The notes beneath the pieces were generated by a model, which saw only the letters and a program-made list of their open reading frames with translations, made no database searches and was not told where the DNA came from. Source: Cloacibacterium sp. TD35 (GTDB taxonomy: Bacteria; Bacteroidota; Bacteroidia; Flavobacteriales; Weeksellaceae). From it: a stretch of DNA of 64,000 nucleotides. A program made the translations under genes and the position numbers. Below, piece after piece: positions 1 through 64,000 of the stretch. The number at the start of each line of letters is the position of its first letter. The stretch's first letter is position 1. The stretch is from NCBI RefSeq assembly GCF_028864635.1, contig NZ_CP104850.1, forward strand, positions 1-64,000, given 5' to 3'.

Positions 1-102
1 AGGATAGAAGTCATAAGAGATTTTTTCCTACTAAAATGCTTGTTCCATAAATCTAACGAGTGAAGCCTAATCATCTAGGTTTTTGTCTATGGTTATATTG
101 TA

Positions 103-136
103 AAAATAAAAACTCCGAAGTTTCTCAACTTCGGAG
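103..136 (-). terminator. Intrinsic terminator of the leftward accessory block
   Basis: CTCCGAAG (113-120) pairs with CTTCGGAG (129-136) around an 8-nt loop, and on the minus strand the stem is followed by a T-rich run. It lies just past the stop codon of the small membrane protein and probably ends that transcript. Positions 1-102 show no convincing gene. Confidence 0.75.
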
Positions 137-164
137 AGCGGGTGAATATAATAATATCCATTTA

Positions 165-437
165 TTACATTGAAAAATTATCTAAATATTGATATAGAAA
201 ATAATTTTTTAGAATAATTATAAGTACAATTAAAATTATATAAATATAAAAATAAGTTGAAATTTTAAACCTTTTAACAATAAGAAAAATGAAAATTAAT
301 AAAATAGTTAATACATCAATAATGAAAGATTGAACAACTCCAATTCCTATTAAAGAATGAAAAAAATATGTGAGCCAATTTATTATAAATAATGATAAAA
401 TAAAATACCATAATTTGTTTTTTCTAAAATTTTCCAT
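165..437 (-). CDS. Small three-helix membrane protein, possible immunity protein
   Basis: This 90-residue protein consists almost entirely of hydrophobic segments, at roughly residues 10-32, 36-54 and 60-82, joined by short basic turns. I do not recognise a family. The gene overlaps the 3' end of the upstream DUF3289-like gene by 14 bp, so the two are probably translationally coupled. A small polytopic membrane protein in the last position after a candidate toxin is a common layout for bacteriocin immunity proteins. That role is inference from context only. The ATG at 435-437 is used, and a clear terminator follows the stop. Confidence 0.6.
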   Translation of the reverse strand: MENFRKNKLWYFILSLFIINWLTYFFHSLIGIGVVQSFIIDVLTILLIFIFLIVKRFKISTYFYIYIILIVLIIILKNYFLYQYLDNFSM

Positions 438-1239
438 CAGAATATATATCTTTTTTTAATTCTACAATAAATGGTTTTGCTTTTCTGTATCTTTGTAGCA
501 GATACCATGCTTTAAAATGATTCCCCGTATTTGGTGATGGTTTATAATCTTCTCCGTGAAGCAAAATATCGTTCCAATCTAGTCCAAAATGATCATACAA
601 AGTATAACGAAAAGTTCCTGTCCAATATTTCCTTTTTAAATCACAAAAATAGTTAATTAATTCTATCTTTGTAGCATAAACTTGATGAATTGTAATTCCT
701 AGTCCCATAGCATTATTTATAAATCCATCAAAACTCATTCTTGGTATATACAACGGCTTATTATTTAAAAATTTTAAATCTGCTGTACCTTCATAAATGA
801 CAGCCTTGATACTATTTGTTATTTTTTTGTGATATTCTTGAAACTCATCACTTCCAAAGACATGTTTTATTAATCTTTTATCCATATAGTTTCCTTTTGT
901 ACCATTAAAAAATTTTTGACACATATCTAAACCTATAGATTCCATTTCAAACATAGAAACATCAGTAAATAAGTCTTTCATCATTCCAAACAATTCATTA
1001 TCAGATTTTTTGAAAATTACAGAATTTTTCTCCCAAAATTTTTTTTGAGAATTTTGAATTTCCTTTAAATAAGAAACATCTTTCAAATCCTCTGCAACTT
1101 TTCCATTTAAATCTAAACCAGGTTTTATTTCGGTTTCAGCGAGTAATTTGTAAGGAATTCTAATGATGCTGTTTTTTGCGTCCTTTCTATCCAATTCATC
1201 GAGTAAGCTTTGTACATTTGGGCTTAATAAACTATACAT
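424..1239 (-). CDS. DUF3289-like protein, candidate effector
   Basis: This is a soluble protein of 271 residues with no signal peptide or membrane segment. The C-terminal third has the pattern Y-T-L-Y-D-H-F-G-L-D, then L-L-H-G, then F-K-A-W-Y-L-L-Q-R-Y and K-P-F-I-V-E, which resembles the DUF3289 family as I remember it. That family is often encoded near secretion or phage-tail genes and has no established activity. The gene follows the 1229-residue gene on the same strand, 78 bp downstream, with a hairpin between them. It overlaps the small membrane protein gene by 14 bp. A toxin role is inferred from this pairing and is not shown by any catalytic motif. Confidence 0.6.
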   Translation of the reverse strand: MYSLLSPNVQSLLDELDRKDAKNSIIRIPYKLLAETEIKPGLDLNGKVAEDLKDVSYLKEIQNSQKKFWEKNSVIFKKSDNELFGMMKDLFTDVSMFEMESIGLDMCQKFFNGTKGNYMDKRLIKHVFGSDEFQEYHKKITNSIKAVIYEGTADLKFLNNKPLYIPRMSFDGFINNAMGLGITIHQVYATKIELINYFCDLKRKYWTGTFRYTLYDHFGLDWNDILLHGEDYKPSPNTGNHFKAWYLLQRYRKAKPFIVELKKDIYSDGKF

Positions 1240-1273
1240 AATTTTAATTTTTAAAAGTTAATTTTTTTCAAAA

Positions 1274-1297
1274 TCTCTCTCAAAAAAATGAGAGAGA
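1274..1297 (-). other. Hairpin between two genes of one transcript
   Basis: TCTCTCTCA (1274-1282) and TGAGAGAGA (1289-1297) form a perfect 9-bp stem. On the minus strand only a short T-run follows, so it may be a partial terminator or an mRNA-stabilising structure that lowers expression of the downstream DUF3289-like and membrane genes. Confidence 0.45.
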
Positions 1298-1317
1298 CTT
1301 CAAAAAGATTTTTAAAT

Positions 1318-4300
1318 TTAGTTTGTAACAATTACATTTGTAACTTCTCTAGGCAAAGTAGTTGCTAAGTCGCTTCCTTCCATTTTAGCATCTTCTAGTA
1401 ATGCAAAAGGACTTTCAAAAACCAATTCATCTGGATTTTCACAGTTTTCTAAATCTGTTTCTGGGAAAATTGGTAAAGCATCTGTAACTTCTAAACCTGC
1501 AGATTTTGCCTGTAAAATGGTAAGAGAGGTAGGGATAGTACTAATCCAATATTTGCCTTGTGGTTTGCCTGTAGGCTCTCTAAGCTCATCTGCTATAGAA
1601 AGAAACATAGGATCACCAATTACTGGTACTTCACCACCATTCCAGATTTTGCCAGTTGCCATATAGAAATTTACTGCATCTTCAAAACCAGGCTTTACCG
1701 TTACTACTACTCTTGCCATACCTGCTTGCAAGAAATTTCTAAACAATGGATCTAGCTCTTCTGATAAGTACATTTCTTTCCAATGTTTATTTTCTGCCCA
1801 GTAATAAGGATAGAAAGTATAATCCATCACATTCCACTCAAAGGCTTGTTCTAAAAATTTGGCAAGTGAAGTGTAAGCATCTAAATTCTCATCTATGGTT
1901 ACACTAAAACTTTCCATGGTCTGATTGTCGTCTGTAGAAAGAGCTTTACCAATACCATTATAGTCTTGTAGTAAATAAGCAATACAATTATGCTTTAAGA
2001 TATTGCTTTCCATTTCACGGTAGAATGTGCTTACTTTATCTTTATTCTTTTCTTCTTCCGCCTTAGATGCGGCGTCTGCATCTGCCTGAGCTTGTTTAAA
2101 ATCTGCGTACTGCTTATCATATTCTTCAATAATCGCATCAAAACTTGTTTTTTTCCAATTATTGACAAAGACATCAGATAATTTACAACTTAGCTTCAGA
2201 GTAATGGTAACTGTGCTAAGGTCTTGTCCTTTGTATGATAATTTTAGTTTATCCTGAATATTGAGACCAGAAATTGGAGTTATATTTCCGTTAGAATCAC
2301 TATTATAGTAAATTTGTTTGCCATCTAATGGATGATAAACCCATATTTTTGCATTGGTAATCCATCCAGAACTTCTTTTATAAGAAACAGAACCTTCAAA
2401 TTTTTCGCACAAATAATTTTGTGGGATATCATATTCTATAATTCCGGAATTACCTGGATTCATCTTAGATTCTGAAACCGATTTAAATTTCTCTGGCATT
2501 TGCTCTAATTTCACTTTATAATAATCTGCCCAATATTGAATTGTAGCTTCTTCTGATGTTGCATCTTTCATCTGCTTAATGCCAGTAACCTTTCTTGGAT
2601 CTATAGGTGGAGTTAATATTGTTTTAACCGATTTTGTTGCCAGCCTATGTAGTCGTGCAGGTTCAGGAATCATAAATTCAAACATGGTACGTTTTCCATA
2701 ATTAAAAATTTGATTCTTCACTTTTTTATCTACCCATCTGTAAACCCCAGTAATATGCTGCGGAGTAACATCACTTCCAATTTTGCCTCGATTGTCAAAT
2801 TCATGTACATTATTCAACTGAACATCATGCACTATTTTCTGGATTCTCTCCTCTGAAATTTTTGAAACTACACGTTCCAATGCACGCTCTGTTATTTCTT
2901 GCGCTTTAATAGTAGCCTGTCTTGTACTTTCTCTTTGTGCATTGCTGTTTGCAAAACTACCTCCCATATCAAATTTCCAAGCTGCACCGTTAGCACTATA
3001 TGAGGTGTGTGCCTCTATATTTTGCTGTCTATCTAATTCTCTCGCTACCTCGCTCTGCATTTCTGAACGATTCACTTTCGAAGTATCGGTCATTTTTTCT
3101 ACTTCTTGGAACTTTGTAGTTGTTGTAGTAGTTTCTGTAAGTGTTCTCTCTGATATTGATTTATGTCGAAGTTCACTTGCCATTACATTTTCAATATTTG
3201 AAACTTCACCAGGCACATAAGCATGCACACTTTGAACTACTTTTAAATAGTCTGCTACACCTAATCTTTTAATTCCAAAATTTTTAGGGTTAAATGCTTT
3301 TTTACCTGTGTTTCCTTGAGCTAATACTAATTTTGCAAAATAGTGATCAACCGTAGGATCGTTTAATTTAAAAGTAAGTATACCCTCTCTATTATTCTTG
3401 AAATAAAATTTTGCGGTAAACTCTGTAAAGTCGTATAATTCAGAAATTGTGAACTGATCATTAAAGATATTATTAATCAATAATTTTAATCCATCAATTG
3501 AGAACTCTTTAGGAATAAATTCAAGGATGTTTCCAAGAGAACCTTTCACTTGACATTCTAAAGCATCTATTTCCCAAGAAGTATCTGGTACTTCTAAAAC
3601 CAAATCAAAATCATAAAGCTGTTTAAAATCAACTATATCCCATCTAATATTGACTTTAGGAGTTAATACAGCTGAAAAAGGATTCTGAGCAGTAACATTT
3701 TGAATACGAACAGACGCACCACCAATATTAGCATATTCTTCTTTATCTAATTCAGTAGCAGTAACTATTTTGGTTGCAAATTCAGAATTTTGGGCATTAA
3801 TCATTCTATCTAATTCTTCTTGTGTAAAAACTCCCTCTACTGGTAGAATTCTTACATCTGGTGATGCCTCATTATTGAAACTTTGAATAGTTTGATTCGA
3901 AGATTCTACATTATAGCCACCCACAAACTCTCTATTCAAAACATCTGACATTGTTTCAAATGATTTCTGAGAAAGTTTTTCTTTGAGATATTCTGAATCA
4001 AAAGTCGAATAACTAAATTGGAAATTTGGTAAGGTAGGATAAGGAACTGCATCTAAAAGGGCTTGTTGTTCTTCAGATGTCTGTTCCTCTGTAAAAGAAT
4101 ATCTAACAAGATTTAACTGAGCTTCATATTCATCCAACAATGGTTCAATACTTGTCAGATAGTCTTCTTGAGAAGTTTTTAGTGCATTGTTATAGTCTCT
4201 CTGATAATTTTTAGAAATAAGATTAATCTCTGACTTCAGATGATCTATCCTAGATTTTTCTGAAATTGCTAGTGCCAATTCTTGATTTTTTTTAGCGTAG

Positions 4301-5007
4301 TTTGCTAATTTTCTCTCTGTTGAAGCTGAAAGTCTGTTAAAATCGGGATCCTCCGCAATGTAAGAAGTAGAAATTAAGCTTTCATTTACGGTAAATACAT
4401 TAGGAGTATCTTCCGCATCTATCCCATCATCTATAATACTATCAACAAACAATCTCCCTGGCAAAACTACTTTTGCATCTCTAAGAATTAAGTGAGATTC
4501 ATTATTTTGGTGTAAAGAAAAATGAATAGCTTTTATAACTTGCAGAATAGATTCTTTTACATAAAAATCTTTTTGTGTCAGTACTTGATAAATCAAATTA
4601 TCCCATAATTTTGAATAGGAAGAAGGAAAAGTAACAGTCTGAGGCAAAAAATTTACAATATTCTCTAACTCATTTTTTGCAATTTTTTCAGCAGCTGGGA
4701 AATAATCTGAAAAATCTGTTACTACCTCACTTTTTGTTTTATAAAAATAGTTGCTATTTTGAGAATCTATTATAGAAATTTGATTCTCTAAGGCTGTAAT
4801 TTTAGAGCCGTTAGAACTATCCCAAATTCCAACTGGAATAGCTTCTCCAAAAAGAATTGAATGATCTTTTGAGAGGTGTACAAACCCAAGATTTTTCTCA
4901 GGGTGAGTTTCTGTAAGCTGTGGATTTCTAAGGCTTACAAATCTAAATAATGTTTGTGATGCATTATTTTTACTGTTATTGTTGTTCATATTTTGTTCTG
5001 GTAACAT
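1318..5007 (-). CDS. Large 1229-residue protein of unknown function in a tail-fibre/lysis gene block
   Basis: I do not recognise an established function. The central part (roughly residues 600-800) is rich in Glu, Lys, Arg and Thr and looks like a long helical or coiled-coil region, including a run of six Thr. It is followed by a conserved-looking stretch with ITGVYRWVDK, NYGKRTMFEF and IPEPA, a pattern I associate with large uncharacterised proteins of Bacteroidota and Proteobacteria. A second Ala/Glu/Lys-rich helix lies near residue 980. There is no signal peptide or T9SS tail. The ATG at 5005-5007 is preferred over one 29 codons upstream because it follows the A-rich leader usual in this phylum; the longer form would add a basic extension. 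One copy of the shared operator lies about 180 bp upstream. Confidence 0.6.
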   Translation of the reverse strand: MLPEQNMNNNNSKNNASQTLFRFVSLRNPQLTETHPEKNLGFVHLSKDHSILFGEAIPVGIWDSSNGSKITALENQISIIDSQNSNYFYKTKSEVVTDFSDYFPAAEKIAKNELENIVNFLPQTVTFPSSYSKLWDNLIYQVLTQKDFYVKESILQVIKAIHFSLHQNNESHLILRDAKVVLPGRLFVDSIIDDGIDAEDTPNVFTVNESLISTSYIAEDPDFNRLSASTERKLANYAKKNQELALAISEKSRIDHLKSEINLISKNYQRDYNNALKTSQEDYLTSIEPLLDEYEAQLNLVRYSFTEEQTSEEQQALLDAVPYPTLPNFQFSYSTFDSEYLKEKLSQKSFETMSDVLNREFVGGYNVESSNQTIQSFNNEASPDVRILPVEGVFTQEELDRMINAQNSEFATKIVTATELDKEEYANIGGASVRIQNVTAQNPFSAVLTPKVNIRWDIVDFKQLYDFDLVLEVPDTSWEIDALECQVKGSLGNILEFIPKEFSIDGLKLLINNIFNDQFTISELYDFTEFTAKFYFKNNREGILTFKLNDPTVDHYFAKLVLAQGNTGKKAFNPKNFGIKRLGVADYLKVVQSVHAYVPGEVSNIENVMASELRHKSISERTLTETTTTTTKFQEVEKMTDTSKVNRSEMQSEVARELDRQQNIEAHTSYSANGAAWKFDMGGSFANSNAQRESTRQATIKAQEITERALERVVSKISEERIQKIVHDVQLNNVHEFDNRGKIGSDVTPQHITGVYRWVDKKVKNQIFNYGKRTMFEFMIPEPARLHRLATKSVKTILTPPIDPRKVTGIKQMKDATSEEATIQYWADYYKVKLEQMPEKFKSVSESKMNPGNSGIIEYDIPQNYLCEKFEGSVSYKRSSGWITNAKIWVYHPLDGKQIYYNSDSNGNITPISGLNIQDKLKLSYKGQDLSTVTITLKLSCKLSDVFVNNWKKTSFDAIIEEYDKQYADFKQAQADADAASKAEEEKNKDKVSTFYREMESNILKHNCIAYLLQDYNGIGKALSTDDNQTMESFSVTIDENLDAYTSLAKFLEQAFEWNVMDYTFYPYYWAENKHWKEMYLSEELDPLFRNFLQAGMARVVVTVKPGFEDAVNFYMATGKIWNGGEVPVIGDPMFLSIADELREPTGKPQGKYWISTIPTSLTILQAKSAGLEVTDALPIFPETDLENCENPDELVFESPFALLEDAKMEGSDLATTLPREVTNVIVTN

Positions 5008-5186
5008 TTTTATTTTTTTTAAATTGTTAATAATTTGTTTTTTGAGATTTACTCTCTGTATTTGCGCAAATAAGAGTGTTTTTTTAGTTTTCAAGCATAA
5101 GATATGCTGTCCAATAATTATAAATTATTGAATTTCATTAAATTAAATGCTTTTTGAATCTTTGATTAGTTTCTGAAATTTGCAGT

Positions 5187-5205
5187 GACACCAAAACGTG
5201 TCGTA
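5187..5205 (-). promoter_or_regulatory. Divergent sixth copy of the shared operator
   Basis: On the minus strand the site reads TACGACACGTTTTGGTGTC. It contains GACAC and GTGTC as a perfect 5-bp dyad and matches the consensus of the five stronger sites at 8145, 8244, 9418, 9990 and 11014. The sequence where a TAnnTTTG box would be expected (5170-5177) does not match, so it may be a weaker or differently organised promoter for the 1229-residue gene. Confidence 0.5.
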
Positions 5206-5221
5206 ACAAATTTTTGGCTTT

Positions 5222-6301
5222 TTAATCCTCGTTTTTAGTATACTCAAGAATAACTCTAACAGAAGTTCTCCCAGTTTCATTAGGTTCTATTATCTCTTGT
5301 CCTTCTGAATTAATATAACTATGGTTATTTATAATTATCAGTTTATCCCATTCCATTAAATAAATATTTTGGATAAATTTTCCATAAATTTCATATTTAC
5401 CATCTACAAAGTCACTATTTAAGATTACCCCACCTTTACTATATATTCTTTGGCCTTTACGAACATTTAAAAATAAAGCATCATAATTTATAATTTTATC
5501 TATTGATAAATGAATCAAATCTACACTTGTTTCCATTTCAGTAATATCTCTTTCAATAACAGTTCTGTATAATGTTCTACCGTCATAAATACCTATATTT
5601 AGTTCTTCATTAATCGCATATTTTGTTTTGTTTATTTCGGAGAGTAATTTCCAATCGGGGTTTAGAATCTTTTCAAAATTTTCTGTAGCAGGGCATGAAA
5701 TAAGTGTATAAACTATTAAATTATTATCATTATCTCTTTTATAAAAATTAGAACTATATGGTCTAGCTAAAATATTTTCACAATAATTAGAGTCTGTGAT
5801 TATTCTATTTTCAAAAGGAATGCATATATAAAAAAGATCTGAATCAATATTAATAGGTAAAGGTTGACCGGCTATATAATCATTATGTATATTCTGACAA
5901 ACATAAATATCATTATTAATAAGCTCATCTTCTGGAATAAATACAACATTATCTCCTGCATTAACATTTTCCAATGGGATGAATGGTTCAACACCTATTT
6001 TAGTATAGAGTATATATCTAATATCTTCAGGGATTGTTATTTTCTTCCATGAACTGTCCAACACTATATTCCTCTTATTATCATCTACTTCACTACGGTA
6101 AATCCCTCCTTCAAAAGCTACTAAATCGTATTTTTTATAATTTTCACCTTCTTTAAAATTTGATATTCCATAACCATTAATTTGACTTATAGGAATCTTT
6201 TCTTCCTTATGCCAATAAGAGTCTTGCCACTCCCAGAAATCCTCTTGCTTGGGTTTGTCTCCATTTTCAAAGACTTTTTTTAGTTCTTGTTTTGATTTCA
6301 T
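5222..6301 (-). CDS. Tail-fibre-like protein with carbohydrate-binding-type module
   Basis: This is a 359-residue protein without a signal peptide. Residues 1-33 are nearly identical to the start of the next gene upstream (two differences) and contain the F-W-E-W-Q-D-S-Y-W-H-K motif. That motif is typical of structural or fibre proteins in Bacteroidota prophage and tail-like loci. Around residues 48-75 the pattern Y-K-K-Y-D-L-V then G-G-I-Y-R-S resembles small carbohydrate-binding modules of chitinase or fibre type. The remainder is beta-rich and unfamiliar. The gene starts 27 bp after the previous stop, so both are probably in one transcript. I infer a particle-tip or surface adhesin role. 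No sheath, tube or baseplate gene is visible in the window. Confidence 0.6.
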   Translation of the reverse strand: MKSKQELKKVFENGDKPKQEDFWEWQDSYWHKEEKIPISQINGYGISNFKEGENYKKYDLVAFEGGIYRSEVDDNKRNIVLDSSWKKITIPEDIRYILYTKIGVEPFIPLENVNAGDNVVFIPEDELINNDIYVCQNIHNDYIAGQPLPINIDSDLFYICIPFENRIITDSNYCENILARPYSSNFYKRDNDNNLIVYTLISCPATENFEKILNPDWKLLSEINKTKYAINEELNIGIYDGRTLYRTVIERDITEMETSVDLIHLSIDKIINYDALFLNVRKGQRIYSKGGVILNSDFVDGKYEIYGKFIQNIYLMEWDKLIIINNHSYINSEGQEIIEPNETGRTSVRVILEYTKNED

Positions 6302-6328
6302 AAACGATTGTTTTTGATAATTAAAATA

Positions 6329-7576
6329 TTAGTAAAGAGCATTCCAGTTAGTCCCATCAAACCCATAATGCTTGTTATCTGAAGTGTTAAAGAACAAGTC
6401 TCCTGAGTTTGATGTACTAGGAAAAGTTGTTCCTTTAGAAGCATTAATTTCTAATGCCTTTTTATCTTCCCAGCCAAAAGTACCATCAGGATTTGCCACA
6501 ATGTTTTTTGTATAAGAAGCATCTGCACTTGGCATATAACCTGCACCTATAATAAATTTACCGTTAAATTTCACCCATCTCTCAACAAAATCACCCGTAA
6601 TAAGACCTGTAGAATAATCATTATGCCCATGTCCTGGTGTAGCATTATCCCAAAAGTTAGAAGAAGTAGTTGAAGGAATACTATGAATACAAAGCTTATT
6701 ACTGAAGTTGTAGGCAGCATTGGTAGAAGTTCCTCCTGCCCTTGCTCCAATAAAGACATTGTTATTTCCAGAAGAAATTCCTATCCCAGATCCATATCCA
6801 ATCATTACATTATCTTTTCCAGATGTAATATATGAGCCTGTTGAGCTTCCAACCAATACGTTTCTTTGTGCATCTTCTTTTATATTATTCCCAGCAGATG
6901 TTCCAACACATACATTATGTTTTCCGGTAATATTACCTCCTGCGTTTCCTGTCATTGCAGCACCAATAGCAACATTACCTCTACCAGTTGTTAACGTCTG
7001 TAAAGACCCCCACCCAAAAGATGAGTTGTAGTCACCTGAAGATAATACTTTTAATCCTTCTGCTGAAAAACTAGAATTACCGCCACCTGTAGCAACTGCT
7101 GACATTCCTCCAAAATATATATTAGAATCTGCACCAACTGATGGAGTGGCCACATAATTCAAAGATGCTTTACTAGAATCTTTTATAGAAATAGAGGTTG
7201 AAGAAACGCTTCCTCTCAATGATACTCTGTCTAATGTATCTGCCTCAGAAGGTGTAATATCCACATACTGTGAACCACTCCATCTATATAGTCTGTTAGA
7301 ATTTTTAGCTAAAAATAATTTACCCACTTCTCCATTTATTGGAAAATCTTCCATGGCATCATATTCTAAAATATCATCTACATAGCTTGGTAATTGTTCT
7401 GATGGGACTTTCCCATTTACTAAATCTGCCTTTTTAGATAAATCAACTCTATTTGCAGGAATAATATCTCCTTCATCCTCTTTGTGCCAAAAAGAGTCTT
7501 GCCATTCCCAAAAATCTTCTTGTTTTGGTTTATCTCCATTTTCGAAAACTTTTCTTAATTCTTGTTTTGATTTCAT
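6329..7576 (-). CDS. Tail-fibre-like protein with YadA-head-like repeats
   Basis: The protein has 415 residues. Residues 1-33 form the cassette shared with the downstream gene. The middle part (about 165-290) is a series of degenerate 14-16 residue repeats of the type G-x-x-N-V-x-I-G-x-x-x-G, the left-handed parallel beta-roll pattern of trimeric adhesin heads and many phage fibres. The C-terminus ends with G-D-L-F-F-N-T-S-D-N-K-H-Y-G-F-D-G-T-N-W, a common terminal motif of Bacteroidota fibre proteins. There is no signal peptide, which favours a particle or intracellular assembly over classical secretion. Its promoter is probably one of the two operator-controlled promoters at 8127-8261. Confidence 0.65.
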   Translation of the reverse strand: MKSKQELRKVFENGDKPKQEDFWEWQDSFWHKEDEGDIIPANRVDLSKKADLVNGKVPSEQLPSYVDDILEYDAMEDFPINGEVGKLFLAKNSNRLYRWSGSQYVDITPSEADTLDRVSLRGSVSSTSISIKDSSKASLNYVATPSVGADSNIYFGGMSAVATGGGNSSFSAEGLKVLSSGDYNSSFGWGSLQTLTTGRGNVAIGAAMTGNAGGNITGKHNVCVGTSAGNNIKEDAQRNVLVGSSTGSYITSGKDNVMIGYGSGIGISSGNNNVFIGARAGGTSTNAAYNFSNKLCIHSIPSTTSSNFWDNATPGHGHNDYSTGLITGDFVERWVKFNGKFIIGAGYMPSADASYTKNIVANPDGTFGWEDKKALEINASKGTTFPSTSNSGDLFFNTSDNKHYGFDGTNWNALY

Positions 7577-7687
7577 TTTTTTGTTTTTAAGTGTTAATAA
7601 TGTCTCCTAAAAGGATAAAAATTTCATTAGAAAAATTCCTATCCATTGTTCTAAAAAGCCTTCCTTCATAAAATTCAGTTTTGATTG

Positions 7688-7870
7688 TTAATAATTAAGT
7701 TCATAATCTTGAAATCTCAATTCCATTTCATCAAACTCTTTAGAAAAAAATTGTTCCATTTCCTTTAACTCACATTCTGAATGGAGCTCTTCTTTTTCTT
7801 CTTTAGTTAATGATGCAATAGAGATTTCTTTTTCCTGAAAAACATCAGGAACGTCTTCAGATGTTTTCAT
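7688..7870 (-). CDS. Small acidic protein of unknown function
   Basis: This 60-residue protein is dominated by Glu and Asp with scattered Lys and is probably helical. I recognise no family. It starts with ATG at 7868-7870 after an A-rich leader and lies 111 bp upstream of the first fibre gene in the same direction. That gap also holds a 20-codon ORF (7607-7669) on the same strand, which is too short to call. Possible roles include a chaperone or assembly factor for the neighbouring fibre proteins, but this is speculation from position and charge. Confidence 0.45.
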   Translation of the reverse strand: MKTSEDVPDVFQEKEISIASLTKEEKEELHSECELKEMEQFFSKEFDEMELRFQDYELNY

Positions 7871-8004
7871 TTTTTTTCATTTTTTTGTTAAACATTTTTA
7901 AATTATTCGCGAAAAATTTTGTGATTTTAATGCATAATTCTTGCTGTTCGATTCACTGTAAAGTGTCGGATTGAAATAATGGAAATCGTAAAATTTTTAG
8001 TTAT

Positions 8005-8094
8005 CTATGCGTCTTTCTCTTTCTTTTTAAAGAGTTTTTCTCTAATGAACATTATGGACTGTTCAAATAAGAATTTTAGAAATTTTGGTTTCAT
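8005..8094 (-). CDS. Putative 29-residue basic peptide
   Basis: A short ORF beginning MKPKFLKFLFEQ and ending in a strongly basic tail (KLFKKKEKDA) follows the operator-promoter at 8127-8161 by a leader of about 25-30 nt. Its N-terminal half could form an amphipathic or membrane-associating helix. The support is a perfect promoter directly upstream, an ATG in an A/T-rich context, and the absence of any longer ORF between that promoter and position 7870. There is no homology evidence. It could instead be an untranslated leader of the 60-residue gene. Confidence 0.35.
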   Translation of the reverse strand: MKPKFLKFLFEQSIMFIREKLFKKKEKDA

Positions 8095-8126
8095 AATATT
8101 TTGTGTTTAGTGCTATTTTGATATTT

Positions 8127-8161
8127 CAAAGATAAATTTTGAAGGCGACAAAACTCTTCGC
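8127..8161 (-). promoter_or_regulatory. Operator-promoter of the accessory regulon (29-aa/60-aa genes)
   Basis: On the minus strand GCGAAGAGTTTTGTCGC (8145-8161) is followed by TATCTTTG (8127-8134), a perfect TAnnTTTG -7 box. The 18-bp offset between box and operator is the same as in the four other strong sites. The operator differs from the consensus at about three positions but keeps a GCGA/TCGC dyad. Confidence 0.65.
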
Positions 8162-8225
8162 AATATTTTTATCTAATAGAAATTTTTCATCATTTGTGTT
8201 TTTTGTTTTGTATTTATGTTTGATT

Positions 8226-8261
8226 CAAAGGTATACCTAAGAAGCGCCAGAACTCGTCGTG
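8226..8261 (-). promoter_or_regulatory. Operator-promoter of the accessory regulon (tandem, distal)
   Basis: The minus strand reads CACGACGAGTTCTGGCGC (8244-8261) followed by TACCTTTG (8226-8233), with the regulon's constant 18-bp offset. The operator abuts the stop codon of the phospholipase gene. It stands in tandem, about 100 bp upstream of the next operator-promoter, so the region up to 7870 has two start points. Only a 6-codon ORF follows it directly. Confidence 0.7.
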
Positions 8262-9302
8262 TTAAATTTTATTTTTGATCAGTTTCTGAACAATTTGATT
8301 AAGTGCTTCTTTGTTTTCATTTACAAAAGAAAGTCCAGCTTGTATTAATGCATCAAGATTATCTTGTTTTACATTATCCATTTCTGGAGAAGCATTTTTA
8401 AGAGAAGGATTTAATCTATAATAATTTTTTTGGTTTCTATTTCCAAGGGTTTGGAACATTTGAGTAAGTTGATAATCTACGGTCTCTGCATTAGAGGACA
8501 TCAAAATATCAATCACTGGACTAATCCACTTTATTTTCCCTGCCTTTTCTAAACTTTTATAAGAGTAAGGTTTAGTTTCTGAACCAGTTCCAACGGAAAC
8601 AATAATCATATCATTTATTGATGGTCTATTTGGCTTCATGTGAGATTTCAAAACCTCTGAAAAAGGAATTTTTCTAGCCTCAGCATAGGCACAAAGTGCA
8701 GGATTATTGGCAAACAAACCTCCATCTATCAAACTAAAATATTGTCCATAAACTGATTTAATTTTAGCAGGAGAAAAATATGTTGGCGCTGCAGAAGTAG
8801 CTCTACAAATATCTCTGACTAGAAAATTATTAGTGGGTAGTTTTGCATCCCACGAATTAAACAGTTGAGCTTTTCTATTCTCAATATCATATGCTGTAAT
8901 TAAAGATGGTTTTGCTAAATCTTTCAATTCAAGATTTCCAAAAAAATCTAAAAGGTGTTTCTCTAATTCTTCTTCAGAAATTTTTTCACTGAAAAGACCA
9001 AAAGGATTTACCAATCTTTCCCAAAATCCAACACTAAAAATATTTTCTCCTTTTTCAGAGTATAATTCAAATGCTTTCTGGATAGAAAATTTAGCTTTCT
9101 TATTTTCTTCTGGATAAAGTAAAATTGAAGCTAAAATTCCGCCAGTACTACTACCTGCAATCAAATCAAAATAATCCCCCAATTTTAAACTAGGATTATC
9201 TTTTTGCTGAAGTTGCTCTTCTATGTATTTCAAAATAATACAAGGAATAATTCCTCTTATCCCTCCTCCATCAAGAGAAAGTATAGTAATTTTTTTGCTC
9301 AT
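8262..9302 (-). CDS. Patatin-like phospholipase
   Basis: This is a predicted lipid acyl hydrolase of 346 residues. The patatin signatures are all present: the oxyanion-hole motif GGGIRG (12-17), the nucleophile elbow GSSTG with Ser52, and the catalytic Asp193 in DGGLFANNP. Family members hydrolyse membrane phospholipids. Bacterial relatives include CBASS effectors such as CapV and type VI lipase effectors. There is no signal peptide and no nucleotide-sensing partner gene nearby, so a CBASS role is not supported. The ATG at 9300-9302 is chosen because residues before it are not family-like. Its own operator-promoter lies about 100-130 bp upstream, and the M15 peptidase gene precedes it. Together they suggest concerted attack on membrane and wall. 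Confidence 0.85.
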   Translation of the reverse strand: MSKKITILSLDGGGIRGIIPCIILKYIEEQLQQKDNPSLKLGDYFDLIAGSSTGGILASILLYPEENKKAKFSIQKAFELYSEKGENIFSVGFWERLVNPFGLFSEKISEEELEKHLLDFFGNLELKDLAKPSLITAYDIENRKAQLFNSWDAKLPTNNFLVRDICRATSAAPTYFSPAKIKSVYGQYFSLIDGGLFANNPALCAYAEARKIPFSEVLKSHMKPNRPSINDMIIVSVGTGSETKPYSYKSLEKAGKIKWISPVIDILMSSNAETVDYQLTQMFQTLGNRNQKNYYRLNPSLKNASPEMDNVKQDNLDALIQAGLSFVNENKEALNQIVQKLIKNKI

Positions 9303-9399
9303 TATTTGGTGTTTGTTTAAAGGTGAAAACAAAATAATTCATTAATAGAGATAAAGAATGATAATCTTCCTTGAATTATATTGTAGTGAATTAATAAAA

Positions 9400-9435
9400 C
9401 AAATGTAGATGAAGGTTACGCCAAAACTCGTCGTA
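9400..9435 (-). promoter_or_regulatory. Operator-promoter of the patatin-like gene
   Basis: The minus strand has TACGACGAGTTTTGGCGT (9418-9435), then TACATTTG (9400-9407), a perfect -7 box at the conserved 18-bp offset. The transcript would have a leader of about 90 nt before the ATG at 9302. Confidence 0.75.
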
Positions 9436-9446
9436 AGAAATTAATG

Positions 9447-9947
9447 TTAAAAAATTACATATCCCAATATGTCTCTTTTCATTTTAATTAGATTGCGCCA
9501 ACTTACCTTAGTAAAGTTTTTAGAAACTGGTAGGTATCTTCGTTCAAAATGAGGCAAATCTTTAAATCTAACCCAGTTACCTCCCCAATCCCAACCATTT
9601 TTTGCAAATATTTTAACACATTCATACCAATCGGCAATTTGGTCCCCATCCCAATCTTTTTTAGTATCAAAACTTGCTTCTTTTCCATCAATAATCAGAC
9701 ATATATCAACTGCCAAACCATAATTATGTATACTTTGTCCTGCTTTAGCATTAGTCACTTTCTTTTCTTTTGTGAGCCTTCCTCTCGCATATAATAGTTC
9801 TTGTTCTTCAAAAGTTCTGAGTCCTTGGGTAATTCTAATCTTGGCTCTTCCATTTAATGATTCATCACACTGATTAATAATCTTAGTTACTTCTTCTCTT
9901 ACTTTGGGATGAAGTTTTGCAATTCTTTGCCTGGTAATTTTGTCCAT
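9447..9947 (-). CDS. M15-family peptidoglycan peptidase (endolysin-like)
   Basis: This 166-residue single-domain peptidase has the zinc-binding pattern S-I-H-N-Y-G-L-A-V-D (72-81; His74 and Asp81) and L-P-H-F-E (His133), as in M15C L-alanyl-D-glutamate endopeptidases and D-Ala-D-Ala carboxypeptidases. Such enzymes cleave peptide stems of the cell wall and are common as phage endolysins. There is no signal peptide, so the substrate would be reached through lysis, a holin-like partner or a delivery particle. The ATG at 9945-9947 is preferred over an upstream TTG because it lies at the expected distance from the -7 box. The gene sits between the regulator and the phospholipase on the same strand. 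Confidence 0.85.
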   Translation of the reverse strand: MDKITRQRIAKLHPKVREEVTKIINQCDESLNGRAKIRITQGLRTFEEQELLYARGRLTKEKKVTNAKAGQSIHNYGLAVDICLIIDGKEASFDTKKDWDGDQIADWYECVKIFAKNGWDWGGNWVRFKDLPHFERRYLPVSKNFTKVSWRNLIKMKRDILGYVIF

Positions 9948-9971
9948 AATTTTAATATTTAATTTATTGGA

Positions 9972-10007
9972 CAAAACTATTTTTTCGAAGCGCCAAAAGT
10001 TGACGTA
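9972..10007 (-). promoter_or_regulatory. Operator-promoter of the M15 peptidase gene
   Basis: The minus strand reads TACGTCAACTTTTGGCGC (9990-10007) followed by TAGTTTTG (9972-9979), again with an 18-bp offset. The -7 box and the following TCCAATAAAT closely resemble the regulator's own promoter, which suggests duplication of a promoter unit. Confidence 0.75.
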
Positions 10008-10010
10008 AAT

Positions 10011-10037
10011 AAAAAAATCCGCCTATAAAGGCGGATT
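10011..10037 (-). terminator. Terminator of the WYL regulator gene
   Basis: AATCCGCCT and AGGCGGATT (10016-10037) form a 9-bp stem with a 4-nt loop. On the minus strand a run of seven T follows. It separates the regulator transcript from the M15 promoter immediately downstream. Confidence 0.85.
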
Positions 10038-10055
10038 AAATTAAAAACTATTTAG

Positions 10056-10973
10056 TTAAGAAAAGTAGTTTTTAATACTCTCTTGCAAATGAATTTTAAT
10101 ATCATCTATCAAACATTGTGGTTCTAAAACTTTCACTTCCTTACCATAAGAAAGAATCTCTTGCATAAAATCATAAGTAGGGTGAAGACACATCTCAAAT
10201 ATTACTTTTTCACTATTCTCAAGAGATATCTCTTGAGTTGAATGTAAAGGAAAACTTTTAATATATTCTGCTTGTTGCTTAGTGCATTCCAAAACAATTT
10301 TGTGAGGTTTTTGTTCTTCTAGATTCATCACTCCAAAAGAATTTTTGAAATGTTCCTTTACATCTATTTTATACTTCTCTTTAAAAGAAGCTTTATAAAC
10401 ATCTAAATATCTTATCCGATCCAATCCAAAAGATTTTGTTTTTTTATCTTTGGTATCTACTGCAAAAAGGTACCAACGATCTTTAGATTCTTTTAGAGCA
10501 AGTGGATGAACTTTTCTTTTTGTAACCTTTTGATTAAGAAAACTATAATGTTCAAATTCAACAACTTTTTTATTTCTTATTGCAAAAAGCAAATCATAGA
10601 AAGAATCAATTCCCCTTGGTTTTCTTGACTCTAAAAAAACAAAATCTGCAAAATCTGGATAAGTATTAATTGCATTTATAATCTGATAAGACTCTAAGAG
10701 TCTCTGATTATACTCATCAACTTCCATTACTGGTCTACTCGCAATAAAATATCTATTATCACCCTTCTTTTTATTCTGGATAACAAGATTAAATAAAGAA
10801 TTGATATCTTTTATGTCTCTTTGCAGAGTTCTAATTGAATATTGATATACATTAGCGTCTTGAAATTCCCTCGAATTGAGAAGATAATTTTCTATTTCTT
10901 CATAAGTTGCAGGACAACGCTCAAGTCGCTTTATGATTAAAGCATAACGTGCCAAAAAGAAATCTTTTTTCAT
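10056..10973 (-). CDS. WYL-domain transcriptional regulator
   Basis: This 305-residue regulator has an N-terminal winged helix-turn-helix (about 1-60, including S-I-R-T-L-Q-R-D-I) and a WYL domain (about 130-200) with the R-W-Y-L-F motif at 166-170 and S-F-G-L-D-R-I-R at 181-188. A C-terminal extension (WCX) follows. WYL proteins usually sense a small ligand or nucleic acid and often repress phage-defence or stress loci. Its own promoter carries the operator found at the other promoters of the block, so autoregulation and control of the block are the simplest reading. Similar regulators also occur singly in this family, so the link rests on the shared operator. Confidence 0.85.
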   Translation of the reverse strand: MKKDFFLARYALIIKRLERCPATYEEIENYLLNSREFQDANVYQYSIRTLQRDIKDINSLFNLVIQNKKKGDNRYFIASRPVMEVDEYNQRLLESYQIINAINTYPDFADFVFLESRKPRGIDSFYDLLFAIRNKKVVEFEHYSFLNQKVTKRKVHPLALKESKDRWYLFAVDTKDKKTKSFGLDRIRYLDVYKASFKEKYKIDVKEHFKNSFGVMNLEEQKPHKIVLECTKQQAEYIKSFPLHSTQEISLENSEKVIFEMCLHPTYDFMQEILSYGKEVKVLEPQCLIDDIKIHLQESIKNYFS

Positions 10974-10995
10974 GGTTTTAATTATTTTATTGGCA

Positions 10996-11030
10996 CAAAA
11001 TTAGAAAGTCAATGCGCCAAAGGATGACGC
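10996..11030 (-). promoter_or_regulatory. Operator-promoter of the WYL regulator
   Basis: The minus strand reads GCGTCATCCTTTGGCGC (11014-11030), with GCGTCA and TGGCGC as a near-perfect dyad. It is followed by TAATTTTG (10996-11003) at the 18-bp offset. The ATG lies about 20 nt downstream of the -7 box. Confidence 0.75.
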
Positions 11031-11041
11031 ATATAATTCAA

Positions 11042-11224
11042 TTAATATGTAAAAAAATTAAAAAAAACAAGACTTAGCTCTTTTTTCTTTTTTTTTCCGC
11101 TTATTCTTATGAATTCCTCAACATCGTCTTCGGAATAAACTTTATTTTCTCTAATCCAATCATGAAGTTCAGCCTTAAAAAACATTAGACTCCCTTTAGT
11201 AGGCCTATAAAAAGGAATTAAAGC
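11042..11224 (-). pseudogene. C-terminal remnant of an excisionase-like helix-turn-helix gene
   Basis: Translated on the minus strand, this stretch reads A-L-I-P-F-Y-R-P-T-K-G-S-L-M-F-F-K, then E-L-H-D-W-I, then a Lys-rich tail and a stop at 11042-11044. The I-P-F-Y-R-P-T-K-G pattern is the wing of the small MerR/excisionase-type DNA-binding proteins that are abundant in Bacteroidota mobile elements. The recognition helices are missing, and an in-frame TGA directly precedes the preserved part. It is therefore a broken gene and suggests that this site once carried an integrated element. Confidence 0.6.
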
Positions 11225-11295
11225 TCAACAAGTTAATTTTGTCAGTTTGCTATAACTTATATTTAGATATTTACAAGTTTCAATAGAATATTAAT

Positions 11296-11303
11296 TAAAT
11301 TTG
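11296..11303 (+). promoter_or_regulatory. -7 box of the secreted PLD-like gene
   Basis: TAAATTTG matches the Bacteroidota -7 consensus exactly and lies 15 bp before the ATG, giving a short leader. No convincing -33 element is visible. Confidence 0.45.
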
Positions 11304-11318
11304 TAAAAATACCAGTTT

Positions 11319-12959
11319 ATGATAAAAACTTTTACCAACTTATTTTTTGCCACCGTTTTATTCGCGGTTAATTCTCAAGCTCAGACCATTCAAGAATCCG
11401 ACTATACCTTAAACTACAAGGACAATAAAATTGAAGTTACCTTCAATAAAGGCGTTTCACTCAAAGCTTTTGACAACAAAACCCAAACCCTAAAGAGAAT
11501 TGCACAGGCAGTGAATCAAAACACTTTTGTCCTAGACAGCCTTAATCCTGCACAGGTCATCAAACTGGAATATACTTTTAATGACGATACTTCCAGAACT
11601 GCAAAAGCCAATTATATTGTGGCAAAATCAGCCTCTACAGGGGTAATGAATGTCTATTTCAACCATACCGTAAACAATACCTTAGCGCAATATCAAAATG
11701 CCGTAAACTTGGCAGACCAACTGGATAACAAACTCATTGATTATATCAACGCTTGTCAAAGCACCTTAGATATTGCCATTTACAACAGCTACTCTCCAGA
11801 TAGCTCTACAGGAATTGCTGGGGCAATCAATAGTGCATATGCTCGTGGGGTGAAAGTAAGAGTAATCTATGATGGAAGCACTTCTAGTGTGATGATTCCT
11901 TTGCTCAATCCTGCTATTCCCAAATTACCTAGTCCTACAACTTCTGACTATGGTATCATGCACAACAAATTTGTCATTTTCGATGCCGACAGCTCAGACC
12001 CAAACACCCCTTGGGTATGGACAGGTTCTACCAACTGGACTGCCGTTCAAATTGATGGTCCAGATAAAAACAATGCCATTGCTATTCAAGACCAAGCTTT
12101 AGCACAAGCCTATAAAAGCGAGTTTGAAGAAATGTGGGGTTCTAGTACTCTTACACCAAATACCACACTTTCAAAATTCGGACCATATAAAACAGACAAC
12201 ACACCTCACAATTTTGTAATTGGGGGCAAAGTAGTCAATGCCTATTTCAGCCCTTCTGATGGAGTGACAGCTAAAATTGTGAATGTCATCAACTCGGCCA
12301 ATACAGACATAGAAATTGCAGATATGCTCATCACTAGAGACGATATCCGTGATGCTTTAATCAACAAATACAATGCAGGTTTGTCAACCATCAATGCAGT
12401 ATTCGACAGCCAAAACCCAACGGGGAATGACTTTGCAGCTTTACAATCTGCCATTGGAACTACAAAAGTGGTAAAATATTCAGGAGCTGGAATTTTACAC
12501 CACAAATTCATGTTGGTAGACAATTACAATGCGGGTTCGGACCCTCAAGTCTTGACAGGCTCTCACAACTGGTCAACTTCTGCAGAAACCAAAAATGATG
12601 AAAACACCCTAATCATTCACGATAAAGTAATCACAGACCAATATTTCCAAGCATTCGCTTACCTCTACAATTTCGCAGGGGGCGTACTCAATGCTACAGA
12701 ATTTGCACAGCAAAATCATCAGCTCATTGCATATCCAAACCCAACAGCTGATGTTGCTTACATCAAATCAGACAGCCGTACAGCCAACCAAAGTGGTTCA
12801 TATACCATTTTCAATGTAGCAGGAAACAAAATACTGGAGAAACAGTTTACCCAACTGAAAGATGCCCCAATAGACCTTACAACATATCCAAAAGGACTCT
12901 ACTTCATCAACCTGAAAATCGGAGACAAAACCTACCAGACAAAACTCCTCAAAAAATAA
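11319..12959 (+). CDS. Secreted phospholipase D-like protein with T9SS type A sorting domain
   Basis: The 546-residue product starts with a clear signal peptide (about 1-21, ending S-Q-A-Q). It has two HKD catalytic motifs, H215-x-K217-x4-D222 and H394-x-K396-x4-D401, each followed by T-G-S-x-N-W. The pattern fits the PLD superfamily, which includes phospholipases and extracellular nucleases; the substrate cannot be read from sequence. The last 80 residues form a type A T9SS C-terminal domain (Y-P-N-P-T near the start, G-L-Y-F-I-N and K-L-L-K-K at the end), so export to the surface or medium is expected. The gene appears less AT-rich than its flanks, which hints at a separate origin. It is monocistronic, with its own terminator. 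Confidence 0.9.
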   Translation: MIKTFTNLFFATVLFAVNSQAQTIQESDYTLNYKDNKIEVTFNKGVSLKAFDNKTQTLKRIAQAVNQNTFVLDSLNPAQVIKLEYTFNDDTSRTAKANYIVAKSASTGVMNVYFNHTVNNTLAQYQNAVNLADQLDNKLIDYINACQSTLDIAIYNSYSPDSSTGIAGAINSAYARGVKVRVIYDGSTSSVMIPLLNPAIPKLPSPTTSDYGIMHNKFVIFDADSSDPNTPWVWTGSTNWTAVQIDGPDKNNAIAIQDQALAQAYKSEFEEMWGSSTLTPNTTLSKFGPYKTDNTPHNFVIGGKVVNAYFSPSDGVTAKIVNVINSANTDIEIADMLITRDDIRDALINKYNAGLSTINAVFDSQNPTGNDFAALQSAIGTTKVVKYSGAGILHHKFMLVDNYNAGSDPQVLTGSHNWSTSAETKNDENTLIIHDKVITDQYFQAFAYLYNFAGGVLNATEFAQQNHQLIAYPNPTADVAYIKSDSRTANQSGSYTIFNVAGNKILEKQFTQLKDAPIDLTTYPKGLYFINLKIGDKTYQTKLLKK

Positions 12960-12965
12960 CACAAG

Positions 12966-12996
12966 AATCTATCTCCACCGAGATAGATTTTTTTTA
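12966..12996 (+). terminator. Terminator of the PLD-like gene
   Basis: AATCTATCTC and GAGATAGATT form a 10-bp stem with a 4-nt loop, followed by a long T-run. Confidence 0.9.
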
Positions 12997-13058
12997 TTAA
13001 TTATCCACATTTAACACAAAATATACATTTTCAGTTTCTTAAGTTAATTTATTTTGTA

Positions 13059-13066
13059 TAAATTTG
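13059..13066 (+). promoter_or_regulatory. Candidate -7 box upstream of the DUF262 pair
   Basis: TAAATTTG fits the -7 consensus and would give a leader of roughly 150 nt before the ATG at 13221. The rest of the 260-bp gap up to the gene is AT-rich with no other clear element. Confidence 0.35.
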
Positions 13067-13220
13067 TTATAAACTAATAAGCCGAAACTCATATTACTCA
13101 ATTCACACAAACGCTTACAAAAAGATTTTTAATTAATCTTCAATAAGTTATTCGTTTTTATCATATTTGAAAGATGCGTATATTATGAGTTGTTGGAAAT
13201 GCTAATTAAACAAATAACTT

Positions 13221-14912
13221 ATGGAAAATATATTAGAATTAAAGACTATTAATGAGCTGAATCAGTACTCATTTTTTATTCCAGCTTATCAGAGAGGCTA
13301 TAAATGGACACCCAAAGAGGTGGAAGACTTATTGAATGACATAAATGAATTTAAGCCTAGACTCATCGGTGACACAGATGAAAAAACTTGGTACTGCCTG
13401 CAACCTATTGTTGTTAAAGAAATATCATCTTTAGACGGTAAAACACCCGAGTTTGAAGTTATTGACGGCCAACAAAGACTAACAACTATCTTCTTGATTC
13501 TTCAATATTTAAATCAAGACTATGTTCCAGAGAAGCGAGATAAACTTTTTGGACTAGACTATCAAACTAGACAAGGAACAAGTGATTTTCTTAACTCTTT
13601 AGATATAAATAATATTGTTGAGGAAAACATTGATTTTTACTACATTAATAATGCTTACCAAAAAATTAATCAGTGGTTTGATTCAAAGGGTGACAATTTT
13701 GATAAAAGTGATTTTCGTTCCAAGTTTAAGTTCCATTCAAAGGTAATTTGGTATCAAAGCAATGAAGAAAATCCTATATCTATCTTCACAAGAATAAACA
13801 TTGGGAAAATTCCTTTAACTAACTCCGAACTCATAAAAGCGCTATTTTTAAATAGCTCAAATTTTGAAAAAAGTAAACTAGAGAAGTTGAAGTTACGTCA
13901 ACTCGAAATTGCAACTGAATGGGATCAAATTGAGCAATCACTTCAAAATGATAGATTATGGTATTTTATTTCAGGAAATAAGATCTCAACCAATAGAATA
14001 GAATTAATATTCGACCTAATGAATGAAGAAGGAGATAAAAATGACTCTTATTCAACTTTTAGATTTTTCAGTAAAAAATTCAATAGCAAAACTCAAGAAG
14101 CAGTTGAAGAAAATTGGAAGGAAATCAAAGATTATTACCTAAGATTTAATGAGTGGTTTAACGAACGAGATTTATATCACAAAATTGGGTTCTTGGTATG
14201 TATCAATGCTGCTTCAATAAAAACTTTGTACAAAAAATCAAGTACATTAACCAAAACTGAATTCAGACAGTTTCTAGATAGTCAAATTAAAGATAATCTC
14301 AAAAATATTTCACTTGAGGATTTACAATATGGTGATAAGAATGTTAAATGGGTGCTCCTTTTATACAACATTCTGACAATGCTTAACAGCGAAAAAGACA
14401 ATTCATATTTCCCTTTTGACATCTTTAAAAATGAAAATTGGGATATTGAACATATAACTTCAGTTAAAGACGCTATTCCAGATAAAAATCGTGGCGATTG
14501 GGTTCAAGATGCATCAGCGTTTATTGACGACACTAAAGAGGGAGGAAAAGAGCTAAAGGAAAGAGCAAATAAATGTGATGTAACTAACGATGATGAATTC
14601 AAAAGTTTATTTGAAGACATAGTTTCACATTTTAATTCAGATATAAATGATGAGGATATAAATGACTTATCGAATCTTACTTTATTGGATTCTCAAACAA
14701 ATAGAGGTTATAAAAACGCTGTTTTTCCATTAAAAAGGAAGACAATCATAAATAGGGACAAGTCTGGAGTTTTTATACCTATTTGTACCAAAAATGTATT
14801 CTTGAAATATTTCAGTGAATATCCACCTAAAATTTCTTTTTGGACTCAAGATGATAGAGTAAAATATGAAGCTGACCTTTTTAAAGTTCTCAATAACTAT
14901 ATAACTGCATAG
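13221..14912 (+). CDS. DUF262/HNH (GmrSD- or SspE-like) protein, probable phage defence
   Basis: This 563-residue protein has an N-terminal DUF262 domain with PAYQRGYKW (21-29) and IDGQQRLTT (81-89), the ParB-like nucleotide-binding motifs of GmrS-type proteins. The C-terminal part is a DUF1524-type HNH module with D-I-E-H-I (about 408-412) and L-T-L-L-D-S-Q-T-N-R-G-Y-K-N (about 485-498). This architecture is that of type IV modification-dependent restriction proteins (GmrSD, SspE). The next DUF262 gene starts 2 bp after the stop, so the two are translationally coupled. The setting, next to a tyrosine recombinase and tRNA-Phe, supports a defence-island origin. The modification recognised is unknown. 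Confidence 0.85.
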   Translation: MENILELKTINELNQYSFFIPAYQRGYKWTPKEVEDLLNDINEFKPRLIGDTDEKTWYCLQPIVVKEISSLDGKTPEFEVIDGQQRLTTIFLILQYLNQDYVPEKRDKLFGLDYQTRQGTSDFLNSLDINNIVEENIDFYYINNAYQKINQWFDSKGDNFDKSDFRSKFKFHSKVIWYQSNEENPISIFTRINIGKIPLTNSELIKALFLNSSNFEKSKLEKLKLRQLEIATEWDQIEQSLQNDRLWYFISGNKISTNRIELIFDLMNEEGDKNDSYSTFRFFSKKFNSKTQEAVEENWKEIKDYYLRFNEWFNERDLYHKIGFLVCINAASIKTLYKKSSTLTKTEFRQFLDSQIKDNLKNISLEDLQYGDKNVKWVLLLYNILTMLNSEKDNSYFPFDIFKNENWDIEHITSVKDAIPDKNRGDWVQDASAFIDDTKEGGKELKERANKCDVTNDDEFKSLFEDIVSHFNSDINDEDINDLSNLTLLDSQTNRGYKNAVFPLKRKTIINRDKSGVFIPICTKNVFLKYFSEYPPKISFWTQDDRVKYEADLFKVLNNYITA

Positions 14913-14914
14913 AC

Positions 14915-16927
14915 ATGACAAATTCAACATACAAAGGAAAAATACTTGGGTTTACTGAGTTAATCCAAGCACATAAACTCGAGATTCCGATTATTCAGAG
15001 AGATTATGCTCAGGGTAGGAAAGACAAAAAGGAAATAAGACTTAATTTTCTAAAGGCATTGTATGAATCAATAACAACAAATAATCCAATTAAACTTGAT
15101 TTTATTTATGGTAGTTGCCAAAATGGAGCATTTCAACCTTTGGATGGTCAGCAGAGATTAACAACATTATTCCTTTTGCATTGGTATTCTGCTGCAAAAG
15201 ATAAAGAACTATTTACTAACACAAAAATACTCCTTAGCAAATTTTCGTACGAAACACGCATAACTTCAAGAGATTTTTGCCTTGCACTAATTGAAAATGA
15301 TATTGACATACCTGATTCCAACTCTAATATCAGTGATTTAATTATAGATTCAAATTGGTTTTTTCTCTCTTGGAAGAGCGACCCAACAATAGATGCAATG
15401 CTTAGAACCATCGATGATATTCATAAACAATTTAATAAAGTTGATAATCTTTGGGAAATCCTGAATAAAAAACCAAATCTAATTTCATTTTATTATGTTG
15501 AACTTGAGAATATTGGCTTAACAGATGATCTTTACATAAAAATGAATGCAAGAGGAAAATTACTGACACCATTTGAAAACTTTAAAGCTAGTTTACAAAA
15601 GAAAGTAGAAGATGAAAAGTGGGAAACTTTAACAAGTATTCAAGATTCATTTGCATTTAAAATTGATACTGTATGGACTGATTATTTTTGGCATCAATTC
15701 AGGAAAAACAATACAATTGATGAAGCGTTTATGCGTATGATTGCATCCGTTTGTATGATTAGACAAGCTATTGATAGAACAATAACTAAAGCAGAGGAAA
15801 GAACTAATCTTATTACAACAATACAAGAGCAACCTAACTCAATCAGACCTGGACATTTCACTAAAAGTAGTTTTGAATACCTAACAGACACATTTAATAT
15901 TTACGAAAAGGTTTATAAGGAGAATACTGATCTTAAGCCTTCTTTTATTATGTGGAGGCATTCCTCACGAAAATCTATTCTTTCAGAGATAGTTTTTGAT
16001 GACAATACTTATTCAACTGTCCAAATAAATAGTGCAACTTATACTCAAAAAATACTCTTTTTTGCTCAAACTGAATATCTCAAAAGAAATAACACTTTCA
16101 ACAAAGAAAAATTTGAGGAATGGATGAGAGTAGTAAGAAATATAGTTTCGAGAGGGGATGTTGACAAGGATGGTAATAGACCCGACATAGTTAGAAGTCC
16201 TCAGGCTTTTGATGGTGCTGTGAACCTAATAAATGAATTATCCGAGTATTGTTCAGATATATATAATAACCTCTCGACAATAACTTCATTAAAATCACAA
16301 TTCGCTAAAGAACAAATCGAAGAAGAGAAAACTAAAGCCAAATTAATTATTCAGTACCCTAACTATCGTGAAACAATTTTTAGTGCAGAAGACAATGAAT
16401 TACTCAGAGGAAGAATCGAATTTCTTTTCTATTGTATGGATTATGACAAAAATCCCGAAAATTTTGATTTCCAGTTATTCTCAACACTAACTTCTGTAAT
16501 GAATACCCACTTCAACTCTGAAGACAATCTAAACAATGATTTAAGGCGAGCATTATTATCTATTGAAATTGCAGGCAATTATGATTTCTATTGTTATTGG
16601 TGGTCTTATTGGCATATTGCAGGAGCAACCAAGCGTAGATTGTTTGACAGATTTAGGGAGTTAGAATACTTCATTTATTCAGAATGGAGAGAATACTTTA
16701 AGAAACTTGTTCTTGAACTATGTAACAAAGACCTTGAAGCAATTGCTACAGATTTTACGCCACCTGTAAATTTTCCTAAATGGAAAATGAGAATGATAAA
16801 GGAGAAAGATTTATTAGACAAGAAAGGCAAATCCAATTACATTGCAATATCCGATGATAATTCAAGCTGTTGGTTATTAAAAAGCAAAAGACCTCGTGAT
16901 ACAGACGGAAGTTATGAGATTAAATAG
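14915..16927 (+). CDS. Second DUF262 protein of the defence pair
   Basis: This 670-residue protein carries DUF262 motifs I-P-I-I-Q-R-D-Y-A-Q-G-R (24-35), PLDGQQRLTT (75-84) and M-N-A-R-G-K-L-L-T-P-F-E-N-F-K-A (about 210-225). It is longer than its partner, and I see no clear H-I-x-P HNH signature in its C-terminal half, which is rich in aromatic residues. A pair of unlike DUF262 proteins in one transcript suggests a two-subunit complex in which the first gene supplies the nuclease and this one supplies sensing or NTP-dependent control. That division of labour is inference. A terminator follows about 80 bp downstream. Confidence 0.8.
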   Translation: MTNSTYKGKILGFTELIQAHKLEIPIIQRDYAQGRKDKKEIRLNFLKALYESITTNNPIKLDFIYGSCQNGAFQPLDGQQRLTTLFLLHWYSAAKDKELFTNTKILLSKFSYETRITSRDFCLALIENDIDIPDSNSNISDLIIDSNWFFLSWKSDPTIDAMLRTIDDIHKQFNKVDNLWEILNKKPNLISFYYVELENIGLTDDLYIKMNARGKLLTPFENFKASLQKKVEDEKWETLTSIQDSFAFKIDTVWTDYFWHQFRKNNTIDEAFMRMIASVCMIRQAIDRTITKAEERTNLITTIQEQPNSIRPGHFTKSSFEYLTDTFNIYEKVYKENTDLKPSFIMWRHSSRKSILSEIVFDDNTYSTVQINSATYTQKILFFAQTEYLKRNNTFNKEKFEEWMRVVRNIVSRGDVDKDGNRPDIVRSPQAFDGAVNLINELSEYCSDIYNNLSTITSLKSQFAKEQIEEEKTKAKLIIQYPNYRETIFSAEDNELLRGRIEFLFYCMDYDKNPENFDFQLFSTLTSVMNTHFNSEDNLNNDLRRALLSIEIAGNYDFYCYWWSYWHIAGATKRRLFDRFRELEYFIYSEWREYFKKLVLELCNKDLEAIATDFTPPVNFPKWKMRMIKEKDLLDKKGKSNYIAISDDNSSCWLLKSKRPRDTDGSYEIK

Positions 16928-17003
16928 AAGCATTTCCCACAACAGGTTTAACTGTTACACAACTCCTCTTTTTAGAAAATAATCATTAAACAAAATAAAA
17001 TTC

Positions 17004-17043
17004 AACCTCTTTAGAAACAATTTTAGAGAGGTTTGTTTTTTAG
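17004..17043 (+). terminator. Terminator of the DUF262 pair
   Basis: AACCTCT (17004-17010) pairs with AGAGGTT (17027-17033) with an AT-rich inner part, and a T-rich run follows on the plus strand. Confidence 0.7.
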
Positions 17044-17102
17044 TTAAGGTTACCCCCATGACTCAGGTTTCTAATCCGTGACCTACAAACACATTGAAAC
17101 GT

Positions 17103-17279
17103 TTAGTTTTTAATAACATCGTCAAGGTTCCAAAACCACCACTGTCCGCAACAAGTAACATAATGAACATTATATACACTGGAGCTGTCTCGGCGGGCTT
17201 CCGCCATCATCCCTACATACTCCCTATAATTTGGAATTATGTTTAATACCTTCCTAGCAACATGCAAAGCCTTTATGGG
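17103..17279 (-). pseudogene. Protein-coding fragment without a start
   Basis: On the minus strand an open stretch of 58 codons runs from just after an in-frame TAG (17280-17282) to a TAA at 17103-17105. It includes the Cys/Trp-rich end C-C-G-Q-W-W-F-W-N-L-D-D-V-I-K-N. The segment is clearly more GC-rich than the very AT-rich DNA on its left-hand island flank, and its composition looks coding. A start at M-M-A-E-A inside the fragment is possible but would give only about 35 residues. I do not recognise the family. It is most likely debris from an earlier accessory gene. Confidence 0.4.
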
Positions 17280-17355
17280 CTACACCTTCCAATCGCTCAT
17301 TAGGTCAAAATAAATACAGAAACCAAAAGAGATCTCTAAATCTCCCTACATACTC
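17210..17355. repeat. Pair of 13-bp direct repeats
   Basis: TCCCTACATACTC occurs at 17210-17222 and again at 17343-17355, 133 bp apart. The first copy lies inside the gene fragment (reading E-Y-V-G on the minus strand) and the second would encode the same residues in a short separate frame. This may be a trace of partial duplication within the debris. Confidence 0.5.
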
Positions 17356-17821
17356 GATCTTCAAATTCTGTTATATCTGAGTATATTAATAAACTCAACA
17401 CGGTATCCAAAATATAGTTTTATATAAAATATTTCAGATATCCTAAAATTCATATCCATTAAAATTCTATTTTACTGTCTTTGGGAGTAGAAGGTAGCTT
17501 TTTATTTCTATTGTCAAGTTGAAATTATTTAATTCTACAACTCGCAGAACTATAATTAAAAAAATCAATTTCTAAATACTTAAAAAGGCAATAATCTATC
17601 ATAATTAAAATAATTAGAGTCTTAATCATAATATCTAATAATTTCTATAACTATTATTAATATTGTAACTTTTTTAAAATTATCATTATAGATAGAAATA
17701 GATTTTTTAAGTTAAACTTTAGCACTTGTTAACTCTGTATAAAATAAGCATGTCCTTTACAATTACTAGAGCAATTAAATGTTTACTTTTAATTTAATAA
17801 AATATTTTTTTATTCATAAAA
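17356..17821. other. AT-rich gap without recognisable gene
   Basis: This 466-bp stretch downstream of the recombinase gene is extremely AT-rich, with stop codons in all frames. I see no convincing RNA gene or terminator hairpin. It may be eroded island DNA or contain an attachment-associated region. Confidence 0.4.
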
Positions 17822-19042
17822 TTACTTCTTTCTGATTAAGCGTTTTTTTAAATTATTCATGTCTTCACTTACTTTTTTATCTAAAATTTTAGCATAATGT
17901 TGAGTAGTTTTAATGCTTTTATGCCCAAGCATTTTACTTACGCTCTCCATTGATACATTATTAGATAAAGTAACAGTAGTAGCAAATGTATGTCTTGCAC
18001 AATGAAAAGTAAGTTTTTTATTAATATTACAATTATCAGCTATTGTTTTTAAGTATTCATTTATTTTTTGGTTTGAATAGACTGGCAACAACTTTCCAGA
18101 ATTGGAAACTAAGGGATGATTTTCATATTTTTTAATAATTTCTTCTGCTATTGGTAAAAGAGGAATATTTGAATTTGTCCCAGTTTTTTGACGATTTGTT
18201 ATTACCCAAAGGTTTCCATCAACACCTATAGTAATTTGTTCATTTGTAAGATTAAAAATATCAACATACGCTAATCCCGTGTAACAACTGAAAATAAAGA
18301 TATCTCTAACTAGATTTAAACCTTTACCAATAAAATCTTTATTTTTAATTGTTCTTATTTCTTCCTCCGTAAGAAAATTAACATTAACTTCCTGGAATTT
18401 ACCTTTGTAAAAAATTACCAAATCTTTTTCAATCCAATTATTCTGATAACACAATTTTAATATTTTACTTAAATTTTTGGTGTGTTTTACTGCTGAATTA
18501 TTATTTATATTGGGTTTGGATCGCAAGAAAAAATCAAAATCGTTTAGAAATGACGGTTCCAATTTCTGAATATCAATATCAGATTTTTTATGAACCTTCC
18601 ACAAAAATTCTTTTAAATGAGCCAAGCAAGTTTTAAAATTCTTAAGTGTAGCTGGTGCGTATTCCTTACCCAAAAGTTTTTCAATTTTGGAATTGTGTTC
18701 TTCAAAAGTTGGAATGAGGTATCTTTCAGTAGTATTTGCACCTGTTAATAAGTTTTTAATGTCTAATGCAGCGAAACTTTCCCTTGACATCGCTAATTTG
18801 TTTTCCAAGATTAGAACATTGGATTGCAAGATGTCTAAATACTTATTTATAGCTCTCGCTTCTTCAGAATTACCCTTTAAACGATTTTGAGCGGAACTCC
18901 ATTTGGAAATTTCAACATCTTTTCCAGTAGAAAATTCTGCGCGCTTTCCATTCACGGTAATTCGCAAATAAATAGGAACGCGTAAATTAGATTTTGTTTT
19001 GGATTTTTTCGCATAGAATAATACCGAAACTTTTGCATTCAT
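17822..19042 (-). CDS. Tyrosine recombinase (integrase) next to tRNA-Phe
   Basis: This 406-residue site-specific recombinase has an N-terminal Arm/SAM-like region (about 1-210) and a C-terminal catalytic domain. Visible catalytic positions are Lys286, the H-C-A-R box (His347, Arg350), L-G-H (His374) and the nucleophile Tyr383 in Q-H-Y-A. The first catalytic Arg is replaced in C-Y-T-G-L-A-Y-V-D, as in IntDOT-type enzymes of Bacteroidota. It ends in a basic tail. It is transcribed away from the tRNA-Phe gene whose 3' end lies 248 bp from its start, the usual layout of an element integrated at a tRNA 3' end. No relaxase or transfer gene is in the window. Confidence 0.9.
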   Translation of the reverse strand: MNAKVSVLFYAKKSKTKSNLRVPIYLRITVNGKRAEFSTGKDVEISKWSSAQNRLKGNSEEARAINKYLDILQSNVLILENKLAMSRESFAALDIKNLLTGANTTERYLIPTFEEHNSKIEKLLGKEYAPATLKNFKTCLAHLKEFLWKVHKKSDIDIQKLEPSFLNDFDFFLRSKPNINNNSAVKHTKNLSKILKLCYQNNWIEKDLVIFYKGKFQEVNVNFLTEEEIRTIKNKDFIGKGLNLVRDIFIFSCYTGLAYVDIFNLTNEQITIGVDGNLWVITNRQKTGTNSNIPLLPIAEEIIKKYENHPLVSNSGKLLPVYSNQKINEYLKTIADNCNINKKLTFHCARHTFATTVTLSNNVSMESVSKMLGHKSIKTTQHYAKILDKKVSEDMNNLKKRLIRKK

Positions 19043-19136
19043 ACTGGTGACTTTAAAGGTTAAAATAAATTTAAAGTGCCCCTTTTCACAAGATGTTCAA
19101 AAATAAAACAAGCTTATTCATGGGCTTTTCCAGAGA

Positions 19137-19178
19137 ATTCGGTTACCTATATGCTAAAAAATTTAGAGGTAACCGAAT
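19137..19178. repeat. 12-bp perfect inverted repeat between integrase and tRNA
   Basis: ATTCGGTTACCT (19137-19148) and AGGTAACCGAAT (19167-19178) are perfect inverted copies separated by 18 bp, with a further GGTCACC just to the right. The position between the recombinase start and the tRNA suits a recombinase arm-type or core site or an operator of the recombinase gene. Confidence 0.6.
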
Positions 19179-19229
19179 AGGTCACCTCACGAATTGAGAA
19201 AAATTGATATTATTTGATATCTAATAAAA

Positions 19230-19263
19230 ACAAAAAGCCCCTAAATCTTGCGATTTAAGGGCA
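19230..19263 (-). terminator. Terminator of tRNA-Phe
   Basis: GCCCCTAAATC (19238-19248) pairs with GATTTAAGGGC (19253-19263) with one mismatch or wobble. On the minus strand five T follow. It lies about 27 bp beyond the tRNA 3' end. Confidence 0.75.
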
Positions 19264-19289
19264 ATTGCTTGAAATTGAACATTTCAACG

Positions 19290-19362
19290 TGGTTTCTCCA
19301 GGAATCGAACCAGGGACACACGGATTTTCAATCCGTTGCTCTACCAACTGAGCTAAGAAACC
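19290..19362 (-). tRNA. tRNA-Phe (GAA)
   Basis: The minus strand folds into a standard 73-nt cloverleaf. GGTTTCT/AGAAACC form the acceptor stem, TAGCTCAGTTGGTAGAG the D arm, and ACGGA/TCCGT the anticodon stem with loop TTGAAAA, giving anticodon GAA. TGGTTCGATTCC is the T arm. The discriminator is A, and CCA is not encoded. The gene is intact, as expected if an element integrated at its 3' end restored the sequence. Confidence 0.97.
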
Positions 19363-19485
19363 TTTTTTGTTTCATCACTGTGTTAAAGTGGTGCAAAAGT
19401 AAGCACTTTATCTATATGACGCAAGTCTTTTCAAAAGAATTTTACATTTTTTTTTGAACTCCTTGATTTTCAAGTTCATTATTTT

Positions 19486-21300
19486 TTAACTTTCTTTTAA
19501 TTGTTCACTCATTTCTTCTAAAACGGGCTTAATCGTACTTTCTGGAAGGTCACTTATTCTGATATACATGAGTCCGTCTATCGCATCATTGAAATTAGGG
19601 TCTACATTAAATGCGATAACCTTAGCATTTTGCTTGATATATTTTTTTATTAAAACCGGCATTCTCATCTCTGGCTCTAAATCATCAATGAGCTTATCAA
19701 ACTTATTCAAATCATTGTCTAAACCTTCAAAAAAGAGGTGTTTTTCCTTTACTTTAAGCTTTACCTTAAAATCGTTTTTAGGATGCACGTATTGTGCGAC
19801 TACAGAATCATAATAATGTGAACGCATAAATTCAATCATCAAAGACTTAGAAAAATCGGAGAACTTATTACTGATGCTTACTCCACCCATTAAGAATTTA
19901 TGTTCAGGATTTTTGAGGCAAACATGCACAATTCCTCTCCATAATAAGAACAGTGGCAATGGTTTTTGCTGGTATTCTAGGTTCACATAAGCACGACCCA
20001 TTTCTATCACTTTTCTAAAGAAAGGTTGAATTTCTTGGTCAAATTCAAACAATGAACTCGTATAAAAGCCACTAATTCCATATTTTTTCATGACCTGAGC
20101 TCCTAATGCCATTCTGTACGCTCCAGCGATTTTTTGAGCACTATTATCCCAAAGAATAAGATGATGGTAATGCTTATCATACTCATCTAAATCAAAAGGC
20201 AAGTTTGTACCCTCTCCTATTGCTCGGAAAGTTAACTCACGCTGTCTTCCGATTTCTCTCATCATTGAAGGAATTTCGTCATATTCGGTGAAATACACTT
20301 CGTAATTAGAGTTGGAGAATAAGAGTTTATCTTTCTTTTTAAGATTTTCTATATCTTTTAGAATGTCTTCATGAGGTGTTTCGTCTATGATATTCTGAAT
20401 CACTTCTTGTCCAGATTTCAGCGGAAATTTAATCGGCAAATTAGACAGTTTAAAAAGCGCTGCAATGGATTTTCTCCTTTCATAGTAAGACTTCATCATG
20501 TAGACTTTCTTTCTCAAGAAATCTCCTAATTCTTTCACCGATTCATATTCTTCTTGAATTTTTGGCGAAACAGGCTTTCCTATTCTTATTCTAATCGGCT
20601 TGTCTCTTTTCTTCATCATTTCAGATGGAAGCAAGAGCGTTTGTAAATCTGCATGAATTTTGGCAATGCTATAAAACTTACTCGAATTCTTGGTATGGAA
20701 ATACATCGGAACCACTGGAACCTTTGCTTTTTTTATCAATTTAAGTGCTGGAATTTCCCATTCTTTATCCAGAACTTCATCAAAAACATTATTGCGATTC
20801 GACACTTCTCCCGCAGGAAAAATACCGATACAACCGCCTTCCTGAAGGTGTTTCAATGTATCACGCATTCCAGAAATACTGCTGTATGCTTCTTTTCTGG
20901 TTTCAAAAGGATTCACAGGAATCACATAATCTTTCATAGGCTCTATTTTCTGTAAAAGAAAATTGCCCATGATTTTAAAATCTGGTCTAATTTCTGTAAG
21001 GATTTTACACATCAGAATCCCATCAATCGCTCCTAGAGGATGATTGGCTACCAAAATGAAAGGTCCTGTTTTAGGGATTTTAGCCAAATCTTCTTCGAAG
21101 GCTACGTATTGGATTTCTAATTTTTTGAGAAAAGCATCGAAAAAAGCTACTCCTTCATGGTGTTTTATGCTGTCATACAATCTATTGACATCATTCAATT
21201 TGGTAAGTCCCATAATGGTAGAAGCAATCGGACTTTTAATAAATCCGAATTTCTGCAATCCTGCTGCTTTGATAAAATCTTGTTTAGAAATGAGGCTCAT
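19486..21300 (-). CDS. olsF: Bifunctional lyso-lipid/ornithine acyltransferase (OlsF type)
   Basis: The 604-residue protein joins two acyltransferase domains. The N-terminal half is a PlsC-like O-acyltransferase with N-H-P-L-G-A-I-D-G (His87, Asp93) and F-P-A-G-E further on. The C-terminal half (about 340-590) is an OlsB-like GNAT N-acyltransferase with R-A-I-G-E-G-T, D-E-Y-D-K-H-Y-H-H-L-I-L-W-D and G-A-Y-R-M. This order is that of OlsF, which makes ornithine lipids in Serratia and Flavobacterium from ornithine and acyl-ACP; glycine or another amino acid as substrate cannot be excluded. It acts at the inner membrane. The start lies 6 bp after the aspartokinase stop, so both share a transcript. 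Confidence 0.75.
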   Translation of the reverse strand: MSLISKQDFIKAAGLQKFGFIKSPIASTIMGLTKLNDVNRLYDSIKHHEGVAFFDAFLKKLEIQYVAFEEDLAKIPKTGPFILVANHPLGAIDGILMCKILTEIRPDFKIMGNFLLQKIEPMKDYVIPVNPFETRKEAYSSISGMRDTLKHLQEGGCIGIFPAGEVSNRNNVFDEVLDKEWEIPALKLIKKAKVPVVPMYFHTKNSSKFYSIAKIHADLQTLLLPSEMMKKRDKPIRIRIGKPVSPKIQEEYESVKELGDFLRKKVYMMKSYYERRKSIAALFKLSNLPIKFPLKSGQEVIQNIIDETPHEDILKDIENLKKKDKLLFSNSNYEVYFTEYDEIPSMMREIGRQRELTFRAIGEGTNLPFDLDEYDKHYHHLILWDNSAQKIAGAYRMALGAQVMKKYGISGFYTSSLFEFDQEIQPFFRKVIEMGRAYVNLEYQQKPLPLFLLWRGIVHVCLKNPEHKFLMGGVSISNKFSDFSKSLMIEFMRSHYYDSVVAQYVHPKNDFKVKLKVKEKHLFFEGLDNDLNKFDKLIDDLEPEMRMPVLIKKYIKQNAKVIAFNVDPNFNDAIDGLMYIRISDLPESTIKPVLEEMSEQLKES

Positions 21301-21306
21301 GGTTGG

Positions 21307-22545
21307 TTATTGCGTAACGATTTGTACTGTGTTTTTTGAAATTTGTTCTAAAAGGATTTTTTTGTCAGCGTAGAAAGTAGAAAGCTCGTCCATATTGGCA
21401 TTTCTTACCGTGTAGAGCGAAACATTCTTCACAACATCTGTGCTGAATTGTTGAGTTAACGTTTGATTTACCTCATCTATTTTCCCAAATTTATCTTCCA
21501 GACAAAGCGCCAAAGAAATCGCAGAGTTCTGCATCATTGAAACTTTAATTTTATGTTTTGCCAAAAGATTAAAAATCTGACTGATATGATCTTCTGCAAT
21601 GAAAGAAAAGTCTCTCGTAGAAATATTCATTAACACTTGATTTTCTTTTAGGATATAACTTTCTTCGCTTTGGTTTACATCAGAATTTCCTACTTTAGTT
21701 CCAGGTTTTTCTGGCTCTACAAAAGATTTCACATAAAAAGGAATGTGCTTTTGTTTCAGCGGTTGTAAGGTTTTCGGGTGAATTACCGAAGCTCCGTAAT
21801 ACGCCATTTCTATGGCTTCTTCGTAAGAAATATTAGAAAGCAAGGTTACGTTTTCAAATTTTCTAGGGTCACCTGTCATCACACCCGGAACATCTTTCCA
21901 AATGGTCATGGCTTCAGCATTTAAACAATACGCAAAAATCGCCGCAGAGTAATCTGAACCTTCTCTTCCTAAAGTTACGGTAAAGTTATTGGCTTCTGAA
22001 CCGATGAAACCTTGAGTAACATACGATTGATTCTGGTCTAGACCGCTAATATTCTTTTCGGTTTCTTGCCAGTTGACTACGCCTTCTCTGTACGTATCAT
22101 CCGTTTTAATGTAATCTCTTGCATCTAGCCAAGCATTGCTAAAATTGATATCATTAAGATACTCACTCAGAATTTTAGACGAAATCATTTCACCACAACT
22201 CACTACTTGATCATACACAAAATTGTAATTTGGCGATTTATTTCTTCTCAAAAAAGCTTCTAAATCATCAAAAAACAAAGCTACTTCCCCAAAAATTTTA
22301 TGATTTTCGGCAAAAAGACCTTTAGTGATTTCTAAGTGAGATTGTTTTATTTTTTCTACCTCATTTTGGTAATCTTCCTTCTTAAAATAGTATTCTACTA
22401 CTTTTTCTAATGCGTTGGTAGTTTTTCCCATGGCAGAAACTACTAATAGGCATTTTTCAAAACCTTGCGAGCTTAACACTTTCGCTACATTCTTTACACT
22501 CTCTGCATCTTTTACTGATGCTCCTCCGAATTTAAAAATTTTCAT
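21307..22545 (-). CDS. lysC: Aspartate kinase
   Basis: This monofunctional aspartokinase of 412 residues phosphorylates aspartate for lysine, threonine and methionine synthesis. The N-terminal K-F-G-G-A-S-V nucleotide-binding motif and [11 protein letters not shown] in the kinase domain are clear. Two ACT-type regulatory subdomains follow in the last 120 residues, suggesting feedback control. It is divergent from the fructose bisphosphatase gene and upstream of the lipid acyltransferase, an unrelated pairing. The ATG at 22543-22545 gives the canonical M-K-I-F-K-F-G-G start. Confidence 0.92.
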
Positions 22546-22672
22546 CTTCTTTTATCTAAAATCAATTCAAACCTTCAAATTTATTAAATTATTTCCATAT
22601 GAATCAATTGAATATTTTTTGGGAAATATGACTAAAAATTACGAAATTTACAAACAAGCAAATACCAAAAAA

Positions 22673-23689
22673 ATGTCTGAACAAACTTTTCAAACTTTAG
22701 GTGAATTTATCATTGACAAACAAGACGATTTTAAATATTCCACAGGGGAACTCTCTAGACTTTTGAGCGCCATAAGATTGGCTTCTAAAGTAGTGAATAG
22801 AGAAGTAAACAAGGCGGGAATCGCAGAAATCATCGGTCATGCCGGAAACCAGAATGTACAAGGTGAAGACCAACAAAAACTAGATGTTTTAGCCAATAAT
22901 CTTTTTATAGAAGCCCTTTCTCAGCGTGAAGTAGTCTGCGGAATTGCCTCTGAAGAAAGTGATGATTTTATAGAAATTAAAGCGACAAGCAACGCTCACC
23001 TTAATAAATATGTGGTTTTGATTGATCCATTAGATGGTTCATCTAATATTGATGTAAATGTTTCAGTAGGAACTATTTTCTCTATCTACAGACGTGTTAC
23101 GGAACCTGGAACACCTGTTCAACTGAAAGATTTTTTACAAAAAGGCGTAAAACAAGTTGCAGCAGGTTATGTAGTTTACGGAAGTTCTACCATGATTGTT
23201 TACACTACAGGAAATGGTGTGAATGGATTTACTTTAGACCCTTCTATTGGCACTTATTACCTTTCTCACCCGAATATGAAATTCCCAACTACGGGAAAAA
23301 TTTATTCCATTAACGAAGGAAATTACATTAAATTTCCTCAAGGTGTGAAAGATTACATTAAATATTGTCAGTTAGAAGAAGGAGACAGACCTTATACTTC
23401 TCGATATATTGGTTCATTGGTTTCAGATTTTCACAGAAATATGATTAAAGGTGGAATTTACATCTATCCTTCTACGTCACAATCTCCAAAAGGAAAACTG
23501 AGATTATTATACGAATGTAATCCAATGGCATTATTAGCAGAACAAGCTGGCGGAAAAGCGAGTGATGGCTACAGAAGAATTCTGGAAATAGAACCTACAG
23601 AATTACACCAAAGAGTACCTTTCTTCTGCGGAAGTGCTGCAATGGTAACCAAAGCCGAAGAATTTATGGCAAAAGCTTTAAAACCTTAG
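22673..23689 (+). CDS. fbp: Fructose-1,6-bisphosphatase, class I
   Basis: This 338-residue enzyme removes the 1-phosphate in gluconeogenesis. The metal site [10 protein letters not shown] and the preceding S-E-E-S are present. The C-terminal substrate-binding part includes [11 protein letters not shown]. The length fits the class I family. The start at 22673 (M-S-E-Q-T-F) is chosen since it gives the standard N-terminus; an ATG at 22628 would add 15 residues, and longer frames would run into the divergent lysC gene. Confidence 0.95.
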
Positions 23690-23712
23690 AAATTTATAAA
23701 ATTACTGATTAT

Positions 23713-23750
23713 AAAATCGTAAAGTCTCTCTTGATTTTACGATTTTTTTA
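23713..23750 (+). terminator. Terminator of fbp
   Basis: AAAATCGTAAA (23713-23723) and TTTACGATTTT (23736-23746) form an 11-bp stem followed by T residues. The same AAAATCGTAAA word recurs near 49525 and in the gldB-gldC gap. Confidence 0.75.
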
Positions 23751-23774
23751 TTATTTTTATATCAAAATATCATC

Positions 23775-23996
23775 ATGATTCTCACTTTTTTGTCCTTGTC
23801 TATTCTGCACTTGGTTTTCGTTTTGTTCATTATTCTTTTACCTTCTGTTTTATGGATTTTTGCCCTTATTGACATTTTAAAAAGCAATTTTAAGGATTCT
23901 ACCAATAAAATTATTTGGGTTTTAATTGTACTTTTGTTGCCCGTTTTAGGCTCTATTCTGTATTTTATTTTTAGAGGCCAACAAAAAACAAATTAA
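23775..23996 (+). CDS. PLDc_N-type small membrane protein
   Basis: The 73-residue protein has two transmembrane segments (about 5-30 and 44-66), with the W-I-F-A-L-I-D-I-L and K-I-I-W-V-L-I-V-L-L-L-P-V-L-G motif of the domain that anchors bacterial cardiolipin synthases. It stands alone with no catalytic part. Its stop is immediately followed by the ATG of menC, so they are cotranscribed and possibly coupled. Its own role is unknown; stand-alone PLDc_N proteins are common in Bacteroidota. Confidence 0.75.
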   Translation: MILTFLSLSILHLVFVLFIILLPSVLWIFALIDILKSNFKDSTNKIIWVLIVLLLPVLGSILYFIFRGQQKTN

Positions 23997-25061
23997 ATGA
24001 ACGCTCAATTTACTAGACACGAACTCATCTTTAAACAAGCGAGTGGAACTTCTAGAGGAGTTCTTACCACTAAGGAAACTTATCTTTTAGAAATTTCTGA
24101 AAATAACAAAAAAGGAATTGGCGAATGTGCCATTTTCAGAGGATTGAGCTATGATGACGTTCCTGATTATGAAGAAAAACTCACTTGGCTTTGCAAAAAC
24201 ATAAATTTAGATTTTGAAGTTTTAAAAAAAGAACTGCTGCATTATCCTTCTATTATTTTTGGATTAGAACAAGCGCTTCTTAACCTAGAACATGGCGAAG
24301 ATTTGTATTTTCCGAGTGATTTTACTGATGGTAAAGATTCTATAAAAATCAATGGACTCATCTGGATGGGAAATGCAGATTTTATGCAATCTCAAATTGA
24401 AGAAAAATTAGCAAAAGGTTTTGACTGCATCAAATTAAAAATAGGGGTAGATTGGAAATCTGAAAAAGAAATCATCAAAAAACTCAGAGAAAAATTCCCG
24501 AAAGAACAATTGGAACTAAGAGTAGATGCTAATGGTGCTTTTTCTTATGAAGAGGCTAGAATGGTTTTACAAGAATTGGCGGATTTAGGAATTCATTCGA
24601 TTGAACAACCGATAAAAAAGAGCCAAGTAAAAACTAAAAAGAGCCAAGAAACTGATGAAATAAATTCAACGGACTGCTGTGTTCCTTGGAATGACATGGC
24701 TAAATTATGCGCAGAAACACCTACACCTATTGCTTTAGATGAGGAACTTATTGGCGTGATAGATTTTGAAGAAAAAAAGAAACTTTTAGAAACGATTAAA
24801 CCACAATACATCATTCTAAAACCAGCTTTAGTAGGCGGATTTTCGGGTTCTGATGAATGGATTGTCCTTGCTGAAAGTTTAGACATAGATTGGTGGATTA
24901 CTTCTGCTCTAGAAAGCAATATTGGCTTGAATGCGATTTGCCAGTACACTTATACTAAGAAAAATCCGTTACCTCAAGGATTGGGAACAGGTGCACTTTT
25001 CACGAATAATTTTGAAACTCATTTGCAATTAGAAGGCGACCAAATGTGGCATAAAAAATAA
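23997..25061 (+). CDS. menC: o-Succinylbenzoate synthase
   Basis: This 354-residue enolase-superfamily enzyme dehydrates SHCHC to o-succinylbenzoate in menaquinone synthesis. Visible catalytic positions are K146-L-K148, D177 in R-V-D-A-N-G, E203 in S-I-E-Q-P, D248-E249 and K275 in L-K-P-A-L-V-G-G, followed by S-A-L-E-S-N-I-G-L-N-A. Residues 207-228 form an odd Lys/Ser-rich insertion with two near copies of K-K-S-Q, between the third and fourth metal-binding strands. A dipeptide epimerase is the main alternative, but the E-S-N-I-G signature favours MenC. Confidence 0.85.
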   Translation: MNAQFTRHELIFKQASGTSRGVLTTKETYLLEISENNKKGIGECAIFRGLSYDDVPDYEEKLTWLCKNINLDFEVLKKELLHYPSIIFGLEQALLNLEHGEDLYFPSDFTDGKDSIKINGLIWMGNADFMQSQIEEKLAKGFDCIKLKIGVDWKSEKEIIKKLREKFPKEQLELRVDANGAFSYEEARMVLQELADLGIHSIEQPIKKSQVKTKKSQETDEINSTDCCVPWNDMAKLCAETPTPIALDEELIGVIDFEEKKKLLETIKPQYIILKPALVGGFSGSDEWIVLAESLDIDWWITSALESNIGLNAICQYTYTKKNPLPQGLGTGALFTNNFETHLQLEGDQMWHKK

Positions 25062-25087
25062 AACCTTGAAATAATTTTCAAGGTTTC
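25061..25087 (+). terminator. Possible terminator of menC
   Basis: AAACCTTGAA and TTCAAGGTTT form a perfect 10-bp stem with a 7-nt loop directly after the stop codon. No strong T-run follows on the plus strand, so termination may be weak. Confidence 0.45.
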
Positions 25088-25193
25088 TACATAGTAGTTT
25101 TAATAGTCATGGAAAGATTAAACTGTATCTATAAAAAGTTCATCTATCCATTTTTTAATGATTAATAGTAATTTCCTCTTAGCGTTTTTCATT

Positions 25194-26042
25194 TTAGTCA
25201 GGACTGCCTTCTTTCTGTAATTTTTTATTATCTCTTAAATATTTTATCAATTTATCTACGATTTGTTTAGAATCATCTGAATATTCATTTTTAAGCCTTT
25301 GAACTTTATCTGCTTTCACTTTTGAAGCGCTGGTTTCCTGAACACTTACAAAAACTTCTAACAAAACAAAATCATCTGGAATGACGAATAAATCGGTAAT
25401 GTATTTATAGTCATTATTCTCATCCAAAACATTAAATTGCTCTGCATTTCCTATTTCCACGAGCGGAACTTTTACATTTTGGAAAGCGAATATTTCTTTT
25501 TTTCCTCCTGATTGATAAGCAATATTAATTTTGATTTCGTAATTATTGAAATTGGTTTTTTCCCAGACTTTAGCACCACTTGCATTGCATTCTATATGGT
25601 GAAGTTGATATACCAATGCATTTCCTTTTACGATTTCAGGAATAAATTGCGCGGAGAATGCTGTTAATCTTTCCTTTTGATTTTTGGTAACGATTTCTCT
25701 TTTCACTTTAAAAGCAGGAATTCTTTGGTCAAAAAGGTAGGTTCTTTTTGCAGAAAAGGAATCGGTATACTTAAGCACATCTCTATCAATTTGATTTTTA
25801 ATGATTTTGTAGCTTAAATTCACAAACGTATTAAGATTGGTATCGAAAAAACGAAGAAAGCTAGGACCAATGCTTTTTTCGGCATTTAATTCTTCGTATT
25901 TATTTACGGGAGGTTTTTCAAAAATCACAAGGGATTCTTCGCCTACAATGGGAATAGATGAAGCGTCTTTTTTATAAAAAAAATCTTGTGCAAAACTGAT
26001 TTGTACAACAAAAATTAAAAAAAGAAAATAGAATTTTTTCAT
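25194..26042 (-). CDS. Secreted protein of unknown function
   Basis: This 282-residue protein has a clear signal peptide (about 1-18, ending S-F-A-Q). The mature part is beta-rich with a Lys/Glu-rich helical end that contains R-L-K-N-E-Y and D-K-L-I-K-Y-L-R. I recognise no family and see no T9SS tail or lipobox, so it is probably periplasmic. The ATG at 26040-26042 is preferred over an upstream TTG because a perfect -7 box lies 19 nt before it. Confidence 0.65.
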   Translation of the reverse strand: MKKFYFLFLIFVVQISFAQDFFYKKDASSIPIVGEESLVIFEKPPVNKYEELNAEKSIGPSFLRFFDTNLNTFVNLSYKIIKNQIDRDVLKYTDSFSAKRTYLFDQRIPAFKVKREIVTKNQKERLTAFSAQFIPEIVKGNALVYQLHHIECNASGAKVWEKTNFNNYEIKINIAYQSGGKKEIFAFQNVKVPLVEIGNAEQFNVLDENNDYKYITDLFVIPDDFVLLEVFVSVQETSASKVKADKVQRLKNEYSDDSKQIVDKLIKYLRDNKKLQKEGSPD

Positions 26043-26060
26043 TTTTATTGTTTTACTATT

Positions 26061-26068
26061 CAAAGTTA
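26061..26068 (-). promoter_or_regulatory. -7 box of the secreted-protein gene
   Basis: The minus strand reads TAACTTTG, a perfect TAnnTTTG box, giving a leader of about 12-15 nt and supporting the start at 26042. Confidence 0.5.
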
Positions 26069-26121
26069 GGATTATTGCTTGTAGCTTTTTTTTTATTGAC
26101 CGTGATAATTGTCATAAAACC

Positions 26122-26152
26122 CAAAAAAAAGCTTCTGCAAAAGACAGAAGCT
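26122..26152 (-). terminator. Intrinsic terminator on the minus strand
   Basis: AGCTTCTG (26130-26137) and CAGAAGCT (26145-26152) form an 8-bp stem, followed on the minus strand by eight T. It is the second terminator in tandem downstream of the histidine kinase gene. Confidence 0.75.
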
Positions 26153-26242
26153 AAAATGAATTCTTTGCTATACAATAGTGTTAATTAAAAATACAGAAAT
26201 AAGAATTCATAATTATTATTACAAAAATCATGCTAAACACAT

Positions 26243-26270
26243 AAAAAAACGCCTTATTGCTAAGACGTTT
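26243..26270 (-). terminator. Intrinsic terminator of the candidate small RNA
   Basis: AAACGCCTTA and TAAGACGTTT form a 10-bp stem with one mismatch and a 4-nt TTGC loop (26247-26270). On the minus strand a run of seven T follows. It would also catch read-through from the kinase operon. Confidence 0.7.
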
Positions 26271-26325
26271 GGTTGTTAGTTTTTTTTCACTTGTGTTTCT
26301 AGAATGTTTTCATGATTGTTTTTAC
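26243..26325 (-). ncRNA. Candidate small RNA downstream of the two-component operon
   Basis: A promoter with palindromic operator (26331-26377) and an intrinsic terminator (26243-26270) face the same way only about 80 nt apart, and the interval holds only a 4-codon ORF. This is the layout of a regulated small RNA. No known family is recognised and no conservation could be tested. Confidence 0.35.
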
Positions 26326-26330
26326 CGTGA

Positions 26331-26377
26331 CAAAAGTAGTGAACCATGATAAACAAGTCAATTACACTTTTGTGTAA
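26331..26377 (-). promoter_or_regulatory. Palindrome plus -7 box (response-regulator type)
   Basis: TTACACTTTTGTGTAA (26362-26377) is a 6-bp perfect dyad. The minus-strand -7 box TACTTTTG (26331-26338) follows, with 27 bp between palindrome and TTTG. The same arrangement stands upstream of the response regulator gene at 29358-29404, including 21 identical bases around the palindrome. Confidence 0.6.
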
Positions 26378-26379
26378 TA

Positions 26380-27171
26380 TCACAATTTTATTTCAAAGAC
26401 TAAATGCAGTCCTTTTTCACTTGGTTTAATGGTGTAATTTCCACATAAATTTTGAATTCTACGCTGCATATTATTAAGACCATTTCCTGAAGTTAAACTC
26501 TCTCCTAATCCTACTCCATCGTCTATAATCTCCATGGTGAAACGTTGATCTTTTAATGTAAAAAGAATATCTACATTTTGAGCTTTACTGTGTTTATAGA
26601 CATTATTTAGCGCTTCTTTAGCACAGAGGAAGAAATTTCTTCTGATTTCTGCATTCAATTTAGTATCAGGAAGTTCTACTTTTCTGGTAATATTGATTTT
26701 AACATCTGTTTTCTTGAAAAAATTCTCAGCATAAAGCAATACATATTGCATAAAATTTCCCAGATTGTCATTACTAGAATTAAGGCTCCAAAGCATTTCT
26801 CGCATCGAGAGGTTCATTTCTTCTGAAGTCTTAAGTAAATCATCTATATCTTCTTTGAGATGCTGTTCTCCCACTTTTTGTTTTAAAAATTCTGCTTGAA
26901 GTTTCAACGCAGAAATCCCAGCACCCAGATCATCATGCATATCATGAGAAATTCTCTCTCTTTCTTCTTGAATTTTTTTCTGAATTTCTAATTCTTTTTC
27001 TAGAATTACATTACGATGTTCTATCTCCTGAAGCAGTTTTTCATTAATGAATGCTGCTTGTTTTTTTTTGTACACCATCACTACCAAAATAATAAACCCT
27101 ACAAACATTAATAGAATAATGATTGCAAAAATAAGTACCAATAATACTGGGTCTGGTAGAATTTGAGTCAA
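26380..27171 (-). CDS. Sensor histidine kinase, HisKA_3 (NarL-partner) type
   Basis: The 263-residue kinase has one N-terminal membrane segment (about 8-33), a coiled coil (about 40-72), then the HisKA_3 dimerisation motif R-I-S-H-D-M-H-D-D-L-G-A with His79 as likely phosphoacceptor. It ends in a HATPase domain (N-N-V-Y-K-H-S-K-A, D-D-G-V-G-L, G-N-G-L-N-N-M). There is no periplasmic sensor domain, so sensing may depend on the membrane partner upstream. The start appears to be TTG (27169-27171), two codons after the in-frame stop of that partner; the next ATG would remove most of the membrane segment. It pairs with the LuxR-type regulator four genes up. Confidence 0.88.
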   Translation of the reverse strand: MTQILPDPVLLVLIFAIIILLMFVGFIILVVMVYKKKQAAFINEKLLQEIEHRNVILEKELEIQKKIQEERERISHDMHDDLGAGISALKLQAEFLKQKVGEQHLKEDIDDLLKTSEEMNLSMREMLWSLNSSNDNLGNFMQYVLLYAENFFKKTDVKINITRKVELPDTKLNAEIRRNFFLCAKEALNNVYKHSKAQNVDILFTLKDQRFTMEIIDDGVGLGESLTSGNGLNNMQRRIQNLCGNYTIKPSEKGLHLVFEIKL

Positions 27172-27174
27172 AAT

Positions 27175-27861
27175 TTATTTTTTAAAAGAGTTAAACGTAC
27201 GTAAAACATTATAATCTACACATCTTAAACCTTTTATAAAAAAGGAATACATCATGATATTACAAATACTAAATAAAAAATTAATCACATTAAAAATATC
27301 TTGATTATAATTATATAACCATGTTCCAAGATACATTCTGAACAAAGAAAAAATACTCCAAAAAAGTAGAGCAAAACTTACCCAAAATGATTGTTTTACT
27401 GTGATATTCTGCTCATCTACAAATCTAATAATGTATAAAAACCACTGTAAACTCGCTAATAAGAAAAACAGAATCATCATGAGAAATACATTATTATTGA
27501 ATTTTGGAAAACCAATAGAAAATTGGAAATACAATGACATTCCTACAGAAATAGCCGCAATAGCATTTAAAAAATAATGGTCTTTTTTTGTTTTATAATC
27601 TTGGATATAAAAATACCTGAAATACAGTATGGAAAATATGATAAATGGGAAAAACAAATAAGTCTGATGAATCTTAAAAGCTTTTCTTATAAATACAACC
27701 CCTAAAACATCTACTATAAATACAGCCACTAAATAGAGGAAAAAATATTTTTGTTTGGCAGTATATCCTTTTTTCACCCATAAATAAATAGAGTATATCA
27801 TTGCTATGGCCACAACAATGTCATACGTATAATCTAAAATTTTATCTATCAATATCAACAT
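27175..27861 (-). CDS. Polytopic membrane protein of a two-component operon
   Basis: This 228-residue protein has about six or seven predicted membrane helices, many Phe and Tyr residues and short loops. No catalytic or transport motif is evident and I do not recognise a family. Its ATG overlaps the stop of the preceding lipoprotein gene (TAATG), and the kinase begins right after its stop. This tight coupling suggests that it is the sensory or signal-relay partner of the kinase, which lacks its own input domain. This is inference from gene order. Confidence 0.7.
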   Translation of the reverse strand: MLILIDKILDYTYDIVVAIAMIYSIYLWVKKGYTAKQKYFFLYLVAVFIVDVLGVVFIRKAFKIHQTYLFFPFIIFSILYFRYFYIQDYKTKKDHYFLNAIAAISVGMSLYFQFSIGFPKFNNNVFLMMILFFLLASLQWFLYIIRFVDEQNITVKQSFWVSFALLFWSIFSLFRMYLGTWLYNYNQDIFNVINFLFSICNIMMYSFFIKGLRCVDYNVLRTFNSFKK

Positions 27862-28682
27862 TATGGGCAATCATTAGGACAAAAAGTATTCAAATCAAAA
27901 CCAGACAAACTTTCTACATCACTCCCTTGAGCGTTTTGACAGTCTGTAATAAAAGTCATTTGACCAACACTTTCATCATTATACAATTTTAATTTTTTTC
28001 TCAAAATATTAGCTTCGGTTGAGGTGAGTAAAGTTTCATAATTTACCCTCTGTGCAAGTGTAATTTTAAAATTTTTGACATTTGCCTTAGCTGTTACTTT
28101 ATTTTTGTAAGCTAACAATTCATCTTTGGTAATTTTTACTCTTAGCGTATTTCCTTGAGCACCTTGTACTACTGCATCTATTTGAGGTTTAATATTTTGG
28201 ATATAATCATTTTCCATGATTTGGTAATCCGTCTCAGAAACTTCCACTATGTTATTTACATCTAGCATTGCATAAGCTTTATTACCTACATTATTGCCAG
28301 ATTTATCCATATAGTAATACAGCAGATAAAGAGAACCATCAAATTTAGTCAATTCCTGATATTTATTCAGGAACTTCGCCTTATTAAATTGAACAAAACT
28401 GAATGCTACTCTGTCTGCATTCACAGGAATTTGATCAATCATTTTTAAATAATTTTCTTTGCTTACTTTAAATGATTTTACATTTTTAGGATTTAGTCTT
28501 TTAAGGATTTTATACGTTACGGTATCAAAACTGTGTCTCATTGCAGAATCTAATTTTACTGGCATCGGTACATGCGCCAACAGTAAATCTTCTTTAGACA
28601 AATTTTTCTTGTCTCCACAGGAAAACAACAAGAAAAATACTACAATATACCCTAATAAAGAGAGAGTAGTCTTCTTTTTCAT
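27861..28682 (-). CDS. Lipoprotein of a two-component operon
   Basis: This 273-residue protein has a lipobox L-L-F-S-C-G (Cys22) after a hydrophobic signal segment. The mature part is mixed alpha/beta and contains many Lys and Asn. The C-terminus has four Cys or Pro-rich positions (D-C-Q-N near 253, then F-C-P-N-D-C-P at the end), which could form disulfides. I recognise no family. It sits between the response regulator (21 bp upstream) and the membrane protein (1-bp overlap), so it probably supplies an envelope input to the same signalling circuit. Confidence 0.7.
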   Translation of the reverse strand: MKKKTTLSLLGYIVVFFLLFSCGDKKNLSKEDLLLAHVPMPVKLDSAMRHSFDTVTYKILKRLNPKNVKSFKVSKENYLKMIDQIPVNADRVAFSFVQFNKAKFLNKYQELTKFDGSLYLLYYYMDKSGNNVGNKAYAMLDVNNIVEVSETDYQIMENDYIQNIKPQIDAVVQGAQGNTLRVKITKDELLAYKNKVTAKANVKNFKITLAQRVNYETLLTSTEANILRKKLKLYNDESVGQMTFITDCQNAQGSDVESLSGFDLNTFCPNDCP

Positions 28683-28703
28683 AATTCGATTTTTAGTTAT
28701 TAA

Positions 28704-29333
28704 TTATTGATTTTTAAACAGGTTTATGGCTTCTACTTTATTATTCACATGTAGCTTTTTATAGATATTTCCTACATGTTTTTTTACAGTATCTAGTGTA
28801 ACTTCTTTTATATCTGCTATTTCTTTGTAAAGATGACCTTTCGCTAGAAGATCCAGAATATCATGCTCTGTTTTAGAAAGTTCATTCAGATGATTATTGA
28901 AATTGGTTTTTTCTTCTCTAAAATATTGCAGAACTCTTTTTGCCACCCCGAAACTCATCGGAGCACCGCCTTTATAGGCATCTTTAATAGAGGCAATAAT
29001 CTTATCCATGCTTTCTCCTTTTATTAGATAACCTGTGGCTCCAACTTTTAGCGCTTCATAAATGTGCAAGTCATCTTCAAAACTCGTACACATCATAAAT
29101 CGAGTAGCAGGCAATGTATCTAATATTTGGGCGATGACTTCTATCCCGCTCATATCAGGAAGTTTAATATCCATTAAAACCACATCGGGGTGAATCTCTT
29201 GTAAGGAAACAAGAGCTGCTTTACCAGAATAAAATTGACCTACACAATGCAAATCGGCATCGTAATCAATTATCTTTTTGAGCGCATTGTTGTAATGCTT
29301 CTCGTCTTCTACGATAGCTACTGAGATTGACAT
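28704..29333 (-). CDS. LuxR/NarL-family response regulator
   Basis: This 209-residue regulator has a receiver domain (E-D-E at 9-11, phosphoacceptor Asp55 in L-M-D-I-K-L-P-D, conserved C-T-S and K-G) followed by a LuxR helix-turn-helix (about 145-205) with L-S-K-T-E-H-D-I-L and K-E-I-A. It is first gene of the four-gene operon ending in the kinase. A palindrome 56 bp upstream of its ATG recurs with the same spacing to a second promoter at 26331, which fits autoregulation by a LuxR-type dimer. Confidence 0.92.
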   Translation of the reverse strand: MSISVAIVEDEKHYNNALKKIIDYDADLHCVGQFYSGKAALVSLQEIHPDVVLMDIKLPDMSGIEVIAQILDTLPATRFMMCTSFEDDLHIYEALKVGATGYLIKGESMDKIIASIKDAYKGGAPMSFGVAKRVLQYFREEKTNFNNHLNELSKTEHDILDLLAKGHLYKEIADIKEVTLDTVKKHVGNIYKKLHVNNKVEAINLFKNQ

Positions 29334-29357
29334 AATATTTTCATCGTTTGTTAATTA

Positions 29358-29404
29358 CAAATTTCAATAGAAATTTTGTAAATATCAATTACACTTTTGT
29401 GTAA
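29358..29404 (-). promoter_or_regulatory. Palindrome plus -7-like box of the response regulator operon
   Basis: TTACACTTTTGTGTAA (29389-29404) precedes the minus-strand sequence GAAATTTG (29358-29365), a one-mismatch -7 box, with 27 bp between palindrome and TTTG. A further GTGTAA half-site follows at about 29413. Confidence 0.6.
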
Positions 29405-29446
29405 TTTTGTTTGTGTAAATAAAAATAGTCTTTTTTTTCATACACA

Positions 29447-29479
29447 GCAAAAAAAATCACATTTTTTAAAAATGCGATT
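29447..29479 (-). terminator. Minus-strand terminator upstream of the response regulator
   Basis: On the minus strand AATCGCA (29473-29479) pairs with TGTGATT (29455-29461) through one G-U pair, and eight T follow. The plus-strand fold has a mismatch, so it should act leftward. What it terminates is not evident. Confidence 0.45.
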
Positions 29480-29793
29480 TATTATTTAGAAATTAACAGC
29501 AATAATTGGCATATATTAAATTATTAACAAACACTGTTTTCACATTTTTTTAACCTCAAATCATAAACGATAACAGACTGGTTAATTATTAATTTACTTC
29601 CACTTGTAAAAATTCCTATTCTTAATTTTAATTTTTTTTTTACAAACCAATGTTTCAATTTTTTTATTCAACTAAAAATAGTTTTTTAAATATGAGAATA
29701 ATAATTAAAATGTTGAAAATTCTATCATAAAACTATATTCTCATCAACGATTATTAGACTATTTTTTAATTTAAAAAAGAATTTAATTTTTCT
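29480..29793. other. AT-rich gap before glnS
   Basis: There is no gene in this stretch. It holds a 9-bp inverted repeat (ATGAGAATA at 29692-29700, TATTCTCAT at 29736-29744) and several long A/T runs. A leftward transcript ending at the terminator at 29447 is possible, but I found no matching minus-strand -7 box. Confidence 0.35.
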
Positions 29794-29801
29794 TAAATTT
29801 G
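29794..29801 (+). promoter_or_regulatory. -7 box of glnS
   Basis: TAAATTTG lies 20 bp before the ATG of glnS and matches the phylum's -7 consensus. Confidence 0.55.
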
Positions 29802-29820
29802 CAGGATTCAAGAACTGATT

Positions 29821-31497
29821 ATGGAAGAAGAAAAAAAACCGCTCAATTTTATTGAACAAATCATCGAAAATGATTTAGAAAATGGTTTAGATAAATCTAA
29901 ATTACGTTTTAGATTTCCACCAGAACCTAATGGTTATTTACACGTAGGACATACCAAAGCGATTTGTATCAACTTCGGTTTAGGAGAAAAATATGGTGCT
30001 CCTGTTAATTTAAGATTTGACGACACAAATCCCGAAAAAGAAGAGCAAGAATTCGTAGATGCCATCAAAGAAGATATTAAATGGCTTGGCTTCAAATACG
30101 ACCAAGAGTTATACGCTTCTGATTACTTCCAGCAGTTGTATGATTGGGCCGTAGAAATGATTAAACAAGGAAAAGCCTATGTAGATGAACAGCCTTCTGA
30201 AGTAATTACAGAACAAAGAAAAAATCCTACCGAAGCAGGAATAGAGTCTCCATATAGAAACAGACCTATAGAAGAATCTCTAGATTTATTCGAAAGAATG
30301 AAAAACGGAGAGTTCGAAGAAGGTACAATGTCTGTAAGAGCTAAAATAGACATGACTTCGCCAAATATGAACATGCGTGACCCTGTTATGTACAGAATTC
30401 TGAAAAGACCACACCACAGAACTGGTGAAAAATGGAAAATCTATCCTATGTATGATTGGGCTCATGGTGAATCTGATTATTTAGAGCAAATTTCACATTC
30501 CCTTTGTTCATTAGAATTCGAAAACCACAGACCTCTTTATGATTGGTATTTAGACCAAGTCTATGAAGACGGAAAAGTAAGAAATAAACAAAGAGAATTT
30601 GCGAGAATGAACGTTACTTACATGGTAACATCTAAACGTAAATTACAAAGATTAGTAGCAGAAGGTGTAGTAACAGGCTGGGATGATCCTAGAATGCCTA
30701 CGATTTCTGGAATGAGAAGATTGGGTTACACTCCGAAAGCCATCAGAGAATTTATTGATAGAGTGGGCGTTGCAAAACGCGAAAACCTCATCAATATTCA
30801 GTTGCTAGAATTCTGTGTGAGAGAAGACCTCAACAAAATTTCTACCCGAGTAATGTCTGTGGTAAATCCTGTAAAACTTATCATCGAAAATTATCCTGAA
30901 GATAAAGAAGAATGGCTAGAAACAGAAAATAATCCTGAAGACGAAAATGCAGGAACTAGAGAAGTGCCTTTCAGCAGAGAACTTTACATTGAAAGAGAGG
31001 ATTTCATGGAAGAAGCACCGAAAAAGTTCTTCAGATTAACCATTGGTGGAGAAGTAAGACTAAAATCTGCTTACATTATTAAAGCCAACAGAGTAGAAAA
31101 AGACGAAAATGGCGAAATTACCACTATTTACGCTACTTATGATGAAGAATCTAAATCTGGAAGCGGAACTGAGGCAAGTATGAGAAAAGTAAAAGGAACG
31201 CTTCACTGGGTTTCTGCAAAACATGCTTTACCGATTGAAGTAAGAATCTACGACAGATTATTTACTCACGAGCAACCAGACGCAGAAAAAGAAACAGATT
31301 TCATGGAATTCGTGAACAAAGATTCCCTGAAAAAAGTTCAAGGTTTTGCTGAGCCAAGCCTTAAAAATGCAAAAGTGGGAGACCATTATCAGTTCCAAAG
31401 AATTGGTTATTTTACTCCTGATAAAGATTCTACAGCAGAGCAATTAATCTTCAACAGAACGGTTACGCTAAAAGATAGTTTCAAACTAGAACAATAA
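29821..31497 (+). CDS. glnS: Glutaminyl-tRNA synthetase
   Basis: This 558-residue class I aminoacyl-tRNA synthetase charges tRNA-Gln. It has F-P-P-E-P-N-G-Y-L-H-V-G-H (HIGH-type motif at 41-44), D-D-T-N-P and the T-S-K-R-K form of KMSKS. The C-terminal anticodon-binding beta-barrels are complete. The N-terminal P-E-P-N-G distinguishes it from glutamyl enzymes. It has its own promoter and terminator. Confidence 0.96.
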   Translation: MEEEKKPLNFIEQIIENDLENGLDKSKLRFRFPPEPNGYLHVGHTKAICINFGLGEKYGAPVNLRFDDTNPEKEEQEFVDAIKEDIKWLGFKYDQELYASDYFQQLYDWAVEMIKQGKAYVDEQPSEVITEQRKNPTEAGIESPYRNRPIEESLDLFERMKNGEFEEGTMSVRAKIDMTSPNMNMRDPVMYRILKRPHHRTGEKWKIYPMYDWAHGESDYLEQISHSLCSLEFENHRPLYDWYLDQVYEDGKVRNKQREFARMNVTYMVTSKRKLQRLVAEGVVTGWDDPRMPTISGMRRLGYTPKAIREFIDRVGVAKRENLINIQLLEFCVREDLNKISTRVMSVVNPVKLIIENYPEDKEEWLETENNPEDENAGTREVPFSRELYIEREDFMEEAPKKFFRLTIGGEVRLKSAYIIKANRVEKDENGEITTIYATYDEESKSGSGTEASMRKVKGTLHWVSAKHALPIEVRIYDRLFTHEQPDAEKETDFMEFVNKDSLKKVQGFAEPSLKNAKVGDHYQFQRIGYFTPDKDSTAEQLIFNRTVTLKDSFKLEQ

Positions 31498-31502
31498 AAA
31501 AG

Positions 31503-31533
31503 AAAGCTTCATCACCGCGATGAAGCTTTTTTT
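31503..31533 (+). terminator. Terminator between glnS and the convergent T9SS gene
   Basis: AAAGCTTCATC and GATGAAGCTTT form an 11-bp stem with T residues after it on the plus strand and A residues before it, so it can work in both directions. Confidence 0.9.
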
Positions 31534-31540
31534 AGTTATT

Positions 31541-34500
31541 TTAATTTCTATTTTTCAATAAAATCCAGCCGTTATATATTCTTCCGTCTGCTGCATTGAT
31601 GAGATACCAATAAGCATCCGTGGCTAAGTTTCTTCCATTGAATTTACCATCCCAAATAAATTCGGTATTGCTAATTTGTTTGTAAACCAAATTTCCGAAT
31701 TTATCAAAAATCTGCAAAGTAGAACTCTCAGGGAAAACATCTAGTCCCAAAAGTTTCCAATAATCATTAATTCCGTCTCCATTTGGCGTAAGCGTATTGA
31801 TAATGCTGAAAATCCTTCCCATTCTCATATCTCCACGGCAATCTGAATCTGAATATCTTACATAAAAAGTATAATCACCAGGTTTCAAATTTCCAAAACG
31901 ATTGCTTTCTTGCCAATTCATCATATCCATAGAATAGAGAATCTTTCTACCAGCGATGCCTATTGCAATTACATCATAATAATCATTTTGACCTCTAAGA
32001 GTTGTAATTTCTGGAGTGTCTATATTTATTACTTTGAAGGTTAAAGTATAATCACAATTAAGGGAATTGGTAAGTGTTAATTTATACGTTCCAACTTGTT
32101 TTACGCCAGAGATAAAATCTTTATTAGCTCCTTCAGAAATGCTTCCATCTGGATATTCCCATTTGTAATAAACAACATTTAAACCTGTGAAATTTGGCCT
32201 TATTTCTAATCCTATTTCGTCATTTTTACAATAATAATAGTCTGAAATTTCAATCATTGGAGTTTTCTTCAAAACAACATCTATTGTAAAATAATTAGGA
32301 CAAAAACCACTTTGCGAAACTTTTACATAAAATTTTGTAATTCCTTTTTCTGCATCAAATAAATAAGAAGAAGACGTTTGAATTTTATTTTGAGAACTTG
32401 TCATATCCTGATAGGTTTCAAAATATTCGTAAGTGTATGAAAAGTTACTAAATGTAGTTTCAAAATCTGTTAAACTTATGGTTTCCTTATTATCATTTCC
32501 TGTATCACAAACATCTTTGTTAAATTGGTTCTGACTTAAACTTAACTGAGTTCCGTTTACAAAATTTACTTCAGCGCTACTTCCACAATCTTTTAGATTT
32601 TCTACATAGACCCAAATTTTAGAAGTATAAGGATTGAGAATAAAATTGCTTGGATTCTGTATTTCTCTACCCGAAATGCTAATATCTGTCTGATTAAGAT
32701 AAAAAGAAAAAACGTTTTCCGAACTTGGAATTTGCACCATTTGAGCAGTGTAATCCATCAAATTCACATCATAAAAACCATCTACATTATTATCACAAAT
32801 TTGAATAATAGAATTTCTTGCTTTTGCAGGAAAATAAGACAACAAATTGATTGGAGCTACCGAATAACAACCATAAGTTCTAGATTGAAAACGCGCATAT
32901 ACATATACATTACCCGCAGAAGTAGTAAAAGGTGAAGTTATTTTACCAACATTAGTTCCGTTATTAGCATCTGATTCAGTAACATAATACGTTATATTTA
33001 AATCTGAGAGTAGAACTTTATTAATATTTTGGTCAAAAATCTGAGAAGTAGCCAAATCTAAGTCAAATGATTCTCCAAAGTTTAAATCTTTATCACAAAG
33101 TTTCAGAACTGCATTTTTGGCTAAATAAATAGGCGGATAAAATTCTAAGTTAAAAGTAATTTTAGCAGCAGAAACACAATTCGAAAGCCTATCTCTTACT
33201 CTCACATATACCACACTTCCATTAGAAATAGGAATTTTGGTGGGATTATAATATGGATTACTGAAAATTTTATTTTGTGCATCATAAGACTGATAATACG
33301 CAAAATCTACATTTTCATTATTTATATTAATTTGAGATTCGTATAAAGTAGCATCTAATTCTTCTAATCCATCTGCATTATTATCACAAATATTTTTAAC
33401 TACAGTTGTAACTTCCGATTTAATTTTTGGAGTACTTGTAAGATTAAATGTTACGGGAAAGATTAACACACAATCCCGATAACTCACTCTAGCATACACC
33501 ACAAGACTTCCGTTTATTGTAGCTGTGGTAATATTGGTTCCACTTACATTAGCTATTGCAGCGGCATTGGAAGCAAAAAATAAAACCTGTGTTCCAGATT
33601 GATAATTAACTAATCTATAATAATTACTAAGTTGAACAGCTTCTGTATTATCATACAAATCATCACAAACAGAGAATTGATCTATATTCTTAACCAAATG
33701 AATTAAATATACATTAATCGCTTTTATTGAATAACAATCTGTACCTTTATCAAACCTTGCATAGAAAGTTTTGGTAACAAAATCTCCATCATCCGTAATG
33801 ATTTGATTGGCAGGAATTATTTTATTTGGATCATTCGCCATTGCATCTTGGTAATTTCCAAAATAAACAGGTCCAGTAACCGTTCCGTCTAAAGGATCTA
33901 GAAGCATTCCTTTAGTAAGTATGTCTAGATTTACGGGTATATCTTGCGTACCATCAAAACAAATATAAGTATTAGAATCATTTAGTATTATCACTCCAAA
34001 AATTACATTCATATTAATTTCTGCAATAGAAAAACAGCCACCAGGATATTCTACCCTTGCATATACTTTATACTGTCCGTCTCTAATAGTAGTCATGCCG
34101 CTACTATAAGGAGATGCATTGTAAGCGTTGTCATAAGAACTAAAAACTCTTATTAAAGAAACTCCTAAATCTGCTGTAACTTTATCTTTAACCAAATCTA
34201 TCCAATTAAAATTTTCAATTCCATCATTATTAGAATCACACATTTTAACTTCAATATCTACTGGAGACTTGACAATAGGCGTTGGATTAAATTTCACTGT
34301 TACAGGGCCTAAAACATTAGTACAAGTTTGGTAATCTAATCTTACAAAGAACTGGCTTCCATCTACTAAATCATAACCTGTTATTTGATTTATATTATTT
34401 AAAGCATCATCATAAGACTTGTAATAACGAATTATTCCATAGTAATTGTTCCCAACTAATTTTATATTAAAATTACTTAACAAATAATTACGCTCAATTT

Positions 34501-35788
34501 TATCATTCAGCATATCGCAAACTTCAACCTGATTGGTAAGAATATTCTCAGAAAAAAATTGAAATTGGAGCGTTGTAGTTCTTTTACAATTTGGCGTGTT
34601 TTTATTGGAAACCGTTACATTAAAATTTTTATTTGCACTTATCGAGAAAGGAGTATTTTCGTCTATAGCCAAACCACTTGCTGCATCTATAAATTCAAAA
34701 TTGAAATTAGAAATATCGTTAGTTGTAAGAAACTGTTTATAATCTGCCAGCGTAATTTTATCAGCAATGTTACAAACTATTTTAGAATAAGGCTGAACTG
34801 TAGGATAATCTGTGGCAAATTTTATATTAATATCATCAGTATAAGTAATAGATTGCCCGTTACAAGTATTGTAAACGATGTTTACTTTAAATGTTTCATC
34901 TTTTTGAGGACAAACCATCTGATTTTTACTATAACCAATCACTCTTCCTGCTCCATCAAACCAAGTAAAATAAGGCACTAAATTACTTCCAGAAGGCTCA
35001 AAAATCCATGCTTCATTTTGAGCTGACCAAACTCCTGTATTTCTTCCAGGAGCTGAAAGCCCCAAATTACCAGAGGCATCATTTATTCCAATTAAAGCAT
35101 TTGGATATTTTGCCAAATTACAAGGAAGCTCTTTATTTTTAACAAAAACCTCTATCTTATTGCTTCCTTCCGAAAGAACAATCTGCGAAGTGGAAGTTTG
35201 AGATTCACATCCCGAAACATTTCCTGCTTCAAAATTCACAATAAATTTTCTAAATGGAGCTGAACCTATAACAGAATAATTTATTTCAGAATTATCAGTT
35301 TTTAGAAAATACATATCGTGAAGTACTCCAAAAATAGATTTTTTAGGCAAATTTTGACTTGGCAAAGTATCTGTAAAATTAGGTGCATTAGGCTGATTTG
35401 CTTGTCCTATATCAAAACTTATCATTCCATTAGAGCCAATTACTAATTTATTATAAGTATTTTCATAAAAACAAAAAGTAAAAGGCAAATCTATTGTTCC
35501 AGAGAAAGAATCGTCTATATTTTCTTTAATTACCGTTTTGTTCGTAGCTGAATAAGGAGAATATGGAATTGACGAAACCGAATAAGAGTCTGTAAGTTTA
35601 AATTGAGGATAATTAGCCGTTAAATTAATGCAATTACCATTTACAAAAGGATAATTACAATCTATAAGCAGACTTTGATTTCCTTGACCATCGGAGATAT
35701 AGAAATCCGACTGGCTTTGAGACTTAAAAAAACCAACCGATATTACAAATAATGTAAGAATATAAATAATTAATTTTCTTAATCTCAT
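31541..35788 (-). CDS. Large secreted protein with T9SS type B sorting domain
   Basis: The 1415-residue precursor has a signal peptide (about 1-24). A globular N-terminal region (about 90-270) follows, with paired Cys and I-G-S-N-G-M-I-S-F-D. About nine repeated modules of some 90-110 residues come next, each containing C-D-x-N-x-D-G-x-x or C-D-x-x-N and a downstream V-Y-A-R-V or V-Y-V-R-V strand. The C-terminus is a gliding-motility-associated type B domain: N-T-L-T-P-N-G-D-G-I-N-D, then F-D-K-F-G-N-L-V-Y, then W-D-G-K-F-N-G. It is probably a surface adhesin or matrix protein; the ligand is unknown. The neighbours do not suggest a pathway. Confidence 0.88.
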   Translation of the reverse strand: MRLRKLIIYILTLFVISVGFFKSQSQSDFYISDGQGNQSLLIDCNYPFVNGNCINLTANYPQFKLTDSYSVSSIPYSPYSATNKTVIKENIDDSFSGTIDLPFTFCFYENTYNKLVIGSNGMISFDIGQANQPNAPNFTDTLPSQNLPKKSIFGVLHDMYFLKTDNSEINYSVIGSAPFRKFIVNFEAGNVSGCESQTSTSQIVLSEGSNKIEVFVKNKELPCNLAKYPNALIGINDASGNLGLSAPGRNTGVWSAQNEAWIFEPSGSNLVPYFTWFDGAGRVIGYSKNQMVCPQKDETFKVNIVYNTCNGQSITYTDDINIKFATDYPTVQPYSKIVCNIADKITLADYKQFLTTNDISNFNFEFIDAASGLAIDENTPFSISANKNFNVTVSNKNTPNCKRTTTLQFQFFSENILTNQVEVCDMLNDKIERNYLLSNFNIKLVGNNYYGIIRYYKSYDDALNNINQITGYDLVDGSQFFVRLDYQTCTNVLGPVTVKFNPTPIVKSPVDIEVKMCDSNNDGIENFNWIDLVKDKVTADLGVSLIRVFSSYDNAYNASPYSSGMTTIRDGQYKVYARVEYPGGCFSIAEINMNVIFGVIILNDSNTYICFDGTQDIPVNLDILTKGMLLDPLDGTVTGPVYFGNYQDAMANDPNKIIPANQIITDDGDFVTKTFYARFDKGTDCYSIKAINVYLIHLVKNIDQFSVCDDLYDNTEAVQLSNYYRLVNYQSGTQVLFFASNAAAIANVSGTNITTATINGSLVVYARVSYRDCVLIFPVTFNLTSTPKIKSEVTTVVKNICDNNADGLEELDATLYESQININNENVDFAYYQSYDAQNKIFSNPYYNPTKIPISNGSVVYVRVRDRLSNCVSAAKITFNLEFYPPIYLAKNAVLKLCDKDLNFGESFDLDLATSQIFDQNINKVLLSDLNITYYVTESDANNGTNVGKITSPFTTSAGNVYVYARFQSRTYGCYSVAPINLLSYFPAKARNSIIQICDNNVDGFYDVNLMDYTAQMVQIPSSENVFSFYLNQTDISISGREIQNPSNFILNPYTSKIWVYVENLKDCGSSAEVNFVNGTQLSLSQNQFNKDVCDTGNDNKETISLTDFETTFSNFSYTYEYFETYQDMTSSQNKIQTSSSYLFDAEKGITKFYVKVSQSGFCPNYFTIDVVLKKTPMIEISDYYYCKNDEIGLEIRPNFTGLNVVYYKWEYPDGSISEGANKDFISGVKQVGTYKLTLTNSLNCDYTLTFKVINIDTPEITTLRGQNDYYDVIAIGIAGRKILYSMDMMNWQESNRFGNLKPGDYTFYVRYSDSDCRGDMRMGRIFSIINTLTPNGDGINDYWKLLGLDVFPESSTLQIFDKFGNLVYKQISNTEFIWDGKFNGRNLATDAYWYLINAADGRIYNGWILLKNRN

Positions 35789-35844
35789 TAAAATTAGGTT
35801 TTACCAAAATTATTAATTAAAAACGAAAAAAAGAGATGTTTATT

Positions 35845-35870
35845 AAAAAAAAGCCGAGAAAATTCTCGGC
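35845..35870 (-). terminator. Terminator of the HMG-CoA synthase gene
   Basis: GCCGAGAA and TTCTCGGC (35853-35870) form an 8-bp stem with a 2-nt core. On the minus strand eight T follow. Confidence 0.85.
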
Positions 35871-35877
35871 TCGTTTT

Positions 35878-37206
35878 TTATCTTCTTTCGTAATATCTTG
35901 CTCCCACTAAAACTGGGCTTTCTTTTTCTACTTTTACCAATCCAAATCCTTTCCAATCTGGATTTACAGAAGTACCGAGTTTTTTTCGGTGGAGATTTTC
36001 ATACGTGTCAAAATCTATTGCTCTGCGCTGATTCAGCACTTCGAAAATATTCCATTTTTCTACCACAGATTTCCATTCCTTCCCTATTTTACCGGCAAAA
36101 ACTTTAGATTTACTTCCGCTTCCGTAGGCTAAAAATCCTAGTTCTTTTCCGGCTAAATCTTCCCCATTTTCATAAGAAACTTGGAAAGCAGAAAGCAATG
36201 CCATAAAAATAGAAGCGGTGTACATATTCCCAATTTCTGAACTTGCACGTTGCGTAATTTCTATTTTTTCAGCAACTAAATTTTTATACTCATCTGTTTG
36301 AGCGATGGCTTTAATATCATCAGAGCTTGCGGTATTCATTCCGTTTTCTATACCAAAAATTTCAGTGAATAATCGCTTCCCGTGGAATGCATACGGAAGG
36401 TGAAAAATCAAAAATCTCCAATTTTCATAAGGTTTCTCTCTTCCGCTTTCTTCTTTGTAGTGTTGATAAGCTTCTCTAATTCTATCTTGGTAACATTGGT
36501 TAGAATATTGACCGTCAAAAACAGGCTCATCTGTAAAAATTTCTACTTTGTCTGCGAAACTATCCGGTAAATTCTGTACCAAATCTTTAGTAGTTTCTCT
36601 TCTTGGCTTAAAAAAATCAAAAACGCTTTCTGTAGCTACTCCAAATTTATTTTCAATTTCCAAAAGTGTAGGATTTGCAGAAACCAAAAATGCAACTGCA
36701 CCACCACCTTGCGTATATTCACCAGTAGAAGCCAATTCATATTTTGCATAATCAGAAGCAATTACAATGGCTTTTTTTTCTGGATTCGCTCTTACAAAAT
36801 CTAGTGAATTGTGCAGCGCATCTACAGCACCTACACACGCAAAAGTCATATCTATTACGTCACAATTTTTGAAACATCTTGCTCCAAATTCTTTTTCTAG
36901 CTCTTTTTCTACCATTTGCATGGCATAAGTAGCAGTAGGTTTTGCAGCATCTAGCGCAGATTCTGTTCCTAGATAAATTCTAGAAATTTCTTTGGGATTT
37001 ATTTTATAATCTTGTATTAATTTTAAAAGTGCTTCTGCGGCAAAAGTAGCTGCGTCTTCATGTACATCTGGAAAAGCCATCCTCTTCAGCCCTAAACCTT
37101 TTTCTAGTTTTGCAGGCTCTATTCCTCTTTTTTCGGCTAAATCCTTAATTTCTAAATATAAACTTGGCACAAAAAAACTTGCCGCTTCGATTCCGATTTT
37201 CATCAT
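35878..37206 (-). CDS. mvaS: Hydroxymethylglutaryl-CoA synthase
   Basis: This 442-residue thiolase-superfamily enzyme condenses acetyl-CoA with acetoacetyl-CoA for the mevalonate route to isoprenoids. The catalytic Cys124 lies in D-M-T-F-A-C-V-G-A, with G-T-E-S and A-K-P-T-A-T before it and G-S-G-S-K-S-K near the C-terminus. Two adjacent ATG codons are possible starts and differ by one residue. It is monocistronic. Confidence 0.85.
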   Translation of the reverse strand: MMKIGIEAASFFVPSLYLEIKDLAEKRGIEPAKLEKGLGLKRMAFPDVHEDAATFAAEALLKLIQDYKINPKEISRIYLGTESALDAAKPTATYAMQMVEKELEKEFGARCFKNCDVIDMTFACVGAVDALHNSLDFVRANPEKKAIVIASDYAKYELASTGEYTQGGGAVAFLVSANPTLLEIENKFGVATESVFDFFKPRRETTKDLVQNLPDSFADKVEIFTDEPVFDGQYSNQCYQDRIREAYQHYKEESGREKPYENWRFLIFHLPYAFHGKRLFTEIFGIENGMNTASSDDIKAIAQTDEYKNLVAEKIEITQRASSEIGNMYTASIFMALLSAFQVSYENGEDLAGKELGFLAYGSGSKSKVFAGKIGKEWKSVVEKWNIFEVLNQRRAIDFDTYENLHRKKLGTSVNPDWKGFGLVKVEKESPVLVGARYYERR

Positions 37207-37310
37207 AATTCCTCAATTTTTGTACGAATTTAACGAGTTGAAAATTCCTGACAAAAGAATTATACTAAGAATTTTGTTTTTTATTTTAAATCTAAATAAT
37301 TTTTAACATC

Positions 37311-37343
37311 AAAAAGCCCTTTTACAAAAAATGTAAAAGGGCT
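37311..37343 (-). terminator. Terminator of the M1 aminopeptidase gene
   Basis: AGCCCTTTTACA (37315-37326) pairs perfectly with TGTAAAAGGGCT (37332-37343). On the minus strand five T follow. Confidence 0.9.
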
Positions 37344-37365
37344 TTAATTTATTAGAAAAAATTAA

Positions 37366-39867
37366 TTAGTTGCTGTAAGAAGTAATCGCTTTATTCAGCA
37401 TTTCTATTTGAGTGTTTAGACTAGTGCTTGAAGGATTCTCTCTAAATAGTTTCATCTTTCTTTCTAACCCTTTTTTCAGCATTTGCACAATCATCATTTT
37501 CGCTTGTACATTATCGCCAATTTGACTTTTCGCTTGTCCTAAAACTTTCGTAAGATTGTGTACTGCTTTTGTATTATCAGAATCCATAATCCAATTGAAG
37601 CCTTCTTCTGCAGGTGCTGCTAATTTAGGATTTTGAAACTCAATAAAAGGATAAAACGCTACAAGAGAGGCAATATTTGGCATTTGATTAGTAATTTTAT
37701 TTTTTACAATCACTGGCAAAAGCGTCATCACTAAATCTTCCGAAGCGCTTTCCAAATCTATTTTTTCAGCATAATTTACCACTTTTTCAGGAGCAACTTG
37801 TGCAATTCCAGAAAGTGAATTTCCTTTTACTGAATTAGAAACAGCATTGATTCCTTTTTCAAATAGTGGTAGATATTTAGGGTTTTTAGTCTTTGCTAAA
37901 ACGCCAATTGCAGCTCCTTTTACCAAATTTTTCTCATCATTTTGCGCTAATTTTTCTACATCTGCTAAAAATGATTTTGGATCTTCTGGCAAACCTTCTA
38001 GCGCTAATAATCTATTTCTGTAAAACTTATCTTTCAAAGCTGCTGCATATAATTTATCTGCAAACGGATTTTTAGAAACTTGATCTTTGGCTTCTTCTAT
38101 TGCCGTGTATTTGCTGTAAAAATCTTTAGCAGTAGTGTATTGTAGATATAATTGTTCTGGGGTTTTGTCTTGTTTAATATCGCTGAGCAATAAACCTTCA
38201 GGATTTGTATTAATCAATTCAGGATTTTTAGTCACATCAAAAACGAAGTCATTTTTCGCTTTTGCGGTTACCCAAATATCTTTTCTAGAAATTTTACCGT
38301 TTTCTAAGACATCAATAGACAATGGAAACTCAAATTTTTCTTCTTGGGTTTGAGCAATATTCACGGTGACTTGTTTTTTCATTGGGTCAAAAGTAGATTT
38401 TACTTCTAACTTCGGATAACCTTTCCCGAAATACCATTGATTAAAGAACCAGTTTAAATCTTTTCCCGAAACTTTTTCTAGAGAAAGTCTCAGTTGATGC
38501 GCTTCTCCAGTTCCATATTCATTGGTTTTAAGATAATCTGAAAGTCCAGTAAAAAACGCTTCATCTCCCAAATAATTTCTTAGCATGTGTAGAATTCCGC
38601 CTCCTTTATTATAAGAAACGCCATCAAACATGTCTTCTCTATCGGTATAATTAAATCTCACCAAATCTTTACCAAAATTTCTTGGGTCTGCTTTAGAATT
38701 TTTGAGAGATTTTAATCTTTTATAATCGGCTTCATCTTTTCCGTACTTGTATTCGTTCCAAAGACATTCTGAATAATCTGCAAAACTCTCATTTACAGTA
38801 AGATTACTCCAACTTTCTGCGGTTACTAAATCTCCGAACCAATGATGGAATAATTCGTGAGCGATTACATCTTCCCATTTGTTTTCGTCTGCTAAATCGC
38901 CCGCTTTTTGCTGTGCAGATTCTTCGTGAATCACTGCGGTCGTGTTTTCCATAGCACCAGAAACGTAATCTCTACCTACAATCTGTGCATATTTTTGCCA
39001 AGGAAAATCATAGTTTAATTTTTTAGAAAAGAACTCTATCATTTCTGGAGTATTCCCAAAAATTTGTTTCGCATACGGTTCGTATTCTTTTTCTACATAA
39101 TAATCTACGTCTATATTTCTCCATTTATCTTTAATCACGGCATATTCTCCCACTCCCATGAAAAATAAATACGGAGCGTGTTTTTTGTCCATTACCCAAT
39201 GATCCGTTCTCAGGTTTTCACCTAAATTTTCAGAACTTTTTAAAATCCCGTTAGAAAGGGTTACATATTGTTTAGGAACCGTCATGTAAATTTCCTGCGT
39301 GGTTTTCTGATTAGGCTTATCTATAGTAGGAAACCAACAAGAAGAAGATTCTGTTTCGCCTTGAGTCCAGATTTGTGTAGGTTTATCTGCATCTTTTCCT
39401 TGAGCATTGATGAAATAAAGTCCTTTTGCATCATTAATTGCAGCAGAACCTTTTTGTTTTACTTCATTTGGTCTCGCTACATATTTGATATAAACCGTAT
39501 AATCTTGATTTTTTTGGTAAGTTTTATCCAAAGAAATTTTTAGAGTATCTTCTTTGTAATCATATTTCAAAGGAGTTCTTGCACCATTTTTCTCTAATGC
39601 TACCTCATTAATAATCATTCCTTTAGCATCTAAAACCAATTCATCAGAAGCATAAAAAAAAGGTGAAGCAGTAATCCAAGCCTCTCCGTTCATTTGCTCT
39701 TTTTCAAAATTGAAATTCACACGCAATTTGGTGTGTTTCAGTTCTGTAGATTTGGTATGAGTAGCTCTGTAAACACCAGTTCTGCCAGAAGTTTCGGTTT
39801 GTGCAAAAGTGTAATTGTCAGTAGAAAAAAGCCCTAAAAATAAGGCTGCAATGAGTAGTTTCTTCAT
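37366..39867 (-). CDS. Secreted M1-family aminopeptidase
   Basis: This 833-residue zinc metallopeptidase has a signal peptide (about 1-22). The N-terminal beta domain is followed by G-A-M-E-N (304-308) and the zinc site H337-E-L-F-H341 with Glu360 in N-E-S-F-A-D-Y. The C-terminal half is a helical HEAT-like domain. It removes N-terminal residues from peptides outside the cytoplasm. No T9SS tail is visible, so it is probably periplasmic. A 14-bp inverted repeat with an embedded -7 box lies about 65 bp upstream of the start. Confidence 0.92.
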   Translation of the reverse strand: MKKLLIAALFLGLFSTDNYTFAQTETSGRTGVYRATHTKSTELKHTKLRVNFNFEKEQMNGEAWITASPFFYASDELVLDAKGMIINEVALEKNGARTPLKYDYKEDTLKISLDKTYQKNQDYTVYIKYVARPNEVKQKGSAAINDAKGLYFINAQGKDADKPTQIWTQGETESSSCWFPTIDKPNQKTTQEIYMTVPKQYVTLSNGILKSSENLGENLRTDHWVMDKKHAPYLFFMGVGEYAVIKDKWRNIDVDYYVEKEYEPYAKQIFGNTPEMIEFFSKKLNYDFPWQKYAQIVGRDYVSGAMENTTAVIHEESAQQKAGDLADENKWEDVIAHELFHHWFGDLVTAESWSNLTVNESFADYSECLWNEYKYGKDEADYKRLKSLKNSKADPRNFGKDLVRFNYTDREDMFDGVSYNKGGGILHMLRNYLGDEAFFTGLSDYLKTNEYGTGEAHQLRLSLEKVSGKDLNWFFNQWYFGKGYPKLEVKSTFDPMKKQVTVNIAQTQEEKFEFPLSIDVLENGKISRKDIWVTAKAKNDFVFDVTKNPELINTNPEGLLLSDIKQDKTPEQLYLQYTTAKDFYSKYTAIEEAKDQVSKNPFADKLYAAALKDKFYRNRLLALEGLPEDPKSFLADVEKLAQNDEKNLVKGAAIGVLAKTKNPKYLPLFEKGINAVSNSVKGNSLSGIAQVAPEKVVNYAEKIDLESASEDLVMTLLPVIVKNKITNQMPNIASLVAFYPFIEFQNPKLAAPAEEGFNWIMDSDNTKAVHNLTKVLGQAKSQIGDNVQAKMMIVQMLKKGLERKMKLFRENPSSTSLNTQIEMLNKAITSYSN

Positions 39868-39929
39868 TCTAAAATTTTGTATTTCGGTTAATTAGTCCCA
39901 TTTATGTACTCTTTGTTACGTATAAAAAC

Positions 39930-39970
39930 TTTGCCAAAGTTAAAATTATTCTAAAATTAACTTTGGCAAA
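39930..39970. repeat. 14-bp perfect inverted repeat with two -7 boxes
   Basis: TTTGCCAAAGTTAA (39930-39943) and TTAACTTTGGCAAA (39957-39970) are perfect inverted copies separated by 13 bp. Each arm contains TAACTTTG on the strand pointing away from the centre. The leftward box (39935-39942) could be the promoter of the aminopeptidase gene; the rightward one would run antisense to thyA. Confidence 0.5.
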
Positions 39971-40050
39971 ATCCTAAAAAAAATCAAAATTTACTCCCTA
40001 AATCTTAGAGGAAATAAATTTTGATTCTCAAATATTTAATGAATTATCAT

Positions 40051-40845
40051 TTAAATCGCTACTGGCGCTTTAATTCCAGGATGTGGATTGTAATTTTCTA
40101 ACGTAAAATCTTCAAAATCGAAATCAAATAAATCTTTAATTTCTGGATTGAGTTTCATAGTTGGCAATGCTCTAGGTTCACGAGAAAGTTGCAATTTTAC
40201 CTGCTCAAAATGGTTGTTATAAATATGAACATCTCCGAAAGTATGCACATAATCTCCCACTTCTAAACCACAAACCTGCGCCACCATCATACAAAGCAAT
40301 GCATAACTCGCAATATTAAAAGGGACGCCTAAAAATACATCAGCACTTCTTTGATACAATTGTAGTGACAATTTTCCATCTGCCACATAAAACTGAAACA
40401 ATGCATGACAAGGCGCTAGAGCCATATTTGGAATTTCTGCTGCATTCCAAGCAGAAACGATGAGTCTTCTAGAATCTGGATTTTTCTTTATTTGCTCTAC
40501 TACTTCTACGATTTGGTCTACCACTTTTCCATCTTTTCCTTCCCAGGTTCTCCATTGTGCTCCATAAACTGGACCAAGATTTCCGTTTTCATCTGCCCAT
40601 TCATTCCAAATAGAGACCCCATTATCCGTAAGATATTTGATATTGGTATCGCCTTTTAGAAACCACAACAATTCATAAATAATAGACTTCAAATGCACTT
40701 TTTTGGTCGTTACCAAAGGAAACCCTTTAGACAAATCATATCGCAGTTGGTAACCAAAAACGCTTCTGGTTCCCGTTCCTGTTCTATCGGTTTTATCGGT
40801 TCCGTGGTCTAAAATATGCTGGAGTAAATCTAAGTAGTTTTGCAT
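40051..40845 (-). CDS. thyA: Thymidylate synthase
   Basis: This 264-residue ThyA methylates dUMP to dTMP using methylene-tetrahydrofolate. The catalytic Cys146 is in [10 protein letters not shown], with R-T-G-T-G-T near the N-terminus, Q-R-S-A-D-V and the C-terminal A-P-V-A-I. The length matches the E. coli type exactly. It stands alone. Confidence 0.97.
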
Positions 40846-40904
40846 AATAGTTCAATATTCTTGGTTCTAAGTTCTGAGTTGACTTCTACAAATTAAAGAA
40901 AATT

Positions 40905-41345
40905 TCACCAAATATTTTTGATGAATTGAGTTAAGTTATTCACAATGAATGTTTCACCAGATTTTTTACCATTCATGGCTTTTGCTAATGGCGATTCTGC
41001 TGAAATGATGAATATTTTTTCTTGATTGAAACTCAATTCGCCTAAAGAAACTGCAATAAAAAATTTGCCTTTATCTGTTTCCACTAAACTTCCCAAATTG
41101 ACGGTTTTATGAGAAATAGGCTGAATATTTTTAAGAACCTGTTGAGATTTCAGTTGTTCATTCAGTTGAAGCTGAAGGTTATTAATTTCTTGCTGAAGCA
41201 TTTCTCGGGAAGTTTCATACTTGTCTCCCATAGAACTTTTGGTATCATTATTAGAAGCTCTGGTTTCGGCAATGAATTGTTCTAATTTCTGTATTTTTTC
41301 AGAAATTTTTTGCTTTACCAGTTCTAAAAGTTCAGCTTTATTCAT
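40905..41345 (-). CDS. GreA/GreB-like transcription factor homologue
   Basis: The 146-residue protein has an N-terminal coiled coil (about 5-75, heptad-like Leu/Ile pattern) and a C-terminal domain with A-E-S-P-L-A-K-A-M-N-G-K-K-S-G-E-T-F, the signature of the Gre/FKBP-like fold that binds RNA polymerase. The tip acidic pair of true Gre factors is not clear (D-T-K-S-S-M-G-D at 34-41), so it may be a Rnk-like or specialised relative. Database entries of this type in Flavobacteriia are often mislabelled as 3-oxoacyl-ACP synthase. Confidence 0.7.
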   Translation of the reverse strand: MNKAELLELVKQKISEKIQKLEQFIAETRASNNDTKSSMGDKYETSREMLQQEINNLQLQLNEQLKSQQVLKNIQPISHKTVNLGSLVETDKGKFFIAVSLGELSFNQEKIFIISAESPLAKAMNGKKSGETFIVNNLTQFIKNIW

Positions 41346-41460
41346 CTTTTAATTTTTGGCTAAAGCCCTAATGATTTACTTATTAAAAAGTCGGACTTTA
41401 GCCCGACTCTATTGATTATTTTTAACATCAAACCCTATTATCTAAGATTTTATATTTTAT

Positions 41461-42810
41461 TTATTTTTCGAAAACAATATGTTCCCATTTGTACATTTCT
41501 ATAGTTGGTTTTGTATCAAAATCTGTAGTTAAACCAGAGAAAATACTTTTGAATTTTCCTTTTACCGTTTCGTCTAAAATCTGTACTTTCAAGTGTTGAG
41601 AATCTGATAAATTAAGGATTACCAAAACTTCATCATTTCCATTTTTTCTAATATAAGCAAGTACTTGATCTGGAGCGCTGGTTTGCAAAATTTGGGTAGT
41701 TGCTTGGTCATCGCCTCCTCTCAAAGCAGGGTTTTTAGATTTAAGCTCGAATAATTTTTTGTAGAAATTTTCTAATTTATTTTCCCCATTCCAAGGAATT
41801 GGGTCTTTCTCGAAAAATTCTAGTCTCTTATTTAATAATGGTAATTCTTGACCGTTGTACATCAGCGGAACTCCATTCCAAGTTGCAGAAAACACGGCTA
41901 GAGTTTTGGCCATTTCGCCATACTTTTCATATTCTGTTCCGTTCCATGTATTTTCATCATGATTGGTGGTAAACCAAGCTCTCATGCTTTTATTTCCGAT
42001 GGTAGAATATTGTGATAATAGATTCGTTAAATCTGTAAGTGGTAATTTTTTCTGATAAAACTCTTTGGTAAGGTGCATCCATTTCCAGCTGTAACTCGCA
42101 TCAAAAACTGTAGCATAATCTGGATTGTCTAATTCATCATATTCTCCTAACCAAAAAAGTGGTTTTATGGTTTCTACTTCAGGTTTTGCTTGTTGCCAGA
42201 AATCTACTTCTACCCATGAAGCTAAATCACATCTGAATCCATCAATGTTCGTTTCTCTTACCCAATATTTCATGGCTTCAATCATGGCTTCACGCATTTT
42301 TGGGTTCTGATAATTGAGTTCTATGATGTCATCCATTCCAGAAGCAATTTGGAAATCATTGGTTTTAGGATCCATCAAATAAAAATCTGGATGAGTTTTG
42401 GTCCAAACATGATCCCATCCTGTATGATTCGCCACCCAATCGATAATTACTTTAAAACCCAATTTATGGGCTTCGTTTATCACACTTTTAAAATCTTCTA
42501 AAGTCCCAAATTCTGGATTGATAGAGGTGTAATCTTGTGCAGCATATTGACTACCAAGCGTTCCTTTTTTATTTTTTTGAGCGATGGGTGTAATTGGCAT
42601 AAACCAAAGTGTTTCTACACCCATTCTTTTAAGTCTTGGTAATTCTTTTTCTACAGCTTTGAAGGTCCCTTCTTTAGAAAATTGTCTTACGTTTACTTCA
42701 TAAATGTTGGTGTTATGTTTCCAGTCAGTTGTCATTGTTTTCTGATTTTGTAAAGCGGTGCAAGAGATTAGTGACAAGCCTAACATTGCAGATAAAAAAA
42801 GCTTTTTCAT
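41461..42810 (-). CDS. GH13 alpha-amylase-family lipoprotein
   Basis: This 449-residue lipoprotein has a lipobox L-I-S-C (Cys17). The (beta/alpha)8 catalytic domain shows D-W-V-A-N-H (124-129), nucleophile Asp195 in G-F-R-C-D-L-A, acid/base Glu223 in W-L-G-E-Y and N-H-D (283-285). A short C-terminal beta domain follows. It probably cleaves alpha-glucans at the outer or inner membrane surface. The ATG at 42808-42810 is chosen because the signal peptide begins there; the upstream extension would precede it. No starch-utilisation (sus) genes are beside it. Confidence 0.88.
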   Translation of the reverse strand: MKKLFLSAMLGLSLISCTALQNQKTMTTDWKHNTNIYEVNVRQFSKEGTFKAVEKELPRLKRMGVETLWFMPITPIAQKNKKGTLGSQYAAQDYTSINPEFGTLEDFKSVINEAHKLGFKVIIDWVANHTGWDHVWTKTHPDFYLMDPKTNDFQIASGMDDIIELNYQNPKMREAMIEAMKYWVRETNIDGFRCDLASWVEVDFWQQAKPEVETIKPLFWLGEYDELDNPDYATVFDASYSWKWMHLTKEFYQKKLPLTDLTNLLSQYSTIGNKSMRAWFTTNHDENTWNGTEYEKYGEMAKTLAVFSATWNGVPLMYNGQELPLLNKRLEFFEKDPIPWNGENKLENFYKKLFELKSKNPALRGGDDQATTQILQTSAPDQVLAYIRKNGNDEVLVILNLSDSQHLKVQILDETVKGKFKSIFSGLTTDFDTKPTIEMYKWEHIVFEK

Positions 42811-42859
42811 AGTTGAAATTTTAGCGAAACAAATGTAGTGATTGTATGCTAAAACCAAT

Positions 42860-42889
42860 AAAAAATCCGGAAAAGTTTTCCGGATTTTT
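42860..42889 (-). terminator. Terminator of the pRiA4b-like gene
   Basis: AAAATCCGGAAAA and TTTTCCGGATTTT form a long stem with a very short loop, flanked by A residues on the left and T on the right, so it can work on both strands. Confidence 0.85.
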
Positions 42890-42909
42890 ATCATAAATTT
42901 CAATATTAT

Positions 42910-43491
42910 TTAATCATCATCACCTTCATCATCGATGAAATCATCGCCAAAACCATCATCTTCGTCTTCGTCTTCCGTAGCAAACTCGTCATCAAAATCA
43001 TCTTTAAAATCTGCGTCTAAATCTGCAAAATCATCATCCATGAAAGCAGCGGCAACAGAAGCTTTGCCAGAAACGCCACCAGATTTTCCTGGAGCTTTTA
43101 ATGGCACATTACCAAATCTAAAAACGGTAATTGGATAATTTACTGCTGGTTTTTCATCTATAATCTCTACTAATTCACAGAAAAATTCCCATAAATCAAT
43201 AAGACCATACTGAAACTGCACTTTGTCTCCTACTTCTTGGAAGGCTTCCATGAGGTAAACATCTGACATGATTTCTCCGTCTCCATCATCGCTCATATCT
43301 TCTAGTGGAACGGTTTTCACCTCCATTCCTTCTTCATCTAGAATACTGAACATAGACAACTCGTCACCCTGCAAACTGAAAGCACTTTTGATCCCATTAT
43401 GTAAGTTCCAAAGGGTTTGCTTTTCTTTAATTTCAATATCTCTAAAAATATTGTCTTTTGAATCTAGAATTACTCTAATTTTATAAACCAT
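42910..43491 (-). CDS. Plasmid pRiA4b ORF-3-like protein with acidic tail
   Basis: The 193-residue protein has the pRiA4_ORF3 fold in residues 1-130 (I-R-V-I-L-D, then W-N-L-H-x-x-I, then F-x-Y-x-x-x-D-L-W-E-F). A linker and a tail of about 45 residues consisting almost only of Asp, Glu, Phe and Gly follow. Despite the family's name, it is a common chromosomal gene in Flavobacteriia; its function is unknown. The highly acidic tail is low-complexity and probably disordered. Confidence 0.75.
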   Translation of the reverse strand: MVYKIRVILDSKDNIFRDIEIKEKQTLWNLHNGIKSAFSLQGDELSMFSILDEEGMEVKTVPLEDMSDDGDGEIMSDVYLMEAFQEVGDKVQFQYGLIDLWEFFCELVEIIDEKPAVNYPITVFRFGNVPLKAPGKSGGVSGKASVAAAFMDDDFADLDADFKDDFDDEFATEDEDEDDGFGDDFIDDEGDDD

Positions 43492-43680
43492 ATTTTACTT
43501 TTTACTAATATTTAGAAGCTAATTGTATTAAAGTATTTTTATTGATTTTGATGTTTAAAATTTCGGTTACAAAGATAAAACAAAAGAAATATGACTTTCT
43601 AAAAAAATAAATTTTTATTCAAAAAAGTTTTTATTAAATTCCCAGCGTTTTCTGGTGCCAATATACAGAAATTATTAATA

Positions 43681-44700
43681 CTACAAAGCTTTTTCTAGAT
43701 AAAAAGTAAAGAGTGTTCCTTCTAGATATTTGCTTTCTACAGTAATACTTTGGTGATGAGCTTCTAGAATATGTTTTACGATGGCAAGACCTAGCCCAGA
43801 ACCGCCGTCTTTACGGTTTCTGCTGGTTTCTACCCTATAGAATCTTTCGAAAATTCTAGGCAAGACTTCTGGCTTGATTCCCATTCCGTTATCTTGCACG
43901 ATAATTTTCACTTTTTCTTGCTCAGTTTTAGTGATTACTTTAATCAAAGCTTCTTCCCTATTAGAATAATGAATGGCGTTTGAAATAAGATTGGTAAGTA
44001 CTTGAGAAATTTTTTGCTTATCTGCTCTTACCATAATAGCAGTTTGCGAGGTTTGCAAAACTAATTTTGCAGATTTTTTATGCGCTTCGATTTCTAATAA
44101 ATCGAAGATTTCTTTTGTCAAAGCATTGATATCAAAAACAGAATAGTTGATAGAAATTTCTGCAGCTTCGTATTTTGAAATTTGGTCTAAATCGGTGACG
44201 ATGTTCAGTAATCGCTCTACAGAATTCCCGATGCGTTCTAGATACTTATCTCTGATGTTAAGATTTTCTACCGCGCCATCCTTCAGAGTTTCTACATAAC
44301 CTTGAATAGAAAAAAGTGGTGTTTTCAGCTCATGAGAAACATTACCGATGTATTCTTTTCGGTAATCTTCCATTTCTTTCATCATGTCGATTTCTGAAAC
44401 GTTTTTTTGGATTCTCTCTCCTAACTGTTGAAAATTTACATTTTCTTCTTCTTGAAGAATATTTTCGGGAAGAATATCAGAAATTCGCTTGATTTGTTTC
44501 TTTCCATACGAATTGAATAGTAATTCTAAAACGAAATAATTGAGTAATGCAATAAAAACGAGACTGATGCTTAGATAAAAGTAAAAAGAGTGAGTATCTG
44601 CAATCACTATTTGCTGTACATAATTGAAAGCCAAGGCTACTATTGTCATGGCACAAGTAAGAATACATGCTGCAAAAAGAGAAAGTCTATTGATTTTCAT
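43681..44700 (-). CDS. PhoR-like sensor histidine kinase
   Basis: The 339-residue kinase has two membrane helices (about 8-30 and 40-62) with only a short periplasmic loop. The HisKA domain has His123 in V-S-H-E-L-K-T-P, and the HATPase domain has N-A-I-H-Y-S, D-N-G-M-G-I and G-S-G-L-G-L-A-I-V. No PAS domain is evident. It lies 28 bp downstream of the OmpR-type regulator, with which it forms a pair resembling PhoBR of Bacteroidota. Confidence 0.85.
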   Translation of the reverse strand: MKINRLSLFAACILTCAMTIVALAFNYVQQIVIADTHSFYFYLSISLVFIALLNYFVLELLFNSYGKKQIKRISDILPENILQEEENVNFQQLGERIQKNVSEIDMMKEMEDYRKEYIGNVSHELKTPLFSIQGYVETLKDGAVENLNIRDKYLERIGNSVERLLNIVTDLDQISKYEAAEISINYSVFDINALTKEIFDLLEIEAHKKSAKLVLQTSQTAIMVRADKQKISQVLTNLISNAIHYSNREEALIKVITKTEQEKVKIIVQDNGMGIKPEVLPRIFERFYRVETSRNRKDGGSGLGLAIVKHILEAHHQSITVESKYLEGTLFTFYLEKAL

Positions 44701-44728
44701 ATCACATTTTCTGAGAAAAACGCTAGAT

Positions 44729-45406
44729 TTACACTACTAATTTGTAGCCAATTCCTTTGAGTGTTTGGATAGAATTATCTCCTAATTTTTCCCTCAACCT
44801 TCTGATGTGTACATCTATGGTTCTCTCTCCTACGATTACATCATTTCCCCAAACTTTGTCTAAAATTTCTTCTCTTTTAAAAACTTTTTGGGTGTTAGAG
44901 GCTAGAAGATAAAGCAAATCAAATTCTTTTTTCGGGAGTAAGAAATGTTCGCCATTTTTGGTGACTTTAAAATTATCTTTATCAATCACCAAGTCGCCCA
45001 ATTCTATTAATTTAGACTGTTCTGCAACTTGAGTAGTGAGTTGTAAAAGTGCATTAACTTTAGAAATAAGAACTTTTGGCTTGATAATTTTCACAATATA
45101 ATCATTAGCTCCTGCATCAAAACCTGCTAACTGAGAAAACTCTTCGCTTCTGGCTGACAAGAAGACAATAAGTGTTTTTTGCAAATCCTTTATTTGACGC
45201 ATTTCTTGGCACGTTTCTATCCCATCTTTTTCTGGCATCATTACATCTAGTAAGATTAAATCTGGGATAATTTCTTTGGCTTTAACGATGCCTTCATTGC
45301 CATTGTTAGCCGTAAAAACCTGATATCCTTCTTTTTCGAGGTTGTATGACAAGATTTCTAAAATATCTTGTTCATCATCTATTAAAAGAATCTTTTTTCC
45401 TTTCAT
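44729..45406 (-). CDS. PhoB-like response regulator (OmpR family)
   Basis: This 225-residue protein has a receiver domain (D10-D11, phosphoacceptor Asp54) and a C-terminal winged helix (about 128-225) with R-T-I-D-V-H-I-R-R-L-R-E-K-L-G. After the conserved Lys106 the receiver reads K-I-I-K-P rather than the usual K-P, an atypical residue at a switch-adjacent position. It is divergent from a TonB-dependent receptor gene, which is a plausible target. Assignment to phosphate control rests on similarity of type only. Confidence 0.85.
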   Translation of the reverse strand: MKGKKILLIDDEQDILEILSYNLEKEGYQVFTANNGNEGIVKAKEIIPDLILLDVMMPEKDGIETCQEMRQIKDLQKTLIVFLSARSEEFSQLAGFDAGANDYIVKIIKPKVLISKVNALLQLTTQVAEQSKLIELGDLVIDKDNFKVTKNGEHFLLPKKEFDLLYLLASNTQKVFKREEILDKVWGNDVIVGERTIDVHIRRLREKLGDNSIQTLKGIGYKLVV

Positions 45407-45589
45407 CTATACATTTTAACCTCTCAAAATTAATGAAAATTTACATTGGAAACATAATTATTTAAAACTTCACAATAATTTAACATAAAAGAATTTTTGG
45501 TAAAGATTTCTTAAAACAAAATTAATTTTAGCTAAACCAGACTTGGCTGTGTTTCTTTCTTTCTTTGCGCCAAATAAGAAGTAAAAAAA

Positions 45590-48190
45590 ATGAATTTTAG
45601 AAAAATAAGTTTAGCAGCACTATTTTTAATGGCATCGCAACAAGTGATTTTTTCTCAAGTTACTAAAACAGACTCTACAAAAACCAATTCTGAAAAAGTA
45701 ATAGAAGGAATTCAATTGAGAGGCAATACCAATAAAAAATCTGAAAGCGCTATCTTAGGTGAACAAAGAAAAGCTATTGTACAGAAACAGTCTATTGGTG
45801 CAGAAGAGATTTCTAGAAAAGGAATTTCTAACCTAGAACAAGGGCTCACCAAAATCACAGGGATAAACACTGTAGAATCTAGAGGTTTATTCGTGAGAGG
45901 ATTAGAAGAGAGATATAATTCACTTTTGGTAAACGGATTAGCAACTCCATCTAATAACCCATTCCAGAAAATTATTGAATTAAAACAATTTCCTACCGAC
46001 ATTGTAGGAAAATTTGATGTTTATAAAACCTACAATGCCAATCTTTATGGAGATTTCGCAGGAGCTACCTTTGATATTGAAACTTTAGTTCCAGAGAATT
46101 CTTTTACTAAAATGGATTTTTCGGTAGGTGTAAATTCTATAAGCACTTTTAGAAATCATTTTAAAATTAATCAAAACGCTAATAACATGTCTGGTTTCAT
46201 TGGCTTAAATGCTGAAGACAGACAACTTCCTGTAGAAGTAAATGGTTACAGACCGAGTGGAGCTTACATTCCTAACACCTCATTTAAAGATACCTGGAAT
46301 GTAGACAATGTAAAATCACTTCCTAATACATCCATAGGATTTACTACTTCACAAAGATTAAAATTTAAAAATGGTGGAAATTTAGGATTCCTTTTTAATC
46401 TTACTCAAGGTACTGAATATAACTACAAAGAAGGAAACGATAACACTTTTGACACTAACGGAGTTTACAAAAACAAACTTTACAAAAGAGAATACAATTA
46501 TAATATCCAATCTACTGCTTTAATTGGTTTAAGCTATAAAAAAGCTGGAACTAAAGTAGATTTAAACGGTACTTTCTTACAAAACTCTTTTAACCAAATT
46601 CAAGATTATGATGGTTACAGAGATAATAAGGACCAAGATATCATGTTCTTCCGTACTAACCAGCAAGACCTTTCTAGGTTAACAGATGTACAGTTATTGG
46701 TTTCACAAAAATTAGGAGACAGACATCAGTTTAAAGCTGGTGGAAGCTGGGTAAACAACTGGTTCCAACAGCCAGACAGAAAAACTTTTTATGGTTTCAG
46801 AACGGGTGACAATCAATTATTAATGAGCTACGGTGGAAACAACTTAATCAGACAATATCTTGATTTAAGTGGAGTAAACTATTTTTCTGCAATGGCAGAG
46901 TACCAAGTAAATCTTGGCAAAAAACAAGAAGACAATTACTACCCTGTTACTATTTCTGCTGGTTATAGCGGTTTTGCAGACAGCAGAACCATGTCTTATC
47001 GTTTTATCTATTCTACAACAACTGGGGTTCAAGATATTATCAACATAGATTCTCCAGACAGCAGTTTTGCTACAGCAAATGCTAATGGAAAATTCCAATG
47101 GCAAGAAAGTGCTCAACCTAACTACAAAGCTTTCCTTTATCAGTTTGTAAATGCTGGATATGCGAATTTAAATTTCAAGCCTAATAAATCTTGGGATATT
47201 CTTGCAGGAATTAGAGCAGAAAACAACATTACCATTACCAGATATAAACTGATTACAGATAACATCAATGGTAGTTTCAGAAACATTACCAAGAATCAAA
47301 ATTATTTCTTGCCTTCACTTTCTGTTAAAAAAGCGCTTAATAACAAATCTAATTTAAGACTTGCGGTAAGTAAAACGATTACAAGACCTATTCTTATCGA
47401 AACCATGCCTATAGAATATATTAACCCAGACAACAATACTATCTTGGGGAACTACAATATTCCGAATACCAGTTTTGGCAATGATTTTAAAGGTCTAGAC
47501 AATAGTCAGAACTATAACTTTGACTTAAAATATGAGATTTTCCCTAAATCAAGTGAAATTTTTGCAGTTAACTTTTTCGGAAAAATCGTAGACAGAGCCA
47601 TCGAAAGAAGTTTAATATCTTCTTCAAACTCTAATGGTACCACTACTACTTTCTTTAATGCTAAACAAGCAAAACTTGCAGGGTTAGAATTAGAAGGCAC
47701 ATTTAACTTAGGAAGAATTTCAGATAATCTAAACAGATTAAATTTTGGAGCTAATTTCACTTACATCTATTCTGATGTAGAAAAATCTGATGCTCAAAAA
47801 TCTGAAACTAATTTCAGCAAAAAAAGAGGATTACAAGGTGCAGCTCCGTGGATGCTGAATGTAGATTTAAAATATGATTTCAAAAATTCTAATAACTTAA
47901 AGAGAACCGCTTCTTTGGTTTACAATACTTCTGCTAAGAAAATCTATGCAGTAGGTTTCGGAGGATTAGACCATGTTTATGAACAACCTTTCCATCAGTT
48001 AGATTTCATATTCCAATCTGAACTTTCTAAAAAAGTAGATGTGAAATTCGGAGTTTATAATATCCTTAACCAAACATACAAACTAAAAATGGGCGACGAA
48101 AGCACCATTAATATCTCAACTCCAAACTTATTGTTAGAAGACTATAAAAAAGGAATTTCTTACAACTTAAGTTTCGGAATTAAATTTTAA
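45590..48190 (+). CDS. TonB-dependent outer-membrane receptor
   Basis: This 866-residue receptor has a signal peptide (about 1-22, ending I-F-S-Q). A plug domain (about 60-170) contains I-S-N-L-E-Q-G-L-T-K-I-T-G-I and G-L-F-V-R-G-L-E-E-R-Y-N-S. A long beta-barrel follows, ending in an aromatic strand (S-F-G-I-K-F). It lacks the carboxypeptidase-like N-terminal domain of SusC proteins. It precedes a surface-type lipoprotein gene by 32 bp. Divergent position next to a PhoBR-like pair suggests regulation by it, and hence possibly a phosphorus-containing substrate; this is inference. Confidence 0.88.
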   Translation: MNFRKISLAALFLMASQQVIFSQVTKTDSTKTNSEKVIEGIQLRGNTNKKSESAILGEQRKAIVQKQSIGAEEISRKGISNLEQGLTKITGINTVESRGLFVRGLEERYNSLLVNGLATPSNNPFQKIIELKQFPTDIVGKFDVYKTYNANLYGDFAGATFDIETLVPENSFTKMDFSVGVNSISTFRNHFKINQNANNMSGFIGLNAEDRQLPVEVNGYRPSGAYIPNTSFKDTWNVDNVKSLPNTSIGFTTSQRLKFKNGGNLGFLFNLTQGTEYNYKEGNDNTFDTNGVYKNKLYKREYNYNIQSTALIGLSYKKAGTKVDLNGTFLQNSFNQIQDYDGYRDNKDQDIMFFRTNQQDLSRLTDVQLLVSQKLGDRHQFKAGGSWVNNWFQQPDRKTFYGFRTGDNQLLMSYGGNNLIRQYLDLSGVNYFSAMAEYQVNLGKKQEDNYYPVTISAGYSGFADSRTMSYRFIYSTTTGVQDIINIDSPDSSFATANANGKFQWQESAQPNYKAFLYQFVNAGYANLNFKPNKSWDILAGIRAENNITITRYKLITDNINGSFRNITKNQNYFLPSLSVKKALNNKSNLRLAVSKTITRPILIETMPIEYINPDNNTILGNYNIPNTSFGNDFKGLDNSQNYNFDLKYEIFPKSSEIFAVNFFGKIVDRAIERSLISSSNSNGTTTTFFNAKQAKLAGLELEGTFNLGRISDNLNRLNFGANFTYIYSDVEKSDAQKSETNFSKKRGLQGAAPWMLNVDLKYDFKNSNNLKRTASLVYNTSAKKIYAVGFGGLDHVYEQPFHQLDFIFQSELSKKVDVKFGVYNILNQTYKLKMGDESTINISTPNLLLEDYKKGISYNLSFGIKF

Positions 48191-48222
48191 TAAATAAGTA
48201 AAAATAAAAATTATCAATTAAT

Positions 48223-49446
48223 ATGAAAAAGAACATTTTCAAATTATTAGCTTTAGCTACAGTTTTCACCGTATCATTACAATCTTGTACTGTAGAAATC
48301 AGAGAAGATGCAGACAAACCTACTACAGATGGTTCTGGAACTACTACTGGTTCTGTAATGTCTGGTTCTGGAACACTTTCTGGAACAATTACTAAAGACT
48401 TGACCATCAAAAAAGGAACTTATTATATAGACGGACTAGTAAGAGTAACTGACGGAGTAAAACTTACTATAGAACCAGGAGCTACTTTTTATGCTAAAAC
48501 TACTACAACCAGTGGTTTAATCATCTTAAAAGGTGCAAAAGCATATATGGAAGGTACTGCTACTGAACCTATCGTTTTTACTACAGAATCTAAAAAACCA
48601 GGAGATTGGTGTGGTATCACAATCTACGGTGATGCTCCTATCAAAGCTAACGGAGGTGGTTCTACTGCAACTTCTGAAGATGGATTAAATCAAATCTATG
48701 GTGGTACTGATGTAGGCTCTAACTCAGGAGTATACAGATATATAAGAGTAGAATATGGTGGTAAAAAAATTGGAGACGGAACTTCAGAATTTAACAATAT
48801 TACTTTCTATGCGGTAGGTTCTGGTACTATTGTAGAAAACATAGTTTCTTACAAAGGTACAGATGACGGTGTAGAATTTTTTGGAGGAACTGTTTCTGCT
48901 AAAAACTTCATTTCTTACGGAAATTTTGATGATTCTTACGACTGGCAAGACGGTTGGTACGGACAAGACAACAGCAATTGGTTCGCTTACCAAACAGGAA
49001 CAGGTAACTTCGGTATGGAAATAGAATCTTCTAACAATGCAGATGCAAACTTCCCTAAAGTAGCTGGTATTACATTAATTAGAGCGGCAGGTACTAATCC
49101 AGAAGTTGCTGGTTCTTCTGAAATCTCAGCAATTCAATTTAAAAAACATGGAAATGGTAAATTTTCAAATGTTTACATGGAAGGTTACAAAAACACTGGT
49201 GGAAAACAAGCATATCCTGTTCTTATCCAAGATTCACCAACGGATGTAAGCCAAGTAATCGCTGGAAAAATTGCTGTAACTCCAATTAATGTTGTAGATT
49301 CAGACAACGCTGGAGTATGGGGTTATTCTGGATTCACTTCTACTGCTCCAAAAACAATTACCAATTCTGCGGTAACTAAAGTTTCTATCACTGGTGGAAA
49401 CTGGTCAACTGTAGAAGGTGTAGATTTAACTACTCTTTTAAAATAA
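48223..49446 (+). CDS. Outer-membrane lipoprotein partner of the TonB receptor
   Basis: The 407-residue lipoprotein has a lipobox L-Q-S-C (Cys22) and a Gly/Thr/Ser-rich linker. Its body has many short Gly-rich beta turns (L-T-I-E-P-G-A-T-F, G-D-W-C-G-I-T-I-Y-G, G-T-D-D-G-V-E-F-F-G-G-T), which points to a right-handed parallel beta-helix. Proteins of this type commonly follow TonB-dependent receptors in Bacteroidota and are sometimes misnamed multidrug transporters. It probably captures the receptor's substrate at the cell surface. It is not SusD-like. A strong terminator closes the operon. Confidence 0.75.
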   Translation: MKKNIFKLLALATVFTVSLQSCTVEIREDADKPTTDGSGTTTGSVMSGSGTLSGTITKDLTIKKGTYYIDGLVRVTDGVKLTIEPGATFYAKTTTTSGLIILKGAKAYMEGTATEPIVFTTESKKPGDWCGITIYGDAPIKANGGGSTATSEDGLNQIYGGTDVGSNSGVYRYIRVEYGGKKIGDGTSEFNNITFYAVGSGTIVENIVSYKGTDDGVEFFGGTVSAKNFISYGNFDDSYDWQDGWYGQDNSNWFAYQTGTGNFGMEIESSNNADANFPKVAGITLIRAAGTNPEVAGSSEISAIQFKKHGNGKFSNVYMEGYKNTGGKQAYPVLIQDSPTDVSQVIAGKIAVTPINVVDSDNAGVWGYSGFTSTAPKTITNSAVTKVSITGGNWSTVEGVDLTTLLK

Positions 49447-49478
49447 TGAGCTAATGTAAATCAAGTTCATATACAAAT

Positions 49479-49514
49479 AAAAACGCCCCGAAGAATTTCG
49501 GGGCGTTTTTTATT
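49479..49514 (+). terminator. Bidirectional terminator
   Basis: AAACGCCCCGAA and TTCGGGGCGTTT form a 12-bp stem with a 4-nt loop, with T on the right and A on the left. It separates the receptor operon from the convergent barstar gene. Confidence 0.93.
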
Positions 49515-49541
49515 TAATTTTTTTAAATGTAAAATCGTAAA

Positions 49542-49829
49542 TTAAGACTCCTCATCTTCATATTGCTCCAGATAATAAGCAAAACTAAAATCTTCTACCT
49601 CATCTTCGGCATCTTCTAAAGTGGTCAATAAATCTTCGAAAATTTCTAATTGCTCTACACTCATATTGACAAACTCTAGATGAAGTGGCGTTTCTAATTC
49701 GCCTGTAATCACATCAAAAAGCGCATCGAGATTATCCCCAAAATGCTCTGGTAAAGGTAATTTTTCTTTCAGTTGAGTATAAAAATCCTCATAATCACCA
49801 ATTTCTAAAAAATCTATATATACTTCCAT
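49542..49829 (-). CDS. Barstar-family ribonuclease inhibitor
   Basis: This 95-residue acidic protein is of barstar size and layout. It has I-D-F at the N-terminus, then F-Y-T-Q-L-K-E-K-L-P-L-P-E-H-F-G-D-N-L-D-A-L-F-D-V, whose F-G-x-N-x-D-A-L-x-D core is the barnase-binding helix and loop of the family. A Glu/Asp-rich C-terminus follows. It should bind and block the ribonuclease encoded 63 bp upstream on the same strand. The inhibitor being encoded downstream of the toxin is the usual order in such pairs. Confidence 0.88.
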   Translation of the reverse strand: MEVYIDFLEIGDYEDFYTQLKEKLPLPEHFGDNLDALFDVITGELETPLHLEFVNMSVEQLEIFEDLLTTLEDAEDEVEDFSFAYYLEQYEDEES

Positions 49830-49892
49830 AATTTTATTTCAAGTTTCAAAGTTAGTAAACATCTCGCTTACAGCATCCAACTATCGGCAAAT

Positions 49893-50411
49893 TTATTTTT
49901 CCTCGAAACTTCTGTAATGATCAAACGTCACGAAAACCAACCCATCATTAGAAAAAACTACTCTATCTGCATTTCTATTGCCACAATTATAATTAAGATC
50001 TGCTTCGTAATATTTTCGTCCAGATTTTGTTGGGAGAGATTTTTGTCGGTTTGTCCAAATATCACCACCAATAGCTTTTCCGGGAGCAACTTCGCAAAGA
50101 TTTCCTCTGCTTGGAACCCAACCCATAGATTTTGCTTCGGATTTTGTGATATAATAATCGGGTAATTCTCCGTGTTGTTTCAGATATTTTACCACCAATT
50201 CATCATTGGTTAATTCATTAATATTATTTCTTGAAGAATTTTCATAAGAATAAGAATTGTTGTGATTCTGATTGTCAGATTTTTGGTAAGAAATTTCTGT
50301 ATTTTTTGTATTGTTTTTCTTCTCAATTTTATAATTATTGAAAAGGTACATTAGAAGCATTCCAAGTGCAAATGCAATAATTATATAAAAAAGTGACTTT
50401 TTATTATCCAT
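49893..50411 (-). CDS. Barnase-like secreted or membrane-anchored ribonuclease
   Basis: The 172-residue protein has an N-terminal hydrophobic helix (about 7-24), an Asn/Ser-rich linker (about 30-65) and a barnase domain. All barnase active-site residues are found at matching spacings: Lys90 (barnase K27), Glu136 (E73), Arg146 (R83), Arg150 (R87) and His165 (H102), together with V-A-P-G-K-A-I-G-G-D-I and S-N-D-G-L. It cleaves single-stranded RNA, preferably after G. The helix could be an uncleaved signal anchor. With the barstar gene downstream it forms a complete toxin and inhibitor pair. Confidence 0.93.
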   Translation of the reverse strand: MDNKKSLFYIIIAFALGMLLMYLFNNYKIEKKNNTKNTEISYQKSDNQNHNNSYSYENSSRNNINELTNDELVVKYLKQHGELPDYYITKSEAKSMGWVPSRGNLCEVAPGKAIGGDIWTNRQKSLPTKSGRKYYEADLNYNCGNRNADRVVFSNDGLVFVTFDHYRSFEEK

Positions 50412-50444
50412 GTTTTTTTGATTCTATCTCTTTAATTTTCCAAC

Positions 50445-51236
50445 TTAATCTCTCCATTCTTCCGGAATATCACAAACCGGAATTGGATTCATTTTATGTT
50501 GCGCAGCTTTGTGCATTTTGCTGAAAATTTTGAAAACTTCTAAATCTCTTCCAGAGTATTCTGCTTCGGTTTTTGTTCCCCATTCTTTTTGGATTTTTTC
50601 CAATTCAGGATAGGTGGCGCCGATTTGTTGTTCATCTGTTCTATCCACATCCCAAAGTCCATCTGTAGGAATCGCATTTTTGATGGATTCTGGCAAATCT
50701 AAAGCTCTTGCCAAAGCATATACTTCAGTTTTGTACAAATCTGCAATCGGCGAAACATCTACTCCACCATCGCCATATTTGGTATAAAAACCAATCCCGA
50801 AATCTTCCACTTTGTTCCCAGTTCCACAAACTAAAAGTCCGTTGATTTGTCCGTAATAATACAGCGTCAGCATTCTCAATCTGCTTCTGGTATTGGCAAA
50901 AGCCAATTTTTCAGCAGGAAACTCCTGGTCTTTTACTTCAAAAGTTTTATATAACGCTTCGAAAGGTTCATTTAAATCTACCGAAAATCCTTCCACATTA
51001 GGAAATTGAGTTTTTAGAAAATCTATATGTTCCAAAGCACGAGAAGCTTGGTCTGTTTTTTGACGAATCGGCATTTCTAAAGCTAGAACCTTCAAGCCTG
51101 TCATCGCGCAAAGCGTAGAAACCACACCAGAATCTACCCCTCCTGAAACTCCTATTACATAACCTTTTGCTCCTGCTTTTTCTGCATAATCTTTTAGCCA
51201 AGAAACTATTCTTTCAATTATTTTTTCTGATTGCAT
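50445..51236 (-). CDS. nadE: NH3-dependent NAD+ synthetase
   Basis: This 263-residue enzyme amidates deamido-NAD using ammonia. It has the PP-loop motif G-V-S-G-G-V-D-S-G in the first third, then C-G-T-G-N-K-V-E-D and K-Y-G-D-G-G-V-D. There is no glutaminase domain, so it is the short form. The ATG at 51234-51236 replaces an upstream TTG. It follows the GNAT gene by 20 bp. Confidence 0.93.
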   Translation of the reverse strand: MQSEKIIERIVSWLKDYAEKAGAKGYVIGVSGGVDSGVVSTLCAMTGLKVLALEMPIRQKTDQASRALEHIDFLKTQFPNVEGFSVDLNEPFEALYKTFEVKDQEFPAEKLAFANTRSRLRMLTLYYYGQINGLLVCGTGNKVEDFGIGFYTKYGDGGVDVSPIADLYKTEVYALARALDLPESIKNAIPTDGLWDVDRTDEQQIGATYPELEKIQKEWGTKTEAEYSGRDLEVFKIFSKMHKAAQHKMNPIPVCDIPEEWRD

Positions 51237-51256
51237 GTATTTCAATTTTTACTGTT

Positions 51257-51790
51257 TTAAAAATTTTCTTTCTTTAATTCATACCAATAACACTCTGCAC
51301 CATCCAGCTCATCTACAAACTTTTCTTTTTCTTCGAAACCCAATTTTCTTAAAGTATGGATAGAAGCGTCATTTCCAGAATGAGCATGAGCACAAATTTC
51401 ATCTAAATTCAAGTCGTTAAAACCATATGCTATAAATGCTTTTGCAGCTTCTGTAGCATAACCTTTACCCCAATATTCTGGTAAAAATCGATAGCCCAAA
51501 TCATACACATTTTTAATTCCGTTGATTTCTTCTGTTAAAAATTTCAATCCACTCCATCCAATTAGTAAATTGCTGGCTTTTTCTATCACTCCATACCTTC
51601 CGATTCCGTTCTCTGCATATTGCTTTTGAATCATCTTAATAACCTCTACAGATTGTTCTATTTGACTCAATGGCGCGATGCCTATATATTTCATTACCTC
51701 TGCATTAGAATCTAATAAAAACAGACGTTCTGCATCATCTAAATTCAGCGGTCTTAAAATCAATCTTTCTGTTTCTAAAAATTCTACCAT
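51257..51790 (-). CDS. GNAT acetyltransferase, RimJ/RimL type
   Basis: This 177-residue single GNAT domain begins with E-T-E-R-L-I-L-R-P-L, the start of RimJ/RimL-like ribosomal-protein N-acetyltransferases. It carries Y-W-G-K-G-Y-A-T-E-A (acetyl-CoA loop) and N-D-A-S-I-H-T-L-R-K-L-G-F near the end. The substrate is unknown. It is probably cotranscribed with nadE. Confidence 0.85.
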   Translation of the reverse strand: MVEFLETERLILRPLNLDDAERLFLLDSNAEVMKYIGIAPLSQIEQSVEVIKMIQKQYAENGIGRYGVIEKASNLLIGWSGLKFLTEEINGIKNVYDLGYRFLPEYWGKGYATEAAKAFIAYGFNDLNLDEICAHAHSGNDASIHTLRKLGFEEKEKFVDELDGAECYWYELKKENF

Positions 51791-51805
51791 CCTTTTATTT
51801 TTTAC

Positions 51806-51813
51806 TATTTTTG
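51806..51813 (+). promoter_or_regulatory. -7 box of gldB
   Basis: TATTTTTG fits TAnnTTTG and points rightward, giving a leader of about 70 nt before the gldB ATG. The divergent GNAT gene begins only 16 bp to the left. Confidence 0.45.
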
Positions 51814-51887
51814 CGAAACTAATTTTTTGTAAAAATAATTAAATTTTTACCGAACCAACTGATGAGTTTGGTCAAATGTTTTAACCA

Positions 51888-52868
51888 ATGAAAAAATATA
51901 TAGCATATTCTCTTCTTTGCAGCTTCTTATTAATTCTTTTTTCTTGTAATAAAGAAGCAGAAAAACGCTGGAAAGTAGAAATCAAAAACACTGAACCTGT
52001 AAAAGTTATTGATATTTCTTCTGCTTTTTACAATGACAAAATTCCGTTTCAGAATTTCAAAAAAGATTTTGGTTTTTTCTTAGCGCCACAAGTTTCAGAT
52101 GCTACTTACGAAAAAAAACGTGCAGACACCATCGAAAAAAGAATATATAAAGACGCCTTAAATAAAAATAATCTAGCGAATTTAGAAAAACAATTGGCTA
52201 CACTTTTTGCTCATATAAAATACTATTTCCCTGAATTTCAAAACCCACAAGTTTACGTATTCTCTTCGGCTACAGAATTGTATGAAGAACCTATTTTGTA
52301 TGTCCCAAATGAAGGTGTACTTTTCATAGATTTATCTGCATTTTTAGGAGAAAAATCTGAGTTTTATGAAGGGATAGATGTTTACATGAGAAAAGAAATG
52401 ACGCCTCAAAATGTTTTGCCAAAAGTAGCAGAAACCATAGCTGCAGATTATGTTCCTGCAACTCCAGACCATAATAAATTTTTGGATAAAATCATCAATT
52501 TTGGAAAGTTAATGACCTTACAAGACGCTTTTCTTCCTGAAACGATGGATCAATTCAAAATGCATTATTCTAAAGACCAACAATCTTGGGCGATTTCAAA
52601 TGAAGAAAATATTTGGAATTATTTTGTAGAAAATGATTTGCTTTTCAGCGATGACAATAGATTAGATGAAAGATTTTTGGCAAAAGCACCTTTTTCTAAA
52701 TTTTACACCGAAGTAGACCCAAAATCTTCTCCTAGAGTAGGTGCTTTTATCGGTTGGCAAATTTGCAGACAATATTTAGAAAACAATCCAGCGGTAACTT
52801 TGCAAAAATTCCTACATTTACCTGCAACAGAGATTTTTAACAAAAGTAATTATAAACCTAAAAATTAA
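51888..52868 (+). CDS. gldB: Gliding motility lipoprotein GldB
   Basis: This 326-residue lipoprotein has a lipobox L-F-S-C (Cys20). The sequence matches GldB in length and in blocks such as F-G-F-F-L-A-P-Q, Y-Y-F-P-E-F-Q-N-P-Q-V-Y-V-F-S-S and I-G-W-Q-I-C-R-Q-Y. In Flavobacterium johnsoniae it is needed for gliding and linked to the T9SS; non-gliding Weeksellaceae keep it as well. gldC follows, as in other genomes. Confidence 0.88.
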   Translation: MKKYIAYSLLCSFLLILFSCNKEAEKRWKVEIKNTEPVKVIDISSAFYNDKIPFQNFKKDFGFFLAPQVSDATYEKKRADTIEKRIYKDALNKNNLANLEKQLATLFAHIKYYFPEFQNPQVYVFSSATELYEEPILYVPNEGVLFIDLSAFLGEKSEFYEGIDVYMRKEMTPQNVLPKVAETIAADYVPATPDHNKFLDKIINFGKLMTLQDAFLPETMDQFKMHYSKDQQSWAISNEENIWNYFVENDLLFSDDNRLDERFLAKAPFSKFYTEVDPKSSPRVGAFIGWQICRQYLENNPAVTLQKFLHLPATEIFNKSNYKPKN

Positions 52869-52892
52869 TTCGTGAAATCGAAAATTTGTTGA

Positions 52893-52945
52893 GTTGTAAA
52901 ATCGTTTTTTTAGATTTCAACTTTGCAATTTTACGATTTTACAAC
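52893..52945. repeat. 13-bp inverted repeat between gldB and gldC
   Basis: GTTGTAAAATCGT (52893-52905) and ACGATTTTACAAC (52933-52945) are perfect inverted copies with a 27-bp loop. The AAAATCGTAA word recurs in the fbp terminator and at about 49525, so it may be a family of small intergenic repeats. Confidence 0.55.
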
Positions 52946-52954
52946 TTTACGAAA

Positions 52955-53278
52955 ATGAGACAAACACAGATAACAATTAACGTAGAATTAGACGAAAATC
53001 ACGTTCCAGAAAAAATGACTTGGAATGCTCAAGATGGTGGTGTCGAAAATCAAGAAACCAAAGCCACCATGATTTCAGTTTGGGACGAAAAGGCGATGGA
53101 AGCATTACGTATCGATTTATGGACTAAAGATATGCCTGTAGATCAAATGAAAATGTTCCTACATCAGATTTTCGTTTCTCTAGGACACACCTACCAAAGA
53201 GCAACTGGCGAAGATGATGTAGCCGAAAAAATTCAAGAATTTGCGGAAGATTTCGCTTTTATGAGTAAGATAAAATAA
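52955..53278 (+). CDS. gldC: Gliding motility protein GldC
   Basis: This 107-residue soluble protein has no signal peptide and shows I-N-V-E-L-D-E-N-H-V-P-E-K-M-T-W and M-F-L-H-Q-I-F-V-S-L-G-H-T-Y-Q-R-A-T, characteristic of GldC. It is not strictly essential for gliding in F. johnsoniae but improves it. The ATG at 52955 excludes an upstream in-frame stretch made of the intergenic repeat. Confidence 0.88.
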   Translation: MRQTQITINVELDENHVPEKMTWNAQDGGVENQETKATMISVWDEKAMEALRIDLWTKDMPVDQMKMFLHQIFVSLGHTYQRATGEDDVAEKIQEFAEDFAFMSKIK

Positions 53279-53288
53279 TTAGTTCAAA

Positions 53289-54428
53289 ATGAAATTCAAT
53301 ACCAAAGTAATACATGGTGGTCAACACCACGAAAAAGTAACAGGTTCTGTAAATGTTCCTGTATTTCTCACTTCTACCTTTGCACAATCTTCACCTGGTC
53401 AGCATTCTGGTTACGAATATTCTAGAGCGGCAAATCCTACCAGACAAGCGTTAGAAGACGCACTGGCTTCTATAGAAAATGGAGCTCGAGGTTTAGCTTT
53501 TGGTTCTGGTTTAGCAGCCATTGACTGCGTTTTGAAATTGTTGAACCCTGGAGACGAAATCATCGCTGTAGACGATTTATACGGTGGAAGCTACAGAATG
53601 TTTATCAGACTTTTTGAGAAATATCAACTGAAATTTCACTTTGTAAATCTTGAGAATCCTGAAAATATTCTTCCATTAATTAACGAAAAAACCAAATTGG
53701 TTTGGCTAGAAACTCCAACCAATCCATTAATGAAATTGGTTGACATTCAAAAAGTTGCAGAACTTATCAAAGGAAAAGATATTCTTTTAGCGGTTGATAA
53801 TACTTTCGCAACGCCTTATATTCAGACGCCTTTAGATTTAGGTGCAGATATTGTGATGCACTCTGCTACCAAATATTTAGGTGGACATTCTGATGTCATT
53901 GCAGGAGCGTTAATTGCTAAAACACCAGAATTAGGAGAAAAATTACATTTCATTCAGTTTGCAAGTGGCGGAATTTTAGGACCTCACGACTCTTATTTGG
54001 TTTTGAGAGGTATTAAAACTTTGGCTTTAAGAGTTCAGAGACATTCTGAAAACGGACAAAAAATTGCTGAATATTTACAAAATCATCCAAAAGTGGACAA
54101 AGTCTTTTATCCTAATTTAGCGAACAATCCTAAGTTAGAATTGGCAAAAAAACAAATGAAAACTTTCGGAGGAATGATTTCTTTCACCTTTAAATCTGGC
54201 AAAAAAGAAGATTCTATCAAATTTTTAGAAAAATTAAAGGTGTTTACTTTGGCAGAAAGCTTAGGCGGTGTAGAATCTTTAGCGAACCATCCTGCTTTAA
54301 TGACTCACGCTTCTATTCCTGCAGAAAAACGTGCAGAATTAGGCATTACCGATGATTTGGTAAGACTTAGCTGCGGTATCGAAGATGCCGAAGATTTAAT
54401 CGCTGATTTAGAACAAGCTTTTAACTAA
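53289..54428 (+). CDS. Cystathionine gamma-synthase or gamma-lyase
   Basis: This 379-residue PLP enzyme belongs to the Cys/Met metabolism family. The PLP Lys195 is in S-A-T-K-Y-L-G-G-H-S-D, with Y-E-Y-S-R-A-A-N-P-T-R near the N-terminus and E-T-P-T-N-P in the middle. It either makes cystathionine from an activated homoserine and cysteine or cleaves it; sequence alone does not settle which. It starts 10 bp after gldC and heads a row of small rightward genes. Confidence 0.87.
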   Translation: MKFNTKVIHGGQHHEKVTGSVNVPVFLTSTFAQSSPGQHSGYEYSRAANPTRQALEDALASIENGARGLAFGSGLAAIDCVLKLLNPGDEIIAVDDLYGGSYRMFIRLFEKYQLKFHFVNLENPENILPLINEKTKLVWLETPTNPLMKLVDIQKVAELIKGKDILLAVDNTFATPYIQTPLDLGADIVMHSATKYLGGHSDVIAGALIAKTPELGEKLHFIQFASGGILGPHDSYLVLRGIKTLALRVQRHSENGQKIAEYLQNHPKVDKVFYPNLANNPKLELAKKQMKTFGGMISFTFKSGKKEDSIKFLEKLKVFTLAESLGGVESLANHPALMTHASIPAEKRAELGITDDLVRLSCGIEDAEDLIADLEQAFN

Positions 54429-54434
54429 AAATCT

Positions 54435-54881
54435 ATGTTGACGAGAAAAACCATCTTAGAAGATTTACCTCAACTGTCGAATTTATTTGACCAATACAGA
54501 ACTTGGTATCATAAGGAAAGTGATATTGAAGGTGCTAAAAATTTTCTAAAAGAAAGATTAAAAAACCAAGATTCTGAAATTTTTGTAGCAGAAGAAAACG
54601 GAATTTTGACTGGTTTTTCTCAATTATACCCATTGTTTTCTTCTACAAGAATGAAAAGATATTGGCTTTTGAATGATTTATTCGTCAACGAAAATCACAG
54701 AGGGAAAGGTCATTCTAAAGCATTAATAGAAAGAGCAAAAGAATTATGTATCGCAACAAACGCTTGCGGAATTCTTTTAGAAACCGATAAAACCAACGAA
54801 ATTGGCAACCAACTTTATCCAAGTTGTGGTTTTGAGCATTATAATCACGCCAATTTTTATGAGTGGACCAATCCATCTTAA
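54435..54881 (+). CDS. GNAT acetyltransferase
   Basis: This 148-residue single GNAT domain has L-N-D-L-F-V-N-E-N-H-R-G-K-G-H-S-K-A-L-I (acetyl-CoA binding loop) and an end pattern C-G-F-E-H-Y-N-H-A-N-F-Y. The substrate is unknown. The gene starts 6 bp after the PLP enzyme and is probably cotranscribed. Confidence 0.83.
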   Translation: MLTRKTILEDLPQLSNLFDQYRTWYHKESDIEGAKNFLKERLKNQDSEIFVAEENGILTGFSQLYPLFSSTRMKRYWLLNDLFVNENHRGKGHSKALIERAKELCIATNACGILLETDKTNEIGNQLYPSCGFEHYNHANFYEWTNPS

Positions 54882-54900
54882 CCAAAATTAAAACTTAGTT

Positions 54901-55404
54901 ATGACTGAATTTCAAAAATATATTCAAAGATATTTAGACCAAATTCCAACAGAAAATTGGTTGGAAGAAATGATTAATTCTGGGGCAGACACAATTCAGA
55001 TTTTTTCTGGTTTAAACAATGAAAAATCACTTTTTGCATACGCAGAAGGAAAATGGACGCTCAAGGAATTACTTCTTCATTTAATAGACACCGAAAAAAT
55101 TTTCCAATACAGAGCACTTCGTTTTGCCAGAAAAGACCAAACCGAATTGTCTGGTTTTGATGAAAATCTTTTTGTAGAGAATTCTTTTGCTAACGATAGA
55201 ACTTTGGTAAGTTTGTTAGAAGAGTTCAGAATTGTGAGACAAACGTCTATCATTTTCTTCGAAAATTTACAAAATGTAGCACTTACCAACACGGGGAAAG
55301 CTAATGGAAACGAAATTTCTGTAGAAACCATCGGAAGATTAATCGTGGGACACAATTTCCATCATTTAAAAATAATTGAGGAAAGATATTTACCGAATTT
55401 ATAA
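54901..55404 (+). CDS. DinB-family protein
   Basis: This 167-residue four-helix protein has the DinB/YfiT metal-site pattern: L-L-L-H-L-I-D-T-E in the middle and G-H-N-F-H-H-L-K near the end, providing His ligands. Members include metal-dependent thiol transferases and uncharacterised damage-related proteins. It lies in the row from the PLP enzyme to tsaC. Confidence 0.82.
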   Translation: MTEFQKYIQRYLDQIPTENWLEEMINSGADTIQIFSGLNNEKSLFAYAEGKWTLKELLLHLIDTEKIFQYRALRFARKDQTELSGFDENLFVENSFANDRTLVSLLEEFRIVRQTSIIFFENLQNVALTNTGKANGNEISVETIGRLIVGHNFHHLKIIEERYLPNL

Positions 55405-55414
55405 TATATAAATC

Positions 55415-55963
55415 ATGGAAAAGGCATTAGAAATATTAAAAAACGGAGGCGTTATACTCTATCCTACAGATACGATTTGGGGAATTGGTTGTGATGCAAC
55501 CAATGTAGAAGCCATCAACAAAATTTTTGAAATCAAAAAGCGTGAGAAAACCAAATCCATGATAATTTTGGTGGAAAACGAACGCAGATTACAAGATTTA
55601 GTAGACGTTCCAGAAATGGCTTGGCAAATTATTGATTTGTCTGAAAAACCTGTCACCATCGTTTATGAAAATCCTAAAAATCTACCGAAAGAAATTTTGG
55701 CAGAAGACGGAAGCATAGGCATTAGACTGGTGAAAGATGATTTTTGCAAAAAATTGATTTCTAAACTCAATAAACCTTTGGTTTCTACTTCTGCCAATTT
55801 TAGCGGAGACAAATCACCATTGAAATTCTCTGACATTTCGCAAGAACTCATTGATGCGGTAGATTATGCAGTAGAAGAAAACAGAGAAAGCGTTTCTAAA
55901 TATTCTGGTTCTTCAGTGATAAAAGTTTGGAGCGATGGAAGAGTGAAAGTTTTAAGGGAATAA
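55415..55963 (+). CDS. tsaC: Threonylcarbamoyl-AMP synthase
   Basis: This 182-residue YrdC-domain protein makes threonylcarbamoyl-AMP for the t6A modification of ANN-decoding tRNAs. It has the Y-P-T-D-T-I-W-G-I-G-C-D start, K-K-R-E-K-T-K-S-M and S-T-S-A-N-F-S-G. It is the short form without a Sua5 domain. Confidence 0.9.
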   Translation: MEKALEILKNGGVILYPTDTIWGIGCDATNVEAINKIFEIKKREKTKSMIILVENERRLQDLVDVPEMAWQIIDLSEKPVTIVYENPKNLPKEILAEDGSIGIRLVKDDFCKKLISKLNKPLVSTSANFSGDKSPLKFSDISQELIDAVDYAVEENRESVSKYSGSSVIKVWSDGRVKVLRE

Positions 55964-55993
55964 TTAAGGTTTTATCAATTTTATAATTAATCT

Positions 55994-56001
55994 TATCTTT
56001 G
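55994..56001 (+). promoter_or_regulatory. -7 box of cca
   Basis: TATCTTTG is a perfect -7 match. The transcript would start about 80 nt before the cca ATG and contain the inverted repeat at 56016-56072. Confidence 0.55.
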
Positions 56002-56015
56002 CAAAAAATTAATTT

Positions 56016-56072
56016 CTCGCAGATTTAGCAGAAACCGCAGATTAAACCTGCAAAATCGGCTCAATCTGCGAG
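56016..56072. repeat. GCAGATT intergenic repeat with inverted ends
   Basis: CTCGCAGATT (56016-56025) and AATCTGCGAG (56063-56072) are perfect inverted copies. Between them CGCAGATTA occurs again. Such GCAGATT-rich palindromic elements are a familiar intergenic repeat type in Flavobacteriia. Here it would sit in the cca leader. Confidence 0.6.
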
Positions 56073-56087
56073 AGTTTTTATACAAAA

Positions 56088-57506
56088 ATGAAAATCAATT
56101 TAACCCAAAATAAAAATTTCAAACTTTTTAAAATCATTTCTAAAGTCGCACAAGAAAACAACCAAACGGTCTATATTGTTGGCGGTTACGTTCGTGATTT
56201 ATTGATGCAAAGAAAAGCACCAACAGACATCGATTTTGTAACCGAACAAAGCGGAATAGAACTCGCAAAAGCGGTAGGAAAAGAACTCGGAGATTTGAAA
56301 GTTTCTGTGTTCAAAACTTACGGAACTGCGATGATTAAATACCAAGACTTGGATTTAGAATTTGTAGGTGCCAGAAAAGAAAGCTATTCCGAAGATTCTA
56401 GAAAACCGGCGGTAGAAACAGGAACTTTGGAAGACGACCAAAAACGCAGAGATTTTACCGTAAATGCATTGGCAATTTCTCTCAATGCAGAAAATTTTGG
56501 AGAACTGATTGATCCTTTTAACGGAAGAGAAGATATGCAGAACAAAATTCTGCGAACGCCTCTAGAACCAGCTCAAACGTATTCAGACGACCCGCTCAGA
56601 ATGATGAGAGCCATTAGATTTGCATCGGTTTTACATTTTAATATTGAAGAAAATTCCCTAGAAGCCATCAAACAAGAAGCAGAACGCATCAAAATTGTTT
56701 CGATGGAACGCATTATGGTGGAATTCAACAAAATTATGTTAAGCGAAAAACCTTCGGTTGGTTTAAAATTGATGGAAGAAACCACCCTTTTAGAAAAAAT
56801 TATTCCTGAATTAACTTCACTCAGAGGAATAGAAGAAGTGGAAGGACAATCGCACAAAGATAATTTTTGGCACACTTTGGAAGTAGTAGACAATATCTCT
56901 AAAAACACTGATAATCTTTGGTTAAGATGGGCTGCTTTATTGCACGACATCGGAAAAGCACCGACTAAAAAATTTGTAGAAAAAGTAGGTTGGACTTTCC
57001 ACGGACACGAATTTCTAGGTTCTAAAATGGTGAAAAACCTTTTCACGAGATTAAAATTACCATTAGGACATGATATGAAATATGTGCAGAAAATGGTAAA
57101 ACTTTCATCCAGACCTATAGCTTTGATTGACGATGGAACTTCTGATTCTGCCTTGAGAAGATTGCTTTTTGATGCTGGTGAAGATTTAGAAGATCTGTTT
57201 ACGCTTTGTAAAGCAGACATCACTACTAAAAACGCTTCAAAACAAGAAAAATTCAAGAAAAATTTTGAATATGTAGCGAAGAAAATAAAGGAAGTGGAAG
57301 AAAAAGACCACGTTAGAAATTTTCAACCACCCATTTCTGGAGAAGAAATTATGGAAATGTTCCTGTTGAAACCTGGTCGTGAAATTGGAATTTTGAAAGA
57401 AAAAGTAAAAGAGGCCATTTTAGAGGGCATCATTGCAAATGATAAAGACGAAGCCAGAAATTTCATCATTAAAGAAGCGAAACTTTTAGGATTAGAAATG
57501 AATTAA
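56088..57506 (+). CDS. cca: CCA tRNA nucleotidyltransferase with HD domain
   Basis: This 472-residue enzyme adds or repairs the 3' CCA of tRNAs. This fits the window's tRNA-Phe gene, which does not encode CCA. It has G-G-Y-V-R-D-L-L and D-I-D-F (nucleotidyltransferase motif), R-R-D-F-T-V-N-A-L-A, then an HD domain with L-L-H-D-I-G-K-A. The C-terminal domain is of tRNA-binding type. Confidence 0.93.
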   Translation: MKINLTQNKNFKLFKIISKVAQENNQTVYIVGGYVRDLLMQRKAPTDIDFVTEQSGIELAKAVGKELGDLKVSVFKTYGTAMIKYQDLDLEFVGARKESYSEDSRKPAVETGTLEDDQKRRDFTVNALAISLNAENFGELIDPFNGREDMQNKILRTPLEPAQTYSDDPLRMMRAIRFASVLHFNIEENSLEAIKQEAERIKIVSMERIMVEFNKIMLSEKPSVGLKLMEETTLLEKIIPELTSLRGIEEVEGQSHKDNFWHTLEVVDNISKNTDNLWLRWAALLHDIGKAPTKKFVEKVGWTFHGHEFLGSKMVKNLFTRLKLPLGHDMKYVQKMVKLSSRPIALIDDGTSDSALRRLLFDAGEDLEDLFTLCKADITTKNASKQEKFKKNFEYVAKKIKEVEEKDHVRNFQPPISGEEIMEMFLLKPGREIGILKEKVKEAILEGIIANDKDEARNFIIKEAKLLGLEMN

Positions 57507-57512
57507 AAAAAT

Positions 57513-57539
57513 ATCCCTCAAAAATTTGAGGGATTTTAT
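57513..57539 (+). terminator. Bidirectional terminator between cca and hemL
   Basis: ATCCCTCAAA and TTTGAGGGAT form a 10-bp stem with a 2-nt core, flanked by A on the left and T on the right. Confidence 0.9.
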
Positions 57540-57540
57540 T

Positions 57541-58839
57541 TTAGTCTGATATTTTGTCTAAATAATCAAAATTTCTAACCGCTTCTAGCGTTTTATCAAT
57601 TTCGGTGTCATTAATAGAATCAGAGATAAACCACGTTTCGTAACCACTTGGCGGAAGATAAATTCCCTGAGCCAACAATTGGTGGAAGAAATTATTGAAA
57701 AGTGAATGGTTAGAATCTGCAGCTTCCTCAAAATTTGAAACCCTATTCGTATGGAAGAAAATACTCATCATACTTCCTTTTCTGTTGATTTTATGGGCAA
57801 TTCCTTTTTCATTAAGAATTTTACCAATTTCAAAATCTAGCGTTTCTGTGGCCTTATTTAGCTTTTCGTAAAAATTAGGATTGTTTTTGATGAGTTGAAG
57901 CGTAGTTAAACCCGCTCTCATTGCTAGAGGATTTCCACTGAGCGTTCCTGCTTGATAAACATCTCCTCTTGGCGAAAGTTTATTCATAATTTCGTTTCTT
58001 GCAGCAAAAGCTCCAACTGGCATTCCACCACCAATTACTTTTCCGTAAGTCACGATATCTGCTTTTACATTGTACAATTCTTGCGCGCCACCAAAAGCCA
58101 AACGGAAACCTGTCATTACTTCATCAAAAATCAATAAAGCACCGTTTTCATCACAAACTTTTCTTAGATTTTGAAGAAAATTATTTTCTGGCAAAACACA
58201 ACCCATGTTTCCAGCAACCGGTTCTACAATAATCGCAGCAATTTCACCTTGATTATGACGGAACAAATCCTGTACTTGTTCTATATCATTGTATTTTGCT
58301 AAAAGTGTGTCTTTTGCAGTTCCAGAAGTTACGCCTGGAGAATTAGGATTCCCGAAAGTTGCCGCTCCACTTCCTGCTTTAATCAAAAATGAATCTGAAT
58401 GACCATGATAGCAACCTTCAAATTTGATAATTTTTTCTCTTCCTGTATAACCTCTTGCTAAACGAATTGCGCTCATACAAGCTTCCGTACCCGAAGAAAC
58501 CATTCTGATTTGGTCAATATTCGGAACATTTTCGATGATGAATTTTGCAATTTGTGTTTCTAATTCCGTAGGCGCACCAAAAGAAAAACCTTTTTCTGCT
58601 TGTAATTTCACCGCTTCTACTACCTCATCATGAGCGTGACCTACAATTGCCGGCCCCCAAGAATTAATGTAATCTACATATGTTCTATTATCTTCATCCG
58701 TTAAATAAGCACCTTTCGCAGATTTCAAAAAAACAGGAACTCCTCCTACAGATTTGAAAGCACGAACTGGCGAATTAACACCTCCTGGAATATATTTGTA
58801 CGCTTCTTCGAAGAGAGCTGAACTTCTTTGGTATAACAT
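57541..58839 (-). CDS. hemL: Glutamate-1-semialdehyde 2,1-aminomutase
   Basis: This 432-residue PLP enzyme makes 5-aminolevulinate in the C5 haem pathway. The PLP Lys267 is in [13 protein letters not shown], with [11 protein letters not shown] near the start and S-S-G-T-E-A as the phosphate site. The length fits HemL. It is convergent with cca. Confidence 0.95.
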
Positions 58840-58880
58840 TTTTTGAAAGTTATGATTTATAAATTATGAGTTAAATAATA

Positions 58881-59921
58881 TTATCTAGGTTTTCTATTTT
58901 TAAGATAAATAAGTTGACCTTCTTTTACTTTATCTCCATATTCCATGCGATTTCTGTCATAAAGTTTATCGAGTCTTATTGCAAATTTCTGAGCGATAGA
59001 ATACATATTATCTCCTTTTTCGGCACGATATGTTTCCACACTTCCTACAGAATTTTTCTTTTCGAGGAAGAGAATTTGTCCTTCTTTTAAAGTCTGAGAA
59101 GAAAGCTCGTTCCATTTCATTAATTTAGAAGTAGATACTCCGTATTTTTTAGAAATATCATGCAAACTAACTTCTGATGCATCATCATAATCTGGTTCAA
59201 CTGGAATCACGATGTATTTCAAAGCTTCATTAGGATGTGCTTTCATCAAAACCGACAATAAAACTTCTTCTTTAGTCAATTTTACAGGTTCTGGAGCATC
59301 TATTACCACTTTTGGAGCTTCTTCTTTTGTAGGACTTGGCAAATTTTTCGCTAAAAACTCTTTATCATTCGCCAAATCAGGATACAATGCCAAAAGCTTT
59401 TCAGTGACTTGTTCTTTTTTGATATAATCAAATTCAAAAAGTTTATATTTCTGAATTTTATCAATCAAAATATAAGCATATCTAGGATTGGTCGCATAAC
59501 CCGCTTTTTTCAAACCATGGGCCCAACCGTTATAATCTTTAGGATCTAAAAGAAATAAATTTTTGTAAAAAGGACGATTTACCAAGAACAAAGAATGATC
59601 TCTGTATGATTCTCTAGGATCTTCATATACTCTGAAACATTCATTAGGAGCATCATCAGTATGACTCATGGTTTTTCCCATCCAGTTTTCTTTACACTTA
59701 ATCCCAAAGTGATTTTTCCCTTCTTGTGCCAATCTAGACTGGCCACCACCTGTTTCTAAAAGTCCTTGCGCCAAAGTAATAGAAGCTGGAATATTGTATA
59801 ATTCCATTTCTTCTACAGCATATTGTGCAAATCGCTGAATGTACTGGTCTTCTGTTTTCCAAGTTTGGGCTTGGTAACTATTTGCAATAATTAATATGAA
59901 TACTGAAAAAAATTTCTTCAT
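58881..59921 (-). CDS. Secreted glucosaminidase with LysM repeats
   Basis: This 346-residue protein has a signal peptide (about 1-18). A glucosaminidase domain (about 25-165) contains S-I-T-L-A-Q-G-L-L-E-T-G-G-G and H-F-G-I-K-C-K. A linker and two LysM-like modules follow (about 230-285 and 300-343, with Y-G-V-S-T-S-K-L-M-K-W-N and N-M-Y-S-I-A-Q-K-F). It should cut the glycan backbone of peptidoglycan during growth or separation. Its ATG overlaps the stop of the PLP enzyme gene (TAATG). Confidence 0.9.
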   Translation of the reverse strand: MKKFFSVFILIIANSYQAQTWKTEDQYIQRFAQYAVEEMELYNIPASITLAQGLLETGGGQSRLAQEGKNHFGIKCKENWMGKTMSHTDDAPNECFRVYEDPRESYRDHSLFLVNRPFYKNLFLLDPKDYNGWAHGLKKAGYATNPRYAYILIDKIQKYKLFEFDYIKKEQVTEKLLALYPDLANDKEFLAKNLPSPTKEEAPKVVIDAPEPVKLTKEEVLLSVLMKAHPNEALKYIVIPVEPDYDDASEVSLHDISKKYGVSTSKLMKWNELSSQTLKEGQILFLEKKNSVGSVETYRAEKGDNMYSIAQKFAIRLDKLYDRNRMEYGDKVKEGQLIYLKNRKPR

Positions 59922-60832
59922 TAACTTTCTATTATGATTGTAGGTCTATTTTTCTTTTTCAACATTTCGTTTGCGCCTTTTATTCCTTGCAAACCTCCTG
60001 TATGAAAAGCTAAAATCTTGCTATCTTCTGGGAAATAATCTTCTTCTATGAGTTCAAAAATCGTCCTGAGCATTTTCCCAGTGTAAACAGGCTCTAAAAT
60101 AATGCCAAAATCTTGATAAAATTTATTTATAAAACGAATATTTTCGTCTGTTATTTTGCCAAAACCGCCATCAGAAGCATCAAAAATGGTGAAATTTTGT
60201 CTTTTAGAAAAATTTAAAATCCTTTTTTCTAAAGATTCATCTTTTACCGCTTTGAAACCTAACACTTTTTGATGTTCTTTAGCAAATTTAGAAATTCCTG
60301 AAATGGTTCCTCCTGTTCCTATAGCACTGCAAAGATAGCCAAAATCTTGAGTTTCTTCATTGAGCATAAACTGAATTCCCTCCACCGCATTTTCATTGGT
60401 TCCTCCTTCTGGAACCACCAAACTGTTAGGAAATTCTTCTTGAAGGTTTTTCATCAAAGTTTCCTTGTCTCTATAAGCTTCTCTAGTCACAAATCTGAAA
60501 GTCATTCCGTTTTTGTGCGCTAAAGAAAGAGTGGGATTTTCTTGCCAAGAGTTTTCTAATTCATCTCCTCTGATAATTCCTAGAGTTTCGATGCCAAATT
60601 CTTTTCCCAAAGCTGCCGCTGCTGCAATATGATTAGAAAAGGCACCTCCGAAAGTGATGATTTTTCTTTCTGAAACTTCTTTTTCTAAATATTTTTTGAC
60701 ATTGTAAAACATTTTCCAATATTTATTTCCTGAAATTTCGGGATGGGTAAGGTCTTCTCTTTTGATGAAAAGTCTTACTTTTTTTCCGATAGGAATTTCT
60801 ATAATTGAAATTTTATGCTCGGGTAAATTCAT
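59921..60832 (-). CDS. ACC deaminase/D-cysteine desulfhydrase family PLP enzyme
   Basis: This 303-residue fold-type II PLP enzyme has Lys37 in G-N-K-Y-W-K as the likely cofactor lysine. It also has G-G-A-F-S-N-H-I-A-A-A-A, E-G-G-T-N and A-I-G-T-G-G-T-I-S-G as the phosphate-binding loop. In this phylum such proteins are probably D-cysteine desulfhydrases rather than true ACC deaminases; the reaction is not decided by sequence. It is coupled to the glucosaminidase gene. Confidence 0.82.
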   Translation of the reverse strand: MNLPEHKISIIEIPIGKKVRLFIKREDLTHPEISGNKYWKMFYNVKKYLEKEVSERKIITFGGAFSNHIAAAAALGKEFGIETLGIIRGDELENSWQENPTLSLAHKNGMTFRFVTREAYRDKETLMKNLQEEFPNSLVVPEGGTNENAVEGIQFMLNEETQDFGYLCSAIGTGGTISGISKFAKEHQKVLGFKAVKDESLEKRILNFSKRQNFTIFDASDGGFGKITDENIRFINKFYQDFGIILEPVYTGKMLRTIFELIEEDYFPEDSKILAFHTGGLQGIKGANEMLKKKNRPTIIIES

Positions 60833-60854
60833 GTTTTTATGTTTTCATTAAAAA

Positions 60855-61184
60855 TCACACTCTGTACTTCCAAAAGCTCCAAATTTTTCTGATTTCGAGG
60901 TAGTTTAAATCTTCTTCCATAGCGTAAGCTTCTCTTTCTAAACTGATATTTCGGTAAGCCAAATGTTTGTCTTTTAACTTAAAACACCAATAGTAATATT
61001 CTACTACATACCATAAATAAAAGAAAATAATGAGGAGTTCTAATTGCTGACGAATGTGTATTTTTTCATGATTAATGAGTATTTTATTTTCCTTAAACGC
61101 AGATTCACGAAGAAAAATGAACGGAAAAATGGTAATTCCGTTGATTCTAGTCTTTCGGAGAAGGCGTAAACTGAAAATAATCAT
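60855..61184 (-). CDS. Small membrane protein with HExxH motif
   Basis: This 109-residue protein has an H-E-K-I-H motif in I-L-I-N-H-E-K-I-H-I-R-Q-Q (about residue 38-42), followed by a very aromatic membrane segment (F-F-Y-L-W-Y-V-V-E-Y-Y-Y-W). It resembles the core of M56-type membrane metallopeptidases but is much shorter. A conserved Glu further on (L-E-R-E-A-Y) could be the third ligand. The ATG at 61182-61184 lies only 4 nt after a perfect -7 box, so the mRNA may be leaderless or nearly so; a longer form starting at TTG is the alternative. Confidence 0.6.
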   Translation of the reverse strand: MIIFSLRLLRKTRINGITIFPFIFLRESAFKENKILINHEKIHIRQQLELLIIFFYLWYVVEYYYWCFKLKDKHLAYRNISLEREAYAMEEDLNYLEIRKIWSFWKYRV

Positions 61185-61188
61185 AGAA

Positions 61189-61196
61189 CAAAGATA
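61189..61196 (-). promoter_or_regulatory. -7 box almost touching the start codon
   Basis: The minus strand reads TATCTTTG then TTCT and ATG. With a start point 5-8 nt after the box, transcription would begin at or inside the start codon. Confidence 0.45.
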
Positions 61197-61265
61197 AGAA
61201 AAGTTAAAAGGAGCAATTAACACAATGATTTAAAATTATGATTGAATTTTTTGTAATTTTATGGA

Positions 61266-61457
61266 ATGAAATTTGATAAAGAATTAGTAGAAGGCGAAGA
61301 TTTTTATTATAATGAATTAGGTTACAAAGTTTTCACCGAAAGATACCACTTAAGACGCGGTTACTGCTGTAAAAGTGGTTGCAAGCATTGTCCTTATGGT
61401 TATGATAAAAAGACTGATTCTTTTAAAAAAATTGAGAAAAAACCACATAAATCATAA
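61266..61457 (+). CDS. DUF5522-type small Cys-rich protein
   Basis: This 63-residue protein has the conserved block R-G-Y-C-C-K-S-G-C-K-H-C-P-Y-G-Y, with four Cys and one His that could bind a metal ion. A Lys-rich tail follows. The family is widespread in Bacteroidota and has no known function. Its stop lies 3 bp before the next gene. Confidence 0.8.
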   Translation: MKFDKELVEGEDFYYNELGYKVFTERYHLRRGYCCKSGCKHCPYGYDKKTDSFKKIEKKPHKS

Positions 61458-61460
61458 AAA

Positions 61461-61988
61461 ATGAAAAAATATTTTTTCCTTTTGTTAGCTTCAGCAGCAC
61501 TTTTTGTTACGTCTTGTTCACCATTTAATGTGAGAACAGATTATGCTGAAACTGCCAATTTTAGTTCTTATAAAACGTATCAGTTTAGAGTAGATGATTT
61601 AAAACTGAATGATTTAGACAAAGACCGTGTTTTAAACGAAGTAGCTAAAAACCTACAAATGAAAGGTTTATCAGCATCTCAAACTCCTGATTTAGTTGTA
61701 AACTTGAAAGCTTCTCATAAAAAAGTAGAAAATACCAGAATTGAGCCTAGTTTCGGAATGTACGGTTGGGGAAGACCTTTTGGATGGGGAGTTGGAATGA
61801 GCAGAGCTTGGACTACCGACTACAACAGAGGAAGTTTGATTATTGACATCGTAGATGCTAAAACTGGAAAATTAGTTTGGCAAGGTGTAGGAAGCGGAAT
61901 CAATGTAGATTCTCCTAAATCTAAACAAAAACAAATTCCAGCGATTGTAGCAGAGATTATGGCCAATTATCCGCCTGTGAAAAAATAA
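61461..61988 (+). CDS. DUF4136-type lipoprotein
   Basis: This 175-residue lipoprotein has a lipobox V-T-S-C-S (Cys19). The mature part has F-S-S-Y-K-T-Y-Q-F, a Gly/Trp-rich segment (G-M-Y-G-W-G-R-P-F-G-W-G) and L-I-I-D-I-V-D-A-K-T-G-K-L-V-W-Q-G, the pattern of DUF4136. It is an outer-membrane or periplasmic protein of unknown role, cotranscribed with the Cys-rich gene. Confidence 0.82.
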   Translation: MKKYFFLLLASAALFVTSCSPFNVRTDYAETANFSSYKTYQFRVDDLKLNDLDKDRVLNEVAKNLQMKGLSASQTPDLVVNLKASHKKVENTRIEPSFGMYGWGRPFGWGVGMSRAWTTDYNRGSLIIDIVDAKTGKLVWQGVGSGINVDSPKSKQKQIPAIVAEIMANYPPVKK

Positions 61989-62018
61989 AAATCCTTTTCA
62001 CTTTAATATTATTGTTCA

Positions 62019-62060
62019 AAAACCTACGGCGCGAGCAAAGCTCGCACCGTAGGTTTTTTC
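62019..62060 (+). terminator. Long terminator hairpin, probably bidirectional
   Basis: AAAACCTACGG-GCGAGC pairs with GCTCGC-CCGTAGGTTTT with one mismatch, followed by T residues. The stem is unusually long (about 17 bp). Confidence 0.85.
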
Positions 62061-62071
62061 TTACTTTAAAA

Positions 62072-62098
62072 CAAAAAAATCGGGAAGTCTTCCCGATT
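62072..62098 (-). terminator. Terminator of pafA
   Basis: AATCGGGAA and TTCCCGATT form a 9-bp stem with a 2-nt core (62079-62098). On the minus strand seven T follow. Confidence 0.85.
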
Positions 62099-62126
62099 TT
62101 ATAATATAGTATTAGATGAAAATCTA

Positions 62127-63785
62127 TTATTTTTCTAAAACTTCTGTAATAGGATTTCCTATGTTCCCACTTGGATTTTCAACTTTCAGCATTTGAGCTA
62201 GAGTTGGCGCAATATCTGTCATGTGATATGGTTTTGCACTTTGTCCATTTTTAACTTTCCAACCCATAAAAATTAATGGAATGTGGGCATCGTATGAATT
62301 CCAAACGCTATGAGTAGTTCCTCTTTTAGCATAAGTCGGCAACATGCTGTCATGCGTAATGATTTGAATATCACCACTTCTTTGCCAGTTATAACCATTA
62401 ATAATTCTGGTTTTAATTGGTTCTGGAATTGCTGCTTCTGCTACTTCTTCTAAATCTACAGCGTACAATACTCTTTTATCTTTATTCAGCAAACCAAGAA
62501 TGGTTTTCTTTACCTCATCTGTTTCTAATCCTTTTTCCTTGATAACATTTTGATTAAGATAAACTTGGTAATTATCAATTCCTAAAATCAATTTACTTCC
62601 TGCATATTTTTTTTCAAGTTCTTCACTAATACTTTTTTCTAAACCTTCATCAAAGAAACCTGTTGCCATTTTATTGGCTTGCATATAACCTTCTGAATGC
62701 GCAGCACCGTGATCAGCAGACAAGAATACTAAATAGTTTCCTTTTCCTACTTTTTTATCTAATTGCTGGAAAAATGCTTCTAAATCCTTGTCTAATCTTA
62801 AATAAGTGTCTTCTATTTCTATAGAATTTGGCCCAAAAGCATGACCTACATAATCTGTAGAAGCGATATTAATTGTTAAGAAATCTGTAATTTGGTCTTC
62901 ACCCATTCCGTAACCATTGATAGAAGCTTCTGCCATTTTTAGGGTTAAAGAATTCCCAAAAGGCGTTGTTCTAATCACTCCTTTTTTAGCATCATAATCT
63001 TTTGCTAAATTTTCATAAGGAAAAGTAGGTGTTTTAGCACTTCCTAAAAGGCTTTCCCAAGCTACATTATCTGCCGTACTTTCGAAATATTCTGAAATAG
63101 GAAGTAATGTTTTCCAACCATTTGCAACTAGTTTTTTACCGTTTTCTTCTTTGTTAAATTCATTCAACCACTGTGGCAATTCTTTCAAATAATAATCAGA
63201 AGTAATGAAATTCCCTGTGGTTTCATCAAACCAAAAAGCCGCAGTAGGATTATGACCCGCTGGTAAAATAGAAGCTCTGTCTTTTAATGAAACGCCAACT
63301 ACTTTTGAACGGAAGTTAGTTGCAATTCCTAACTGGTCTGTAATGGTAGTACTCCAAAGATTTCTAGGAGAATGCTGACCTATTTTTTTAGCTTCTGTTC
63401 CTACAGCATTTACCGTTTCATCTGTAGTACAGTAAACATTTTTGCCCGTTTCTTTATCGGTCCAGTCGTTTCCCGCAATTCCGTGAATTGATGGTACAGA
63501 ACCTGTATAAATAGAGGTATGACCTAATGCAGTAACCGTAGGAATATAATCAATCATCACATTATTAAAACTGTAGCCTTCATTTAATAATCTTTTGAAA
63601 CCACCGTTTCCATATTTTGCTTGATATTTATACAAGAAATCCCAACGCATCTGGTCTACCACAATTCCTACCACCAATTTTGGTCTTTCTACTCCATCAT
63701 TGTATTGAGTATTTTTATTTTTTTGTGCATCTACAGATAACAAAGCCAATGTTACTAATGCAAGAGTGCTAATTTTTCTAAGCAT
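62127..63785 (-). CDS. pafA: PafA-type alkaline phosphatase
   Basis: This 552-residue phosphomonoesterase has a signal peptide (about 1-20). Compared with Elizabethkingia PafA, all key residues are found at a constant +6 offset: Asp44 (D38), nucleophile Thr85 (T79), Asn106 (N100), Lys168 (K162) and Arg170 (R164). Zinc ligands follow in S-T-D-Y-V-G-H, S-A-D-H-G-A and G-T-T-H-S-V. It releases phosphate from a broad range of monoesters in the periplasm. It may belong to the same response as the PhoBR-like pair elsewhere in the window, but no shared operator was recognised. Confidence 0.95.
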   Translation of the reverse strand: MLRKISTLALVTLALLSVDAQKNKNTQYNDGVERPKLVVGIVVDQMRWDFLYKYQAKYGNGGFKRLLNEGYSFNNVMIDYIPTVTALGHTSIYTGSVPSIHGIAGNDWTDKETGKNVYCTTDETVNAVGTEAKKIGQHSPRNLWSTTITDQLGIATNFRSKVVGVSLKDRASILPAGHNPTAAFWFDETTGNFITSDYYLKELPQWLNEFNKEENGKKLVANGWKTLLPISEYFESTADNVAWESLLGSAKTPTFPYENLAKDYDAKKGVIRTTPFGNSLTLKMAEASINGYGMGEDQITDFLTINIASTDYVGHAFGPNSIEIEDTYLRLDKDLEAFFQQLDKKVGKGNYLVFLSADHGAAHSEGYMQANKMATGFFDEGLEKSISEELEKKYAGSKLILGIDNYQVYLNQNVIKEKGLETDEVKKTILGLLNKDKRVLYAVDLEEVAEAAIPEPIKTRIINGYNWQRSGDIQIITHDSMLPTYAKRGTTHSVWNSYDAHIPLIFMGWKVKNGQSAKPYHMTDIAPTLAQMLKVENPSGNIGNPITEVLEK

Positions 63786-63808
63786 TTTTCTAGAAATTTT
63801 AATTTAGG

Positions 63809-63816
63809 CAAATTTA
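63809..63816 (-). promoter_or_regulatory. -7 box of pafA
   Basis: The minus strand reads TAAATTTG, a perfect -7 match about 23 bp before the ATG. Confidence 0.55.
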
Positions 63817-63876
63817 AAGGTTTTTATGATAGCCGAAGTTTAATTTTACATTAAAAATTAAACCCTGTCACCTAAC

Positions 63877-63903
63877 AAAAAACGCACCTAAAAGATGCGT
63901 TTT
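63877..63903 (-). terminator. Terminator of the gene cut by the window end
   Basis: AAAACGCA and TGCGTTTT form an 8-bp stem with a 9-nt loop. On the minus strand a T-run follows. Confidence 0.8.
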
Positions 63904-63926
63904 ATTTATTTTATAAAAGGAGTTTT

Positions 63927-64000
63927 TTAGAATTTTAAATCTCCGTTTACTTCTCTTACCGCTGCTGCTGCAGTTGCAAACTTTTCTTTTTCTGCTTCAG
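63927..64000 (-). CDS. C-terminal end of a gene continuing beyond the window
   Basis: On the minus strand the last 23 codons read E-A-E-K-E-K-F-A-T-A-A-A-A-V-R-E-V-N-G-D-L-K-F followed by TAA at 63927-63929, with a terminator just after. The amphipathic Ala-rich helix resembles the last helix of malate/lactate dehydrogenases, but the fragment is too short for a firm name. Confidence 0.5.
   Translation of the reverse strand, partial: EAEKEKFATAAAAVREVNGDLKF

Follow-up and report, generated by a model that had tools for sequence, protein, structure and literature searches.

Paired palindromic promoters flank a two-component operon that probably links an exchangeable sensory pair to an exchangeable output in Cloacibacterium and its relatives

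Why should a four-gene operon be bracketed by two copies of the same palindrome, one ahead of its first gene and one just behind its last? The question arises in the 64,000-nucleotide stretch of the Cloacibacterium sp. TD35 genome analysed here (the window), where the operon encodes a response regulator (RR), a hypervariable lipoprotein (V), a predicted seven-transmembrane (7TM) protein (T) and a short membrane-anchored histidine kinase (HK), and is followed by a short predicted transcription unit (Table 1).

Table 1. Features of the operon and its flanks in the window.
Feature	Position	Strand	Basis or remark
RR, response regulator, receiver and GerE/LuxR-type HTH	28704..29333	-	Pfam PF00072, PF00196
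V, hypervariable lipoprotein, C-terminal tail ...FDLNTFCPNDCP	27861..28682	-	AF2, tail classes
T, predicted 7TM protein, N-out/C-in	27175..27861	-	positive-inside count; first listed start 27870
HK, short membrane-anchored HisKA_3 histidine kinase	26380..27171	-	Pfam PF07730
Upstream operator palindrome TTACACAAAAGTGTAA (putative)	29389..29404	-	centre ~-43.5 relative to predicted start 29353
Operon promoter -7 TTTG (predicted)	29358..29361	-	27 bp past palindrome
Downstream operator palindrome (putative)	26362..26377	-	2 bp past kinase stop
Second promoter -7 element TACTTTTG (TAnnTTTG, predicted)	26331..26338	-	predicted start ~26326; consensus and position per PMC9723704
Predicted ~87-nt transcript	26240..26326	-	seven-genome alignment; GAAAA and AAACACAA blocks conserved
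Intrinsic terminator hairpin, then T run (predicted)	26247..26270	-	hairpin in Cloacibacterium alignment, register shifted in two species

The 16-bp palindrome TTACACAAAAGTGTAA occurs in two copies, both flanking the operon. Read on the operon's minus strand, both copies appear as ATTACACAAAAGTGTAATTGA, with 21 identical bases in the same orientation, and at both the gap to a TTTG is exactly 27 bp (29361..29358 for the upstream copy, 26334..26331 for the downstream one); the preliminary description had claimed as much, and the window coordinates confirm it. The upstream palindrome ends 55 bp 5′ of the regulator ATG. A TAnnTTTG box is placed at -12 to -5 in Flavobacterium (PMC9723704). Carried over to the window, this position would put a transcription start past each palindrome, with both operator centres at about -43.5. 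A centre at that distance is usual for an activator, and the predicted arrangement is thus activator-like at both promoters. The genome search that had been proposed as a check found TTACACNNNNGTGTAA at only two places in the one-contig genome of 2,595,287 bp (2.595 Mb), both at the operon and both with the 27-bp spacing, and the reversed control pattern once. Base composition leads us to expect about 0.3 matches by chance, so that this count carries modest weight by itself; the strong evidence for the paired sites is their conservation in relatives.

Some 50 orthologous loci were collected through relatives of the kinase, from Chryseobacterium, Kaistella, Moheibacter and other Cloacibacterium species, and for the spacing test the sites in them were chosen by sequence alone, with spacing not used in the choice. 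The operator is present 5′ of the regulator in 56/59 loci, and TTTG follows at exactly 27 bp in 52/56 upstream and 35/39 downstream sites. The only other recurrent TTTG distances are 10 bp (16 upstream and 4 downstream sites) and 16 bp (4 downstream sites). Across the family, GTGTAATTGA-N23-TTTG is matched in 128 of 320 genomes, with few hits of the reversed control, and many of the matches are same-strand pairs about 2.9-3.0 kb apart, matching the operon length. A third genome match (G000, 1361767) was set aside as a chance or coding match; its context, GTGTAATTGAATC-CAAAAAGG, is constant in G000 and the Cloacibacterium counterparts. The core TACACAAAAGTGTAAT of the downstream palindrome is invariant in 7/7 Cloacibacterium genomes. 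Two Cloacibacterium species (G003 and G005) have lost the upstream operator and retain a perfect downstream palindrome, which argues that the second promoter is maintained independently of the first. In the clade of L056, L068, L076 and L079, about 325-340 additional bp separate the operator from RR, giving the regulator gene a long 5′ leader. Extra operator copies with the 27-bp spacing are found upstream of the operon, 5′ of Amidase_2 and SH3 genes, at L056 (991) and L072 (1381), and point to a larger regulon in some species.

The proteins that would act on these sites are conventional in their domains. RR matches PF00072 (8.7e-23) and PF00196 (1.4e-13) in Pfam, as expected of the NarL/FixJ (LuxR-type) regulators, and the recognition helix of its HTH is near-invariant in the same loci that have conserved sites; RR is the putative ligand of the palindromes. 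HK belongs to the HisKA_3 kinases (PF07730, 6.9e-12) and has the H-box ISHDMHDD, and a recognised sensor domain was not found in it with Pfam. With both sites, their spacing and the recognition helix kept across many species, the initial proposal of autoregulation plus a second target is favoured.

What the comparison adds to that earlier account is a predicted second promoter that is placed downstream and directed away from the operon. In Chryseobacterium and its relatives, it follows the terminator of the kinase gene, most often some 60 bp from the HK stop, and its genes, which sit between HK and enolase, fall into many unrelated clusters. They encode YLATT, pYEATS and trypsin-like proteins, DyP peroxidase, DUF6175 proteins, and uncharacterised membrane proteins and lipoproteins, and many have no Pfam family. 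They begin just past a shared leader and 'ATGAAAAC', and the leader and first codons (often ATGAAAACT) are constant while the gene changes, as in L055, L074 and L075. In most loci without a second site, enolase is the next gene after HK; at L062, L081 and L083, cargo is present and a recognisable second site was not found. At L167, cargo-like genes lie inside the operon, between V and T.

The second promoter in Cloacibacterium heads a unit of about 87 nt that ends in a predicted terminator in 7/7 genomes. The flanks diverge among the seven, while no variation is seen in the palindrome core, TTTG, GAAAA and AAACACAA; the unit is a candidate small RNA that may be transcribed and functional. Rfam gave no family above the gathering threshold for the transcript, the only match in the window being a tRNA, and covariation support was not found for RNA structure beyond the terminator. 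A peptide product was rejected: the tiny ORF MKTF is not conserved, with its ATG lost in G001 and G004. Nearly as likely as a small RNA is an emptied cassette that is still transcribed. It is quite conceivable, though less than probable, that the second promoter of Cloacibacterium is left over from a gene cassette since lost and that its short transcript is functionless, a situation compatible with the explanation preferred below. The resemblance of ATGAAAACATTC-stop to a truncated cassette start, the loss of the ATG in two species and the differing neighbouring genes agree with such a loss, but the palindrome core, TTTG, the two conserved blocks and the terminator have been kept in seven genomes with diverging flanks. 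In G002, an rve-type (IS3-like) transposase pair (L162, 4024-5255) lies directly past the short unit, which is intact. A 282-aa secreted-looking protein without a Pfam family (window 25194-26042, minus strand) is found beside the operon only in G000, G002 and G006, and is split by a frameshift in G006.

The two genes between RR and HK are of a different character. Neither V nor T matched a family in any library tested, including Pfam and NCBIfam, which bears out the original statement that the lipoprotein and the polytopic protein lack a recognised family, and sequence relatives with solved structures were found for neither. The AlphaFold2 model of V is confident (pLDDT 87) and has an apparently duplicated alpha/beta body, for which structure searches returned no clear known fold; a sliding-clamp-like assignment (Z about 6, Foldseek E never below 0.1) was too weak to be adopted. 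V nevertheless constitutes one family, since its profile matches L198-L202, from another family of the order, strongly and more distant genera weakly. The model of T has seven helices (pLDDT 88), and an N-out topology is predicted. Its best structural neighbours are GPCRs, with Z up to 12.8 over 211 aligned residues and an rmsd of 4.1, just below the level at which the tool trusts helical bundles; the score may reflect a common helical arrangement only, with no bearing on ancestry.

Median identity across the loci falls from 83% for RR and 71% for HK to 31% for T and 22% for V, and in L055, L074 and L075 the regulators are 100% identical, yet T is 21-29% and V 19-23% identical. The C-terminal tails of V fall into the classes GxLxP, RNGLCPP, FCxxPP, CPxxC (that of the window) and DTF. 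Mapping of these classes requires 5 changes on the T tree, compared with 15-16 on the RR and HK trees and about 18-24 for shuffles. Tail class thus tracks the T tree and not the RR and HK trees, which indicates that the tail moves with T and that both have been swapped independently of RR and HK. The identity of the V tails also climbs with that of T, while the V bodies stay at about 22-27% (Mantel 0/2000). A gene set of this kind is also found in distant Flavobacteriales, where its order is often V-T-HK-RR and the short tails, again different, contain Pro or Cys. The suggestion that V and T provide the sensory input is favoured, given their hypervariability and their tight linkage to each other beside a conserved RR and HK. 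The V profile also picks out orphan V-like proteins, one with an intact RNGLCPPGC tail, in the output region of L058 (5982-6698) and L082 (5856-6461); these are possibly donors or leftovers of V exchange. Roughly 41/60 V proteins (about two thirds) have no recognisable export signal, in a tally where the automated lipoprotein count of 14 missed the window's group and a few others, which were added by eye. The V proteins of L047 and L048, whose T proteins are 61% identical, have near-identical tails; one is a lipoprotein and the other is without an export signal.

Based on these observations, we consider it probable that the operon encodes a four-protein module in which a swappable V/T pair acts on a conserved HK-RR core that governs both the operon itself and a swappable output beside it. 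The tail-bearing V would act through T, by which the signal would reach the kinase; T would control HK, and HK would phosphorylate RR. At each of two promoters, RR dimers would then occupy the palindrome, which adjoins the -33 element and is centred at about -43.5. One promoter is the operon's own and would provide positive feedback; the other starts just past the kinase gene and would drive the adjacent output. V and T would form an exchangeable specificity pair because, as we propose, T reads the C-terminal tail of V. The output would be a second exchangeable slot, which holds a variety of genes in Chryseobacterium; in Cloacibacterium, a short RNA would take their place. The main point against this explanation is that the same T clade pairs with lipoprotein and with signal-less V proteins, which leaves the meeting place of tail and T unexplained. 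The predicted N-out topology of T is also easier to reconcile with a ligand outside the cell than with V in the cytosol, the upstream -7 box in the window (GAAATTTG) is an imperfect match, and G003 and G005 have a changed -33 TTG in their downstream promoter.

V might instead be a pheromone precursor, with the tail released as a peptide and T, together with HK, as its receptor, in quorum sensing of the agr or ComQXPA sort. Polymorphic signal and receptor genes between a conserved kinase and regulator, autoinduction with an adjacent output, short tails that often have Cys pairs or a terminal Pro and are locked to T, and the GPCR-like arrangement of the seven helices of T would all fit. We nonetheless regard such a system as unlikely, given that the most variable part is the V bodies and not the tails, that most V proteins have no export signal, and that the operon has no processing or export gene. 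It is also improbable that the locus is a conventional autoregulated two-component system for envelope or stress responses, in which neighbours vary by free recombination and the variation of V and T carries no specificity. RR and HK are indeed standard NarL-type and HisKA_3 proteins, and variable neighbours are found at many bacterial loci, but free recombination would not be expected to leave tail class tracking T almost perfectly, as measured against the shuffled labels, or to leave promoter, spacing and start region fixed while the genes change. A more far-reaching version of the preferred module, which we offer tentatively and hold to be doubtful, is a polymorphic signalling system of the Flavobacteriales. 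In it, the tail of a hypervariable partner would be the allele-specific ligand of a free-standing 7TM receptor, which would act through a single conserved kinase-regulator pair to turn on the system itself and a plug-in output of conflict-related genes or regulatory RNA.

Among known systems, the staphylococcal agr locus (agrBDCA, with promoters P2/P3 and RNAIII; PMC10482373) offers a close parallel in layout: its regulator acts on the promoter of the agr operon and on a neighbouring effector promoter able to drive a regulatory RNA, as RR would do at the two promoters here, and hypervariable signal and sensor genes accompany a conserved kinase and regulator. The components differ: RR is of the LuxR/NarL (GerE) type and the agr regulator a LytTR protein, the promoters are tandem in the operon and divergent in agr, V is a protein of 190-300 aa, and T is separate from the kinase. 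Pfam and NCBIfam gave no match to AgrB or AgrD in V or T. Exchangeable polymorphic signal-receptor circuits of this kind are well known in Gram-positives, and our search found no account from Bacteroidota like that of the operon; a paper on a Riemerella two-component system concerns an OmpR/BaeS pair. The natural swaps of sensor pair and output around a conserved kinase, regulator and promoter make specificity and output testable by allele exchange.

With NarL-, UhpA- and GacA-type systems, the operon shares a HisKA_3 kinase, a receiver-GerE regulator and an inverted-repeat operator upstream of the promoter, and GacA likewise activates small RNAs. It is set apart from those systems by a kinase that lacks its own sensor domain, by two additional proteins without a known family, by a different operator and by a Bacteroidota-type promoter. 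The YLATT/pYEATS conflict systems (Pfam PF20303, PF20305), reportedly described by Burroughs and Aravind in 2020, are related to the locus through some Chryseobacterium output cassettes, which carry YLATT-pYEATS and trypsin-like proteins; these are one cargo class only, and the window has none of them. The operon may overlap with the pYEATS systems described there. Among the anti-phage defence models of PADLOC there is none for V or T, and the hits for RR, HK and the protease were weak and generic. A search of the literature on pYEATS, Bacteroidota peptide signalling and the operon yielded nothing specific. Bacterial 7TM sensors, 7TMR-DISM and LytS/BtsS, have seven membrane helices that would pass a signal to a histidine kinase (PMC10653868), an arrangement also proposed for T. 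No Pfam family, 7TMR-DISM included, matched T at E<=0.001, and T differs from these sensors in standing alone, with neither a cytoplasmic nor an extracellular domain, and in being paired with a tail protein. If the tail/7TM linkage is true, T would be a bacterial stand-alone 7TM protein that recognises a protein C-terminus.
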